64,000 nucleotides of DNA, taken from contig CATKHK010000128.1 in NCBI GenBank assembly GCA_949751835.1, positions 1-64,000 on the forward strand, read 5' to 3'. Position numbers and translations under genes: made by a program. Under the pieces are notes generated by a model that saw nothing but the letters and a program-made list of their open reading frames with translations, was not told the DNA's origin and searched no databases. This DNA comes from Blepharisma japonicum (Eukaryota; Ciliophora; Heterotrichea; Heterotrichida; Blepharismidae). Positions 1-64,000 of this stretch are shown piece by piece; within the stretch, counting starts at the first letter, position 1; each line of letters begins with the position of its first letter.

Positions 1-1171
1 TTTTAAAACAGAATATGATTATAATTGTTGAATGTCATTTTGAACAGGAATAGTGTATCTCTATGGAATTAATTTTAAAAAATCATTTAAATATCTAGAA
101 GATAGCGAAATTTATTTTAAAAATACTAACCAACTCTCATATCTAGCTCTTTCTGAGTACCTATTAGGATATTTGCATGCAATAAAAATAGAAACGGGGG
201 ATGCCAGATCTTATTTAAAGAAAAGCAAAATAATATGTAAAGATCTAAAGATATGATCTTTATTGGAAAAAATTTATTTTATTCTTGGGTATCTCGCTAT
301 ATTTGAAGCGGCATTCGGAAGTGCTAGAAAGTATTTGAAGAAGGGGAAAATTTTATGTAATGGATATGGAAAACATTATGATATTGCTCTTTTAAAGCTT
401 GATATTTTAAGAGGTAATTTAGTAAGCCCATTTGATTATTTGGAAAGAATTAAAAGAGACTTCATTGTTTTTCCATTACAAAATCCATTGGTAGGATGAC
501 TGCATGCAGAAATTGGAACAATATACTTTTTTCTAGGAGATATAAAATCAGCTGAGATCTATTTAAATAGAGCTAAACTCGCAGCAGAGAAAACATCTAA
601 TACAATTAATATTATAAATCTTACATTGATCCTACTATTATTTTATTCATTCAAAAAGGATCAAGAAAAGGTTGAAGAAGCCTTAAGCGATTTTAAAAAG
701 AAATATGCTCATTTTACGGCAAAAATAAAACTCTATTTGTTTTTCTTTGAAGTAGTTTTAAGATGTATTTTTCATATAAAGTCTGAAAGAAATAACAAAG
801 AATTTGAAGAGCGCAAAAATGAGATAATCAAATATATATGAAAAAAAGAAGCATTTGTTCACCACCCATTTAACAGACTTCTCTTTTTAGCTTGCAATAT
901 TGATAGATCGGATAATTTAGGAGAAAAAATACTTGATTACATAATTTTTAAATTTGATACATCAAAAAGTCCTTTACTTGCCTATCTCTTTAATATAAAG
1001 TCTAGTTTTGAACGAAGTCTTGGAAATTATGAAGCATCAAAAGCATATTTGGTAAAGGCGAAGAAAATGTTAGAATTTTCTATGTCACAAAAGAATAATC
1101 AAGTAAAAATTATTGAAAAACAGCTAAAAGAAGTTGAGGAAGAAATTGCAATGCAAAACAGCGAGAAATAA
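1..1171 (+). CDS. TPR-like repeat protein, tandem copy 1 (5' end outside window)
   Basis: Reading frame open from position 2 to the TAA at 1169-1171, with TGA read as Trp at about 32, 41, 254, 497 and 839. The protein is rich in helical pairs of TPR type, such as YFILGYLAIFEAAFG followed by ARKYLKKGKILC. It aligns from end to end with the second gene at 1522-3537: both have the segments DYDYxxWMxFWxGIVYLYGIN, LLGYLHxI, YGKHYDIAL and a C-terminal SLGNxEASK. By comparison with copy 2 the missing 5' part should encode a Cys/His-rich B-box-like N-terminus. No enzymatic motif is visible; TPR proteins usually act as protein-binding scaffolds. The visible part of this copy is uninterrupted, unlike copy 2. 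Function unknown. Confidence 0.7.
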
Positions 1172-1521
1172 AGTCTTTTTAAATAAATAATTAGACTATA
1201 CTTAAATCAAATTCAATTATCAAATCTAAATACCAAAAATCCAAAGAATGATTGGTATAAGATTTAAGTGCTTATGATTCATAAGCTTAAGCGATATATA
1301 ATAATTAAAATTTTAGATTCTTGGCCAGTCAGATAGAGCCAGGTCAATAAACTGCTTATCGAAATATAAATTATATTTTTAGGTATAATACGAGATGCAA
1401 ACCAAATTAGAACGCCGAAAAAGATAAACAAAAACACCTGCAAGATTGTTTTATAGATCCATTGAGGGTACCTCCCATCATAAATTAGTTATTTTTTGAA
1501 AAGAGGATAATATTTTTAATT
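1172..1521. other. Intergenic, AT-rich
   Basis: About 350 bases between the two tandem TPR-like genes. No long reading frame, hairpin or repeat was recognised. It presumably holds the 3' end signal of copy 1 and the promoter of copy 2. Confidence 0.5.
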
Positions 1522-3537
1522 ATGAGTAGGTGCAAAATCTTTAAATGCCTTTTTGATCCAAATATAGAGTGCTGTAGTCTAAAATGGTGCGAATTGCATT
1601 ATAAAGAGCACTCTTCAGAAGATCCAGATAAGCATAAAGGCAAACAACTTTATCATGCTATTAATATAGAATCAAAAAACAAAGTATTAAATTGGCTTTA
1701 CGAAATAAAAAGTAAAATATTGGAATTGCAAGTAAGAATAAAAATGCATTATATCGAAAAGTACAACGATTTTCATCTAGGCTATTGCCTTACTAAGAAA
1801 ATCAATGATATTTTAATAAGCTGCAGAGAATTAGAAATAAAAATCATAAAAACTCTAAAAGTTCCGATAAAAATTTGTTATAATCCTATTGAATACTTTT
1901 TGATGCAGCCATCAGAAAAATATATGTCATCACTTAATTTTGATTTTTCTGATATTTCGTTTAATACAATAATGAAAAATTTGGAAAAAATTTTATATCA
2001 TTTTTACAATTATAATTATTTAGTGGATGCAACGGACTTTCATGGTGGAAAAATTCAAAATGAAAAAGAGCTTATAACGGAGCTTTTTAATATTGCTGGA
2101 AGCTTACTTTATGTTGATGAGTATTATCAAGCTAAATGCTTATATGAAGAATGCAAAAGAATTTTTGAGAAAATTCTATACCATAAAAACGCTGGCTTAT
2201 TTTTTATTGATTATTATTTATATATGATTAATCACAAAATTGAACCAAACATTATGAAGCCTGCGCCCATTCCAAGGCCAGAGGATTTTATTGGTCCATA
2301 CTTTTTGGAATTTTTGGAACTTATTTCACGCATATATATAGACTGAAATGAAAATTTTGAACTTATAAAATTTTTAAAACTAAACGAATCAATTTCTAAA
2401 AGGGCTTTTATAAATGATTATGATTATAAAGGTTGAATGATATTTTGAAGAGGAATAGTATATCTATATGGAATTAATTGTAAAAAATCATTTAAATTTC
2501 TAAAATTGAGCAAATTTTATTTCAAAGCTACTAACCAGTTACTATACCTTGCACTTGTTTATTATTTATTAGGATATTTGCATTGCATCCAATTCATATC
2601 TAATATAGGTAATCATTATTTTAAAAAAAGCAAAAAGGTCTGTCATATCTTAAATTTTTCATCTCTATTAGAAAAAGTTTATTTTATTCTTGGATATCAC
2701 CATTTATTTCAATTCCAATTTGACGAAGCAGAAAAATATTTGAAAAAAGGAAAATTACTATCAAATAGATATGGAAAACACTATGATATTGCTCTCATTA
2801 AGTTCAAAATTTTTAAAGGTGATTTAGTATCAGCTTATAATGATTTGGAAAAAATTCATGGTTATTTTGGTATTACATTCCCTATACAGCATCGACTTCT
2901 ATCATGAATGTATGCAGAATTTGGTTTCCTTTATTTTTTATTTGGGTCTTTAGATGAGGCTGAGAAATTTTTTAAGCTCACAACAATAAAATCATTTGAT
3001 GCAATTAATCTTATAAATGTTACCTTTTATCAGCTAATATTTTATGGATATACAGCGTAACGCTCAAAAGCCAAAGAAGTCTTGGATACTTTTATAAAAA
3101 AATATCATTATTTTTCACCTAATGCTGAATTTCACCTTGACATGGCAGAAATAATTTTAAAGGCTATTTTTAATATAAAATTAGAACAAAATGACCAAGA
3201 ATTTGAAGAGCTTAGAAAAAAGATGGAAAAAAAATGAAACACTAAATCCTTAAATATTAGTAAAGTATATATATTGTTCAGATCACTTTGGGATGGCAAT
3301 CAAGACTGGAATAATATAGCAGAAAAAATATTTAATTATATATTTCCAAGATTTATTGGAAAAAGTCCTATATTCGCTTATGCTTATAATATAAAATCTC
3401 ATATGGAAAAAAGTCTTGGAAACAACGAAGCATCAAAAGTATTTTTAGGAAAGACTTTGGAAATGCTAAAATCTGTTATGTCACCCAAAAATATTCAAGT
3501 AAAAGTGATTGAAAAGCAGTTAATTGAATCTATTTAG
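1522..3537 (+). pseudogene. TPR/B-box-like protein, tandem copy 2, with in-frame TAA
   Basis: Begins at ATG 1522 and stays in one frame to the TAG at 3535-3537, with TGA-Trp codons at 2344, 2434, 2446, 2905 and 3235. Residues 1-45 carry a Cys/His cluster (CKIFKC, CC, CELH, KEH, H) resembling a degenerate B-box zinc finger. The rest is TPR-like helical repeats closely matching copy 1. A TAA lies in frame at 3058-3060, where copy 1 has a sense codon (FYSFKKDQEK against FYGYTA-stop-RSKAKE). Downstream of the stop, homology to copy 1 continues in the same frame to the normal C-terminus, so the stop is a point nonsense change and not a gene end. A GT...AG of 14 nt covers the TAA (3057-3070), but removing it would break the frame. 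Either a recent pseudogene, a protein truncated at about residue 512, or a sequence error. Labelled pseudogene with reserve. Confidence 0.55.
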
Positions 3538-3781
3538 ATATTAAAATGAAATAAATTATATATTAGCATAGAGCTAATTAATAAAACTGAAAGTAAGGGG
3601 ATAATAATAAATATACAATTATATAATGGAATAAATAATTTATCTATATGAAATTAATTTCATAAAATCTATTATTTTTAAGAGAGATGCATGTATTTTA
3701 TCAAATAACTTACACAATGTTTTAGATTTTTATTATTTTATCTTCAACATCAATTTTCCGACGACGTCTTTATAATTAGAA

Positions 3782-4546
3782 ATGGAACCCAGGCCACAGG
3801 CAGGAGGCCATGAAGGCATACTAATATTCAGGCGTGATAAAGTACTAAAGAGAGCTCTCCCCTGTGAGCTTAATTTCTATACAAACTTGTTTAACCCAAA
3901 TAATCAAATTCCAATTTTGTTAGAATTTCAAAAATTTGTTCCAAAATTTTACGGATCCCAGCTAATAGATGGGAGTAATTACATAGTTTTAGAAAATTTA
4001 TTATGAGAATATGAGAATCCTTCGATAATGGACTGTAAAATTGGAAGAGTTACATGAACTCGAGATCATTCACCACCAAGATGTGTGACTCAACAATTAC
4101 GAGCCTCAAAAACAACCACGTCAAGTTTAGGTTTTAGAATAACGGGGCTTTTAATTAAAGATCGAGAAGGACATGTAACTGATTCGATTCGGAAAAAGCA
4201 AGTATTTAATATCACGCCCGATAACATTTTGGACTATTTTGCAAGATTAGTTATAAGAGATGATGTTTTTCAAGAAGAAGTGGTTGACCAATTCATTATG
4301 GAAACTCAAGAAATCCTTGATTGATTTAGAAAACAAAGAGTTAGTACATTTTTCACATGCTCTGTATTATATGTGAATGGCTTTAATAAAGCTCAAACGA
4401 AATTTATTGATTTTTCTTATGTATATGAATCAGATGGACAAAGAGATAATAGTAAGAGCTATTTAGATATGATTGAAGGGTTAGAAAGTTTAATTAATAC
4501 TTGGGAAAAGCTTAAAATGAAGTATGCTAAGTCATATTCCTTATAA
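3782..4546 (+). CDS. Inositol polyphosphate kinase (IPMK/IP6K family)
   Basis: 254 residues from ATG 3782 to TAA 4544-4546, with three TGA-Trp codons (4004, 4055 and 4322). The family signature PxxxDxKxG is present as PSIMDCKIG at about residues 80-88. It is followed by SSLGFRITGL (about 117-126), the second conserved family motif, and by IDFSYV near residue 212, which matches the IDF metal/ATP motif. Proteins of this family phosphorylate soluble inositol phosphates (IP3 to IP5, or IP6 to IP7) with ATP, in the cytosol or nucleus. At 254 residues it is compact, closer to IPMK than to the longer IP6Ks; the substrate cannot be decided from sequence alone. It ends convergently with the potassium channel gene at 4853. 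Confidence 0.85.
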
Positions 4547-4852
4547 AAGATTAAATTTTATGAATTTAATTTAAATCCCATAAGTATAGGGGAAATCAAT
4601 TTATATTTAAGTAAGATATTAACTATTTAAAAAATTAACCTTTTATTAACAGAATTTTCATTTAAAATAAGAATATTCAAAAAAAAATGAAAATCAATTT
4701 AAAAACTATCGAATTATAATTATTATTTGAATTATAATGAATATTGGTATAGCTATAGATCATTTTTAATTAAAAATGAATTCATACTCTCATTTTTTAC
4801 ATAAAAAATTAAAATATAAATTATAAATTAAAGAGGAATAATCATAGTTACA
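4547..4852. other. Intergenic between convergent genes
   Basis: 306 very AT-rich bases separating the kinase stop from the stop of the minus-strand channel gene. No ORF or structured element recognised. Confidence 0.5.
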
Positions 4853-6211
4853 TTATTTTTGAATATCAAAATAGAGATCAAATTTTTGCTTAACTCTTTG
4901 TAGCTTTCGTAATGAACCTAATAAACTATTTTTATGTGCCTCAGTAGCATCTCTTATAAGATTAACTTTTTTTTCCATAATATGCTCTGCCGTATCTATT
5001 TTATATATTCCTTTTCGTTTTGCTCTTATAGCTCTAAAAGCTGCAATGTTTTTAATAATTTTTCCAGAAAGAATTAATATTTGTCTCGGAGTCGCGCTGC
5101 CTTTTCTCAATAAAACTTTATACTTAAAAGCAGAAGCTAATAGTCTAGCCGCACTATTCTTTAGCTCCACTTGAAAATTCAACCTTTCCAACAACTCAAC
5201 AGCTTTTCGTTCCCCACTTTCAAAATTAAGCAAAGTGGTTAATGACACAATCATCATCGATAACAGCATATTGCCATATATTGAGTTAAAAACCTCAATT
5301 ATTCTTCCAGGAAGAGTTACAGGAAATGTATCTCCGTATCCTACTGTAAATACAGTGATTACAACATTTCACATGGAATTATTAAAATCACCAAAATTTT
5401 GATTGTTGTTTTTACCTGCAAGAGGAGTTTCAAAAATTCTTAGCATATAGCTGAACATCATTATTCCCACAAATAGCATTATTCCGACAAAAGTCATAGG
5501 ATTGTTAGTCATCATCCCTCTAAAGAAAAACCAGGCACCTCCTTCAGTTCCGTTCATTTTGCATACTCTTTGAGCTCTAGGTGCGTTATATTTGCTTCAA
5601 TAGATCCAAAGTCTCATTAAATGATAAACCCTGGCGACTTGAATTACAGATAATAAAGTATTTCATGGGTATTCTATATAGCTATGTGTGTATTCACAGT
5701 AATATTCGTATGAAGAGTCATCTAAAAACCAAACTGGGTGGAAAAGATTGTATACCAATTCAACGATTAGTCTAGGTACATATCCAGCTGTATACAAATT
5801 GTCTTGCTTACTATATATAAATCTCTCTTTTTTTCATTCCAAATCAAAATAATTTCTAGAAATTAGAAATATGAGTAATATCAAAGTAGATAAACTTGAC
5901 AAAAAATATAAAACTTTCATCCCGAATTCTTTATCAACATCGACATGTTGATGTTCATTTACGTCAGCTATTATTGCACCGACGATAAATCCTGATCAAG
6001 CCGCTATAGATATTAGAAGCTCGCTTATTTTCAATCTGTAAAACTGTTGCTCAATTTTCTTCTCATTTTCAGATACTGAATAAAATCAAGATCTCTTTGA
6101 ATTTTTTGAAAAAGCTTCAATATAGTCTTCTAATTTCCATAAAGTTGGAGCATTTTGAATCTGAAAAGTGGGAATATCAAAAGAGTCATTCGCCAATTTT
6201 TTCCTTCTCAT
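4853..6211 (-). CDS. SK-like potassium channel, copy A
   Basis: Minus-strand gene of 452 residues from ATG at 6211 to TAA at 4855-4853, open throughout when TGA is Trp (six TGA codons, about four TGG). It has several hydrophobic segments, a weakly charged S4-like stretch with PRAQRVCKMNG, and the K+ selectivity filter VGYGD in the pore loop. After S6 it carries a region like the calmodulin-binding domain of small-conductance Ca-activated channels (LNFESGERKAVELLERL, then AFRAIRAKRK). Known SK channels are opened by calmodulin-bound calcium and hyperpolarise the membrane. Copy B lies 56 bp upstream on the same strand and is similar over the whole length. One Trp before the pore (NNSMWNVV) is TGA here (5369-5371) and TGG in copy B. 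Confidence 0.88.
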
Positions 6212-6267
6212 GATTTAATTATAAATTTTAAGAAAAATTTTTTCGAATTTCTTAATAATTACCACAA

Positions 6268-7629
6268 TTATTTATTTCCGTATATATCCGCAACCCTGTT
6301 TTTTATGTCTTTAAGGCTTTCTAAAGACTTCGACCATTCTTTTTTATTACCTTTAGTTAGTTCTCGCATATAATTAACTTTTTTCTCGATTAAATGTTCA
6401 ACAGTGTCAATACCATAAATTCGTTTTCGTTTTACTCTGATAGCTTGAAAAGCAGAAATGTTTCTTCGAATATTTCCTTGTTGTTTCAAAACTTCTAGCC
6501 TTGAAGGGCTTTTAGACTTTAATAAATTCCTATAAACAACAGCTGACTGTAAGACTTTAGCTGCTTCTTTTTTGAGCTCTTTTTGAAATTCAAGTCTCTG
6601 CAACAAATTTTTGGCTTTATTCTCTCCTGTTTCTAGCTCCAGCATATTTGTCAGTGTCACAATCATAAGTGACGTAGACAAGATTCCATAAAAAGCATTA
6701 AAAAATTCCAAAATTCTTCCCGGAAGAGTTACAGGAAACGTGTCTCCATACCCAATCGTCAGAATCGTAATAACCACATTCCACATCGCGTTATTAAAAT
6801 CCCCAAAATTCTGATTCCCATTCAAACCTTCAGTAGGGTGCTCAAAAACCCTTATAGAATAGCTAAACATCATAATCCCCACAAGCAAAATAGAGCTAAC
6901 AAACTGCCAGGGAGAGTTTTTCATGATCCCTTTGAGGAAGAATTCGACGTTTCCATATGTCCCATTCATTTTGCATACCCTTTGAGCTCGTGGAGATGTA
7001 TAATAACTTCAGGTTACCCAAAGCCTAAATAAATGATAAACCCTACCGACTTGTATGACCGATAAAGTAGCATTTCAGGAATAATTTATGGTCTGGCCTG
7101 TGAATTTGCAGTCGTATTCATAGGTATAATCATCTAAAAACCAAACAGGGTGAAAAAAATTGAATAAGCATTCTATAAAAAGAATAGGGACATATCCAGC
7201 ACTTCATAAGTTATCGTAGCGACTGTATAAAAACCTCTCTTTTCTCCATTCAAGGTCTAAATATGACCTATAAATTATAGCAAAAATTAATAAAAACGCA
7301 GTAAGAGTAGATAATGTATATAAAATTGGCATTCCTACCTCTTTATCTACATTATGATTTAATCCTGCATCTACATCAGCTATAATTGCTCCAATAATAA
7401 ACCCTGAAAATGCACATAAAGTGATAATCATCTCAGTCCACTGCAAATACAAATATCTTTTTTGGATTATCTCTTCATCTTCTGGCTTATGATCAAATCA
7501 GGATTTTGTGATTGTTTTTTTATAACTTGCTGCTTCCTTAAAAGCATCAACGACATGTCTCATTTGAAGTTCAACAGCATCATACGTATCTGATAAAACA
7601 GCTTTTTGGTTCTTTTTGCTTTGGGACAT
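6268..7629 (-). CDS. SK-like potassium channel, copy B
   Basis: 453 residues from ATG at 7629 to TAA at 6268, with TGA-Trp codons including those at about 7495 and 7202-7204. The order is the same as in copy A: hydrophobic S1 and S2 (IITLCAFSGFIIGAII; ILYTLSTLTAFLLIFAIIY), the FFHPVWFLDD segment, S4 with PRAQRVCKMNG, pore filter TIGYGDTFPV, S6, then an SK-type calmodulin-binding region (ELETGENKAKNLLQRLEF, KELKKEAAKVL). The short unique N-terminus (MSQSKKNQKAV) differs from copy A. A tandem duplication of an SK-type channel is the simplest reading. Promoter presumably in the gap shared with the divergent gene at 7931. Confidence 0.88.
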
Positions 7630-7930
7630 TTTAAATTTTACCAAAGTAAACGAATAGTTTCATTTAATTGATTTTGAATTAAAATATTTTGAGGCTTATT
7701 ATTTAGCTATATTTTTTGAAAACAAACCTAGAATAACTTTTTGTAAATATTTTTTGGGTGATATAAAAAGGAATGAATTTTTAAAAATAATCAGGATAAT
7801 GTATCAGATTGCAAACCTTATTAATTCATAATATTTTTTAGAAGAGGAAAAAGCCAAAACCATAATGTATATTATCTTCCTTGCCATTATTTAATAATTT
7901 TTTAATTAAAGTTCTATTAATTTCTATAAC
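7630..7930. promoter_or_regulatory. Divergent promoter region
   Basis: 301 AT-rich bases between the start codons of channel B (minus) and the gene at 7931 (plus). Both genes must be initiated from here or just upstream. I recognise no specific promoter motif. Confidence 0.35.
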
Positions 7931-8509
7931 ATGTCTTTATCTTATCATTCTGAACATTTGGCGTGGCAGCAGCGTATTAATCAAGAAAAAACTCGTGCGA
8001 GCGATTTCAATAAAACTTTCAGCAATTTTTCCACTTTTAATGAAGCCCTTCAAACAGGGAAAACAGTTTTTCCTAAAGCAAATCAATTGGACAAGCCTAT
8101 AAATTACAACACTCTTCGCTTCAATCTTGCTTATTCCTTTGGTGGTACAAAGCCAATACGTCATGCATTGCAAGACCAAGATGTTCGGCATAGCTTAAGT
8201 CCTTCTAAGCGAATTACAACGGATTCATTTAATAGATCTTTCATTAAAACTGCCTCAGAGTCCCCAAGAAAAAATGCAATTCAAGGAGACTCAAGCCCTA
8301 AAAAGTTGAAAACATTAAAAGAAATTAACCCAGAACTAGCGAAGCTAGAAGAAGAATTAACTGAAATGAAATTAAATGCAAGCAGAAGCAGTTTTCAAGA
8401 TGCTGGAGATATTTATATGAGAAACTTAGAAAAGAAGCTCGCAAAAGAGAGAAAAAAGAGGATTAAAGTTGAGCTGGAAATTGAAAAAATTAAAACAGCA
8501 AGAAAATAG
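7931..8509 (+). CDS. Unknown protein with C-terminal coiled coil
   Basis: 192 residues from ATG 7931 to TAG 8507-8509, with no TGA in frame. Not recognised. The first 140 residues are Ser/Thr/Asn-rich and lack hydrophobic segments (for example SLSPSKRITTDSFNRSF, SESPRKN, with several S-P sites). From about residue 135 a charged heptad-like region begins (LAKLEEELTEMKL, then LEKKLAKERKKRIKVELEIEK) and runs to the end. This suggests a small cytoskeletal or ciliary coiled-coil protein, but that is inference only. Confidence 0.7.
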   Translation: MSLSYHSEHLAWQQRINQEKTRASDFNKTFSNFSTFNEALQTGKTVFPKANQLDKPINYNTLRFNLAYSFGGTKPIRHALQDQDVRHSLSPSKRITTDSFNRSFIKTASESPRKNAIQGDSSPKKLKTLKEINPELAKLEEELTEMKLNASRSSFQDAGDIYMRNLEKKLAKERKKRIKVELEIEKIKTARK

Positions 8510-8663
8510 TAAATTAATTTGCATTAAAAGCTAAAGGATTAAAGATAAATTTCTCATAAATTAGCATAGCAAGCATTCAGGATTTTTGATAAAAAATTCA
8601 TGATAAGGAATGCATTGAAATTTTACTTAAAAATAGCCTTAAATTTGGTGAATAAATATTGCA

Positions 8664-9746
8664 ATGGAGCCAGGACTTCTTTTCACTCCTCCATCTTCAA
8701 ATAAAGCTCGCAAAACTCTGCTTGCGTTATCAGGCATTCTTGGTGTGCTTTGTGTGATCTCAGTAGTTTCTTATTGCAGCCAGCCTTCTTTATCAGCTAC
8801 TGCAATAAAGCAATATCAATTCGAAGAACAAGAATTCCAAGACTATATGAAAACATACCACAAGCAATATAACCCTGAAGAGTATGAGAGCCGTTTCTAT
8901 ATTTTCACTCAAAACTCTGCCTTTATTCGTCTCCACAACTCTCTCAACAAATCCTATACATTAGGCTATAATGAATTTACAGACCTTTCCCCAGAAGAAT
9001 TTAAATCAATTTACTTCCAAACCACACCGACCTCTAGAATTTCATCAAAACCATTATCTTCTTCTTCTGAAAAATCATTGAAAATCCCACTATCTATCGA
9101 CTGGAGAGCCCTAGGAGCTGTTACTCCTGTAGGGAATCAAGGATCTTGCAAAGGAGGCTGGGCATTTGCAGCAGCAGGCGCTATTGAAGGAGTTTGGAAA
9201 ACTTCAGGAAATACTTTAATTGCCTTATCTAAAGAGCAGCTTGTATCATGTGCATCTTCTTATGGAGCCAATGGTTGCAATGGTGGACTCCCAGAGCAAG
9301 CCTTTGAGTACGTAATCGGAAATTCAGGACTTGCTAGCGATAAAGTCTATCCATTTAACTCAGGAAACGGTATCGTCAACAATTGTGTGCCTACCTTAGC
9401 AAGCCAAACAGCAGCATCTATATCAGGATATTCTAACGTTTCACCAGCCGATGATCCTGCAGGTTTGATAGCTGCCATCACACAGCAACCTGTCGCAGTT
9501 GGTGTAGAAGCTGATCAATATGTATGGCAGTACTATAAGACTGGAATCATCAGCAATAATTGTGGAACTAATATTAACCATTTTGCTTTAGTTGTAGGAT
9601 ACAATAATACAGCACAAGTTCCTTATTATATTGTGAAGAACTCTTGGGGTGCTAACTGGGGGATGAGTGGGTACGTATATATTGCAATTGGAAGTGATAC
9701 AGGAGTTTGTGGAATCCAAATGCTTTCATCTTATCCAACCTTATAA
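8664..9746 (+). CDS. Papain-family (C1A) pseudoprotease, type II membrane-anchored
   Basis: 360 residues, no intron. Order: short cytoplasmic N-terminus; a transmembrane or signal-anchor segment (LLALSGILGVLCVISVVSY, about residues 19-37); an I29-type inhibitory propeptide with ERFNIN-like spacing (about 50-110); and a papain domain starting near IDWRALGAV. The conserved active-site motif, CGSCW in the second protease at 26508, is here CKGGW. The catalytic Cys position (about residue 165, codon GGC at 9156-9158) is therefore Gly. The active-site His (NHFALVVGY) and Asn (KNSWGANWG) are kept, as are Cys residues of the fold. It cannot act as a cysteine protease by the usual mechanism. A regulatory or binding role, as in other dead papain homologues, is inferred. 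All Trp codons are TGG and the frame is intact, so this is not obviously a decaying gene. Confidence 0.9.
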   Translation: MEPGLLFTPPSSNKARKTLLALSGILGVLCVISVVSYCSQPSLSATAIKQYQFEEQEFQDYMKTYHKQYNPEEYESRFYIFTQNSAFIRLHNSLNKSYTLGYNEFTDLSPEEFKSIYFQTTPTSRISSKPLSSSSEKSLKIPLSIDWRALGAVTPVGNQGSCKGGWAFAAAGAIEGVWKTSGNTLIALSKEQLVSCASSYGANGCNGGLPEQAFEYVIGNSGLASDKVYPFNSGNGIVNNCVPTLASQTAASISGYSNVSPADDPAGLIAAITQQPVAVGVEADQYVWQYYKTGIISNNCGTNINHFALVVGYNNTAQVPYYIVKNSWGANWGMSGYVYIAIGSDTGVCGIQMLSSYPTL

Positions 9747-10060
9747 GTTAACTTCAATTTCGTTAATTTAGTTATATTTTCTGATTTAAACTATATTAGA
9801 ACAAATAAGGTATTTAGCTTACTACAAATATTAAAGGTAAGTTGGAAATAATATATTGAGCATATAATAGTAATTTTAAAGCGGTATTAATTGTTTATAA
9901 AAGCGCAAAATATTGAGGATAGCAGGCTATCGAAAGATTTGATTCAGCTATTTGTAGCATTGAATATTCTTAGATGGAAAAAAGTCTATTAATGCAAAAA
10001 TTGATGCTTGAATTCATATAGTTTCACATATTGAAAAAATGATAAATAATCAAAATAATT
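9747..10060. other. Intergenic
   Basis: 314 AT-rich bases after the pseudoprotease. Stops interrupt all useful frames until the ATG at 10061. Nothing recognised. Confidence 0.4.
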
Positions 10061-11056
10061 ATGAGGAGAAGTCTGAGTGTCAAATCAATTGACGGATCTG
10101 TAACCTCTTTCTCACAAAATACCCCAATTTTAAATTACCTATTAGAAAGAAATCAGAAGAAAAGAATAAACTCAACCAATCAATGAGACGGATTAATGCT
10201 TAAAAAGTTAGAAAACGGTCAAGAAAATGCACGAAGCATTACATCCCCTCAGAGATGAAAAGAATTCACGAATGGCATAAGAACAATCGACCCAACCTAC
10301 CCAGGACAAGAAGAAAAGCCAATAGCTAGTCCAAAATTAGTGAAAAACCAAAGTTCAGGAAATTTGACGCAGATGATTTTTCAGGGGCATGCTAAAGTTG
10401 AGCTTGGGAACATGCATAAGCAAGTATTAAAGGAAGGGAAAAGAGTACATAATAATGCAAACAGCAGTGAAGACTATGTTGAAAAAAGTATTGTTGATAC
10501 CTATAAAATGAAAAATTTTTACTTTGGCAACAATAGTAAAACTGAAAAAAGATTAAGAAAAGAAAATTCAATTAGTGTTGATAAGAAACAAAGCCAAATT
10601 ACTACTATACCAGGACCTCATAAACCAATATATGAGAGACCACAAACTGTTAAAGTTAAACGTGATTTTATATCACAAATATCAGAGCTTCCAGGATCTT
10701 TAAAAAGTTCTGAGCCAGATTTAGATTCTTATAAGCCTTGGATTAAATTGTCAAGGCAAACCATAACCACAGCAGAAAATGAAAAAATTTATGGTACTCC
10801 TAGAGCAAGGAATGGGCCAAAAAGAGAAATTTTGCCTGGGAATATTCAACATTATTCTAGCTATAGTTCAATAGGGGAACAGATTGAAGTATTTTTTATA
10901 TAGTTTCATCCACATTACAAAGGGAAATTAACAGATAAAGAAGCTTCCAGAAGACTGCTCAGCCCAAGTCGCATGGAAGATTCAGGGTTTACTAAAAGAA
11001 GTAAGCCAGAAAACGCAAGAGATATGTTCAGGAGCTCTATTACGATTTTAGGCTAA
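10061..11056 (+). CDS. Unknown basic protein with one 15-nt intron
   Basis: Start ATG 10061 is the first in frame after a TAA at 10043. Two TGA codons (about 10184 and 10256) are read as Trp. The frame meets a TAG at 10901-10903, but this is the end of a perfect 15-nt GT...AG intron (10889-10903, phase 0). After its removal the frame continues from 10904 to TAA 11054-11056. Total 326 residues. The protein is Lys/Arg/Ser/Asn-rich and low in hydrophobic segments, with a C-terminal RRLLSPSR motif. No domain recognised. The intron makes the C-terminal 50 residues easy to miss. Confidence 0.72.
10889..10903 (+). other. 15-nt intron (phase 0)
   Basis: GTATTTTTTATATAG. It begins after a complete GAA codon and contains the otherwise in-frame TAG. 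Downstream coding resumes directly and runs 50 codons to a TAA. Confidence 0.8.
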
Positions 11057-11150
11057 TTTCTAAATTAATCAATCTCTATTAAATTAATTTTTTTCTTTTC
11101 ATATACATTAATCCCAGCCTTCCCATTAATAATTAGCACTTTATTATTAA

Positions 11151-12529
11151 ATGGAGGAATTTTTTCAACACAAACAAATTCTGCTAGAGACTGACCAAAA
11201 GGACCTTAATTTTTTATCCCCAACTGATATTGAATTACAAGCTTCTCAGAAATTCAATTTATTAAAAAATGAATTTTTAGCCAATTTCACTATAGAAGAA
11301 ATGCTTTACTATTGGAATGTCAAAGATGCAGTTACTCACACAAAACTCTTTGAAGTGTTGAAAAAAATGCCAAAAGGAGCTTTATTGCACATCCACAGCA
11401 GCACAATCTTGCATTCCCACGAGTTTGTAGATATTTTGAAATCTGACCCACAAATTCATGTGCAATTAATAAATGGAAAAATAATTTTATTCCCAAATTT
11501 TATCCAAAATTCAGTTTCGCTCTTAGAATTTTTAAAAATTGATGGAAATGAAAAAGCTTTATTAGACTCATTAGAAATGACACAGGAAACATCAATAGGC
11601 TTGCCTAGCGAGCGCTGGGTTAAATTTAGACAACTTTTTGAGACTTCAACAAAATTATTCAGCGAAAAAAGATTCCGAGAAAATTATTTTAATTTGGCAT
11701 ATGCTCAATTGCGTGAAGACAATATCCAAAGGGTAGAAATAAGGACTAATTTCGGGAGAACTGGGTATATTGATAACGGAAGAGTTTTGACTATCGATGA
11801 AGCTGCGGAATCATTTAAAAATACCACTGATAGATTCCGATCAATTCATAATGATTTTCTAGTGGATTTATTATAGCTGCCCATAAGCTTTTGTCACGGC
11901 AAAAAATTACAGAAGCAGCTGAAGACGCCCTTAGGCTTCATTTATTATACCCAGATTTTATATTAGGATTTGATATTGTAGGCGAAGAAGAACAATATAA
12001 TGAAAATGAAGAAATTTATGAATGTGTTTATCAGGTAAAAAGTAAAGCAAAAGATAAGGGGCAGGACTTTCCTATGTTTCTTCATGCTGGAGAAGTGGTA
12101 AGCAAGCATGCTCCAACTATTTATGATGCTTTTGCATTGGAAAGCAAAAGGATTGGCCATGGAATTTCTTTGATAAAGCACCCAATGCTTATGCAGATTG
12201 TAAAAAGAAAAAAAATTACTATAGAATGCTGCCCTATTAGTAATATGCTGCTTGGGTATGTTAGAGATTTAAGGGTTCATCCAGGTCTTGCCTATTTAAA
12301 TCAAGGTCTTCCTGTCGCTATTGGATCAGATGCACCTGGGCTATTTGGGTATAGAGGAGTTACACATGATTGGCTGTGAATTTGTATATTATGGGGAATT
12401 GATTTAATGCATGTTAAAAGATTAATCGAATATAGTATTGATGGGTGCACAGAACCTTCTGAGACAAGAAGAATTTGGGAGCCGAAATGGGATGAATTCA
12501 TTAATTATTTAATTAATTTAGAAATTTAG
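11151..12529 (+). CDS. Adenosine deaminase-like protein (ADA/ADGF), frameshifted
   Basis: Two overlapping frames together make one deaminase: frame 1 from ATG 11151 to about 11860, then another frame to TAG 12527-12529 (one TGA-Trp at 12377). Motifs in order: KGALLHIHSS with the zinc HxH, FLHAGE with the catalytic Glu, RIGHG, and GSDAPGLFG. ADA enzymes deaminate adenosine to inosine using zinc. The usual SDDP motif is SDAP here: the zinc-binding Asp is kept and the following substrate-contacting Asp is Ala. The frame change falls in the T-run at 11855-11858, and the shift corresponds to one missing base. A 15-nt GT...AG at 11862-11876 does not restore the frame and would remove the conserved GFIIAAHK segment. 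A base-call indel is likeliest; a real frameshift is possible. The visible N-terminus has no signal peptide. Confidence 0.75.
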
Positions 12530-12656
12530 TATATTTTACCATTAAATTAATTTATATTGTTGGAGAATTCAATATAAAGATCTTATTATTTAACTGTTTA
12601 ATTATGGAAATTAACAATTTATAAAAATTGCTTTATCATTTTTAAGCTAATTATAA

Positions 12657-13688
12657 ATGTCTAGATATTTCGGAAAATTCAAAGATTACCTATATGGCTA
12701 CTCCAACTGCAGCACCCCAGAGCCAGAGCCTAGTTCTTCCGAAAATTCCAAAAAAGAAGAATCTGAACCCATCATTTTTGATGAAATGGAAAACCCTGCC
12801 TTAATTGAACAAATGCGCAAAAATCCCTTACGTCCTCCAAGCTTCGAAAACCTTCTGCAGCCTCTAAAAATGGCTACAATGGTTGAGCCATTAGAAGGTC
12901 TAAAATGCGATTTTGGTCTTGGGATTTCTCCTCATTTATCAATACAAAATTCAGTCACTTTGAATCAAGGCCCAGGAGGCAATTATGAGGTGAATTTTAT
13001 GTATGTAGGAGGCCAAATGGCCAATGCTTATGATTATGTATCACCAAGCCCATTTCTAATGGCCAGAGTTGCACCTGGAAGCGGCAAACAAGATATAAAA
13101 GCAATTTTTAAAGGAGATAATGATCTGGAATACAGACTTACAGCTAATTATATGCCAGAATACCAAAAAGATGGCCAAGTTATGCTAGAAGCAGACAAAT
13201 CTGGAGAAGATTACGTCGCTGGCGTCAAATTTGGCCTCGCTGGGGAGATTTTTTCTTATCATTATACACAAAGTTTGACGAAAAATCTTGTAGTAGGGAT
13301 TGATTTAATGAATATGATAAAACCTCGCTCAATGGTCTTATTCAGCTATGGAGGAAAATATACAATTGGAGCCACATCTTACTATTTTCAGCATTTTGCA
13401 CCTGCTGGAATGTATCAATTTGGTGCACTCATAAAGTCTACCAATAATATTACTTATACTACAGAGATGAATTACAGCAAAATGGGACAAGAAAACCTGG
13501 AATTTGTAGGAGGGATGAGTATAAGGTTCAGCAGAGCCAAAATGAATGCTCAAGTTAAGAGCTCTGGAGTAGTCTCAGCTGTATTAACCCAAGTGATAAA
13601 TCCAATTATAAGAATTAGCTTGCATTCAGAAATGGATTTGATAAAAGGAGGCCAAAAGTTTGGAATTGGCGTAGCTGTAGGGCAATAA
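12657..13688 (+). CDS. TOM40: Mitochondrial import channel Tom40
   Basis: 343 residues, ATG 12657 to TAA 13686-13688. A charged, Glu/Ser-rich N-terminal tail of about 70 residues precedes a porin-type domain of alternating beta strands. It shows family sequences such as NPLRPPSFENLLQPLKM, GPGGNYEVNFMYVGGQM, ANAYDYVSPSPFLMARV and a C-terminal strand ending KFGIGVAVGQ. Tom40 is the 19-strand beta-barrel pore of the mitochondrial outer membrane translocase, through which nearly all imported proteins pass. Length and motif order agree with the family. No introns and no TGA codons. Only 42 bp separate it from the next gene. Confidence 0.85.
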   Translation: MSRYFGKFKDYLYGYSNCSTPEPEPSSSENSKKEESEPIIFDEMENPALIEQMRKNPLRPPSFENLLQPLKMATMVEPLEGLKCDFGLGISPHLSIQNSVTLNQGPGGNYEVNFMYVGGQMANAYDYVSPSPFLMARVAPGSGKQDIKAIFKGDNDLEYRLTANYMPEYQKDGQVMLEADKSGEDYVAGVKFGLAGEIFSYHYTQSLTKNLVVGIDLMNMIKPRSMVLFSYGGKYTIGATSYYFQHFAPAGMYQFGALIKSTNNITYTTEMNYSKMGQENLEFVGGMSIRFSRAKMNAQVKSSGVVSAVLTQVINPIIRISLHSEMDLIKGGQKFGIGVAVGQ

Positions 13689-13730
13689 TTTAAATAATAT
13701 AAGTTACCGAAATATTTAATTTCTAAGAAA

Positions 13731-14786
13731 ATGTCAACCCCTTCTCCTATAACCCAAACTACTCCAAATCAGCGTATCAGAGGACCTCCTGAGCTTGATC
13801 CGGATTTTGCTATGATATTAATTGAAAAAGAAGTCGAGCTAGAAAAAAGTTGACAAGCAGAAACTGTTCATGATCTTGTGCTCTTATATACGCAAATTAT
13901 TGAGTATTATGAGTATTATAAGGACCCTAAATATTATGATTTTCAAGATAGGATGCATAAAATGCTGGTAAAACCTAAAGTAATTGAGGCAATACAGGAA
14001 GAGACAAAGGAAAAAGTGCAGATTCGGGATAGGGCGATGACTTCGTCACCAAAATTGACTCCAATACAGAGTAATGAAGAAATTATTTTAGAAAGAAAAA
14101 AAGAGGCTGAAAAACAAAAGAATCATTTGAATGCGGAATTAAATAAAAATATTGTGAATAATTCTCATAAACAAGTGAGAAATGTAAATAGAATTATAAA
14201 AATCCATGAGACTAATACAAAGGAAATAGCAAGCAAAGCCATGGGAGATTTTAAGTCACAAGATGAAGATTTACAACGAAGGCTCGCTAGCAGGAAAAAA
14301 GTTATGACAAATCGAAGCATGGACTCTGCTAATGGAGATTATCAAAGATCATATTCTCCCCAAGCTCCTAAAGTTTATGATATTGATGAAGAGGAAGAAT
14401 ATAAGGGAGAAGAAAATGTGCTTTGTAAATCAATGGACATTGAAAATGAAGTAGAAGCAGCTTCAGAAGCTGCAGCAGCAGAAGAAACAGGAGCAGATGA
14501 ATCAGGAGGATTAGGCTTAAGTTTCTCCTTAATGGGTGGCCTAGAAGATCAGCTCGAAGACCTAATGGAAAGAAGTTTTTCTGAAAAAGCTGCCAAAATC
14601 GCTGAGGTCAAAGTAAAATACGAAACCCAAATTCGTGAGCTAGAAGGACAAGGTGACTTAATGAATTTAGTAATAGACCAAATGAAAGAAAACATGCGCC
14701 AAGAAATCGAAAACTTAACTATCGAGCTTGATAATAAAAGAAGACAGGAAATCAGAAATTTAAAAGAAAGTTTCCAGTTAAAATAA
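13731..14786 (+). CDS. Unknown coiled-coil protein with acidic/Ala-rich middle
   Basis: 351 residues from ATG 13731 to TAA 14784-14786, with one TGA-Trp near 13851. N-terminal 60 residues include EKEVELEKSW and a Tyr-rich stretch (IIEYYEYYKDPKYYDF). The centre is charged and helical (EIILERKKEAEKQKNHLN). An acidic, Ala/Glu-rich stretch (EVEAASEAAAAEETGADES) follows near residues 240-262. The C-terminal 90 residues form a predicted coiled coil (EKAAKIAEVKVKYETQIREL onward). Not recognised. The stop is immediately followed by the stop of the opposite-strand gene at 14787, leaving no intergenic base. Confidence 0.72.
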
Positions 14787-16463
14787 TTAATTAACGCCAT
14801 GTGATTCTTTGTATTTAATAAATTCCACTAAATTTTCTAATGCTTCTCCACATCTTTCTTTAAGTTCTTCATCTTCTAATTTTGGAGCATTTCTGAAGAG
14901 AAGATTTGAGGCGCTTTTCATTAGTCCAATAACCCTTAGCTCAATTAAAACACTGTCGTATCTTTCATCATTAAAAATATCGAAAAAGGCATTTAAAACT
15001 TCGCATTTCATGTTCATATCTCCTTTTGTGGCACAGAGAAGAAGGGTGTTAACGATCATTCGTGCTTGGTCAATGGTGAGCTCTTCTTGGGAACAAACTG
15101 ATAACGTTGCGATTAGGTTGCTAGAGACAGGGATAGGCAGTTGGTTTATTAAAGTGCAGATTTCTTGAATATAGCTGATCTTGCTAGCCTATATGGAAAT
15201 TACCACTGCGTTTCCGTATTTTTTCCCAAAGCACAGTAGGACTTGACTTATAATATCAAGCAATTCTTCCACATTTTCTTTACAATCCACATCTTCTTCA
15301 ATAAAATCTGCAATTTTCCTGATTTGTCCAAACAAAAAGTCCCAAAAACTTTGAGCCCCGACAGCTTGTACCAAATGATCAGTATTTAATACTAAATTTT
15401 GGACACAATAAAAAGCTGCACATTGAAGCTCAAAAACTTTGCTTAAAATCTCTGGAAAAGCTTCTAAATTTTGGCCGAATTCTTGTGAAAATCCATTGGC
15501 TGCTCTAATTATATCATTTATTAATGCATTATTCATAAATTGATTCCCTACAGGGACTTCTTCATCTTCTACAGCTAATAAATTTGTAATTATTTCTAGT
15601 GAAACTTCTTGAGCTTTTACCCCATTGTTCCATATTTCTAAAGCATTCCCATTGTTTTCTTCATTAATTACAGGTATAACATGATTCATTAAATCTGAAT
15701 ACACATCAACTTGCAAGCTTTTTCCACAAGGGAATAATACATATTCCCCTAGCAGCTGTATTTGGTTTTTAACAATACAAAAATTAGAGATAAGCAAGAC
15801 TATGTTCATTTTATTGTCTGGTGTTAAATCTCCATCAGTGACTAAACTATATAAATTTTGGAAAAATGTTCCAATTGTGTCACAGGCTTGCACATTTTCT
15901 TCAGAAAAAGCATTTAATAAATCCAAACAAGGAGAAATATAGCTTGCATTTTTTGCGATAATTTTATTTATGCATTCTTGGATTATTGGGGAATTTTGTA
16001 AAGATTGGATAAAAGTCTCATTTTCTTGGCATAAAGATTCTAATAGATATAGAGTTGTTTGGACAATAGTAATAATTAATTGCTCTTCTTGTTTAGAATT
16101 AGGGAGGATTGGGTCTGCTAAGAAATATTGATTAATGATAGGATCTATTAAGTTTAGAACTCCTAAACGTAATAAATCGCCTGAATATTCTTGGGTAAGA
16201 GAGATTGCCGCTTGGAGTGCTGCAAGCTGGACTGATAAAGATGCATCTGAAATCCTTTCTACTATAAGCTTGACATAACTAATATCAGGGATGCTTTTCA
16301 TGTTAGCTACCGCAATGCAGCCGATTTCTCTTTCTCTTTCAGAAGCACTTCTTAGCTAAATTATAGTTACATAGCCTTTTAAATCGCTTTCGGCTGGGAA
16401 ATTTTCACTTTTAAGTGGATCAAAGCGGAAATTTTTGTTTCGTGAAGGCTTTGATTTTACCAT
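14787..16463 (-). CDS. ARM/HEAT-repeat protein, HEATR3/Syo1-like, two introns
   Basis: Start ATG at 16463 (MVKSKPSRNKNFRFDPLK) and stop TAA at 14789-14787. Two 15-nt introns, 16356-16370 and 15189-15203, each hide an in-frame TAG; removing both gives 548 residues. The short basic N-terminus followed by an all-helical ARM/HEAT repeat array (LIVERISDASLSVQLAALQA, then LLRLGVLNLIDPIIN) is the layout of HEATR3/symportin 1. That protein escorts ribosomal proteins L5 and L11 from cytosol to nucleus and to 5S RNP assembly. The assignment rests on layout and the first repeats, so another ARM protein remains possible. It converges on the gene at 13731 with abutting stop codons. Confidence 0.68.
15189..15203 (-). 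other. 15-nt intron
   Basis: On the minus strand GTAATTTCCATATAG. It lies after a complete GTG codon (phase 0). Its TAG would otherwise end the protein 100 codons early; the downstream frame is open and continues the helical repeats. Confidence 0.82.
16356..16370 (-). other. 15-nt intron
   Basis: On the minus strand GTAACTATAATTTAG, between GGC TAT and CTA AGA. Its removal links the basic N-terminus to the repeat array in frame. Confidence 0.78.
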
Positions 16464-16548
16464 AATTTTTTATTAATATTTAATGTGGAGATAGAAGAAA
16501 TATAAATAATAGTTATTATGGCTACTTTGCAATAGGGGAGTATAAATA

Positions 16549-16683
16549 ATGATTCCTTTTAATGGTATTACAAAAAAAGAGTGTTTTTATAAATTTTTGG
16601 ATAATTTGGCTGAGAATAGCTTTAAGACGATAATGAATTTAGGAGAATTACCTTGAAGTTTGATGATAATAGAGTTATATTAA
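16549..16683 (+). CDS. Possible small ORF (44 aa)
   Basis: ATG 16549 to TAA 16681-16683, with one TGA-Trp. It lies in the 267-bp gap between divergent genes. The translation contains GITKKECFYKFLDNLAEN and is not compositionally odd, but no family is recognised and a chance ORF of this length is plausible. It could equally be upstream leader of the gene at 16731. Confidence 0.2.
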
Positions 16684-16730
16684 TATTAATAAATATTTTT
16701 TATTTTACAGTTAAATTTCAATAAATAGAT

Positions 16731-18122
16731 ATGCGTAAATTCATTCCATCAGGATTTTCCATAAAAATGGTTTCAGAAGCATCAAAGATAAAAATTTCAA
16801 TAAAAACAGAAAATAGAGAACAAGTAAAATCAAGAGAGCAAACTAAGAGGGAAGGTATCGAAAAAATTCTTGAAAAACCGGGAGCTTTAAAATGGTTAAA
16901 ATCCACATCTGGCGCTAGATTCCAAAAAGTATGATCATCATTGTCTCCTTCTCCTGTAGTAAGTATTTCGCAGTTAAATAACTGAGATGTTATCAATGGA
17001 TATATTGGCCCAAAATTTAAAAATAGAGATTCTCAGCTTCCTCAAGCTCCTATAACAAAAAGTCAGGGTATTCAAATGGGTATGATCTGTCCAAAAGTTT
17101 TATCAGAAAAAGAGCCAAGGCAATCTTTAAGCAAAGCATTATCTTATATTGGGCTTAGAAAAAATGGTCATGATAGAGCCGATGCAATTTATTTGAGTTC
17201 AATACAAGCTTTTCGGGCTGAAAAAAATAAGGAAAAATGTTGTTCAAAAGAAATGCTGAAACTTAAAGCATTTGAGGGTTTTAATGAAAAAAAGGATGAG
17301 GCTTATGGGTCGTTAATAAATGATTATGATGAATTTCGAAAAATGTTTGAAATTTCTAATGGAGCTATTAAAAAGAAAGAAAATTATGAAGAACTTTTTA
17401 AGCCGACTCATGTAATGACTGCTAGAGAAAAAAAGAAGAAAATAAATTTAGATTATGTGAGTGATGCGTTTTCTGCTGGGTCAGCTTCGCCGCATTACTT
17501 GAGACAGTCTGATTTTATAAGTATTTTGAATAGTGAAAATAGTGTGTTAGAAGCAGAAACCGAGGAATCATATAGAAAACCTATTAGAAAAGGGATTCCA
17601 AAGTCTCAAAGAATTTCTAAGCATATTGATAGGACTCTTAATAATAAAAATTCCCATGAAAAATTAGACGAAATAAAAGATGATTCCGTTGAAATTGAAG
17701 GAAAAGAATTAAAAGGTATTTTAGATGGAAAAATAAATAGGATAACATTTAACCTTGACGATCTTAATCAAGAATTGATAAATGAATTAAGAGAAAAAAA
17801 TAATAGAAATGGGAAAAAGATAAAAGAAACCACAAAAAATATGAAAATAAAACAAAAGAAAAAATTGAAAGATAAAGAGAAATTAGGAACATCACAAAAT
17901 ATTCATAATCAATATCACCAAAATCTAAATTTAATGAGATTGTCTGTAAGAAAAAATAAAAATGAAGAAGAGGAAATGATTAGAAATATACTTTTGACAA
18001 AAACTAAAAATCCGAAGAAAAAAGAGTTTTCACGAATAAAAAGCTCTGAGAAGAATTTTTTTAATTCACAACTTGAGAAAAAACTGTCATCTATAAGTAG
18101 CATCAGTGAACATTTTCCTTAA
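16731..18122 (+). CDS. Unknown Lys-rich protein
   Basis: 463 residues from ATG 16731 to TAA 18120-18122, joined across TGA-Trp codons at 16932 and about 16983. Very basic and Lys/Asn/Ser-rich, no membrane segment. The C-terminal third has long Lys/Glu runs (KKIKETTKNMKIKQKKKLK) consistent with helical, charged structure. The segment LSKALSYIGLRKNGHDRAD (about residues 125-143) is the least compositionally biased part and the best bait for a search. No function can be assigned. Confidence 0.7.
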
Positions 18123-18620
18123 TTTTATATTATGTTAAATGAGTGAGTCAATAAAGCAATAAACTCAAGATTAAAGTGTAAAATAATACTAATTAAATGT
18201 AATGTCAAGAGATAAATATAAATCTTACTAGTTCGTCTCTGCAAGCTAATAATATTAGTTATTCTAGTAGTGCCTTGCAATATTTTATAAATAATTCATC
18301 TCTCAAGTTCTATAAATTTATAAAAAAAATAACTAACGAGCCTAGGTAAAAATTTTTCTAGGATTATTTGAAATTCATTTATAGTGATTCAATTATCTTG
18401 TGGTCGCTCAATTTAATACTTCTTATTTTGAACATGAATAAAAATTTATTTCATTTGTATGCATTTCACCATTATTTATTCTTAAATTCATTGATCATAA
18501 ATATTCCAAGTTATGTTAAAAATTTTACTAAGAAATAATGTATGGTAAATAGAATCACCAAGCATTCCTATCACCATCTTATCAGCTTATTATTCAAAAT
18601 TTTATTATAATTTTATTAAC
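18123..18620. other. Intergenic with short hairpins
   Basis: 498 AT-rich bases. It holds two small inverted repeats: CTAATA-A-TATTAG near 18246-18258, and CCTAG...CTAGG at 18341-18362 enclosing an A5T5 palindrome. No ORF of note. They could sit in the 3' region of the upstream gene or in the promoter of the ligase gene; no role is shown. Confidence 0.35.
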
Positions 18621-20432
18621 ATGGGCTTTTTAGAAGTTGGTGAACCTCCATTGTCATTCGAAGAAACAAAAGCACTGGCTGATTACATTCGAGAACATGG
18701 TGCTATCCAATTTATGAATCTTTATAACGGCCATAAAGACCACCACACCCCAGCTCTCCGTTGGGGGGAAGAAATGGAATATCATGCAGTTCAGCTTGAT
18801 GAAGAGCATCATAAAGCAAAAATTTTTCTCAGAGCAATCGATGTTATCAATGCATTAAACGCAGCTGAAGAACTTACGAATGGAAGCTTGATTTGGCATG
18901 TGGAATATGGTGCATGAATGATAGAAAGTGTACCGAAATTTCCTTATAACCATTTCATTCAAGATTTATTAACAGTAGAGCCTAAAATGGTTCTAAGAAG
19001 AATGAAAATGAAAACGATTTTGCAAGCTATAAACCCTTCCCTTTGTCCTCTATCCATACCCTGCTTCCCATTGCTTGGAGTTGGAGATGACTATTTTTGT
19101 CCTAAAGAAGGACCAGATTTTTTAAATAATGCTAGTCAAAGTTTATACCTAGACGATAGAGTTATGTGTCCTCATCCTAGATTCCCAACCCTTACTAAAG
19201 GAATTGTGACACGTAGAGGAAAACCTGTAAATATTAAAATTCCTTTATTCCATGACGAAAATACAAATCCTCAAGATGAGCCATATCCAGGTTTTATTCA
19301 TATGGATGCATGTGGATTCGGAATGGGTATGTGCTGCTTGCAGGTAACCTTAAATGCTACAAGTCTATCTGAGGCGAGGTCGCTCTATGATCAGCTTGCT
19401 CCATTAACACCTGTTATGCTTGCATTATCAGCCTGTACCCCATTTTTTAAAGGAAAATTAGCAAATGTGGATACGAGATGGGATGTTTTGTGCCAAGCTA
19501 TGGATGATAGGACTGATGAAGAAAGAGATATAGGCTGAAGATCCCGATATGGAGGGATTTCCAGATACATCTCGGAATGTGCTAAATTAAAGCCTGAGTA
19601 CAATGATATAAATGTCCCTTATCACACTCCTACCTATGATTATTTAATATCTCAAGGTATTGATGAATATTTAGCAAAGCATATAGCTGTAATTATGATT
19701 AGAGATCCATTAGTAATTTTCCCTGATAAAGTATATGTAGATGATACTACCACTACAATGCATTTTGAAAACCTTCAAAGCACTAATTGAAATTCCTTAA
19801 GGTTTAAACCTCCGCCCTCAATGGACTCAGGCATCTGTTGAAGGGTAGAATTCAGGCCTATGGATGTCCAGATTACTGATTTTGAAAATGCAGCATATTC
19901 AATTTTTCTGATCTTATTATCCCGCATGATTGTAGCTTTGAAATTAAACTTTTTGATCCCTATGTCACAAGTTGATGAAAATCTTCAAAGGGCTTCTGTT
20001 AAAGATGCAATTTTAAGCCAAAAATTCTGGTTTAGGCTAAATGTTATTGGAGCTGACTGCAAGGAGCGGCAATTTTTCATGGATTCTACTAAAAATTCTC
20101 AGGACAGAATTGAAGAGCTTACCATGAGAGAAATCTTTTTAGGGACGTCGGAGTTTGAAGGGCTTTTAGGCTTGCTTGAAATATATCTAAAAGAAGTAGT
20201 AAAATGTCCAGAAGATGATTATAACCAGCTGAAAAAATATCTAGATTTGATTAAAAGAAGGGTTATTGGAGAAACCCCAACAGGAGCTGCATATTTGAGA
20301 AATTTCATTGTAAATCACCCAGACTATGCAAAAGACTCAATTATCAATGGAAATATTGCATTTGATTTGGTGAAAATTTGTGCCGAAGCAAGAATCGATT
20401 GGTTGCTGCCGAAAATTAATGGCACAAGTTAG
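18621..20432 (+). CDS. GCLC: Glutamate-cysteine ligase catalytic subunit
   Basis: 603 residues, ATG 18621 to TAG 20430-20432, joined across four TGA-Trp codons (18915, 19536, 19788, 19839). Family landmarks: LSFEETKALADYIREHG at the N-terminus, RWGEEMEYH, WHVEYGAWMIES, CLQVTLNA, FENLQSTNW, RFKPPP and WRVEFRPMDVQITDFENAAY. The last two blocks are among the most conserved in eukaryotic GCLC, and both have TGA at the invariant Trp. The enzyme joins glutamate and cysteine with ATP, the first and limiting step of glutathione synthesis, in the cytosol. Length is close to the usual 600-640. No separate modifier subunit gene is seen in the window. Confidence 0.95.
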
Positions 20433-20498
20433 TTTAAGATAAGAATTTCTAATAAATATTTATTGCACATAATTTTAAAAAAAAAACTGATAAGAAAA

Positions 20499-21086
20499 TT
20501 ATTGGAAAAAATCGTGAGAAATATACTCTTTATTACAGTCTGGGCATTTTGGGTGCCTTGCCTTGGTTAACCATTGTTCTATACAATCTGTGTGAAACGC
20601 ATGCTTGCATTTGGTAATCCTAACTGGATCACTTGTTTTAAAATCTGTTAAGCAAATCGCGCAAGTAGGCTCTCCAGTGAATTCGGTATTTTCTGTGTAT
20701 ACAAATGTTGAGGCATCTAGATCTATTTGCTGCTTTGTTATATGATTTTCATCATTTTCTTGATAAGAATTATTTGTCCTGACTCTGTTAAACCAACTGA
20801 AAAATTCGATCTTAGTTGATAAATATATAAAGACCGCTCTGAATATATGTTACAAAACAAAAATAATACCGATAACGCATCCAAGTATTATGCATACCTG
20901 TTTTCAATCAAATTCGCTGTCAGAGCTTCTGCAGCTTTCGTTATCATAATTGCACTCCTTTGTATTACATATTTCATCGCATTTTCCATTATTAAGCTGT
21001 TCTTCTGAGCATAGACAGCCAGGCAAATTTGATTGTTGGTAAGATTTGTGAAGTAATGACAGCGATATAATAATACTGAGTGGCAT
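20499..21086 (-). CDS. LNR-TM-RING-H2 protein (membrane E3 ligase candidate)
   Basis: 190 residues after removal of one 15-nt intron (20839-20853, phase 2) and reading one TGA as Trp. Start ATG 21086, stop TAA 20501-20499. Order: signal peptide (MPLSIIISLSLLHKSY), one Lin-12/Notch-type repeat (CLCSEEQLNNGKCDEICN, then C-x5-C with YDNESC), a transmembrane helix (VCIILGCVIGIIFVLAVFIYL, built across the intron), then a C-terminal RING-H2 finger. The finger follows C-x2-C-x14-C-x-H-x2-H-x2-C-x12-C-x2-C, beginning CAICLTDF. RING-H2 domains recruit E2 enzymes for ubiquitination. LNR repeats bind calcium and are extracellular or lumenal. The pairing suggests a small surface or endosomal ubiquitin ligase with a sensing lumenal side; that role is inference. 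Confidence 0.8.
20839..20853 (-). other. 15-nt intron inside the TM-coding region
   Basis: On the minus strand GTAACATATATTCAG, phase 2. Without removal a TAA ends the protein right after the LNR; with removal the transmembrane helix and the RING-H2 domain are in frame. Confidence 0.85.
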
Positions 21087-21319
21087 TTTATATTAAATAA
21101 ATTAAATTATATTTTATGAGCTTGCAATTAGAATTCTCCTTATTTTAAAGTTAACAATATTGTTTTATGTTTTCTATTAAAATATTATATTAAAGCTTTA
21201 AGAATACCCAATTTCAGTCTTTTTATAATTTAAAGCCAAAAAATTCTTCAAATTATAAGAAATTTAGTAATTTAATTGAAAAACTCAGTTCCTCTAGCTA
21301 TCAATTCATATTTGAAAAT

Positions 21320-21880
21320 ATGGATGAAGTAATCAAAGATCGTCTTCATGCTGAACAAATTCTAAAGCGACACGGTGTACAAGTCGGGGCAAAGGCTGCA
21401 GGCGAACTCATGATGCATAGTGCTAGACTAGGCCTTCGCAATATTTTAGAATTTTTCGGAAGAACAGTCCAAGTTGACTATAAAAATAAATTCCACGACA
21501 CTTTATTACATTATGCAGCTCGAGGCGGAAATATAGAAATTGTAAGACAACTAATAGAATTAGGAGTAAGCCCACTAGCACGGAATTTATTTAATGAAAC
21601 TCCTCTATTTTATGCTGCAGAAGAAGGCCACGTTGACGTTGTTGAAGTTTTAAGTGAATATGGAGGAATTGATTACCAAGATAAATTTGGGGATACTGCT
21701 TTACATTTTGCAGCTCGAGAAGGAAATGAAGCAATTTGTGTGATTTTATTGAGAAAAGCTAGAAATGTTGTAAATATTGCGAATGATAATAATCAGACTG
21801 CATTATCTTATGCATTAGAGCAAGGGTATTTAGAAGTTGCAAAAACTATAGAAAGGTATGGAGGAAGAGTTAATGCTTAA
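21320..21880 (+). CDS. Ankyrin-repeat protein
   Basis: 186 residues, ATG 21320 to TAA 21878-21880. After about 60 residues (MDEVIKDRLHAEQILKRHG) come four ankyrin repeats of about 33 residues with the usual signatures: DTLLHYAARGGNIEIVRQLI, ETPLFYAAEEGHVDVVEVL, DTALHFAAREGNEAICVIL and QTALSYALEQGYLEVAKTI. Ankyrin repeats mediate protein binding. No other domain is present, so the partner is unknown. No TGA codons, no intron. Confidence 0.85.
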   Translation: MDEVIKDRLHAEQILKRHGVQVGAKAAGELMMHSARLGLRNILEFFGRTVQVDYKNKFHDTLLHYAARGGNIEIVRQLIELGVSPLARNLFNETPLFYAAEEGHVDVVEVLSEYGGIDYQDKFGDTALHFAAREGNEAICVILLRKARNVVNIANDNNQTALSYALEQGYLEVAKTIERYGGRVNA

Positions 21881-22149
21881 TGAAACATTATTTACCTTAT
21901 AAAACACAAATTTAAAGAATTTTTATATATTAAAATTTTCTGATAAGATTCTTATAGATAGCTTATTCTTCTTCCATTTTGAATCCGCATTATTTAAATT
22001 TTCTTTATAAATTCTTAATTAATTAATAATTCAAATTTTTAAATATTCAATTTTATTAATTCCTTTTCATTTACTTCCCCACTTATCCAAAACACGCAAA
22101 TCAGCTTTATTAGCTGTAATAAATTCTCCCCGCCATTTATTATCTAATA

Positions 22150-23949
22150 ATGAATTTGAACAGTCCTCCCTCAGATAGTGATATCCCTGAAGCATTTGGC
22201 AGCTCTGCCATGCGCAGCCACCAGCGACGTGAAAACCGCCGAACTATTCAATCAGCCCAAGTTGATACTTCAGAAGCTTTAGACCGGTTCACCAAAGTGG
22301 TGGAAATGCTGCATACAAATAAAGTGAACAAAAGCAATGCATTTGAATTAAGGATCATGGACTATATTTCTGAAGTATTTAAAGGGGTTGAAGCCCAGTC
22401 CAAAGATACTGAATTTGTTTGGCAAAAATATTCGACTGGGATTGATTCTTGTGCGAAAATTTATGGGTATTGTGTTGATTTTATACACTCAGAAACCTTT
22501 AGGGTCTTAGGAGGGCTGAATAGGACACATGCTCCAGAAGAAGAGGAAAATGATGAAAATAATGAAAATCAAGATGAAAATGTTGAGGATAAGCCCAAGA
22601 AGAAAAAGAAAAGCCCAGGTGGGTCATCAACACTAGAGAGAAGTGCTGATGCTATTAATACCACAAAATTTGAAAAATCTGATGATTTCGACCCTTATTT
22701 TAGACTTATGTCAGCAAGATTTGACGCTTCAAGTGCTGAAGGTCTTCTTATCAACAATTTGTCCGTAAATGGAGCGATTGAGCTGATTTTAGGAGACGAT
22801 GATAGACTAGATATCACAGAACCCCTCAACCAGGAGCCATATTTGAATTTAGAAGGATTTTTTAAGAGCTCATATGAAGAATTGCTGGAAATGGATATAA
22901 GCCCTGAGCTCACAGAATTTGAAAGAGTCAGGCTCAATGGGCAGCCAAGTGGAGCTGGCTTAGAAAAAATTTTAGAAAACATGAATGCTGAGTACGATCT
23001 TTTTGAAGCTTCAGGCTCAGAAGCTTCTTTGCCTGAAGAAGGCCCACAAGAACAAATAGATCTTGCTGATCTAGCTGACTCAATTTTTAAGAAAAAAGAA
23101 AAAGACATGACAGAAGCTTTTCATTCAGATGTAAATACTGCTAATTTAATAGAAAGGCTCAATAATATTGAGCAACGTGATGACTATCGCTATTTTTCCA
23201 ACCCCAAACTCGGCACCTGGGCAGGCTTTGAATTTTGGAACCGCATCTCAAACCCCAACCCAAATAAGCCAAAATCAGAAAAAAAAATCCGCAAAAAAAA
23301 AGAACCGACTGAAATAAATCTTGACTATACCACAATAGCCAATAAAGAAGAAGTTTTTGCACCTCCAAAAAGAGGATACCCAAATTTTTACAGTGACCAA
23401 GCTTTAAAAAAATGGGAAGAAAATTCTAATTCAATTCCTTATGACTATGGCTTCTCACTTTGCAGGCTAACACAGCTATTTACAAGGCCACAGACCCAAG
23501 TTAAGTATCTTAAGCAAGGCTTAGACTTTGAAAATGTTATTGTGGATAATATAGATGTCCCGACCTCTGGAGAAGAAGGAAATGAGGCTGAAATTTTGTT
23601 TGCCGAAGAAATTGAGCCATTACCAGGTGAAGATTATGCACAAAACTTGCAATTTGCGACCACATCAAAAACTATTGATATTAAGAGATTGAAAGAAACG
23701 ATGTGGCATAAGCTAAATACGAAAATTAAAATGGATATTGATGATAAAGAAAATACAAGGGTTATTCATGATGAGAAAAATAATACATTTTTGGGAGTTT
23801 TAAATGCATTGCCAGGGACATTGCCGCAGCAAGAGGTGTCTAATTTGTCAGTTCACTCATGCTTTATTTCCCTTTTGCATCTTGCGAATGAACATAATTT
23901 AAGGCTTGAGGCTACTGATGAATGCGATTTTACTATTATGGAAAATTAA
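22150..23949 (+). CDS. Condensin subunit CAP-H (Barren/Brn1)
   Basis: 599 residues, ATG 22150 to TAA 23947-23949. Kleisin-family blocks: an N-terminal helix region with FELRIMDYISEVF and IDSCAKIYGYCVDFIHSETFRVLGGL; the Lys-rich linker then STLERSADAINTTKFE; FDPYFRLMSARFDASSAEGLLINNL; and a winged-helix-like C-terminus with DIKRLKETMWHKL and FISLLHLANEHNL. CAP-H bridges the SMC2/SMC4 heads of condensin and is needed for chromosome compaction and segregation. It is shorter than animal CAP-H (about 700). No TGA codons, no intron. A decayed copy of its 3' end lies 2 kb downstream at 25738. Confidence 0.88.
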   Translation: MNLNSPPSDSDIPEAFGSSAMRSHQRRENRRTIQSAQVDTSEALDRFTKVVEMLHTNKVNKSNAFELRIMDYISEVFKGVEAQSKDTEFVWQKYSTGIDSCAKIYGYCVDFIHSETFRVLGGLNRTHAPEEEENDENNENQDENVEDKPKKKKKSPGGSSTLERSADAINTTKFEKSDDFDPYFRLMSARFDASSAEGLLINNLSVNGAIELILGDDDRLDITEPLNQEPYLNLEGFFKSSYEELLEMDISPELTEFERVRLNGQPSGAGLEKILENMNAEYDLFEASGSEASLPEEGPQEQIDLADLADSIFKKKEKDMTEAFHSDVNTANLIERLNNIEQRDDYRYFSNPKLGTWAGFEFWNRISNPNPNKPKSEKKIRKKKEPTEINLDYTTIANKEEVFAPPKRGYPNFYSDQALKKWEENSNSIPYDYGFSLCRLTQLFTRPQTQVKYLKQGLDFENVIVDNIDVPTSGEEGNEAEILFAEEIEPLPGEDYAQNLQFATTSKTIDIKRLKETMWHKLNTKIKMDIDDKENTRVIHDEKNNTFLGVLNALPGTLPQQEVSNLSVHSCFISLLHLANEHNLRLEATDECDFTIMEN

Positions 23950-24540
23950 CCAAACTAAATAATATATTTGGATTAAATTTCAAAGCAAAAGAATAATTCT
24001 TTATCAAATATATAAAATTTATTTTATTTGCATAAATGATTAAATAGAAAGTAATCGCCTATAACTTTATCTTAATGCAGACAGATTAGGGAATCTACTC
24101 TGATTAGAATTACCGTTAATAAATATTTAACAAAAATAATTGTTTCCTTAAAAAATATAGATTATTTTTGAATGTTTCATTTTTCTCCTCGCCGAAACAA
24201 ATGATATTATAACCAAGCATTTTTAGCAAAATAAAATGCAGAGTTTTGAAAGATCCTTTGGAGATCTTTTAAATTGAAAAATCGACAGCCATTCGAATAT
24301 TTCAAATCCATAGGAACTAAAGTAAGAGTTCACCAAAATTTACAATTCTTAAAAGATCAAGAATTCTACTTTTGTAAAATTATGAGGAATATAAGCCAAT
24401 AGCTTTACAGGGCATAAGGAGCCACCTAATATAGTGTTAGCATCAGCAAGATCTTTAAAATTTCGAAAATTTCCCCAATTTACTTCTATAATTTTAGCGA
24501 AATTCGCATTAACTCCTAAATTTTTGACTTTTTCCTAAGC
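23657..24540 (+). repeat. Duplicated segment, copy 1 (CAP-H 3' end plus downstream region)
   Basis: This stretch (last 290 bases of CAP-H, its 3' flank and the following spacer) is similar to 25738-26474. Matching landmarks: gcgaccacatca / gcgatcacatcg at the left, attgatgataaag.aaat, ttactatt.tggaaaat, accgtt.ataaatatttaac, tcctttgga, and aaattcgcattaa.tcctaa at the right end. Copy 1 keeps the intact CAP-H coding end and is the likely parent. The non-coding part (23950-24574) contains no other gene that I can support. Confidence 0.75.
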
Positions 24541-24574
24541 CTAAGATGTACAGGACAGGTCGTCGAAGAAGCTC

Positions 24575-25370
24575 ATGCCTCCATTGCAAGTCATGCCAAC
24601 TTCACAAGCAATGCAGTCACCACAAGTCACGCCATCACTACAAGCCATGCAGATGCCACAAGGCATGCCATCGTTGCAAGTTATGCCATCATTACAGGCT
24701 ATGCCCACATTATATGCTGGACCTACACTACGAGTTGAGCCATTATCGCTGGACATACCAGCACTGCAAGTCATGCCAACAATACGAGCCTCATCGTCAC
24801 TACAAAACAAGCCAGCATCACAAGAACTGCCATCATTACAAATCATGTCGCCACAGGTCATGCCAGCATCACAAGAACCACCGTCATTACAGGTCATGTC
24901 ACTACAAGTCATGTCCGCGATACATAGCAGACAGCTGATGCAAGCCAAGCCATCGACACAAGACATATCAGCACTGCAGGTCGTACCATCAACACAAGAC
25001 ACGTCATCACTACAAGTCATGCCGGCGCAACAAGACATACCATCGACACAAGCAGAGTCATCATCGCAGGTCAAGTCAGCACCACATGTTACTTCACCAT
25101 TGCAAGACATGCCATCGGCACAGGACGTGTTAGTACTACAGGCCATGCTATCATTACAAGGCACGTCATTGCTACAAATCGTGCCAACAAGACAAGACAT
25201 GCCACCGACACAAATAGGGTCATCATTACAGACCATATCAGCACTGCATGTTAGATCATCAATACAAGTCATGCCATCGATGCAGAGCATGCCAGCTCTA
25301 CAAGTCACACCATCACTACAAGTCATGCCACCACCACCACAAGCTACACCGTTGCAGGTCATGCCGAGCC
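24575..25370 (+). repeat. 18-bp minisatellite, about 44 units
   Basis: Imperfect tandem repeat with consensus ATGCCATCACTACAAGTC. Units vary mostly at every third base. Long frames are open on both strands: hexapeptide MPSLQV-like on plus, and MTCSDG-like on minus. GC content is well above the flanks. Confidence 0.85.
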
Positions 25371-25627
25371 AAATCCGCCTCATTGGAGGATTTCCAAAGA
25401 AAAGGACCATGACTGAAGCAGGACTTGGAGCCCCACCAGTGAAGAGAGTCAGACATGAACGACAGGCAAGGATTAAGACGCTTTCTCATGCTAATATTGG
25501 TACCTCCCAAAATTTATTATTAGTATGATTTAATCATATTTTCTATCGAAAGAGTAAAAGTTTTTCGTTTATTCCATGCTATGTTTTTATTATGTTCAAA
25601 CTTTACTGGATAGCTTGAGTTCTATAA
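24575..25627 (+). CDS. Hexapeptide-repeat protein (M-P-S-L-Q-V) of unknown function
   Basis: Frame from ATG 24575 (first after a TAA at 24542), across a TGA-Trp at 25526-25528, to TAA 25625-25627: 350 residues. About 265 residues are degenerate MPSLQV/A hexapeptides. A unique basic tail follows (FPKKRTMTEAGLGAPPVKR, then ERQARIKTLSHANIG). The ATG lies 35 bp after the end of duplicated segment copy 1, the same distance at which the cathepsin ATG follows copy 2. A copied promoter would therefore drive the plus strand. A 289-residue Cys-rich ORF on the opposite strand (24541-25410) is also open, so the coding strand is not proven. No family recognised. Confidence 0.45.
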
Positions 25628-25737
25628 ATCGCTGTGATTCTATAACTTATGAGATAAAGTGGCAATTTAAATTCAAAATCGAAATGAAAAATATTCTGAA
25701 TTTTATTTATAAGTTCTTAAGCACAAAATCAACTATT

Positions 25738-25900
25738 TGCGATCACATCGTGGGGGTATTGATATTGAGAGATTGAAAGAGACATACAAAATAAGCTGAA
25801 GACGAAAATAAATAGATATTGATGATAAAGGAAATGTAAGGGTTATTTATGATGAGAAAAATAATGATTTTACTATTTTGGAAAATAAGCAAACTTAATA
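25738..25900 (+). pseudogene. CAP-H 3'-end fragment
   Basis: Matches the CAP-H segment IDIKRLKET...INMDIDDKENTRVIHDEKNN at nucleotide level and the last codons around TIMEN, but with an internal deletion and in-frame stops (for example TAG in aaataaatagatattgatg). It has no start codon and no promoter of its own. Confidence 0.7.
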
Positions 25901-26474
25901 ATATATATATTTGGCTTAAATTGTAAAGGTAAGGATAAATTTTTTATCAAGTTTAAAAAAACCCTTTTTACTTGTATAAATGGATTCAATATAAATAATC
26001 GTGAATGCTTTTGTCGTAGAACAGGCATATAAAGAGATTTTCTCTAATTAGTATTACCGTTGATAAATATTTAACCAAAATATATATATCCTTTAAAAGT
26101 ATAGACTATTTTGGATATTTAAATTTTGTCCTCATTCAAGCATATTGTACAAATTAAAATGCAGGATTTGAAATATCCTTTGGATGCCTTATAAATAGAA
26201 AAATCAGCAGGTATAGAGCCCTTCAAAATTCACAGGAGCTAAAATAAAAGCTCATCAAAGCCCTTAATGAAAAATAGATTTCTTAAAATTCAAGAACTCA
26301 AGATCTCTATAAAAAATGAGGTATATAAGCTGCAACTTTGCAAAAACACAAGAAGCCTTCTGATATAGCGTTAGCACCAGTAAGGCCTTTAAAATACCAA
26401 AAATTTCCCTAATTTATTTCTGCAACTTTAGATAAATTCGCATTAATTCCTAAGTTTCTGCCATTTTTCTGAGG
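25738..26474 (+). repeat. Duplicated segment, copy 2 (decayed CAP-H tail plus spacer)
   Basis: Copy of 23657-24540. The first 150 bases are a decayed CAP-H 3' end: they match 23657-23784, then jump to 23927 (about 140 bases deleted), with TAG and frame breaks. The remaining spacer matches up to the aaattcgcattaattcctaa block, 34 bp before the cathepsin start at 26508. The stretch 25628-25737 before it holds nothing recognised. Confidence 0.75.
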
Positions 26475-26507
26475 ATAAAAGGCTGTCGGGTGAACAAATA
26501 ATCTAAA

Positions 26508-27563
26508 ATGGAAGGCTACTTCGCCCAAGGCTCAAACAGCCAAAAATCAAAAAAGACTGTATTCGCAGTCTTAGGTCTCCTAGCCGTTGTAGGAGTTGTT
26601 GCTACAGTTGCAGTTGTTTCTAGCTCTTCAGTATCACCAGCATTAACCCAATTCGCCATTGAAGAGCAAGAATTCAGAGATTTTATGGATACTCACGGCA
26701 AATCATACTCATCCGAAGAAGAATACCAAATGAGGTTCAAAATTTTCCGTGACAATTCTGCCTACATTCGCATTTTCAATTCTCTTGGAAACTCCTGGGC
26801 CCTTGGTGTCAATAAATTCGCTGACATGAGCTTCCCAGAATTCAAAGCCAATTATCTCCCATACAAGTTCCCATCCAAAGATAGCACAAACGTTGTCATG
26901 CTTGATGATGTCTCCATCCCAAGCGCAATTGACTGGACTACCAAAGGTGCAGTAACCGGTGTTAAAAACCAAGGACAATGTGGAAGCTGTTGGTCTTTCT
27001 CCACAACTGGATCAGTAGAAGGTGCCTGGTTTCTTTCCGGCCATACTCTTATATCCCTCTCAGAACAAGAACTTGTAGATTGCTCAAGATCTTATGGAAA
27101 CGCTGGCTGCAGTGGTGGACTTATGGATGATGCTTTCAAATACATCATTGCTAAAGGAATTACTACAGAAGCAAACTACCCATACACCGCTAAGGATGGT
27201 CTTTGCAATAAAGCTAAAGCTGCTCAAGTTAATGCTACAATCAGCAAATACACTGATGTCGCTAAGGACAATATTTCCCAATTATATGCAGCTGTTGCAC
27301 AACAACCAGTCTCTGTAGCTGTTGAAGCTGATCAAGGTTCATGGCAACTTTATAAAGGAGGAATTGTAGACAAGGACTGTGGAACTGCTTTGGATCACGG
27401 TGTATTGATTGTAGGATACAATCAGACAAACACTCCTGCATACTGGAAAGTCAAAAACTCCTGGGGTGCAGACTGGGGTGAACAAGGATACATCAGAATT
27501 GCAGTCAAGGCAGGAGCTGGAATTTGCGGTATCAACATGCAACCATCATATCCTACAGTTTAA
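26508..27563 (+). CDS. Cathepsin L-like cysteine protease (C1A), type II membrane-anchored
   Basis: 351 residues, ATG 26508 to TAA 27561-27563, no intron and no TGA. Order: short basic N-terminus, signal anchor (VFAVLGLLAVVGVVATVAVV, about residues 19-38), I29 propeptide with EFRDFMDTHGKSY and the NKFADMSFPEF motif, then a papain domain from IDWTTKGAV. The active site is complete: QGQCGSCWSFS with the nucleophile Cys at about residue 161 (TGT, 26988-26990), DHGVLIVGY with His, and KNSWGADWG with Asn. Such enzymes degrade proteins in lysosome-like food vacuoles after removal of the propeptide. It resembles the dead homologue at 8664 over its full length. Its promoter region is part of the duplicated segment. 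Confidence 0.93.
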   Translation: MEGYFAQGSNSQKSKKTVFAVLGLLAVVGVVATVAVVSSSSVSPALTQFAIEEQEFRDFMDTHGKSYSSEEEYQMRFKIFRDNSAYIRIFNSLGNSWALGVNKFADMSFPEFKANYLPYKFPSKDSTNVVMLDDVSIPSAIDWTTKGAVTGVKNQGQCGSCWSFSTTGSVEGAWFLSGHTLISLSEQELVDCSRSYGNAGCSGGLMDDAFKYIIAKGITTEANYPYTAKDGLCNKAKAAQVNATISKYTDVAKDNISQLYAAVAQQPVSVAVEADQGSWQLYKGGIVDKDCGTALDHGVLIVGYNQTNTPAYWKVKNSWGADWGEQGYIRIAVKAGAGICGINMQPSYPTV

Positions 27564-28094
27564 CTCTAACTAAAAAATTATGATAAAAGGACTATTCTAA
27601 TTTCTTTGGTAATATATCAATATAATTGTAAAATAAACCTAGATTTTTGAACATCTAGAAGCTATAAATCAATTATTCTTATTCAAAATTTATTTGATTT
27701 TAGGATTATCAAAAAAAATTATTGATATTTTTAAGATTTAAACTATTATTCCATTTATTATTTTTTTGTGTTAGGCAAAAAATGATATTACTTGCTATAT
27801 CATGCATTTTATTCAGAATCAGGTTAAGAAGAAATTAAAGGATTATTGATTGTAACACTCATATATTAAACCATTATTTGAAAATTGCTAAAATTTCATT
27901 ATGAGTCAGCATTACGCATCTAGTTAAATATATTCTGAGATTTCTGAGAATGCTTATTTCAGGCCAAGAGAGTTATTAATATTAATTTTTTGCTTTATTT
28001 AAATAAAAGTTTCCAAAAGCAGCCTTTTGTTGCGTTATAGTATGCAAGATTCTCATTTTACATAAAATGGCAGCTTAGGTCAGCTGATAATAAA
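27564..28094. other. Intergenic
   Basis: 531 AT-rich bases between the protease and the gene at 28095. Only very short ORFs; no repeat or RNA structure recognised. Confidence 0.45.
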
Positions 28095-28598
28095 ATGTCT
28101 CAAGATCTCAAAGACTTCTTAGACCGAACCAAAAGCCTAAGATCTTCATTTGCGAAAAGAGCCAATTTAATAGCTTCTAGTTCGACAGCCCGTATATCTG
28201 ATAAAAGTTTTGACGAATTAGATGTTCAAATAAGCAAGCAAATAGAAAAAGCTAACTGTTTAACCTTGAATTATAACTCATCAATTTTGGGCTATAAACC
28301 ACATATAAAATCCGCAAGCTCTAGAAGTAATTTAAAGCCATCTCAAGTTGAAAATTTTCGTCTCCAAAGGCTTGCTTTCTCTAGAAACCCTAAAGCTACA
28401 AGCACTGAGATTTTTGATCTTTTAACTCCTAGAGCAATTCCTAGTCCTATACATTTTAAGCTGCCAACGTTAAAAAATCCTTATTTATTGCAATCAACCC
28501 CTATAATAAGGCTGAAGAAACCAAAAAAGATTCATTTAATTGTGAATAAAACATTACCATCATTGAAAATTTCTAATTTAGAAAAAGCATACAGTTAA
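28095..28598 (+). CDS. Unknown basic protein
   Basis: 167 residues, ATG 28095 to TAA 28596-28598. Ser/Lys/Leu-rich, predicted soluble, with an N-terminal helix (DLKDFLDRTKSLRSSFAKRA) and several Pro-containing short motifs later (LLTPRAIPSPIHFKLPTL). No TGA codons and no recognised domain. Confidence 0.65.
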   Translation: MSQDLKDFLDRTKSLRSSFAKRANLIASSSTARISDKSFDELDVQISKQIEKANCLTLNYNSSILGYKPHIKSASSRSNLKPSQVENFRLQRLAFSRNPKATSTEIFDLLTPRAIPSPIHFKLPTLKNPYLLQSTPIIRLKKPKKIHLIVNKTLPSLKISNLEKAYS

Positions 28599-28892
28599 AG
28601 AATTGCTTTATGCTTAAGTATATTAATATAATTTATTATATATTCTTATGCTATATAGAAGGATTTCTATAATTTTTTAATATGCTTTTATTTTCTGACA
28701 GTTAAATACAAACTTCCAAGCAATTTTACCAACCTTTTTCATATGCTATGCTAAAATTATTTCTATTGATTAAAATTTTTGAGTAAGATATCGGATTTTG
28801 ATAATATTGGCACCTAAGAAGAATATATGGAATGTTTGCATGTTTAAGTAAACTAATAATTTTTTTATTATTTATTCCTATAAACTTCTTCT

Positions 28893-31490
28893 CTAAAAAG
28901 GCCAGAATTTTTTTCCTTTTTTAAGTGCTTTTTGTTTTAAGTCAATTAAATTCAAACTGTCTAGTAGTTTTAGCAGCCTTTCTCTCAAGCCGATGTTCAT
29001 TTTATCCTTAGAGTTTCCCTTGCAAGCTTTTCTAACTTGGTTTGTTATAATTTCTAGCACGTGCTTTGACTTGTTCACCAATTGGTCTGAGTATAGCCTG
29101 CTTGGCGAAATATTTTCATCAGGCTTAAACATCCAGTTTCTTACCTTTAATTCAATCTGAGCTCCATTTTTTATAGAAACTTTTGCAAAAATTTGATGCA
29201 AAGGCTGGACATCAATAAATTCAGGTATAATTAATCCGTTATAAGTAATATAAATTTTATTTTGATGAGTCATCCCAATGCCTACAGTATCCCAAGATCC
29301 ATATCTGGGCCCTTTCATGACAGGTTTGTCTTTTAATGTAACATTTCCGTTTTTCCCGCAGTAAAATACATCTAACCCTTCAAACCCAATGGAAATATTT
29401 TCATATTTTCCAGCTTTATGTACCCTTATTTCAAAATAGGACACTGTCCCTATTTCTAGCTCATTTCTTATTATTAAAGGTTTATTTGTCATTATTGTAA
29501 GCTCAGAATCTGTATGAAATATGTTTTCTTTTTTTTCTTCATATAAAGTTCCTTTTGAGTCAATAAATTGGATGTCACTATGATAGGTAGGTAGCTTAAA
29601 TTGAGAAATGTCATTAGGAGCGAAGTCATGGATTTCTTCACAGTTACAACGACTGTGAGGGCTTTGGTATAGTAAATAATTTTTTTTATGATCGATATGT
29701 TTAGGAGAATTCGAGCAGCTAACACATAAAGCTTGAGAACAAGTTAAACAGTTAACAAGCATTGGGTGTTTACCTAGCAGCATTATAAACTCATTATTAA
29801 AATGGGTGTTGCATTGTCCAATTAATTGAAAATATTGCAGTGTCATAGGCAAGCACAATAGTTCTTCCAGTATAAAAATTGATGCTTTTAAAATATCATA
29901 AGCACTATCCGGCTGATTTTTTATTCCATTTATAATAGAATCTGCTAATATTTCCAACAACCTATCTTCTTTTTCCAGCTTAAAGTAATAAGGAACTTCA
30001 ACAAGAGCTTGAATTACATTAAATTCAGGAAGATCTGCAATTTTTTGACAATTCGCTATGAATTCTATAGAATTTGGCCCAAAAAACGACATAGTTGACT
30101 TGATAAAATTTAAATCAATTCTAATGTTTTTTCTTGCCCCACCCAGAGCAAAGTCATTTAATCCGCTTTCCCAAACAATTTGAAGAGGTGTCAAAGTGTT
30201 GGAATATGTAAATCTATTAATAAAATCATATAGAATGTCACGATTTTCCAATGATAATTTCATGGCGACGTCTAATATTTCTAACACCCCATTTTCAATT
30301 AAATATTCATTAAATTCGCCTGCTTTATCTTGCAAAATTTTAAAAACTGCGTTCATTAGATGTGAGGATTCTTTTCAGTCGTATTTTATGCATCTTTGTA
30401 AGAAAATTGGGAGTAATTCGTGGCTATTTAAATAATAAGCAACTTCAGCAGAATGGTCGTCTTCGTCAGAAATTAATAAAATTTTTTTTAAGCTGCGGAA
30501 TCTTGCATGAGGAGATTCAAATAGGAGCCCTGAATGTAAACCGTCAAGGTCTTTAAATGTGCAGTTGTTTAATAAATTTCAGTCATTTAGCCATAAGCCT
30601 TTTCATATTTGGATTATTTTGTTGTCAAAAGGTGCGTTGTCGATACCGTTAAAAGAGCTGAATAATAAAGACTCTAAGGCAGGGTCTTCAAATCGAATTT
30701 CTAAATTTTCATATTTTTCGTTGTTTTCGAGGTCTCTAAGAATTGGCAGCTCTGATAAATCCTTGATGCCTGCTAAGGAATATAAGCATAATCCTAATCC
30801 TCATAGTTCCCCAGCTAAAGTTTTATTGATTTTTTCCTCAGGGTAGATTTTATCAAGTTTTGATTTTCCACATTCCAATGAATGTTTCGTAGTTACCGAA
30901 ATCTTGACACTATATGAATAATTTGATGTATATATAACTGAGCGAGATGTTGTAGGCAGCTCTCTTATAACCAAAACTGAATCAGGAAAAATGCTTTTAA
31001 GGCAGATATTTTGGTCTTGGGATGCCTGAATTATATCTAATAGATATAAATACAAATAAATCGATGCTTCTTTAGGTAAATAACTATAAATATTCTCAAT
31101 TTTCATTATTTGTGATAACTCTTCTAATGAAAGACACTCAATGAACTCACTTACAATAATAAGCAATCATGACTCTTCATCATAAACCTCAAATAAATCT
31201 TGAACTTCGACAATTTTTCAAGCTTCTTTAGACTTTTGGAGATTTTGAATTCACTGAAAATTCTCTTTTAAATGGTCATAGCATTTGCAGTGGACAACTT
31301 TTATATGATGGCGATTACCTTCGAGGTCATTGCCAAGAAATGCGTTTGAGGAAGCAGAAAATTTGTGGGTGAGCTGGTATTCTTGCAGTGAGTAAGAATT
31401 TGATAGGAGTATCGGCTGATCTAATGGGACTATTAGATTTGAGAAACGATACTCTAGCATCTCAATTCACTTAGTGTCAAAATTTTCCAT
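28893..31490 (-). CDS. Kinase-like (probably inactive) and SPRY-domain protein
   Basis: 865 residues from ATG 31490 to TAG 28895-28893, joined across at least eight TGA-Trp codons. The N-terminal 300 residues look like a diverged protein-kinase fold: LIIVSEFIECLSLEELSQIM resembles the hinge region, and AGELWGLGLCLYSLAG resembles the kinase DxWSLGxxLYELA helix. I see no HRD, DFG or glycine-loop motif. A helical middle follows, then a Cys/His cluster (CLTCSQALCVSC...HIDHKK...CNC), possibly a zinc finger. Next is a SPRY domain (YFEIRVHKAGKYENISIGF through YGSWDTVGIGM and IYITYNGLIIPE), then a basic C-terminus. SPRY domains bind proteins. The combination suggests a scaffold; function unknown. Confidence 0.72.
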
Positions 31491-31593
31491 AGTAACTTAT
31501 TATAACAAAAATCTATATAAGCATCATACAAATTCTTGAAAAAATATTAATTATTTGTTGATAGAAGCTAAATGCCTATTAAAAAATTTGTGT

Positions 31594-32430
31594 TTATTGC
31601 CAAATTTTATGTTTGCTAATTTTATCTTGATTTTTAGGGGAAAGTTTTCCCCTCGGAAAGCTTCCTCTTCTTTTTAATGCATTTAGTGTTTTTTTGTTCT
31701 CCATATATAGATCGTCACATTCTTTCATTATATCATTTAAAATTTGTAATTCATCTGCCCTTTTAATTTCTTTATAGCTTCTAGCAGTAAATTTTGGTGT
31801 ATCCGTTTTAAGTATTTCTGTTCTGGAAAGGCTAAATTTCGGGGAATTTGCTTGTATAAAAATTCGTAGAGCTGTATTATCATCCATTTTCTTAGGATTT
31901 GTTGGGGTTGTTAATGAAGATTTTGCTGAAACTTCAGCCTTATATCTTTTAAATTTAATAACATTGGCTGCATCCTTCATATGTTCATATGACAGAAGCT
32001 CTTTCGTATTTTTTTCTCCTCAGAAATCAGATATAGTCAAGCTTTTTTTCCTTTCCATCCTTTTGTTAAAGCCAATTATTTCTGGCTTGTAACCACCTTC
32101 TTGTGGCAGACCTACACTTTCTAGCAGCGAAATTTCCTTTTTATACATTTTTTCAAGCCCTGAGTAAGCTGTTGATTGTCTTTTTAGTTGCATTTTAATC
32201 CCATTTCCTACATTTTCTTCGTTATAGCATTTTGGACTTGAAATTCCAGAATACGTTTTAAAAATATTTGAGTCATCATAGTTTTCTTTTACATCTTTTA
32301 AGCTGACTTTATTCCGGCATTTTAGCAAATTGAAATTCATCTCAGAATTTATATTCTTTCTATGCAAATTTTTCTTCAAAGCTAACTGATATACCTTTTT
32401 TTGTAATTTCTGTTGTTGTGAATTTTCCAT
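31594..32430 (-). CDS. Unknown basic protein
   Basis: 278 residues from ATG 32430 to TAA 31594, joined across one TGA-Trp (32022-32020). Lys/Ser/Asn-rich and soluble. The N-terminal 30 residues are strongly basic and helical (QQQKLQKKVYQLALKKN). A later block is FSLSRTEILKTDTPKFTARSY and an amphipathic helix ADELQILNDIMKECDDLY. Not recognised. It is followed 103 bp later by the kinase-like/SPRY gene on the same strand. Confidence 0.68.
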
Positions 32431-32497
32431 TTTAAAACAGTCGTTAAAAATATATTTAAAACTTATTAATTTTTAAATGAATTTTTTAATTACCTAG

Positions 32498-35400
32498 TTA
32501 TGCAGCTTGAGATAAAAGTTTGACAAATACTTCTAATCTCTTTTCAAAGCTTCCTGCACAATGCATGTTTTTTTCTATTTGAATTGGGTCATCCTGGCCG
32601 ATGAGCTGGAACCAGTTGAAGTTCAAATTATTCCATAAAGCTTCCAAACCTTGAACTATAAGCGGCTGACGTTCTGTACCCTGTGTAAATGTTAATTCTG
32701 GACAAATTTCTCTATAATAAACTTGGTTTAAGTTTATTAAGCCTAATAGGATTCTATTAATAATACCTAAATTTTTGGCCTCACCTCTTAGAACCATCAG
32801 GAAAATAGTTTTGAGGAGTTTTTTAAGCGGCTCCGACTGGGCCATCCTGAAATTTAATTTTATATCATAAGCAGGAGGCTCCTTTGGAAGACATAAATCT
32901 CTGACAATATTTTTCAACGTCACAAGGGAAACTAATGCAATGCTTTGATCAAGTGACTGTATTCCTTCGTTTATGATATATAGCAACTGTGCAGATTTAT
33001 CATGAGGCAAAGAATAAAAAGCAATCGTCCTAAGCTCAGCTGTACAGGTTATTAGCTGTAATAGCTCAAATACAATTTTAAAGATTTTTACATAAGAAAT
33101 CATATCTTCTATTGGAATAGTCACTATTGACAATAATGCTAATTCTAGTGTCTGCTTTATTGATAAATCTTTTGGTAAAGCCTTTAAAGAGATGCAACCA
33201 CTTGTGATAAGTCTGGTAAAAATTACTAAGGCCTGAGATATTGGTTTGTATTTATCTGTGTATAAATCAGCTGGATTTGCAATGCTAAGAATTAACGTAA
33301 AAAAGGAGATAATATTTTTTTCACAATATTTGAATAGGGAAAATCCTTTATGAGAGTCTATATAAAAATTACCTTTAAATGCAAAACTCAGCCTTTCTGT
33401 TCTATTAAAAGAAAATTCTTTTAAAAATTTCAAGAATGGTATCGAAATTTCTCGTTTATCCCAATTATTGCATATAAACACACTCAGTGGTTCTGAAAGC
33501 TTAGGATAAAACCAATCAAAAAACTTTGTCATATGATCAGAATCTAAAGACCCCTCTAAAACTCCTCTAAGGTCATACAATGCATTTTGCATCATAATGG
33601 TATTATTAGTCTGTAAAGCAGTTTCTATACACAAGCTAATAGGCGAAAAAAGCACTTCAAAGCTCATAGACTGTTTTACATTTGACATATAATAAAGTCT
33701 TGATATAGCTGTAATAAAATACCTACGAGATTTATTTATAATCAGAGGGTCCATAAACGTAAATCTATTTTGACTATAAGTGCTGAGGATTTCTATAGCA
33801 TTATTATCAGAAAATCCTATATTTCCGCATACTAAAAATGTTGAGTTTTCTAAAGGGTGGGTAATAAGCCGTGTTCCGTCAATTATATCTGAGAACATTT
33901 CTAAGCAGACTTTATAGGTATTTTGTGTAGCTTCTTGCAAATGCATAAAGAGCTTGCCTAAAATGTGACTTAAGACTAAGCTTTCGTTTTCTAGCTGAAG
34001 CTTGGAGGCTAGAGCTGTAAATGTTCCACTTACATTAGATGATACTTCTTTGTTAAAGTAAAGCTTAATGAACGACCGAAGGAAGGACAAGCAAGCTTTT
34101 ACTAGTCCAGTCGATTTTAATGAAGGATTTATGTCAATGAAGCTCATCAACTGTAAAATATGATAAGCAAGATTCCCATTTATCATATGTTCTTCATATG
34201 TAGTCTCTGACGCTTTTGGCCTTATCGCCCCATCTCTCTTTGGTGCTACAAATTTTGAGTATATTTTTTTATTTTCTATAATAATCACGCTCAATATATA
34301 CACCATAATTTCTAACTGCACTGCTGCCTCTTGATTTGTGAGCACAATTAAAGCTAATTCCTCGAATTTCATTATGATCCATGATGTTATACCTTCAAAA
34401 TCTGCCCTTGATAATGAGCAAATCACTGATAACTCAGCCAGCAGCATTTCTTCGTCATCAACTCTATCATCTTTCGTCAGCATTAAAGTTATATAAGATT
34501 TTGTAATTTCCACTATACATTTTTTCAAATCCTCTGGGAACGTTTTTACTTCTGGGCATAAAAAATCCCAAAACTGCAGCTGATAATGAATAATATTATC
34601 AGGGACATCAGTTTCTATAGAATTTTTAGTGAAATAAAAAATTTCGCCTAGAAATTCTAGCAAGTTCATGTGATTTTTTACGTCAAAAAGTGCTTTACTG
34701 CCGGCTAGTTTGGCTATGAGCCTGACAAACTCATAAAGGATAGTTTCATCTTCAAGCCCAATTTTGCCTTTTAAAATTTCTCTGATTCCTTGAACTATTT
34801 GTATTATAATTGAGAATCTTGTGTCTTGGGAAGCGAAAAAGTTTTTATTTATTGAGAGGTATAAAGCCTGGAATTTTAAACAGTTTTGGGCAGCTTCTTT
34901 GTTAGCAAGCCTGAGCATATATTGGTAAAGCTCAAAAATCTGCCTTGAAGTATCAATAGACTGAAGGGTTGCCCAGCCTGGGTTTTGTGAGGGCGAAACT
35001 TCGAAAAAATCTGTATTTTCTGCATCATTTGACCCGAATTCTAATATATTTACAAGGATTTTTAAAAGTAAAAGGATAATCCCAGATTTATCAGAATCGG
35101 AATAGCTTTCACTAAGAGTGGCGGCAAGAGCACTTGTGCAGCTACCAAAAAGTGCTGGAAGAGAGTCCTGCTGGAATTGCTTGGCATTTCGCTTATGCTG
35201 TGTAAGCACATATTCAGAGTTTGGGCCCATATCTTCAATTAGAGTGTCTATCAGCTGTAAGCCGATACATATATAGACTGGGGACTGTGTAAGAAACTCT
35301 AGGGCATAAGTAGGAAGCTTGGTGAACTCTGTGTTATCATTCCATGATTGTCTTGCAATCCTACATAAAAGTCTTAATAACGACAATAAAACCATATTTC

Positions 35401-35719
35401 CCGCTTTGTAAATATCTTCCCCTTTACTCACTAAATTTGATAAGATATGCTTATATAAGCTCAGCCGACACTCCTGGCTAAACAAGCTCCACTTCCTGTA
35501 TAAAAATTACTTTGTAATAAGATTGAAAAGAACTTGGGAGGCAAGATACACAGACTGGTGGGAGATATCTTGTAGCAATACATAGCTAGAAAGCTGAAGT
35601 CCAATAGGATTGTACACAAGCTCTTGGAAATACGAGTGCGCTGGCAGCTGATCTTCTGTATTTGAGCTGAAAAAGCAAGAACTTTGTCTTAGAAATTCGC
35701 TGACTAAATTTTCGTCCAT
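32498..35719 (-). CDS. Exportin-7-like nuclear transport receptor
   Basis: 1,068 residues from ATG 35719 to TAA 32500-32498 after removal of one 15-nt intron (35496-35510, phase 2), which otherwise ends exon 1 after LFNLITK. All-helical HEAT repeats throughout. Blocks characteristic of exportin-7/RanBP16 are present: IMVYILSVIIIENK with GNLAYHILQLM, LQLENESLVLSHILGKLFMHL, DLRGVLEGS...FFDWFYPKLSEPL and LLYIINEGIQSLDQSIALVSLVTLKN. Exportin-7 is an importin-beta family receptor that binds RanGTP and carries folded cargo through nuclear pores. Its length agrees with the family (about 1,087). Trp is always TGG. Trp usage and the single intron near the 5' end set it apart from its TGA-rich neighbour at 28893. 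Confidence 0.85.
35496..35510 (-). other. 15-nt intron
   Basis: On the minus strand GTAATTTTTATACAG, phase 2 (AA|G). It joins a 70-residue first exon to the 998-residue rest of exportin-7. Confidence 0.85.
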
Positions 35720-35798
35720 TTATTATAGATCTGGGGGTTTTGATTGAAATTTCTGTTAATAATTAAATTGAATTTTCATGATAATATGTTATTTATCC

Positions 35799-36266
35799 TT
35801 AAGGCTCGTTTCCCACTTGGTTTTCTAATTCTGAAATTCTTCTCTGCAAAGCGATCAGCTGCTGCTCTAATGCTGTTTTTTCGCCTTTAAGCTGAGTGAT
35901 TTGCTGCTGAAGCCGGCTATTTTCAGCTTTTTGATGAGAAAAATGTCTTTTCATCTCCTCTTCGACTCTTGAAATTTCGTTCATCAAGCTTTTTCTAACA
36001 TCATTGACTTTCATATTCAGCACATTTTCCAATGTGTCTTTTTCTGATCTTAGGATTTGGACTTCTTTTTTGTGGAAATTCATTTCTTCAGTTATTTGCC
36101 TGATCATTTCTTCGAGGCTTAAAAGTTTCCCCTTCAGGGAAGCTGAGCCTGCTGCGGTTTGAGTACCAGAAAGAGAGACCATTGACCCTTGAGTTTGGGC
36201 CATTCTGCTTTGAGGGGAAGCTGTTTCTTCCAGACCTGGACGGAATGATCCTGTAGTGCTTCTCAT
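35799..36266 (-). CDS. Small coiled-coil protein
   Basis: 155 residues if started at the second ATG (36266, MRSTTGSFRPGLEE). An upstream in-frame ATG at 36317 would add 17 residues of AT-rich, unlikely sequence. After a Ser/Gly/Thr-rich head (about 45 residues), residues 50-150 form one continuous coiled coil (LSLEEMIRQITEEMNFHKKE through LEQQLIALQRRISELENQ). It resembles short ciliary or basal-body coiled-coil proteins in general shape only. No TGA. Stop TAA at 35799 lies 79 bp from the exportin start. Confidence 0.72.
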   Translation of the reverse strand: MRSTTGSFRPGLEETASPQSRMAQTQGSMVSLSGTQTAAGSASLKGKLLSLEEMIRQITEEMNFHKKEVQILRSEKDTLENVLNMKVNDVRKSLMNEISRVEEEMKRHFSHQKAENSRLQQQITQLKGEKTALEQQLIALQRRISELENQVGNEP

Positions 36267-36505
36267 ATTTTTATATAATAAATCAAATGGAGTATAAAGG
36301 AAATAATTTATTTTCAAAGAAATAGATTTCTTATAATTCTATGCATTTTCAGCATTAAGATTTTTAAATAATGTTAATTATTATTTTTTCAGTAATTTTT
36401 ACGTTAAATTATTAGCGAAAATAAAGAGTTATGACATAAGAAATAATCCAATATTTTGCGTTAATTTAAGAAAAGATATACTTGCGTTAATATGCCATTA
36501 AGTAA

Positions 36506-37075
36506 ATGAAAAGTGTTTTGTATTATAAAGACAGATTTTATGATCACATCCATACAGTCCACAAACCCACTTACTACGATATTTTACCTGGAAAAAGACC
36601 ATTCTCAGTACTTAGAAAAAGAGTTATTTCATTTTTAAGAGACCCAAAAGAGCTTGATCCCGTTAATATTTTAAGGTCGCAAAATGAAGAAATCTTTATA
36701 ACTCCCCAGAAGCCTGCACCCTTTAAATGCGAATTAAGACCAAAAATCAAGCGAAGAAACGTGCTGTCTTTAGATGGAAAATCTTATGAAAAATTAATAA
36801 AAGATAGAAATAAAATCCAGGATGGAGCTATAACTGATAGACCTATAAGAAGAAGCATCCCTCCGTTGCCACTTAAATCTGATATAAACAAATTGTGCGA
36901 TATTAAGCCTATGCTCCCTAAACGTTCACAAAGTGTAGGAAGAAAGTCTATGAAAATGATTATAAAAATCCCTGTAGAAAAAATTAAGGATGAAGGACCA
37001 ATCACATCGTGGGAGCAAAGTCCTCACGATATGAAAATTATATACGATTACTATAATCTCCCAACAGTCAAATAA
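36506..37075 (+). CDS. Unknown protein
   Basis: 189 residues, ATG 36506 to TAA 37073-37075. Basic, Pro/Lys/Arg-rich, with Tyr/Asp/His-rich ends (YYKDRFYDHIHTVHKPTYYD; HDMKIIYDYYNLPTVK). No membrane segment or known domain. Its 3' end converges on the FYVE-like gene with only 28 bp between stops. Confidence 0.68.
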   Translation: MKSVLYYKDRFYDHIHTVHKPTYYDILPGKRPFSVLRKRVISFLRDPKELDPVNILRSQNEEIFITPQKPAPFKCELRPKIKRRNVLSLDGKSYEKLIKDRNKIQDGAITDRPIRRSIPPLPLKSDINKLCDIKPMLPKRSQSVGRKSMKMIIKIPVEKIKDEGPITSWEQSPHDMKIIYDYYNLPTVK

Positions 37076-37103
37076 ACAATTTTCGATAATTCTTATTTAT
37101 AAG

Positions 37104-38009
37104 CTAAATAATATTGCATGCACAAATATCTCTCTTAATATCTTCAATCTTTGCCAATCCTCCTTTCCCTTCTCCTTGTACAACAGGTTTAAAAGTTTTA
37201 CTATACGCTCTTCTTACATTCTGATAGCAAATTTGGCACAAGCTTTCTTTGATAATCTGAACAGGGACTTGGTTCCTAATAAACTCTTTTAGCTCAGCCA
37301 ATTCATTTTCTACTTTTTTCTTCTCTTCAAGCATTCCATTAATTTTTAGCCTCATGATTTCTACCTCTTCATGGCCTCTGGCTGTTTTTTGTACAGTTCT
37401 TTCTTCTATAGACTGTGAAGCTTCTAATTGTAATTTTAAATCTTTTATTTCTTCTTCCATCTTAGAGTTATTGTCGTATTCTTTTTGAAATTGCTGGTCA
37501 AGTTCCCATTCTTTTCTTTCATGATCAGCCTGTTGCTCTTTTTGTTTATTTTCAAGTTTACGTGATTTTGAGATGAATTTTGTGAGCTGCTTAGTTTTGT
37601 CGTTGCGTTCTTCAATGCATTTTTGGATTTCTTGGGCTATTTCTTGTTTAATTGCTTGGGATTTTGAATCAGTCTCTTCTACAAGCTTTTCATGATGACA
37701 AGATTCACAAAGACGTTCTTCTTCGCCACGGGTAGAAATGGAATGGTCCTTGCAGACTAGTCTGCCACAAGACAAGCAAGTATGCTTTTTTTGGATCAGT
37801 GTAAATGGGGTTTCACAAATATAACAAACTTCATTGGTTTCAATGACTTTATTGAACAAGTTGACTGATAAGTTGACTGGCTGGGTAATCAGACCTACAG
37901 TACCTTTTGCTAGACCTTTTAATGCCCTTTGGGCAATATTTGGATCAGATGTGGAGCTTGAAGAGCTGCTATTAGAGTTAAACTTTAAGAGACTGGTAAA
38001 GTTTTTCAT
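37104..38009 (-). CDS. FYVE-like zinc-finger coiled-coil protein
   Basis: 301 residues, ATG 38009 to TAA 37104. Ser-rich N-terminus, then a zinc finger at about residues 62-103: CYICETPF, KKHTCLSCGRLVCKDHS, LCESC. The Cys/His spacing is that of FYVE-type fingers, but the basic R(R/K)HHCR patch that binds PI3P is reduced to KKHTC and the WxxD lead is missing. Membrane lipid binding is therefore doubtful. Residues 115-255 are a charged coiled coil, and a C-terminal Cys motif (CQICYQNV, then CACNII) follows. A vesicle-tethering or adaptor role is typical for such architectures but not shown. Confidence 0.75.
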   Translation of the reverse strand: MKNFTSLLKFNSNSSSSSSTSDPNIAQRALKGLAKGTVGLITQPVNLSVNLFNKVIETNEVCYICETPFTLIQKKHTCLSCGRLVCKDHSISTRGEEERLCESCHHEKLVEETDSKSQAIKQEIAQEIQKCIEERNDKTKQLTKFISKSRKLENKQKEQQADHERKEWELDQQFQKEYDNNSKMEEEIKDLKLQLEASQSIEERTVQKTARGHEEVEIMRLKINGMLEEKKKVENELAELKEFIRNQVPVQIIKESLCQICYQNVRRAYSKTFKPVVQGEGKGGLAKIEDIKRDICACNII

Positions 38010-38207
38010 GTTTTTATTACCATATTAAAAACTCTTTTTAGATTTTATAATAATTTAGATTCCATTAGAAAATAATGATTTTAAATTATATAAAATTCTA
38101 TTTTTATATAAAAATATTTTGTAATATTTCTCTATTTTTTGAGATTTTGGCAATAATCCTATATTTTTATAAGACGTTTGGTTAATAAAGCATGCTTAGG
38201 AATATTT

Positions 38208-39119
38208 TTAATTGCTAGGACATGTATTAGAGTTCGTAGGAGAAACTTCAAATTTCAGCTCCCTCCAATTCAGCTGGGCTTCTGGAAATTCGTTATAGCC
38301 TTTGGAATTTCGGCACTCAGATCTAGAAGAGTCATCATCTAATATACCACAAAACATATAACTGCAGTTCGCAAAGCCAAATTTATTAGCTCTATAAATA
38401 TCTTGATTGCAGACAGGACACTTATGCTCTCTTCCATCAGACATCTCCAAAATTGCATCGAACTTGCCCATACCCAAACAAATGCACACTCTTTGTTTGT
38501 AAGCAACACATTCATGATTCATGCAGATTCCTTCTAAAACCAATCCTGATTTTTTGATTTTTCACACCGGAACTACCGTGTCTCTCCTCCCGCTATTATT
38601 ATCACTAATAAGCACTGTAATAATTTCGCTCTGCTCAACTCCATAGTCAAGCAGCGTATTGTTATCGTCCAGCTCAATTTCTTTATAGAGAATTTTGACT
38701 TTATTTCGATAATCCCCACTCCCACAGAACCTTTTCCTCAAATTAGAAATTTTTTCATTCCTTGGCAGTGACGCTCTTAGGACCTTTTTGGTATTTTCAC
38801 AAATCATAAAGGAAAGTGTTATTTTTTCAGTTAAATCTTCAGTAACTTCAAGCGAAAGAGAGTCTCCAGAGGTCAAGCCAATTTCATATAAAGGTACGTA
38901 GTGAGTTGATTCAAAGACAGACTGCTTATGCTTGATTTGAAACTTTAAGTGGCATGTTGAAATCCCTTCTTTCAGATTTTGGTGAATAATTTCGCGAGAA
39001 AGCTCACAAAGCCTGGTCGAAAGAGGCTTTTTTACTTTTATTTGAGGTTTAGAGAAGTAAGTCTCGTCAAGATTAATCCAGAATGAAGTATTCGCGCTAG
39101 TTGATTCATTGCAACCCAT
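38208..39119 (-). CDS. Ubiquitin-like protein with N-myristoylation motif and Cys-rich tail
   Basis: 303 residues, joined across one TGA-Trp (38564-38562). The start at 39119 is preferred over an upstream in-frame ATG because it gives MGCNEST, a myristoylation/palmitoylation motif. Two ubiquitin-like segments follow: KITLSFMICENTKKVLRAS with NKVKILYKEIELDDNNTLLDYGVEQSE is the clearer one, having the usual short-turn and delocalised beta pattern. The last 100 residues hold a Cys/His region (GICMNHECVAYKQRVC, CPVCNQDI, FGFANCSYMFCGIL). That region resembles an uncharacterised zinc-binding domain that I recall from ciliate and amoebal ubiquitin-like proteins. No diglycine end is seen, so it is unlikely to be conjugated. 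Probably a membrane-attached adaptor. Confidence 0.7.
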
Positions 39120-39512
39120 TTTTAAGTATTTGCAACTAGTAAGACGTAGATATGGAGAACAAGGAAATAGGAGATTATGGGGATGGGAAATTTTTAAAAA
39201 AGTGTAAAGAAGCAAATAATAATAAAAATAAGGACTCTTAGGGGGAAATTCAGTATAGAAAATTTGTCGAAATTTGTTGCCATTTACTTAGGAGATTTTA
39301 AATTAGATTGTTAATTTATATGCATTTTTGAAGAAATGTTATTTGATATTAGCTTTATTAAAAGCCAATTTTATTTCGAATCTTCATTTAACTTGATGGA
39401 AGATATGAGAATAATAAAGTCTCAACGGTCTATTTTTTTACTAGATAAATGTCCCATAATGATAATTTTATTTTTTGATTATTAAAGCAAAATAAAAATG
39501 TAAATTTTAAAT
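39120..39512. other. Intergenic, AT-rich
   Basis: About 390 bases upstream of the ubiquitin-like gene start; nothing recognised except AT-rich sequence. The sharp rise in GC after 39513 marks the candidate RNA. Confidence 0.4.
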
Positions 39513-39692
39513 GAAGGGTTTCGCAGACCCGTCAATTCAAATACAGGCACTTTATGGTGTATAGCTCGTAGAATTGACATTTGAAATAAAAGAAGAGTTG
39601 AGCCCTTCGGGTGCTCCTCTTCTCTGCCTCACATTCCTAATCCTAGGACATTCCATATGTCGACAGGAGACACCGTGGGCTGACAATTTTTT
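39513..39692 (+). ncRNA. Candidate structured RNA, Pol III-like (family unknown)
   Basis: A GC-richer island of about 180 bases in very AT-rich spacer with four helices on the plus strand. GGGT/ACCC is at 39516-39530. A perfect 8-bp stem GTCAATTC/GAATTGAC (39531-39538 with 39571-39578) encloses a CAC/GTG hairpin. A long hairpin AGAAGAG/CTCTTCT (39591-39623) is capped by GAGCCC-TTCG-GGTGCTC, a classic C(UUCG)G tetraloop. TGTC/GACA is near the 3' end. It ends in TTTTTT (39687-39692), a Pol III terminator. It does not match tRNA, 5S, U1-U6 or SRP landmarks that I can check by eye. A weak ORF at 39574-39822 crosses it and is judged spurious. Confidence 0.5.
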
Positions 39693-39774
39693 AAAAACAA
39701 ACAGAAAACTAAATCGATCTATTTATCCTCTTAAATTTTCTACTTTCTGTGTAAAATTTCCTATAACCCTTCAA

Positions 39775-40206
39775 TTATTCTTTAAAAGACTCCAAAAATG
39801 TGCTTTTATAAGTTTCCTTTAAGCTTGAATTCATATCAAGTAAATTTCCTAGCAGCTTTTCATAGCACTTTTCTTCACAAATAGTCAAATCTTCTTCTCC
39901 GTATTTAGATACAGGGTACTCCGAAGCACATCCAAATACACATTTTTTGCATTGATTGCTGTCATTCGGAAATTTTTTGTTAAAAATCCCAAAAAAGGAA
40001 TCATGCATTTCTTGGCATTCTTTTACGCAGTTTCCTCTAACTTTTTTCCAGTCTTCAAGCCTAACGGGATCTCCACTATAACAGCTTTCGGCACATTTTG
40101 AATATTTTACCTTAACATTTCTCAATATTTTTAAGCCTTTTTCAAGCTCTTCTTCACACTGCTGTGTGAAGCTATAATAGCTGAGTTTTCTCTTAAGATC
40201 ATCCAT
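39775..40206 (-). CDS. Small CX3C-rich cysteine protein, gene 1
   Basis: 143 residues, ATG 40206 to TAA 39775. Predicted all-helical with paired cysteines: CAESC, CVKEC, CKKCVFGC and CEEKC, that is repeated C-x3-C pairs on helices. Twin C-x3-C or C-x9-C helices occur in mitochondrial intermembrane-space proteins oxidised by Mia40 (small Tims, Cox17-like). No signal peptide is present, which fits that route, but the spacing does not match a known family. It lies 27 bp downstream of a second small Cys protein on the same strand. Confidence 0.68.
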   Translation of the reverse strand: MDDLKRKLSYYSFTQQCEEELEKGLKILRNVKVKYSKCAESCYSGDPVRLEDWKKVRGNCVKECQEMHDSFFGIFNKKFPNDSNQCKKCVFGCASEYPVSKYGEEDLTICEEKCYEKLLGNLLDMNSSLKETYKSTFLESFKE

Positions 40207-40233
40207 ATTAATTATCCAGGAATGGCTTAATCT

Positions 40234-40584
40234 TTACTTATTTGAGTATTGAAGTAAATAATCATTAATGACTGGAGCCATCGGTGAATACAACTGGCTT
40301 ACCTTTTCAGCTAAATTTTGCTTGCAAGTTTCATAGCAGCCCTCTTCTTTGCATGCAGAAAAACAGTAAAAAGCTTGCTGTCTAGATCTTTTCATTTCAT
40401 GCACAAACTTATCAAAGATTGATCTTCCTTCTTCGATGCAGGCTTGAGGCTTGCTTTCTTTCTGACATCTATGCTTATTCACTAATAAGTAATGTTTTCT
40501 AGCAAAATCAATATCATCAGTGTCTTGAATAATCGAAATTTCTTGCCTAAAAGCTTCTTCTCTAGTTGTAGGTGGATAAGACAT
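40234..40584 (-). CDS. Small CX3C-rich cysteine protein, gene 2
   Basis: 116 residues, ATG 40584 to TAA 40234. Helical and charged, with Cys pairs at CQKESKPQAC, CFSAC and CYETC (C-x3-C type, with C-x8-C). It begins MSYPPTTREEAFRQEI and lacks a signal peptide and membrane segment. The pattern and position suggest distant kinship with the neighbour at 39775, or a shared redox-folding route; both are inference. It begins only 20 bp after the stop of the preceding gene. Confidence 0.66.
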   Translation of the reverse strand: MSYPPTTREEAFRQEISIIQDTDDIDFARKHYLLVNKHRCQKESKPQACIEEGRSIFDKFVHEMKRSRQQAFYCFSACKEEGCYETCKQNLAEKVSQLYSPMAPVINDYLLQYSNK

Positions 40585-40604
40585 TTTTATTAAATTAAGC
40601 TTAA

Positions 40605-41468
40605 TTATAAAATTTTGTCAGGGTGCTTTAGTCTATGAGTGAGTATTTTTATTATTTGTGGACAACGTCCACGAATTGGGCTTGCAGTTTTACAAGGTGA
40701 AGCAGTTCAGCCTTCCCCAAAAGTAGATGATAATGGAAGAAGATCAGATTTCATATAAGAATTCATTTCTAAAGTTTTCAATGAAATATGTTTAAGTGCA
40801 TTACGGTCTGTCCCAGATAGCATAAATGCAGGCAATGTTTTATCACATGGCTTATTTGGAGACTTACTGAGATCTGGGCTTTGAGTTTTAGAGTCAATTT
40901 GTGAGTAATTTATGGAATCAATTACTATATCACTTTTTGTGATTCTGTGAAATGGTGGCCTTCCTTGAGCTTTATTGAATTTAATAGTACCTTTTTCTGT
41001 ATTTTTTTTAACTGCACTATAATTAGGGTCATAAGAGGCTTGGTTCGATAAATCTTGATAAGTTTTAAAAGTTTCTCTGCCTAGGTATTTCGACATATCA
41101 GGCGTTCTGATGTTTTGGACATTTGTCGAAATTGATGGAGAGTGATCAAAAGAAATAAATCGATTATGATGGACATCGTGGGCTCATTTGAGAAATTCAG
41201 GCCGTGCAAGCTGCTTTTCAAAAGAAATTGGAGACTGAACGTGGGGTGATAAAGAACGGCGAGGAGCTGAAATTGCTGATAACGTTCGTTTATGACGAGT
41301 TTCTGTAATAAAAAAGTTTGAAGTCATTGTGGCAGTTTTTGGGGAGTCAAGAGGAAGTGATGTATCAGCAGAGTTTGGCTTGTGGCGAGTAGATTTTATG
41401 GTAAGCTTTGAAGGAGCACCAATTTTGGAGTAGAGATCTAAGGATTGGGGTTTAAAATGTCTTGCCAT
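40605..41468 (-). CDS. Unknown Ser/Lys-rich protein
   Basis: 287 residues from ATG 41468 to TAA 40607-40605, joined across TGA-Trp codons at 41186-41184 and 40709-40707. Without the second TGA read as Trp it would end after STFGEG; read through, the frame adds 34 codons. Ser/Pro/Lys-rich with many SP/TP sites (RRSLSPHVQSPISFEKQL), no membrane segment, probably disordered. Not recognised. Confidence 0.65.
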
Positions 41469-41940
41469 TAGATAAATGCTGATTAATAGAATTTTGTTTG
41501 TATTTTAAGTCTTAGTCTTAATTATCATGTGAGCTATAATAACGATTGAAATATTTTCATTTATAGAGTAATAAAAGATCAAATAAAAATAAGCACCAAA
41601 AAGAACATAATTAGTATAATTTAAAGCAAAAACTGAATCAATCTGCCCATATTTTGCAAACAAAATGCTCTGCTAAATTATTTAAAAGTTTTAACTATTT
41701 ATAACAGATAACCAAAGAAAATATTTTATTAGTTATCTAATTTAAACATAAAAAGCCTATTAGCATCTAATTTTATCATATTTTAAATAGTCTTTTTCTT
41801 CCCATGAATTAATAATTTGTGTATTACTTAGCTAAGTATTGATATTACCATATAAAGCATATCATGCCTTAAATAAAAACTCAAATCTGTTCATAAATAT
41901 CATTTAAATAATTATTGGGGGCCTATCTAATATACCATAT
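41469..41940. promoter_or_regulatory. Divergent promoter region
   Basis: 472 AT-rich bases between start codons of the minus-strand gene (41468) and the plus-strand gene (41941). Promoters for both must lie here. No motif identified. Confidence 0.35.
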
Positions 41941-42351
41941 ATGGAAGCTAAAGAACTCGGTCTTTGCGCATTATTCAGAGGAGTTGACTATGTAGCTAAG
42001 GCTTCTAAGCGACCAAGAGAGCAGATAAAAGCTTTTACCTCTCTAGTATCTAACAAAACAACCCCATGCCTAGCTAAGCTATTAGACTCCATTAAAAACG
42101 TGTCAAATGATATAGGAATTGAAGAAACTGCTGAAATACTGCATCTTCCTCCAGACGTTTTAAGACTTTTACTAATAAATTACGGTATTCCTAAAGTTGA
42201 TACAGATGGTGATAAAATGACTATTGATAATGAAGATTTCAATGATCCTGAAGAAGATGAATTGTACTCAGAACCCGATATAAAACTAGATAAAGAGATT
42301 AAAACTTCTAAATCAGTGAATTATTCTTATCAAATAATAGATGAAGATTAA
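41941..42351 (+). CDS. Small helix-turn-helix-like protein, tandem copy 1
   Basis: 136 residues, ATG 41941 to TAA 42349-42351. The first 75 residues (FRGVDYVAKASKRPREQIKA, FTSLVSNKTTPCLAKLLDSI, then EETAEILHLPPDVLRLLL) are repeated in the next gene. The tail is acidic (DEDFNDPEEDELYSEPD). The block EETAEILHLPPDVL fits a helix-turn-helix. The copy lacks the long C-terminal HTH array of its neighbour. Possible transcription factor or regulator; unproven. Confidence 0.65.
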   Translation: MEAKELGLCALFRGVDYVAKASKRPREQIKAFTSLVSNKTTPCLAKLLDSIKNVSNDIGIEETAEILHLPPDVLRLLLINYGIPKVDTDGDKMTIDNEDFNDPEEDELYSEPDIKLDKEIKTSKSVNYSYQIIDED

Positions 42352-42441
42352 TTATAATATAAAAATTAAATCGTTTAAATTTGCTTTAAAAATGCTATTC
42401 TTTATAGCTTTATATAAATTATTTATGCAGAAAATGCATAA

Positions 42442-43428
42442 GATAATTTACTAGACTACATCGCTAAAGCAGCAAAGCGCCCACGAGAAGAAATTCAAGC
42501 TTTCACCTCCTTAGTATCTCACAACTCAATTCCTTGCCTAGATAAACTTCAAAAAACACTCGTAAACGTCGCAAGTGAATTAGGCCCAAGACAAACAGCC
42601 CAAATGCTCAGCATATCAGAAGAAGTTTTATCCCTAATCATCTCTGAAGATTTTTTCAAATCCTCCACAGCGCCTACCACAAACCATGTAAAAGTGGTAA
42701 AAAAGCCAAAAAAAGTCCCTAAAAATAGCATATCAAATAACATATCAAATCCTATAGAGATCGAAAATTATGATCCAATTACCCCAGAAGAGTCTAAAAA
42801 TGTCTCAGAAGAATTCAAAAACCGAATCACAAGACTTTACAAAGGAAACGTAAAAATCAAAATTATTATGGCTTTATATGATATTAGAAACAGCTGCTTT
42901 ATTCATAGTTTTGGGGATTGGGAACGGTCCACTGCGAGGCAGAGGCTTTTCGAACTAAGAGAAAAAATAGCAAAGCTTAAATCTGAAGGAAAAAACGACG
43001 AAGAAATCAGCAAAATACTGTGTATGAGGGAAATTAAGATCAAAGAAATTATTGGCGATTTAAAAAGACCAAAATTAATATACACAACACAGGATATTAA
43101 AGAAGCCCTTTGCTTATATAAAACCTTAAGAAATAAAAAAAGAGCAGCAAAGGAGCTTGGAATTTCAGTATTTACGCTGGATGAGTGGATAAATAAGAGC
43201 AAAACGGACGAACTGAAAACGATTTATGATAACGATGAAGGAATTCAGCCGCTTGCCATTTTAAATGCCCTGGAAACTTATTATTTGACTAAAAGCCTTG
43301 AAGAAGCAGCTGAAGTCTCAGGACTGACCATTCTTAAAGTTTCCAAATTTGTGGAAAGGTGCAGATTGAGATCTTTGGAATTTAAAGAAAAACGCAAAAT
43401 CTCTGAAGAAAATCATGAAGAAGAATAA
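42442..43428 (+). CDS. Helix-turn-helix array protein, tandem copy 2 (start uncertain)
   Basis: Frame open from 42442 (after TAA 42439-42441) to TAA 43426-43428; no TGA inside. Codons 42442-42603 encode LLDYIAKAAKRPREEIQAFT and SLVSHNSIPCLDKL, clearly homologous to copy 1, but no ATG precedes them in frame. The first in-frame ATG is 42604 (274 residues). Downstream are three or four HTH-like units: DEEISKILCMREIKIKEII, KRAAKELGISVFTLDEWI and LEEAAEVSGLTILKVSKFV. An ATG at 42434 is in another frame and meets TAG at once. The start was lost, or lies behind an unusual intron, or a base is missing. DNA binding is inferred from the HTH pattern. Confidence 0.6.
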   Translation, partial: DNLLDYIAKAAKRPREEIQAFTSLVSHNSIPCLDKLQKTLVNVASELGPRQTAQMLSISEEVLSLIISEDFFKSSTAPTTNHVKVVKKPKKVPKNSISNNISNPIEIENYDPITPEESKNVSEEFKNRITRLYKGNVKIKIIMALYDIRNSCFIHSFGDWERSTARQRLFELREKIAKLKSEGKNDEEISKILCMREIKIKEIIGDLKRPKLIYTTQDIKEALCLYKTLRNKKRAAKELGISVFTLDEWINKSKTDELKTIYDNDEGIQPLAILNALETYYLTKSLEEAAEVSGLTILKVSKFVERCRLRSLEFKEKRKISEENHEEE

Positions 43429-43910
43429 ATAAATTATCTAAAAATTGTAAAAATATTTGTTTTTAAAAAGAATAATATTTTTTATTTAGCTTAAAAAAGC
43501 GTCTAGACTGTATAGTTCAATTAAAACCTTAAACCTTGAGTTTTTATTTTGATTCAATTTCATTCTCCTAAAAGAACTGCTCGTATATTTAATAAAATCT
43601 TAGATTTAATCGGGAGTATATTTTTGATTATATAAATATTTCTTATATTCTAAGATAATGATATAAATGATTAGTTTTCTCTCTTTTATAGTATGCATCT
43701 ATTCTCTTTTAATTGAAGTATTTTATAGCTTTATTATCACCAAAACTAGTATAACTCATTATTAATTCTCCTAGCTTAAACAGTAATAACTTTTAAGACT
43801 ATAAACGCACATGAATATAAGCATAAAGAAGCCATGGCTAGCTAAAATTTTTCTTTGAGATAATTTATTTTGTAACTGTTTGAGAAAATGTTATAAACAT
43901 ATAAATTGCT
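43429..43910. other. Intergenic
   Basis: 482 AT-rich bases before the EF-hand gene. No ORF, repeat or RNA structure recognised. Confidence 0.45.
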
Positions 43911-46900
43911 ATGAGAAATTCATGAAGTGGAAGCCAAGTAAGCCGAAAACCTCTCTCGGATTTAATGAGAAGCCAACAAGTCAGTATAGACCAAGATCAA
44001 GTTTCAAATGTCGCATCAGATATCACTGATGATTATACAGGGCCGTCATTAGCTTTATTTGCAAAAATTATATGATCTAAAAAACTTGTCTTTACCCAAC
44101 TCGCCCAACAAGGTGGACTACGGCCACGCGTAAAAATGAGCCCTTCCGAACTGCTATCCTTACTAAAACGCTCCGGAATCACTACAAATATGCATCAACT
44201 TAAAGCGTTTCTGAGATATATGCAGGTTGAAAGTGCATCTCCACTAGACATAGTTGAAGCTGCCAGAACCCTCAGCAATAATGAGAGTGGACTTACTTCG
44301 ATTGAAGAAGTAGATACAGGAGAAGAAAAATTCCCAGTATTTGTACATACTGATAGATATTCTGAAAGGGTTAGAGAAGTATTAAAAGACACAGATTTAA
44401 AAGCATTTTTTAGAGAAGCTACACTTGGGACTGGCATTATGGATGTTGATAGTTTTGCAACAGCAATTTCATTGAAAAGTAATGGAAGGATAAGACAAAT
44501 TGAGGCACAAAAAGCATTTGAAAAAATTGCTAATGGAAATGAAAATTTTACTGAGGAAGAATTTGTGAATGCATTTAAAAATTATGAGAGACCAGGAAGG
44601 ACGCTGAGCCATTCAATTAAGATTTTAAAAAATTGACTGAGAGATGATAAACTCACAACTGAGCAGGGATTTGAGTATTTGCTAAGGATCACTGGAGCAA
44701 ATAAAACCTTAAATTTTGATCAATTTGTGATAGGGTTGACAGAATTTAATTTTAGTCAATATGAGCTTTATTTGTTATTTCGAGAAATTGATACAAAACA
44801 AGATGGGGTTATTGATTTGACGGAGTGGATGAATAAAATTTATGAAAGCTCTGGCCCTTATCAATCACTACGTGATATTGTACTTGAAAATAATTTGCAG
44901 ACTGATGATTTACTTATTAAAATGGATTTAAAAGACAAACAAAATATTGGCTTAGCTGAATTTGCAAGCATTTTACAAAAAATGGACCCTACTTTAACAG
45001 CTGGAAAAGCTGTAGATTTAGCAAAAATCGCTATTGGTAAGCAAGGATATGTTGATTTACAAGATTTTCTATTACAACTGTCTCAGAAACCTGTTGATTA
45101 TGAAGGCGACTGAAAAGAACAAATTTTAAGAAAAATTCAAAACCATATCAAAGGAAACATCGAAAAAATGAAAAAAATATTTGAAGACGCTGACGAAAGA
45201 AACAATGGAAAATTGCCACTTGCAGATTTCCAGCACTGTTTACATAAAGCGGATATTGGACTTCCTGCGATAGAAATTGAAAGACTTGCCAGAATTCTTG
45301 ATAGAAAAGGTGACCATTTGGTTGATTATACAGATTTTTTAGACCATTTAGAAGGAAAGAATTTAAGTCCTCCAGACCCGCTTAAAAAAACTATCCTTAG
45401 GCTTATAGTATTCCTCCGTCAAAATTCTCTCGCCCCAGCTCAGCTTCTTAAAAGATTAGGAGGGAACGTCACAATAGAAACCTTCGCCAAATTCATTAGA
45501 ATAAAAGTAGACAAGCGGCTTGACCGTGTCACTGCTTATGAAGTTTCTAACAAATTTGACATGAACCATGATGGGATTATCGATATTGTCGATCTTTCAG
45601 CAGCCTTAAACAGTAAATCCTATGCCTCTTTTTCTCGAAATTCCCCATTTCCAACTGATAAATTGAACCAAGAAAGAGCTAAAGGGATTATCAGAGATGT
45701 AAGAAATGCTTTGATACAGAAAAGAATGAATTATAAAGACGCATTTGCTGCGTTTGATACAAAAAACAATGGGATGCTGACATGCAAAGAATTTTCTGAT
45801 GGAATTGATAAGGTAATAGAGCTGTCTCAGCCAGTGAAAAATGGGCTTTTTGCCATAATGGATAAGCAGGGGATCGGGCTGATTGATTATAAAGCTTTTT
45901 GTGACGTGATAAAAGAAGGGGATGTACATGAAAAAGCGCATGGAGACTCATGGAGCTGGGAAACGAAAATTATTCATATGATAAAAAAATGAATTACTAA
46001 AGAAGGAATAAGCATAGAAAACGCATTCCGAGCTTTTGATAAAGATTTTGATGGAATGATGAGCAAAGAAGATTTACGACAAAGCCTAATCTCAATCTTA
46101 AAGCTTGAAGAAAGAGAAATTCCTTCATCAAGACTTGACAGGCTTTATAAGCTTATGGACAACTATAAACGAAATTCAGTATACCTCGCTGATTTTAAAA
46201 TATTATTTGAAGAAAATAAAGTCCAGGATTGGCGGGACTCAGCCAAGCAGCAGATTGGGCTTTATTTATCTAAAAAATTTCCTGACAGTATAAGATCATT
46301 TGAATTTGTGTCACAATTGACAGGAAAAGTTACATTTCAGCATTTTGATAAATGAATACAAAAAAATCAAATTTTGCAAGGATTTAACCTGACCAATGAA
46401 CTAAATCAGCAATTATTTGCAAGCTTGGATTTTCACAGAAAAGGATACTTATTGCAGCATGACTGGGATTTAGCTTTTGGAAATATCAGTTGAAACAAGC
46501 AATGCTTAGATGAGCTAAAAGACGCTATACGCTCAACATTTACAGACACAAATAACGCATTTTCTCACTTCCAAAGATACGCAAGAGGCTCAGAGCTTAC
46601 CATTTCTGATTTCTCTGAAGGAGTCCATGCCTTAATCCCTGACCGCTTTTCTACCAAAGATATCAACGATTTATGGCAGCAAATAGTTGGCCCCAACCAA
46701 AGCCTGACTTTTCCTATTTTTAAGCAAGCTTTTGAAGACGTTAAATTTTTATCTCGTCTTTCTTTTTGTAAATCGTCTATGAAATCAAGATCGTTAACAA
46801 GGGAATCTCGAAGAGACCTAAAAACTCCATTTTCTACTTTAAGTTATAGATCTTATGAAGAAGATCCATTAAAAAGACTGCAGTCCATGATTTCTGTTTC

Positions 46901-47714
46901 TAATACCAGGATTGAAAATATTTTCAGTGAAATTGATTCGACTTCGTCTGGGAAAGTTTCATCATTTGAGTTTAGAAAAGCATTGAGGAGGCTGAATTTA
47001 GGCTTAACAGCAAGGGAAATTGATAATATTGTTATGAGATGTGACGCGAATAATAATGGAATTATTGATTGAAAAAATTTTAACAATCAATTTGTAAAAT
47101 CAGGGGTGGAAAACCAAATAAAAGGGATCGCCAGTGAAAAAATAGAAAAATATACAGAAAACATGTTTTCTTATATGCTGTCACCTCGTGATGCTTTTAA
47201 TCAATTTGATAAAGAAAGGTCTGGATATTTAAGTTTTGAAGCATTTGTCAATTTGATGACAAAGCTATGCAAACTGTCAAAGGACCAAATACCTAGCTTT
47301 ACAGTACTGCGAGATTTATTTGAAATTATTGATTTACGAAAAGATGGAGTCCTTGACGTAAAAGAATGGATTTCTACCTTTAAATCCCATGCTCCAATGC
47401 CATGGGAAAATTCCCAGCTATACGACGACGTATGTCTCTCAATTTCCAAGCATAGAAAAGGCTTACTTCTCACCTTTGAAGCTTTATCTGGGACAGGTTT
47501 CGTCTCTTTCACTGAAGCCAAAAACATTATCACCAGCATCCTCAAAGGTACAAAACTTCCAGATATATTATGAAACCAAATCCTCAGAGTTGCCTTAAAA
47601 GATGGCAAAATCGACTATAAGTTTTTACTCGAAGTATACAAAAACCGAGCATTGACCAAACAAATGCACCCTAAAAGTACAGCGAAGCCAGAAGAAATTT
47701 CACTTAAAGCTTAA
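43911..47714 (+). CDS. Large EF-hand calcium-binding protein
   Basis: 1,267 residues, ATG 43911 (first after a TAA at 43902) to TAA 47712-47714, one frame with nine TGA-Trp codons (43923, 44073, 44634, 45111, 45990, 46353, 46491, 47070, 47571). Many EF-hand units are spread along the chain. Well-formed loops include DTKQDGVIDLTE (about residue 294), DMNHDGIIDIVD (about 550), DKDFDGMMSKED, DANNNGIIDWKN and DLRKDGVLDVKE. Other loops are degenerate (DERNNGKLPLAD, DSTSSGKVSSFE). Units usually come in pairs about 35 residues apart, with longer spacers. No other domain, signal peptide or membrane segment. A cytosolic calcium-buffering or cortical scaffold protein is likely. Stop is 32 bp before the SNARE start. 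Confidence 0.88.
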
Positions 47715-47746
47715 TTTAATAGATGATGTAGGAAATTAATATAAAT

Positions 47747-48070
47747 ATGGATAAGCGAAGAGACAGAGGAATTGAAGACCATGTAGAGGATGAAAACAAC
47801 AAAAAAATAAAAATTTTGCATTCCCAAGTATCAGAAATAAAAGCCGCTGCGAATAATATTTACCAGGAAACAAAAGACAGCAACTCCTTTTTAGATGTGT
47901 TTAATGGGCAGATGGAAAAAGGAAAAGCAGGTGTGAGAAATGTGTTTGATAGGTTTGAAGGGGTTTTAGCTGACAGGAATAATAGGCTGAGCATTTATAT
48001 TGCAGGGTTTCTGACTATTCTTTTTCTTATTGTGTGGAAATATGCAATGTATAGTGGTGAATCTAGCTAA
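47747..48070 (+). CDS. BET1-like Qc-SNARE
   Basis: 107 residues, ATG 47747 to TAA 48068-48070. One SNARE helix (about 24-78, KILHSQVSEIKAAANNIYQE to FDRFEGVLADR) with the expected heptads and a Gln-type zero layer (FNGQMEKG). A C-terminal membrane anchor (LSIYIAGFLTILFLIVWKYAM) and a 7-residue lumenal end follow. Length and layout match BET1/SFT1-type SNAREs of ER-to-Golgi or intra-Golgi fusion. Which of these it is cannot be decided here. Confidence 0.75.
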   Translation: MDKRRDRGIEDHVEDENNKKIKILHSQVSEIKAAANNIYQETKDSNSFLDVFNGQMEKGKAGVRNVFDRFEGVLADRNNRLSIYIAGFLTILFLIVWKYAMYSGESS

Positions 48071-48154
48071 CCTTATAGATTTATTATAGTAAATTTCTTT
48101 TAGTAAAGTTTATAATAATCCTTATAAAATCTTACAATTTATAATAAATTAGCA

Positions 48155-48751
48155 CTACTGCTTACAAAACTTGCTGATTTTCATATAAGTTTCTCGGATT
48201 CCTCGCATCCTCATCTGTAAATCTGTAACTTGTTCTGTAATATAAGCATTTTCTCGATGAATGTTAAATAGTGGGGTCTTATTTATTTCATTGCATTTGG
48301 ATTTATAACACGCAATTGCAGCGTCTTCTGATTCAAAATTCCCATCATCATTAAAAGGAAATCTGTCAAATTCAATTCCTGCATCCTCTTCTGCCTCATC
48401 TTCCGACGTCATTATTTCGTCAATACATATCGAATGGGAAAGAGGGGTGAAGCCGACAGAATTTCGCTCATGGACACAGCGATAACTGATAATGGACAGC
48501 TTATCAATAGCCTCGTTATTTCGATTCAACTTAAAGCTATAAGTCCGCTGACGATTCCCTCTGATGAAGTTTTCAGATTTTAGGTCTTTGAACAATCCTG
48601 GGCTTTCTGATGACGAACTCCCACAGATGTTGTAGGCTTTCGCATCGTTACTTTCTAAAGAGATTAACCGTGGCCTGGTATTGAGGTTTTTGTCTTTTAA
48701 CGGAGTAAGAGCTGCGCAGTTTGAAGACTTGGGGTTTGAGTAGTTGAGCAT
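48155..48751 (-). CDS. Unknown protein
   Basis: 198 residues, ATG 48751 to TAG/TAA at 48155. Asn/Ser-rich N-terminal half, an acidic patch (MTSEDEAEEDAGIEFD) and a C-terminal helix (ITEQVTDLQMRMRGIRETYM). Five to six Cys are scattered. No TGA and no known domain. It converges with the SNARE gene, 84 bp between stops. Confidence 0.65.
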   Translation of the reverse strand: MLNYSNPKSSNCAALTPLKDKNLNTRPRLISLESNDAKAYNICGSSSSESPGLFKDLKSENFIRGNRQRTYSFKLNRNNEAIDKLSIISYRCVHERNSVGFTPLSHSICIDEIMTSEDEAEEDAGIEFDRFPFNDDGNFESEDAAIACYKSKCNEINKTPLFNIHRENAYITEQVTDLQMRMRGIRETYMKISKFCKQ

Positions 48752-49368
48752 TTATAAATTTCTTAACGTGAAGATACAGTCGAAAAATATCAAAGAAATT
48801 GGAAAATTTGAAGACATGAGAAAGAGAAGAATTAAGCAGGAATGCGATTAAATTAGATAAATATTATATATAAACTGACTAAAATAGAAAAAACAGAAGG
48901 AGTTGTAAAATTTAGAATAAAATTGGAAATTGTAAGATAGGGGATAAGAGAATAGTGATTTTCTACATCCAATAGCATGTAAACTGAAATAAAAGAGAAA
49001 TAGATTTTTTTCACCCCATTTTAAAATTGAAAGTTGTTGAGACATAAAACCCCAAAATAAATTTTAATTAAATTTTTAAAAATTTTTCTAAAGCCTAATT
49101 TTTATTTCGTAATAATAATATCAAAAATCTTTATTGATAAATATTTTAATTATAATTATTTTTGCTAAAATTTAGAAGAATATTTCGCATTAGTTTATTT
49201 AGACCAAATTAATCTGAATAAATCGATTATTGATAATTATCTTATTTAATATATAAACTAGCCATATTTAATAATATTAACCATCATAAGCATAATTTGG
49301 GCTATTTTTAAATTTTTTACCTCTGGCTATTATCGACTCCCTATGCCGCGCATTATTATAATTTAAAT
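48752..49368. promoter_or_regulatory. Divergent promoter region
   Basis: 617 bases between the start of the minus-strand gene at 48751 and the HMG-box start at 49369. Extremely AT-rich from 49060 on. A 65-codon minus-strand ORF (48848-49045) is hydrophobic, Phe/Ser/Tyr-rich and has no support; judged chance. Confidence 0.4.
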
Positions 49369-49830
49369 ATGCCTAAAAAGGGAAATAACGGAGCCTCCAT
49401 GAAAACCACCAAAGAAAAAGCTCAAAAGCCAGTTACCAAGAAAAAAGCTGAACCAGAATCTGACCAAGAAGAAGAAAAGCCTAAAAAGCTTGATGGTATC
49501 CAGCCTAAAAGAGCCAGGAGTGCCTACATCTTCTTCTCAACAGAAAAAAGGCCTGAAATTTCCGATGAATACAAAGGTAAAGAAGCCATGAAAAAGCTCG
49601 GCGCAATGTGGAAAGAGTGCTCAGACGCTGCCAAGAAGCCTTACATCGCATTAGCTGAAAAAGACAAAGAACGGTTTGAACGTCAAATGGCCGAATTCGA
49701 AGAAAGCGGGGAATTCCACGACGAGGATGGAAACGTCGTCACAGAGGACAAGCCTATGAAAAGAAGAAGTATGAGTGCCAAAGAAAGCACAGGTGCAAAA
49801 AGAAAGGCAGGAGGCAAGAAAAAATGTTAA
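49369..49830 (+). CDS. HMG-box protein (HMGB/NHP6-like)
   Basis: 153 residues, ATG 49369 to TAA 49828-49830. Lys-rich N-terminus, one HMG box at about residues 44-113 (PKRARSAYIFFSTEKRPEI, EAMKKLGAMWKECSDAAKKP, YIALAEKDKERFERQMAEFE), then a basic tail. HMGB proteins bend DNA without sequence preference and are abundant in chromatin. The single box and short length resemble the NHP6/HMG-B type of ciliate macronuclei. Codon use is comparatively GC-rich with TGG only, consistent with high expression. Confidence 0.9.
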   Translation: MPKKGNNGASMKTTKEKAQKPVTKKKAEPESDQEEEKPKKLDGIQPKRARSAYIFFSTEKRPEISDEYKGKEAMKKLGAMWKECSDAAKKPYIALAEKDKERFERQMAEFEESGEFHDEDGNVVTEDKPMKRRSMSAKESTGAKRKAGGKKKC

Positions 49831-49894
49831 TTAGATAAGGTTTTAATCCATATTTAAAAATAGACTCCAACTTTATAATCAGAACTTAATAGAA

Positions 49895-50612
49895 ATGCAA
49901 TCCACCACAGTCAAGCTTAACATTACACATAGCAAGCGCAGCATGACAGCTATGGAAATCAGATTTGATACCTCACAGACCATAGCTTCCCTTAAGGTAA
50001 TTTTCTATACAGAACAACTTATCAGTTCGATTTGGGACTGCCGCTGAATATATGATGCTGAAGCTTTTCAATGAGAACGGCGAGGTCGTCGCCAATATGA
50101 GTGATAATGATGCCCAGTTGGGGACTTATAATCCTCATGACTTTTATGTGATCCATATCATTGATTTAGACCCTTCAACTGTGAATATTGATAATCTAGA
50201 AGAAGTCCCTAAGTATCAGATTTCAGATGAGGCATATAATCAGAGAGATGACACCTTTAGGAAGTTTAAGGAGCAACAACAGAAATTACACCCAGATTTG
50301 GTCAAGCCTAATAAGGCGCCTGTGGACGAAGAGTTCCAGAGGGAGTTTATTGAGGGGATACAGGTCGGGAATAGATGCAAGATAAATCCTGGGGATAAAA
50401 GAGGTACTGTTAGGTATGTAGGAAAAATACCAGAGGCACAGCCAGGATATTGGGTGGGAATAGAGCTGGATGAGCCACTTGGGAAAAATGATGGGTGTGT
50501 GAAGGAAACGAGGTATTTCCAGACTGAAAAGAATCACGGAATTTTTGTGAGGCCAAATAGTGTAGAAATAGGGAATTTCAGGCCTTATGGAGAAGACCCA
50601 GATGAACTTTAA
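49895..50612 (+). CDS. TBCB: Tubulin-folding cofactor B
   Basis: Start ATG 49895. A 16-nt intron (49997-50012, phase 0) is removed to join codon 34 to AAC AAC TTA; stop TAA at 50610-50612. 233 residues. N-terminal ubiquitin-like domain (VKLNITHSKRSMTAMEIRF to TYNPHDFYVIHIIDLDPS), a coiled linker (YNQRDDTFRKFKEQQQKL), and a C-terminal CAP-Gly domain (GDKRGTVRYVGKIPE, GYWVGIELDEPLGKNDG, YFQTEKNHGIFVRP). The CAP-Gly GKNDG motif is intact, with C in place of the usual S after it. It ends with an acidic DPDEL tail as in TBCB. TBCB binds alpha-tubulin during heterodimer assembly, together with TBCE. Confidence 0.92.
49997..50012 (+). other. 16-nt intron
   Basis: GTAATTTTCTATACAG, phase 0, one base longer than the other introns in this window. 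Because 16 is not a multiple of 3, it must be removed to keep the TBCB ubiquitin-like domain in frame, which makes it the best-supported intron here. Confidence 0.9.
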
Positions 50613-50877
50613 ATATTAGGATAAGAATACTATCTATTATAATATCGGCATTTATTATAAAATTTTATATTTAATTTCTCAAGGAAGTGAATTTATATAT
50701 AAATTATAGCAAATTGATCATTTTAAATAAAAAGTCTTACGATTTTTTTTGCGTTTTTACTCGGCTTTTACACATATGCAAGTTTTCTGCTATTTTATTC
50801 TCACCAAATTTGTTTTTAAATTAAAAAGTTGATTCTCATTTACAAATAATGATAATAAACGGATAGTATAATTAATT

Positions 50878-51402
50878 ATGAAGGTTTCGTTGCTGTTAAT
50901 TCTTGCCCTTTCAGCATTCTCATCCAGATTTAGAATATTCAAGCCTATGTTTTCTCTTTTAGAAAAAGAAAACAACAATGCAGGAAATCTTGAAGACAGC
51001 AATGGCACGAAATTAGCCGTTGGAAGTCTATTGTTAGAGACAAGCTCTGAGTTGTTAGGAAGCAGCGCAGACGGCAGCTCTAAAACTGGCAGTGACTCAT
51101 TTTTGGAAATACCAAGAAATGGTGATTCATTTTTACAGACTGAATTGTCTAAAGGAGAAACACGTGTTGGAGATATGATAACTGATGAAATATTTAAAGG
51201 AAATAGTGATTGGTTTATACAAACTGGGATTGAGCTAACCCAAGGAGGCACACGTGTAAGTGATATAGTAACTGATGGAGGATATAATGGGAATGGTGAT
51301 ATTTTCTTGCAAACGGGAATTGAGCTAACTAAAAGTGATACTCGTTCAGAAGACATGATTTCTGTAGATGGCTTTAAAAGCAGCAGCGAAGATATTTTTT
51401 AA
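50878..51402 (+). CDS. Secreted protein with three 30-residue repeats
   Basis: 174 residues, ATG 50878 to TAA 51400-51402. Signal peptide MKVSLLLILALSAFSS. Middle is Ser/Gly/Asn/Leu-rich (LLETSSELLGSSADGSS). From about residue 82 there are three tandem repeats of about 30 residues, with the pattern (D)xFxQTxIELxxxxTRxxDxxxDxxxxG: FLQTELSKGETRVGDMITD, FIQTGIELTQGGTRVSDIV and FLQTGIELTKSDTRSEDMI. No cysteines in the repeats. No known domain; a lumenal, granule or surface protein is inferred from the signal peptide. Confidence 0.75.
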   Translation: MKVSLLLILALSAFSSRFRIFKPMFSLLEKENNNAGNLEDSNGTKLAVGSLLLETSSELLGSSADGSSKTGSDSFLEIPRNGDSFLQTELSKGETRVGDMITDEIFKGNSDWFIQTGIELTQGGTRVSDIVTDGGYNGNGDIFLQTGIELTKSDTRSEDMISVDGFKSSSEDIF

Positions 51403-51565
51403 TGAAGTTTACTAGCAATAATAGCATAAACAATTTTCATAAATTTTTGTAATAAATAATTTTGTATTTTTTATTTTTAACATTACTTAATATTTCATAA
51501 AATCTCTTAGCTTGCCATGCCTAATATAAAATTTTAATGCTTAATTCAAATAATAGTTATCTAAA

Positions 51566-54500
51566 TTATCGGATTTTTTTCTTGACTTTATCCACCATAT
51601 CATTCACATGTTTCATCGCCTTCATCAACTGATCAAACTGTGACGTGTCCACATTTTCAGCAATTTTTTCTACCCTTCTCACTCTCTGCAAAATCTGGTC
51701 TAATAGTGACAAATCAGATTTTTCTCCATCTTTGCCTATTTCTCCACCAATTCTAAGGTTGCTTTCTATATCTTCTTTAGGCTCCCACAATTTCAGCTCT
51801 ACACCGCTATAGGAAATAATTTTCAGTCTTTCTTGTTCTTCCTTGTCTTGCTGCTCAATAAGTTTAAGGTTTTCTTCCTTGTATTTCTGGATCTGTGAGC
51901 TGATTTTTTCTTGGTATTTTTGCTTTCTTTCGTCGAGTTTAGCTTGAAGACGGTTTTTCTGACGGGTTCGCTCGTCTTCCATTGATTTTTCCCATTCGTC
52001 CATTTCTTTTTGGTGCTGCTTGAGCAATTCTTCCATTTTTTCAGGCGAAATTCCTCTTTCTTTCATGACTTCGACCATCATTCTTTGTCTTTCTTCCATA
52101 ATTCGACGCTGCTCTTGGATTTCTTCAAGCCTTCTTTGCTTTTCTTCAACTTCTTTGAGCTGCTCTTGGATGCTGTTGATTTCGAGCTCTTTTCTTCGTT
52201 CGAATTCTCTAAGCTCTTGGCTTCTGAGGTCTAATTCTCGTAGCTTTTCTGCATATAATCTCTCGTTTTCTGACCTCAGCTTGTCTATATCCTTTTCCAT
52301 ATCACTTAAGTTTGCATTGGCCATTCTTGGGTCGCTTTCACTGATTTTCTTGAAAATTTCAGCATTTTCTTTCATATGAGTGTCAGCCAAATCGTTGAAT
52401 TTTTGTCTGAATTCATCTTCGACGTCACGCCAAGCTTGATCTTGCTCTGCATTGAGCTGAGCCATATTATTAAACTCTAACTGATTTTGAGCTTCTTTTT
52501 CACGCGCTTCAAGCTCCTCAGTTTTAGCTTGGAGTTCATCAGGTTTAAGCTTGCTTTTCTTGAGAGCTTCACGTTGGGCTAAGTATTGTGCACGAAGATT
52601 GGCACGCTCTACCGCTTTAATGTTGACAGCAGCTTGGATTAAAGTGTTTTGTCGTTCACGTAATTTTCCATGCTTAAGAGCTGTCAGTTCACCAATTTCT
52701 CTGTCATGTTTGGCTTCCAGTAGCTGTCTTGCAAGACCTATAAGCTCTTCTGGAGACATATTTCCTGTGTTTTCAAGGATATCTTCCATTTTTCTCATCT
52801 CAATGTTGCTTCTTGCATTTCTTTCAGCTTCTTTTTGCTGCATTTCTATATCAAACCGTTCTCTATCTTGCTTTACTTTAATTTGGGCTTCTTTTTCAGC
52901 TCTTCTTCTCTTTCTGTCAAGGAGCCTTTGCTTGAGGTCGGTTTCTTGTTTTCCTTTTTGAATTCCAATGGCTTCGTCTAGCCTATTAATTTCCTTCAAT
53001 ATTTGGTCTTTTTCAGTCTGGCTACTTGCATTTTCTAAGGCTTTAATAAGTCGCTCTTTTTCCTCAGACTGTGCAGCTTCTTCTTGGTCTAGCATATTAT
53101 CAATTTGTAAGAGCTCTTGCTGATGAACTTCTTGAAGTCTAACTAAATCTTGGTCGTATGCTTCTCCAACATCTTCTATTTCTCTTTTCTCATCTTCATT
53201 AAGCAAAATTTCTCCATTTCCTTCAGTAAAAGCCAACAAAGTATTTCTTTCAAGCTGGGCCAGTTCTTCTTGATGTCTTTCCTCCATCTCTTTTTTCTTC
53301 TCTTCATGATTTGCATTAACTCTTCCCAGTCTTCCTTTTCTTCTTTCCTCTAGCCTTTTGAATAAATCGGCCTCTTGCTGTTTCTTATGAGCAGTCAGCT
53401 GGTCTTCAATTCTTTTTGCTTCAATTTCAAAGTTCTTCATCAGTGCATCTGTTTCCTGCTGGTTTTTAGAGTTTGCTAAATCGTTTTGCAGCTGCGTGCG
53501 GATTTCTAAAAGTCTCTGTTCTACTTCTTTTCTGGTCTCTTTTTTGTAGTTTTCTTTCTCATTTAAGTAGTCTTCATTGATAATTTCTACTTCATCTTTA
53601 AGCTCTTTTTCTATAGCTTCCTTCTCTTCCTTTTGTCTAGCAATTATCTCAGCTTTTTTAGGCTCATAGTAAGCTTTTTCTCTTTGAGCAGCTCTTCGTT
53701 TTGCTGCTCTTTCTTGAAGACGCTTATTCAGTTCTGATTGAGAATTTTGTATATCAGCATTAAGAAGCTGATCCAGTCTTTGCATGTTAGCATTTAGCTC
53801 GCCAATCAATTCTTGCTTATCATGTTCCATTAAGTCTGGATTATTTTGGATATCTTTGCTCAAAATTTCAGTATTTTTTACTTCTATTAGTGTCTCTTTC
53901 CTTAAAATTTCAGCTACAGCATCATTATAAGTTGTAGGTATTTCTTCATCAATATTGGCTTCTGGGAGGACAATTTCTTCATCTTCATCAAATTCTGCCT
54001 CCACAATTTTCTGTTTCAATATCTCTGGGTCAATATCAGCCAATTTATCTGCAAGTTGATCTTTCAGTTCTCTGGCTTGTTCCAGCAGCTCATTCAAGCC
54101 TACAGTAGCTTCTTCGTCCTGTGCATCAAAAGCAGCCTTAACTCTGTCATAATACTTGCACAAGTTATCATACATATCTTTAAATTGCGAAGGCTCCAAT
54201 AATTCTTTATCAAAATCAATGCCATCTTCCAAAGACTCCTCAAATGCAGGAACAACAGGCACCAAATTTGACTTAAACCTGCATTTTTTGCAGCAGCTTC
54301 TCAACATTGCATATAACCTTTCTTTAGAGTTCACAGACGCCCAAGCTCTCCAATGCAAAAATGATAAAAATCCTATAATAAGAATAATCAAAATAATCAA
54401 CGCTACAATAATGCCTGCAATTATCCCCCATTGTGGCTCAGTCATGAGATTATCAGCTGCATATATATTTAAAGCATCCAAATTTAAAGAAGTTCTAGCT

Positions 54501-57500
54501 AAAAATGTGACATCTTGGCTTGGACAGCTTTCACTGTCCCCGACGACAGCAATAATAATATGTTTATCAGAGTCAGCATTGTCTACAAAATCATAAATTC
54601 CAGCATCAGTAAAAGTAAAGGCAAAAGTGTCGACGTAGCTTGAGGAAGATTTCATTCTCCATTCGAGCTCTTTGAAGGTAGCATAATCGAAATTTTTATT
54701 GGTATTTAGTAAAGAGTCTTTAAGGTAGACTGGGTAGTGAGAACGAGGGGTTAAAGAGAATAAGAAAGTATCGTTTCGCTTTATACAGGCAATTGGGTTG
54801 GAAAGACCCGCAGAAGTTGAAGCAAGGGAACGGGATTCGTCATCAGTAAGAAGACGGCGGTAGTAAGTGGAGAGGGATGAACCGGTGCCATAAACTCCTT
54901 GAGGGCCGTCTGAGGTCATATCTACGGTATGGACTTTTGAAGAGTCTGAGACGGAGGTAGCTCCAAGATAGTTGGAGCCAGTCATAGATACTGGCCGAGA
55001 TGATCCACTTGAAGGATTGTAAATGTAAAATTGACCATCAGATTTAAGGGTAACGCTGGCTGATGTACTTCTACAAGTAGAGTTGCAGACGTCTTCTTCG
55101 CTAGGTGTATCATCACACACGCAGACACTGTAAGTAGAATCTAAGCTCCCAGAGCCTCCATTACATTCACTTTCACAGCTTCCTGAACTTTTGCAAGACC
55201 CATCAGCTTTTCTTACCTGCCCTGATATGCAATTGGTATACTGTTTTGGTGTACAGTCTTCAGCTGAATCTACCTCACTTTCAGTGACCCCTTCAATTAC
55301 AAACTCATAAGTTGGCAAACATATACAGCTTCCATCATATTTCTGATATCCACGATATTTCCCTTTACAAAGACAAGTATCTTGTCCTGCATCCGAATAA
55401 GCATGCGACCCACAGATTTTGCATTTGCTTAGCCCTTCTTCGTCACCATAAGTATTTGCCGGGCACGACAGACAGGCTGAAGCACTTTTTCCTTTGGTGG
55501 ATGGGTTATAGGTAGTAATTGGACATGGAATAGCTGATTCTGTGCCTTCAGGACAATAATACCCGCTTGGGCAAGGATATCCGCCATCATTACTTAACGT
55601 CTGAGGATTTGAACGTGTAGCGCCAGCTACACAAAGATACCCAGCATCGCATGGGTAACATTTTTCTGACGACGTCCCATTAGCATATAGTCCAGCTCCA
55701 CATTCAATACAAGCATTATCTACCATATAAGTCCCAGGCTCACAAGTTTCTGGGTAAAAGTTAGCTAATTGGCAAATAGTTCCAGTAGGACACTCAATAG
55801 CTTCGTCTTCAGTGTAATATTTAGTAAGGTTAGTGCTATCATATAAAGGACAATAATAATTCACAGGGCATTTTGTAGGAGTTTCTGTAAGATCATTGCA
55901 GATATATCCAGGAGTACATGGGATAGGAGCTGATGAGCCTAATGGACAATAAGTGCCAATTGTGCAAGCAACTGGAGATGTTGTAGCTTCTTCACAATAA
56001 TAGCCTCCAGGACAAGGTGGACAATCACTTGCAGAACCTGCTACACTTGAACTGCCTAGGGTGCCTGGTGGACAAGGAATATAAGATTCAGCCCCTAATA
56101 CACAGAAGTAGCCTTTTTTGCAAGGATATTGGGTATAATCACCTATCCCTGTGCTACTACAATAGTAGCCAGCTGGGCAAGGCTTGCAAGCATTTATGTC
56201 ACTCATTGATTTGCTGCCATTATATGTATATTTAGGACAAGGTGTCGGAGAATTGACGCCAGAAGGACAGTAATTCCCTGTAGGGCAATCAAAAGGTGTA
56301 GGGTTTCCTGTGACACAGTAGCTTCCAGGTGGACAAGTAGTACAGTCAGAAATTTGGGTAGCTCCTGTATTTTTTCTGAATTTTCCTTCAGGGCACTTAG
56401 TTGGTGTTGTTGTTCCTAATCCACAATAATAGCCTGAGGGGCATGGAGTACCTGATAAACTATACACAGCTGGAGTTGAGTAAGGACTAGACTTTTTGCA
56501 CCAAAACCCAGGGGCACACTGTCCAGAAATTCTTCCATCTACACAGTATTGTCCTGATGGGCACACACTGCAGTCTGTATCAACTGTAAGGCCTTCACTA
56601 TCTTTATTATAAGAGCCTGCAGGACAAATAAGCCCATATCCAGTCCCTTGAGGGCAATATTTGTATTGTGGGCATAAGTTGTTTGCATTAGTAGCAGCGT
56701 TGTTGCATTCTCGGCCAGCAGGACAAGTTTTGCATGTATCAAGATTGGTGACATCAGCATAGGTGCCTGGTCCGCATGGGAATTCATTACTATATCGAGT
56801 TCCGGCAGGACAATAATAGCCATTAGGGCAGTTTGTTTGAATTGCAGTAGAACCTGTGCAGTAGTAACCATTTCCGCATTGTGTGCAGGATGATTGCTTA
56901 GTTTGAGTATTATAGTCACCCATTGCACAAGGTATAGGGACCCAGCTGCCTGTGCCACAGTAATAGCCTGTAGGACATTCACCTTCTGGAGGGGTAGGTG
57001 TTGCTTTTCCAGGATCACAATAATAGCCGGCAGTGCAGTCTCCTGTAGGAGAGCTTAGACCTTGACTATTACAATATTTGCCATAAGGACAGTCAAGACA
57101 TTGAGTATAGTCGCTTAAGCCCTTTGAAGGACTATAAGTTCCAGCTGAACAAGGAGTTACAGCAGAACTTTCTGTAGGACAATAGTTCCCAGCAGAACAG
57201 ATATTTCCATGAGTTCCATCTGTTGGGTTTGCAACTTTAGACCCAGCCAAACAATAGTAGCCAGCTAAACATGACCCTGATTGGGCTGCTAATGCATAAC
57301 CTCCACAATAAAGGCCAGCTTCGCAAATGGTTTTTGAACTGCTTCCTGCAGGACAATAATTGCCAGGGTCACAAATTCCACCAGTTGCGTCACCTTTAGG
57401 CATAGACGTAACAGCTCCCCCAGTACAATAATACCCATCAGCACATACATCTTGATAAAGTGCAGCTCCAAGGGTTGGGCAGTACTTTCCAGCGTCACAC

Positions 57501-60500
57501 GTCACACAAGCTGTACTTGCGCTTTGGCCGATCAAGCTATTATAAGTTCCAACTGGACATGGATTAGAATAAATATAACCAGTCCCTGATGGACAATAAT
57601 ACCCCATAGGGCACAATGTTTCTGAGGTAGCTCCTAAGTCGCAGTAATACCCTGGATCACACGTAACACATGAAGATTGTTTTGTATTCATTTGATAGTT
57701 TCCAGCAGGACACAAAATCTCTTCAGCTGTGCCAGCAGGGCAATAATAGCCTCTATCGCATTCTTTTGTAGGCGTAATGTCTCCTCCAGGGCAATAAAAA
57801 CCAGATGTACAAGATTGCCTCATATTTGATGAGCTAGTGCTGCCATCACAGAAATAACCTGGGGAGCATGTGATGCACTCATTACTTGCAGAAGCTCCGG
57901 TGTATGGCAAGTAGTATCCTGCGTTACATTGGACAGGAGAAGCAGGTCCAGTGCAGTAATACATAGCTGAGCAAATATTTCCAGTGGTGCCATCAGTTGG
58001 GGCTGGAGTTGTAGCTGCTGATTTACAGTAATAACCGGCTTGACAACTATTAGAAACGGCGAATAATTCATCGTCTGAACAGTATTTTCCAGAATCACAA
58101 GGAATGCTTGATGTAGAGCCTTGTGGGCAGTAATAGCCTGGATTGCAACGGCCTCCGTATGTTTGGTTTTCTTGAGGTCGGGAAGTTGTAGACTTTGAAA
58201 TACAGTAAAAGCCTGGGTCGCATTGTCCAGCAACAGCAGAAGCTCCTAGTTGGTTGCAGTAATAGCCTGGTGTACAATCGATGCATGCAGAACTTGACTG
58301 CTGGCCTGAGTTAGGGTTGTAAGTGCCTATAGGACATGGATATTGCTTAGGATATGAAGTTCCTGATAAACAATAATAGCCTATAGGGCACACATTTGCA
58401 GTGTAGTCTGATGTACCTGGCGGACAATAGTAGCCAGGAGGGCATGTCTGACAACTTGCTTGGTTCGTAAGGTCTTGATAAGTGCCTGCTGCGCAGAGTA
58501 ATTGTACTGCAGATCCTTGTGGACAATAGTATCCTGCTGCACATATGCCACCTCCTGGCTCTCTTGTAGTAGATGATTCAGTGCAATACCATCCTTGCCG
58601 ACATTGAGTGCCTGTATACGCTGATAACCCTGTGCTTGTGCATGCATATCCGGCAGGGCAAGGGAGACAATGAGTTGGATCACTTCCTGTGGTGCTTGGA
58701 TTAAATGAGCCAGTAGGGCAAGCTATTTGAGCAGAACTTCCTAAACAATAATTCCCGACTGGGCATGGGCCGTAATATCCTGGAACATCAGTATAAGGTT
58801 GAGGGTATGGAGAACTTGAGGTACAGTAGTAGCCAGCAGAACATGAGCCTGCCACAGCAATTTGACCAGAGTACAAACAGTAGTTATTAGCGTCACATAG
58901 ATTGCAATCATCAATGCTTTGGCCTCCTGATCCTAATCTGTATGTTCCTGGAGGACAAAATTTTCCAATAAATGAGCCTTGTAAACAATATTTTCCAGTT
59001 TCACATGTTGTCATAGATGTCAGTGTTGTAGTAGGACAATAATTTCCTGGGTCACATGATATACAAGCAGAAGCTGCAGGGCTTGGATTATAAGTTCCAG
59101 CAGGACATGCAATTTGGGCAACACTTCCTGAAGGTGCATAGTACCCTGCTGAAGCAGGAAGACGATTCGCAGTTGACTCACCTGCTGGACAGTAGTATCC
59201 TGGATTGCACATACCTGTTGGTGATGGGCTCAAATCAGTGCCTGCACAGTAATATCCAGGCCAACAAGTAACACAGTCAGTTGCCGACCTTCCTCCATCA
59301 AAATTGTTAAAAGTCCCTGCGCTGCATTTTTGAGGCGAGGTTGTCCCTGCAGGGCAATACCCTCCGGCAGGACACTTTTTTCCAGTTTGACCATCATTTG
59401 GTGTAGCTATAGAAGCTCCCCCAGAGCAGTAAAACCCTGCTGTGCAGGTAGCTGTTTTAGTAGTTTGGCCTGGAGATTGACAATAATAGCCAGCGTCGCA
59501 CGAAGTGCAGTCTGTAGAAGTAGCCAATCCTGTGGCAGCTCCATAAGTGCCGCTTGGGCATTGCAGAGGTGTAATAGTCCCTGATGGGCAGTATGATCCA
59601 ATAGTACAAATAGTTGGGGTGATTGTAGCTGTTGTCGGACAATAGTACCCAGGAGTGCATGAGGCACAGTCAGACACAGAAGCTCCACCAGTAGGCCCTC
59701 TATAAGTTCCAGCAGGGCAAGCCATAGCCATAGATGATGTGGAGCCTTTAGGGCAATAATAGCCAGGACTGCATAAATAGGAGGAATAGTCTGACACTCC
59801 AGTAATGCTTACATAGTACCCAGCTGGCACAGTTTTGCAGTCGTTGACAGATTTAGCGCCTTGAGTATTTCTATAAGTACCTACAGGGCAGGGTGTCCCT
59901 GATGAGGAGCCTTCAGGGCAATATTGGCCAGCTGGACATCCATTTGAAGTTGCCAAAGGGTATAACTTAGGGTAAGTACTCATACCTGAAGCACATATGA
60001 ACCCAGCTGGACAAACTGATAAATACATCATAAGCTCTGAAGTAGCTGCCTGAGCACAGAAATACCCAGCCTTACATAAAATTGGTGTTGTAGCCCCTTC
60101 ATAAGTATAATAGCCAGCATTTGCGCTTTGGCAAGTAGTAGAACCTGCAGCATTTGAATATTTTCCAGCTGGACACCTTTTACAGCTGGGATAAACCCCT
60201 GGTCCTCCATCTTGAGCTCCTAGTTCGTCCATATATGTACCAGCTGGACAGGTTATAGGTGGTGTTGAAGTAGAATCATAACCAGGGCAAAACTTTCCAA
60301 CAGGACAAAATATGCACTCTCCTTGGTCACTTGCCCCACCTGTGCTATAAGTCCCTACTGGACATATATATTGCTTATCATAAGTAGTGCCTCTAGGGCA
60401 ATAATACCCAGTTGGGCAAGTGTTTGAAGAATATGTAGACGTCCCAGCTGGACAATAGTAGCCTGCAGGACAAATTAAGCATTCATGGACTCCTTCTACA

Positions 60501-63500
60501 CGAGTATTCGCATTATATGTGCCAGCAGGGCATGGAAATTCTGTAGTAAAATGTGTACCAATTGGACAATAATACCCAGCAGCACATACTACAGGAGGGT
60601 TATTAACATAGTTTGTACCATATCCGCAAGCAAAGCCAGGAGGACATTGGTCACATTGGGCTAAGCCATAAGCCCCATACATGGTGCCGAGAGTACCTGG
60701 AGGGCATGGGTTTTGGGTTTTGCGGTTTGAGCCTTCTGGGCAATAGTAGCCGATTTCACATTTTATGGTAGCTTCTACTGTGCCAGCTCCTGGGCATGCA
60801 TAGCCAGCAGGACAGACCCAGCAGCTGCTTAGAGGGTTTCCTTGGTATGGGCCAACTTTTCCTGGAGCACAAAGAACTGGCTGTTGTGAACCTGAACTGC
60901 AGGAAGTCCCTGCTGGACATAATAAGCAGTCTTCTATTTTATATTTCCCTGTTAATGAGTTATAAGTGCCTTCTGGGCATGCTGTAGCAGATGTACTTCC
61001 AATCGGGCAAATGTTTCCTGTAGGACAAATGGTAGGATTTGCAGTACCTGCAGCGCAGTAGTAGCCTTCAGGACATTGTAAACAGTATCCTGCTGAAATA
61101 GCTCTAAGTTTTTTATAGTAAGTCCCTCCTGGACAGTTTGTACCAGTAGATACTCCTGAAGCGCAGTATTGTCCTTGTGGGCATGGGTAGTTTTCATAGT
61201 TTCCTGTGCCAGCAACACATAGATATCCTAATGGACAGTTAAAGCAAAAAGTGCTGTCATAAGCTCTGACAACAGCATTAAATTTACCAGCTCCGCATTG
61301 AGTCATTGAAGAACTCCCATCACAGTAGTAACCTGGCCAACATTCAAATCCAATCATATCTGGCCTATCTGCATTATTTGGTAGCCAGAAGCCTATAAAT
61401 GCTGAGCTTATAGTTTTTGACCCAATATAAGAGTATTTGTTGGAAGAAGCATAATTGCCAGCGCCATCTTCTCCTCCTGGTATTGGATAGCACCATCCCC
61501 ATCCTGATGAACAAATAATATTATCTTTCCAAGCATTATAACTCTTTACATAATCATCAACATTTGTGGATGTTGCAACGCCGCTTCCACTAGTTGTCAG
61601 GCCTGGATAACTTGCTAAAGTTGTCGTTGATTTGCAATAGGCTGAGCCTGCAACAGAGTCATAATTTGCTGGACAAGATTTTGGCCTAGCACCTGATCCA
61701 GTTCCTTCACTGGCTGAACAATAAGAGCTAGCAGGGCAAAGTTTGCACATGCTTTCTCCTGAGGCTCTATATGTCCCTTCAGGGCAAATCCTTGTAGGTC
61801 CTTGGAAAGGATCGCATTCCATATTATCAGGACAAGTCAGACAAGTGTCCATCCCAGCTAAAGAATAAGTCCCAGCACTGCAGGCAGTATATGAACTTCC
61901 ACTACAAGAAACCCCAGCAGGACAAGGCACACACATATCAGGAGATCCTACTATTATATATCCGCTTGGGCACGCAACTGTAAAAGAGTATTCAGGACCT
62001 GGAGCCATATAGCCAGAAGAAGGTGTGCTGCAAGACCCGGAGCCTGGAGCTGAGTACTGTCCTTGGACACATCGCTGCATTTGATAGCCGCTTTGGTTTG
62101 GGCATGAAAAACCGCCTGGGCAGCCAAGACAAAATGAATAATATTCATATGAGTAAGTCCCGGCAGCGCAGGATTGTGCACTTAGAGTAGGGTCTGGACA
62201 ATATTTCCCTGCCGCACAAGCTGTACAGACCATATCATTTTGGGCTGAATAAGTCCCAGGAGGACATGGGACTGGAGTAGACCCCATGCAGTTAAACCCA
62301 GCAGGACATGTACATTTCGGCCCATTTGGCCACGCATAAGGTGCATTTATACAAATATTGGCCACAGAAACTGCTATAGTTGTAGTAGCGCTGCCATATC
62401 CTCCATTTGCCCCAGTTAGTGTAACAGCTACTGATGTATACGGAGTACTTCCCATTGACCCAGCTGCTGCATATATAGTAGCCTGTTTAAATAACTTGTA
62501 ATCAGAGGTCGTAAAGGTTAATGAAGAGGTCGTCAATGATAAATTTGTAGTATCTGTAGATGCTATACTTACAGTCACGGTTGCTGATGGCTGTGAGGAC
62601 AGTCATACATCAAAAGTCGCATATTGTTTACTTTGAACCAAAATAGCTGAGTTGCTTACTTTTATAGTAGGAGAACTTGCAGGAAGAATAACTGCTGTTG
62701 TAGTTTTATCTGAAGGATAAAAGATCGCACTATTGAAATTTGAATCTGATGTAGAGACTGAATAGGTAATTGTAGTAGTTTGATAAGGAGATGAGGCAAT
62801 TGAAGGGCCCGTTATTAAAATTCGTTGTGTGCTCCAGCTTGAAGACGTAAAAGTTACTTGGCTTGCGCTTAGTGTTATATATGAGTTACTTAATGATAGC
62901 GAAACTACTACATCTGATGATGGCGCAGATCCGATTGAGATGTAGAGTTGAGTGCTGTCTTTGGCTTGGAGACCTACAGAAGAGTCTGCTTGAATATAAT
63001 ATTTTGTACTCCCATATATTGGCACAGAAATTGAGCCTGAAGAAGCAGTTAGGCAGGTTTGGAAATTAGCGACACCGTTGTAGGTGGAATCTGATGAAGA
63101 AATTGAGTGGATCACACCAATGTTAACGGGGTAAGAAGAGGAAGCAAGCATCCCAGTGTTGAAGTAAACTTTTTGAGCTGTGGCGTAGTTTGAGCTTGTA
63201 AATGTCAGGGAAGTTGTAGTGATTTCTAAAGAGGAGGAGTCTTTTGAGCTGAGAGAAACGACCACATTAGATAGTGGTGCATCTGTTAAATATATTTGGT
63301 AATATTGGTTATAAGTTGCTTCAAAAATTGCATCAACAAAGTTTATTGCTAGCTCTCCATTAGAATATGATGTTGCTGAAAAAGTTGTTGAGAAAGCTGA
63401 ATATCCTGAACAAAGGGCTTCAACTGTTATTGACCCAGTTCCTGTATAAATTACATTGGAAAACGACAAACTCCCCAGATTAAGGGTTGCACTCCCACCA

Positions 63501-64000
63501 CTGCTTATCTGTCCATTTCCTGACTTTGCTTGCAAGTAGCATTGGATGCTCGAAACAACTTTATTTCCGCTTGAATCTGTGACAGTTGCCGTCACGGAAA
63601 ATCCTGATCCTTTATAAATAGTAGTTGGATAAGAGTTAAACGTTATAGATGACGGAGTTCCTGAAGATATCGTAAAAGAGTTGCTATAAGCATCGCTGAG
63701 CCCTGAAGCACTTGCTTTTAACACAAAGGTCCCAGCTCCAGAAACAGAGCATGAACTAAAAGTACTAGCACCACTTGTGGCTGTCACTGAAACACTTGAC
63801 ATTGTCCCATATCCACTTCCAGGTATCAAATTCAGCGTAATTGAGCTGGCAAAGGATGTATCCACGGTATTTTTACCTATAGGAGGTTTTAAAACTTGGA
63901 CTATTACATTGCTGGAACAAGGGTTAGATGTACTTGTAGGCTGAGCTGAAAAATAAAGCATTTGTGAGGTGCCTGAAGTAATAGTAAAAGCACTGCTGGA
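51566..64000 (-). CDS. Giant GCC2/GCC3-repeat type I membrane protein, 3' part
   Basis: Frame open from the window edge (64000) to TAA 51568-51566: over 4,140 residues, with one TGA-Trp (62605-62603) and about 17 TGG. Order from the visible N-terminus: several beta-sandwich modules rich in Ser/Thr (about 62360-64000, SITFNSYPTTIYKGSGFSV type). Then several dozen Cys-rich modules of the pattern CPAGYYC...CPxGTY...C (55560-62310), the GCC2/GCC3-like repeats of large ciliate surface proteins. A cysteine knot and a beta-rich juxtamembrane domain follow, then one transmembrane helix (WGIIAGIIVALIILIILIIG, about 54360-54430). A 900-residue charged coiled coil lies inside the cell. It looks like a receptor or cortical/extracellular-matrix linker. 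The 5' end is missing. Confidence 0.88.
52890..53750 (-). repeat. Three spaced motif copies in the coiled-coil tail of the giant gene
   Basis: The same basic motif occurs at about 53700-53745 (NSQSELNKRLQERAAKRRAA), 53327-53382 (QQEADLFKRLEERRKGRLGR) and 52890-52950 (KQETDLKQRLLDRKRRRAEK), spaced about 125 and 145 residues. This suggests internal duplication within the coiled coil. Confidence 0.6.
55560..62310 (-). repeat. Cys-rich GCC2/GCC3-like repeat array (within the giant gene)
   Basis: About 2,250 residues of near-tandem modules, each with C-x-x-G-x-(Y/T)-(Y/C) blocks such as CPAGYYCPAGT, CPPGTY and CDPGYYC. Units differ in length (about 16-45 residues) and are diverged, so no perfect DNA period is seen. 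Plus-strand ORFs across this region are antisense shadows. Confidence 0.85.

Follow-up and report, generated by a model that had tools for sequence, protein, structure and literature searches.

The window analysed here is a 64,000-nt stretch of Blepharisma japonicum DNA, in whose contig (C128) TGA must be read as an amino acid for many long frames to stay open. The element under study occupies 39513–39692 on the plus strand, within a spacer flanked by two frames of the minus strand, one at 38208–39215 (TGA read through) and the other at 39775–40206. It is single copy, with one match in the 45.2-Mb genome of 224 contigs. Elsewhere in the window, the minus strand of 51566–63961 can be read through a single TGA as a frame of 4131 aa, and the G+C content, mostly 26–37%, rises to 40–48% from 54 kb onward.

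The first-pass annotation had described this element as a structured RNA with a 13-bp stem capped by C(UUCG)G, a perfect 8-bp inverted repeat, further helices and a T6 end, and had proposed folding with energy statistics as a check. We compared the element with 200 dinucleotide shuffles. The minimum free energy (MFE) of the plus strand was −52.5 kcal/mol versus −41.3 ± 3.7 kcal/mol for the shuffled sequences (z = −3.03), and none of the 200 shuffles was as stable. The reverse strand folded more weakly (z = −2.12; six of 200 shuffles as stable). The MFE structure contained the UUCG hairpin at 39591–39623, with 13 pairs and two bulges, as well as helices at 39516–39530 and 39626–39680; the inverted repeat was located at 39531–39538/39571–39578 and the T6 run at 39687–39692. 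The helices that the annotation described were present in this structure. The MFE structure had a frequency of only 0.01 on this strand, indicating a mixed ensemble. The two 5' hairpins persisted in the centroid structure (−35.1 kcal/mol), in which longer-range pairing took the place of both the UUCG hairpin and the stem at the base of the 3' hairpin.

A covariance-model search with Rfam, also proposed by that annotation, did not name the element: no family reached its gathering score in the window, and at E ≤ 10 the region 39216–39774 gave six weak, mutually unrelated matches, with U17/snR30 not among them. The Rfam model SNORA73 matched nothing in the whole genome at E ≤ 10. An Rfam score is a detection limit and not a defining trait of U17/snR30. 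The annotation could not match the element to a known RNA; its layout and motifs point to U17/snR30. The predicted RNA of about 180 nt (39509–39688) has, from the 5' side, 5' hairpin 1 (39516–39530), present in both the MFE and the centroid structures, and 5' hairpin 2 (39531–39578), in which the inverted repeat forms a perfect 8-bp lower stem. The hinge contains an H-box candidate, AAATAA (ANANNA), at 39584–39589; it lies in an A-rich linker, is not distinctive and is weak alone. The UUCG hairpin follows as the internal hairpin. The 3' H/ACA hairpin (39626–39680) consists of a singly bulged basal stem (GCC-CAC/GUG-GGC), a pocket and an upper stem, and its free MFE structure was the same as the pocket-constrained fold (−16.1 kcal/mol). 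An ACA box is located at 39683–39685, 14 nt below the top of the pocket in both the MFE and the constrained folds, which agrees with the distance of 14–16 nt in box H/ACA RNAs. The 3' end ACAAUU would put the RNA terminus 3 nt past the ACA box, as in box H/ACA RNAs.

Two motifs line the pocket. The m1 motif, ACAUUCCUA (39631–39639), is identical to the consensus AUAUUCCUA at eight of nine positions, with the core AUUCC at 39633–39637. The m2 motif, ACACCGU (39670–39676), agrees with the consensus AAACCAU at five of seven positions, with the core ACACC at 39670–39674. In the motif table of PMC7601244, 11 of 14 rows have AUAUUCCUA as m1 and three, including Tetrahymena, deviate from it solely at the final base; all 14 rows share AAACCAU as m2. 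The departures of our element therefore affect motifs that are nearly invariant in that table, a counterpoint to the U17/snR30 reading.

We then examined the 18S rRNA of the same organism, whose gene is located on the minus strand of contig G000:C102 (about 5474–3773). Its expansion segment ES6, CATGGAATAATAGAAGAGTACTGGGTTCCATTTATTGGTGTTAT, provides GGAAUA as rm1 and UGGUGU as rm2. In yeast, rm1 is GGAAUA (18S 801–806) and rm2 is UGGUUU (836–841), with letters taken from the forward (rm1) and reverse (rm2) primers of a C798–G846 construct and positions counted by us (PMC9176245). The cryo-EM description of yeast snR30 places an rRNA helix, 806–836, between the two hybrids (PMC12095548), which on our reading confines the core target in yeast to GGAAU and GGUUU. 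Both cores of the element paired with the Blepharisma ES6 at five of five positions (AUUCC with GGAAU, ACACC with GGUGU), all in Watson–Crick pairs. The A-to-C change in the m2 core is matched by a U-to-G change in rm2 (GGUGU versus the GGUUU given for yeast). In addition, the change of m1 U2 to C faces the change of m2 A6 to G, turning a consensus U–A pair into a C–G pair atop the basal stem. None of the three departures from the consensus is thus left uncompensated. With the 6-nt motifs as published for yeast, the pairing was five of six at rm1 (one C–A mismatch) and six of six at rm2 (one G–U pair).

Across 5,474 nt examined on the rDNA side, ES6 alone gave the ordered 5 + 5 Watson–Crick match; the opposite order was matched once, downstream, at 4198 and 4212. 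When hexamer pairs of equal composition were drawn at random, 408 of 1,000,000 reached the observed 5 + 6 pairs (G–U allowed) at ES6. The rRNA helix between rm1 and rm2 is weak in this 18S (−0.3 kcal/mol); by eye, AAUAGA and UUUAUU are still able to pair at its base.

The motifs were judged against shuffled and genome-wide controls; as the likeness to m1 was noticed beforehand, these statistics are in part post hoc. When the element was dinucleotide-shuffled 200,000 times, 137 of the resulting sequences had the motifs in order with the spacing and the ACA; eight of these also formed at least five pairs in the basal stem, and three also reached −10 kcal/mol, compared with −16.1 kcal/mol and a 6-bp basal stem for the real element in the pocket-constrained fold. 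A loose m1/m2/ACA pattern gave 95 rows genome-wide (53 and 42) at 93 loci, and 110 (53 and 57) in the reversed control. Since the pattern was no commoner than in the control, the motifs alone prove nothing, and fold and promoter are needed as filters. The best pocket-constrained fold among the 93 loci was that of the candidate. In five other loci the basal stem reached 5 bp or more and the upper stem 4 bp or more, with weaker folds, and no locus of the 93 but the candidate had TCCC[AT]TAA within 280 nt upstream. In viral contigs, the motif scan matched at least 120 stretches, and an ES6 pattern had no match there.

The layout, the m1 and m2 motifs, the compensated pairing with the organism's own 18S and the H/ACA geometry together argue that the locus is an independent gene for a diverged U17/snR30 H/ACA snoRNA of a heterotrich ciliate, a reading to which we assign a probability of about 0.88. 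Against it count the missing Rfam match, the departures in m1 and m2, the rm1 mismatch when 6-nt motifs are used, the weak rRNA helix, the mixed ensemble, the undistinctive H box and a motif pattern that is no commoner than its control. The predicted fold, the motifs, the complementarity and the class of promoter can be read from the sequence. In the open-licence literature searched, no paper dealt with a Blepharisma snoRNA or telomerase RNA; compensatory change at the rm2 of snR30 came up solely in the review PMC7601244, and a search for Stentor coeruleus snoRNAs gave just a Paramecium genomics paper.

The upstream element (PSE/USE), AAATGTCCCATAA, is located at 39447–39459, and the identical 13-mer stands before the U6 gene; TGTCCC[AT]TAA occurs in the window only as this element. 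A TATA-like box, TATTAAAG, is located at 39480–39487, 20 nt after the PSE. The upstream element combined with a TATA-like box was found at 18 places genome-wide versus three in the reversed control; these were U6, the candidate, five members of a small-RNA family and 11 others that look like chance. Variants of the upstream element precede the SRP RNA gene and three of three U2 genes. The RNase MRP RNA gene, identified by an Rfam match (G000:C132:35600–35801), had no TCCC[AT]TAA in the 85 bases upstream of its Rfam start.

The small-RNA family comprises L040, L041, L045, L046 and L047 (G000:C62, C72, C144, C186 and C213), each about 76–154 nt up to a T run. Its members share the upstream element with a 26-nt gap; their 5' ends resemble CAAUGUCAAGGAGAUACUUCU and their 3' ends resemble CUCUCCUGGCGCAGUG, and the two can close a stem. 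Rfam gave no match for any of the five; as a guess, they are perhaps Y-RNA-like. We also observed that the sequence at 39447–39459, TGTCCCATAA, resembles the plant USE, quoted as RTCCCACATCG in PMC9845283, in its TCCCA core.

When the gaps were lined up at the shared box, which was our choice, most genes matching two overlapping registers two bases apart, the distance from PSE to TATA was 20 nt in U2a, U2b and U2c (three of three) and in the candidate, which has a single box, and 26 nt in all seven other genes (U6, SRP, L040, L041, L045, L046 and L047). With the first register instead, U2 had a gap of 18 or 20 nt, and six of the other seven genes had one of 24 nt; L041 had an extra TTTAA at 14 nt. 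The comparison covers 11 genes, two of which (L045 and L046) are near-identical copies. From the polymerase classes that U6, SRP and U2 have in other eukaryotes, we take a gap of 26 nt to denote Pol III, as the L040 family with its T runs also suggests, and one of 20 nt to denote Pol II. The U2 genes start 48–49 nt past the PSE, and carry AACTGAA 10–12 nt past their Rfam ends. The candidate has a possible 3' box, AACAGAA (39700–39706), 11 nt past its predicted end, and a match of this type was reached by 2.2% of shuffled flanks. As judged from the U2-type gap of 20 nt, the candidate is probably made by Pol II; U2 promoter spacing would place its start near A39509, and the T6 is probably incidental and no terminator.

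The same U17/snR30 RNA could instead be a Pol III product ending at T6, a variant of the main reading that does not exclude it. A Pol III type 3 gene was our initial reading. In its favour, the T6 forms a terminal T run that begins one base past the ACA box, the upstream 13-mer is that of U6, and the 53 nt from the 13-mer to the first GC-rich hairpin block (39513) equal the distance to the U6 start. It was later disfavoured by the gap, which is 20 nt as in three of three U2 genes and not 26 nt as in the seven others. The U2-like AACAGAA downstream argues against Pol III too, and the T6 stands in an AT-rich flank, with U2a likewise followed by TTTT. We therefore regard the Pol III variant as rather unlikely. 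Of the two suggestions in the first-pass annotation, a new Pol III RNA or a diverged snRNA/snoRNA, the diverged snoRNA was upheld and the Pol III origin was disfavoured by the spacing.

The element might also be an ordinary pseudouridine-guide H/ACA snoRNA whose likeness to m1 and m2 arose by chance. Its 3' hairpin is canonical for H/ACA, including the 14-nt distance from pocket to ACA. We searched the 5,474 nt of rDNA-side sequence for guide targets in the productive (distal) orientation, a stretch that contains the 18S gene and none of the three conserved 28S motifs looked for, and so covers only a minor part of 28S; one U2 and U6, searched as well, gave no site. The best two rDNA-side sites scored 6, whereas the best scores of 100 shuffles, sorted and taken at every tenth, were 0, 0, 6, 6, 7, 7, 7, 7, 8 and 9. 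In the sequence searched, no guide target thus rose above the shuffles, and we consider this explanation improbable. An unrelated new family of structured RNA would agree with the lack of an Rfam match; it would leave the joint occurrence of m1, m2, the compensated 18S pairing and the H/ACA geometry to coincidence, and we rate it as slightly less probable still.

SRP RNA, RNase MRP RNA and U6 were rejected, each being found at another locus. RNase P RNA and U3 were not reported by the Rfam scans of the region, and none of the boxes that we take to be conserved in these two RNAs was seen in the element. Ciliate telomerase RNAs have a similar size and snRNA-type promoters, which fits the element, and the tandem CCTAATCCTA, which the first-pass annotation had called template-like, is indeed present, formed by the end of m1 and the start of the upper stem. 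A telomerase RNA was rejected as very improbable because the telomere repeat contradicts such a template and the Rfam search agreed: the organism's own telomeres consist of CCCTAACA repeats, as published for Blepharisma (PMC9942806) and as seen in four of 20 300-base contig ends (L016, L021, L026 and L027), which start with permuted forms of CCCTAACA; the element contains neither CCCTAAC nor its complement; and the Telomerase-cil match, at another locus, reached only E = 5.33. The template role assigned to CCTAATCCTA was thus not sustained.

Under the U17/snR30 reading, a U2-class snRNA-type promoter, probably served by Pol II, would give an RNA of about 180 nt, which may be bound by the H/ACA core proteins Cbf5, Nop10, Gar1 and Nhp2, as expected from the family. 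The basal 3' pocket, with AUUCC of m1 and ACACC of m2, would clamp the pre-18S rRNA at GGAAU and GGUGU of ES6. Such a clamp would keep ES6 open during assembly of the 40S platform and allow the early 18S cleavages, and the RNA would act without pseudouridylation. Utp23, Kri1 and Krr1 are the partners predicted from the family. We infer the transcription, polymerase, RNP assembly and function of the candidate by analogy with U17/snR30, the action and partners of which are treated in parts of PMC7601244 and PMC12095548.

If the reading is correct, the m2 variant with its matching 18S change would be independent evidence for an essential pairing between snR30 and 18S, and the element could serve as a seed for finding U17/snR30 in other heterotrichs, where the library model may miss the RNA. 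A gap of 20 or 26 nt could be the switch between Pol II and Pol III in this ciliate, which would amount to a simple rule for polymerase choice in an organism far from the usual models. We give roughly even odds to the combined proposal that U17/snR30 and ES6 of 18S co-evolved changed m2/rm2 and basal-stem pairs, and that one upstream element serves both polymerases, the 20- or 26-nt distance to TATA setting the choice in the reverse of the plant rule and placing U17/snR30 in the Pol II class.

Several known systems can be compared with the locus. In plants, according to PMC9845283, the distance between the element and TATA is shorter by one helical turn in Pol III genes than in Pol II genes, so the order of spacings in Blepharisma would be reversed if our class assignment holds. 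The organism's own U2 genes (L079, L080 and L081) have the same type of promoter element, the 20-nt gap and a similar downstream motif; their product is a spliceosomal RNA, and no relation to the candidate RNA was noticed. According to PMC6315972, the Tetrahymena snoRNAs TtnuCD32 and TtnuCD33 are independent genes with an snRNA-like upstream element. PMC7601244 divides human U17 into four hairpins: a pair ahead of the H box, then a small internal one and finally the 3' hairpin. The MFE structure of the element shows the same order, its ACA box lying 14 nt from the pocket. Human U17/SNORA73 differs in having the consensus AUAUUCCUA and AAACCAU, versus ACAUUCCUA and ACACCGU in the element, and in its length of 207 nt versus the predicted 180 nt or so, and the element escapes Rfam. 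Tetrahymena U17, as given in the same source, is likewise a ciliate RNA with m1 and m2; it differs in its m1, AUAUUCCUG, in its consensus m2, AAACCAU, and in its length of about 240 nt.
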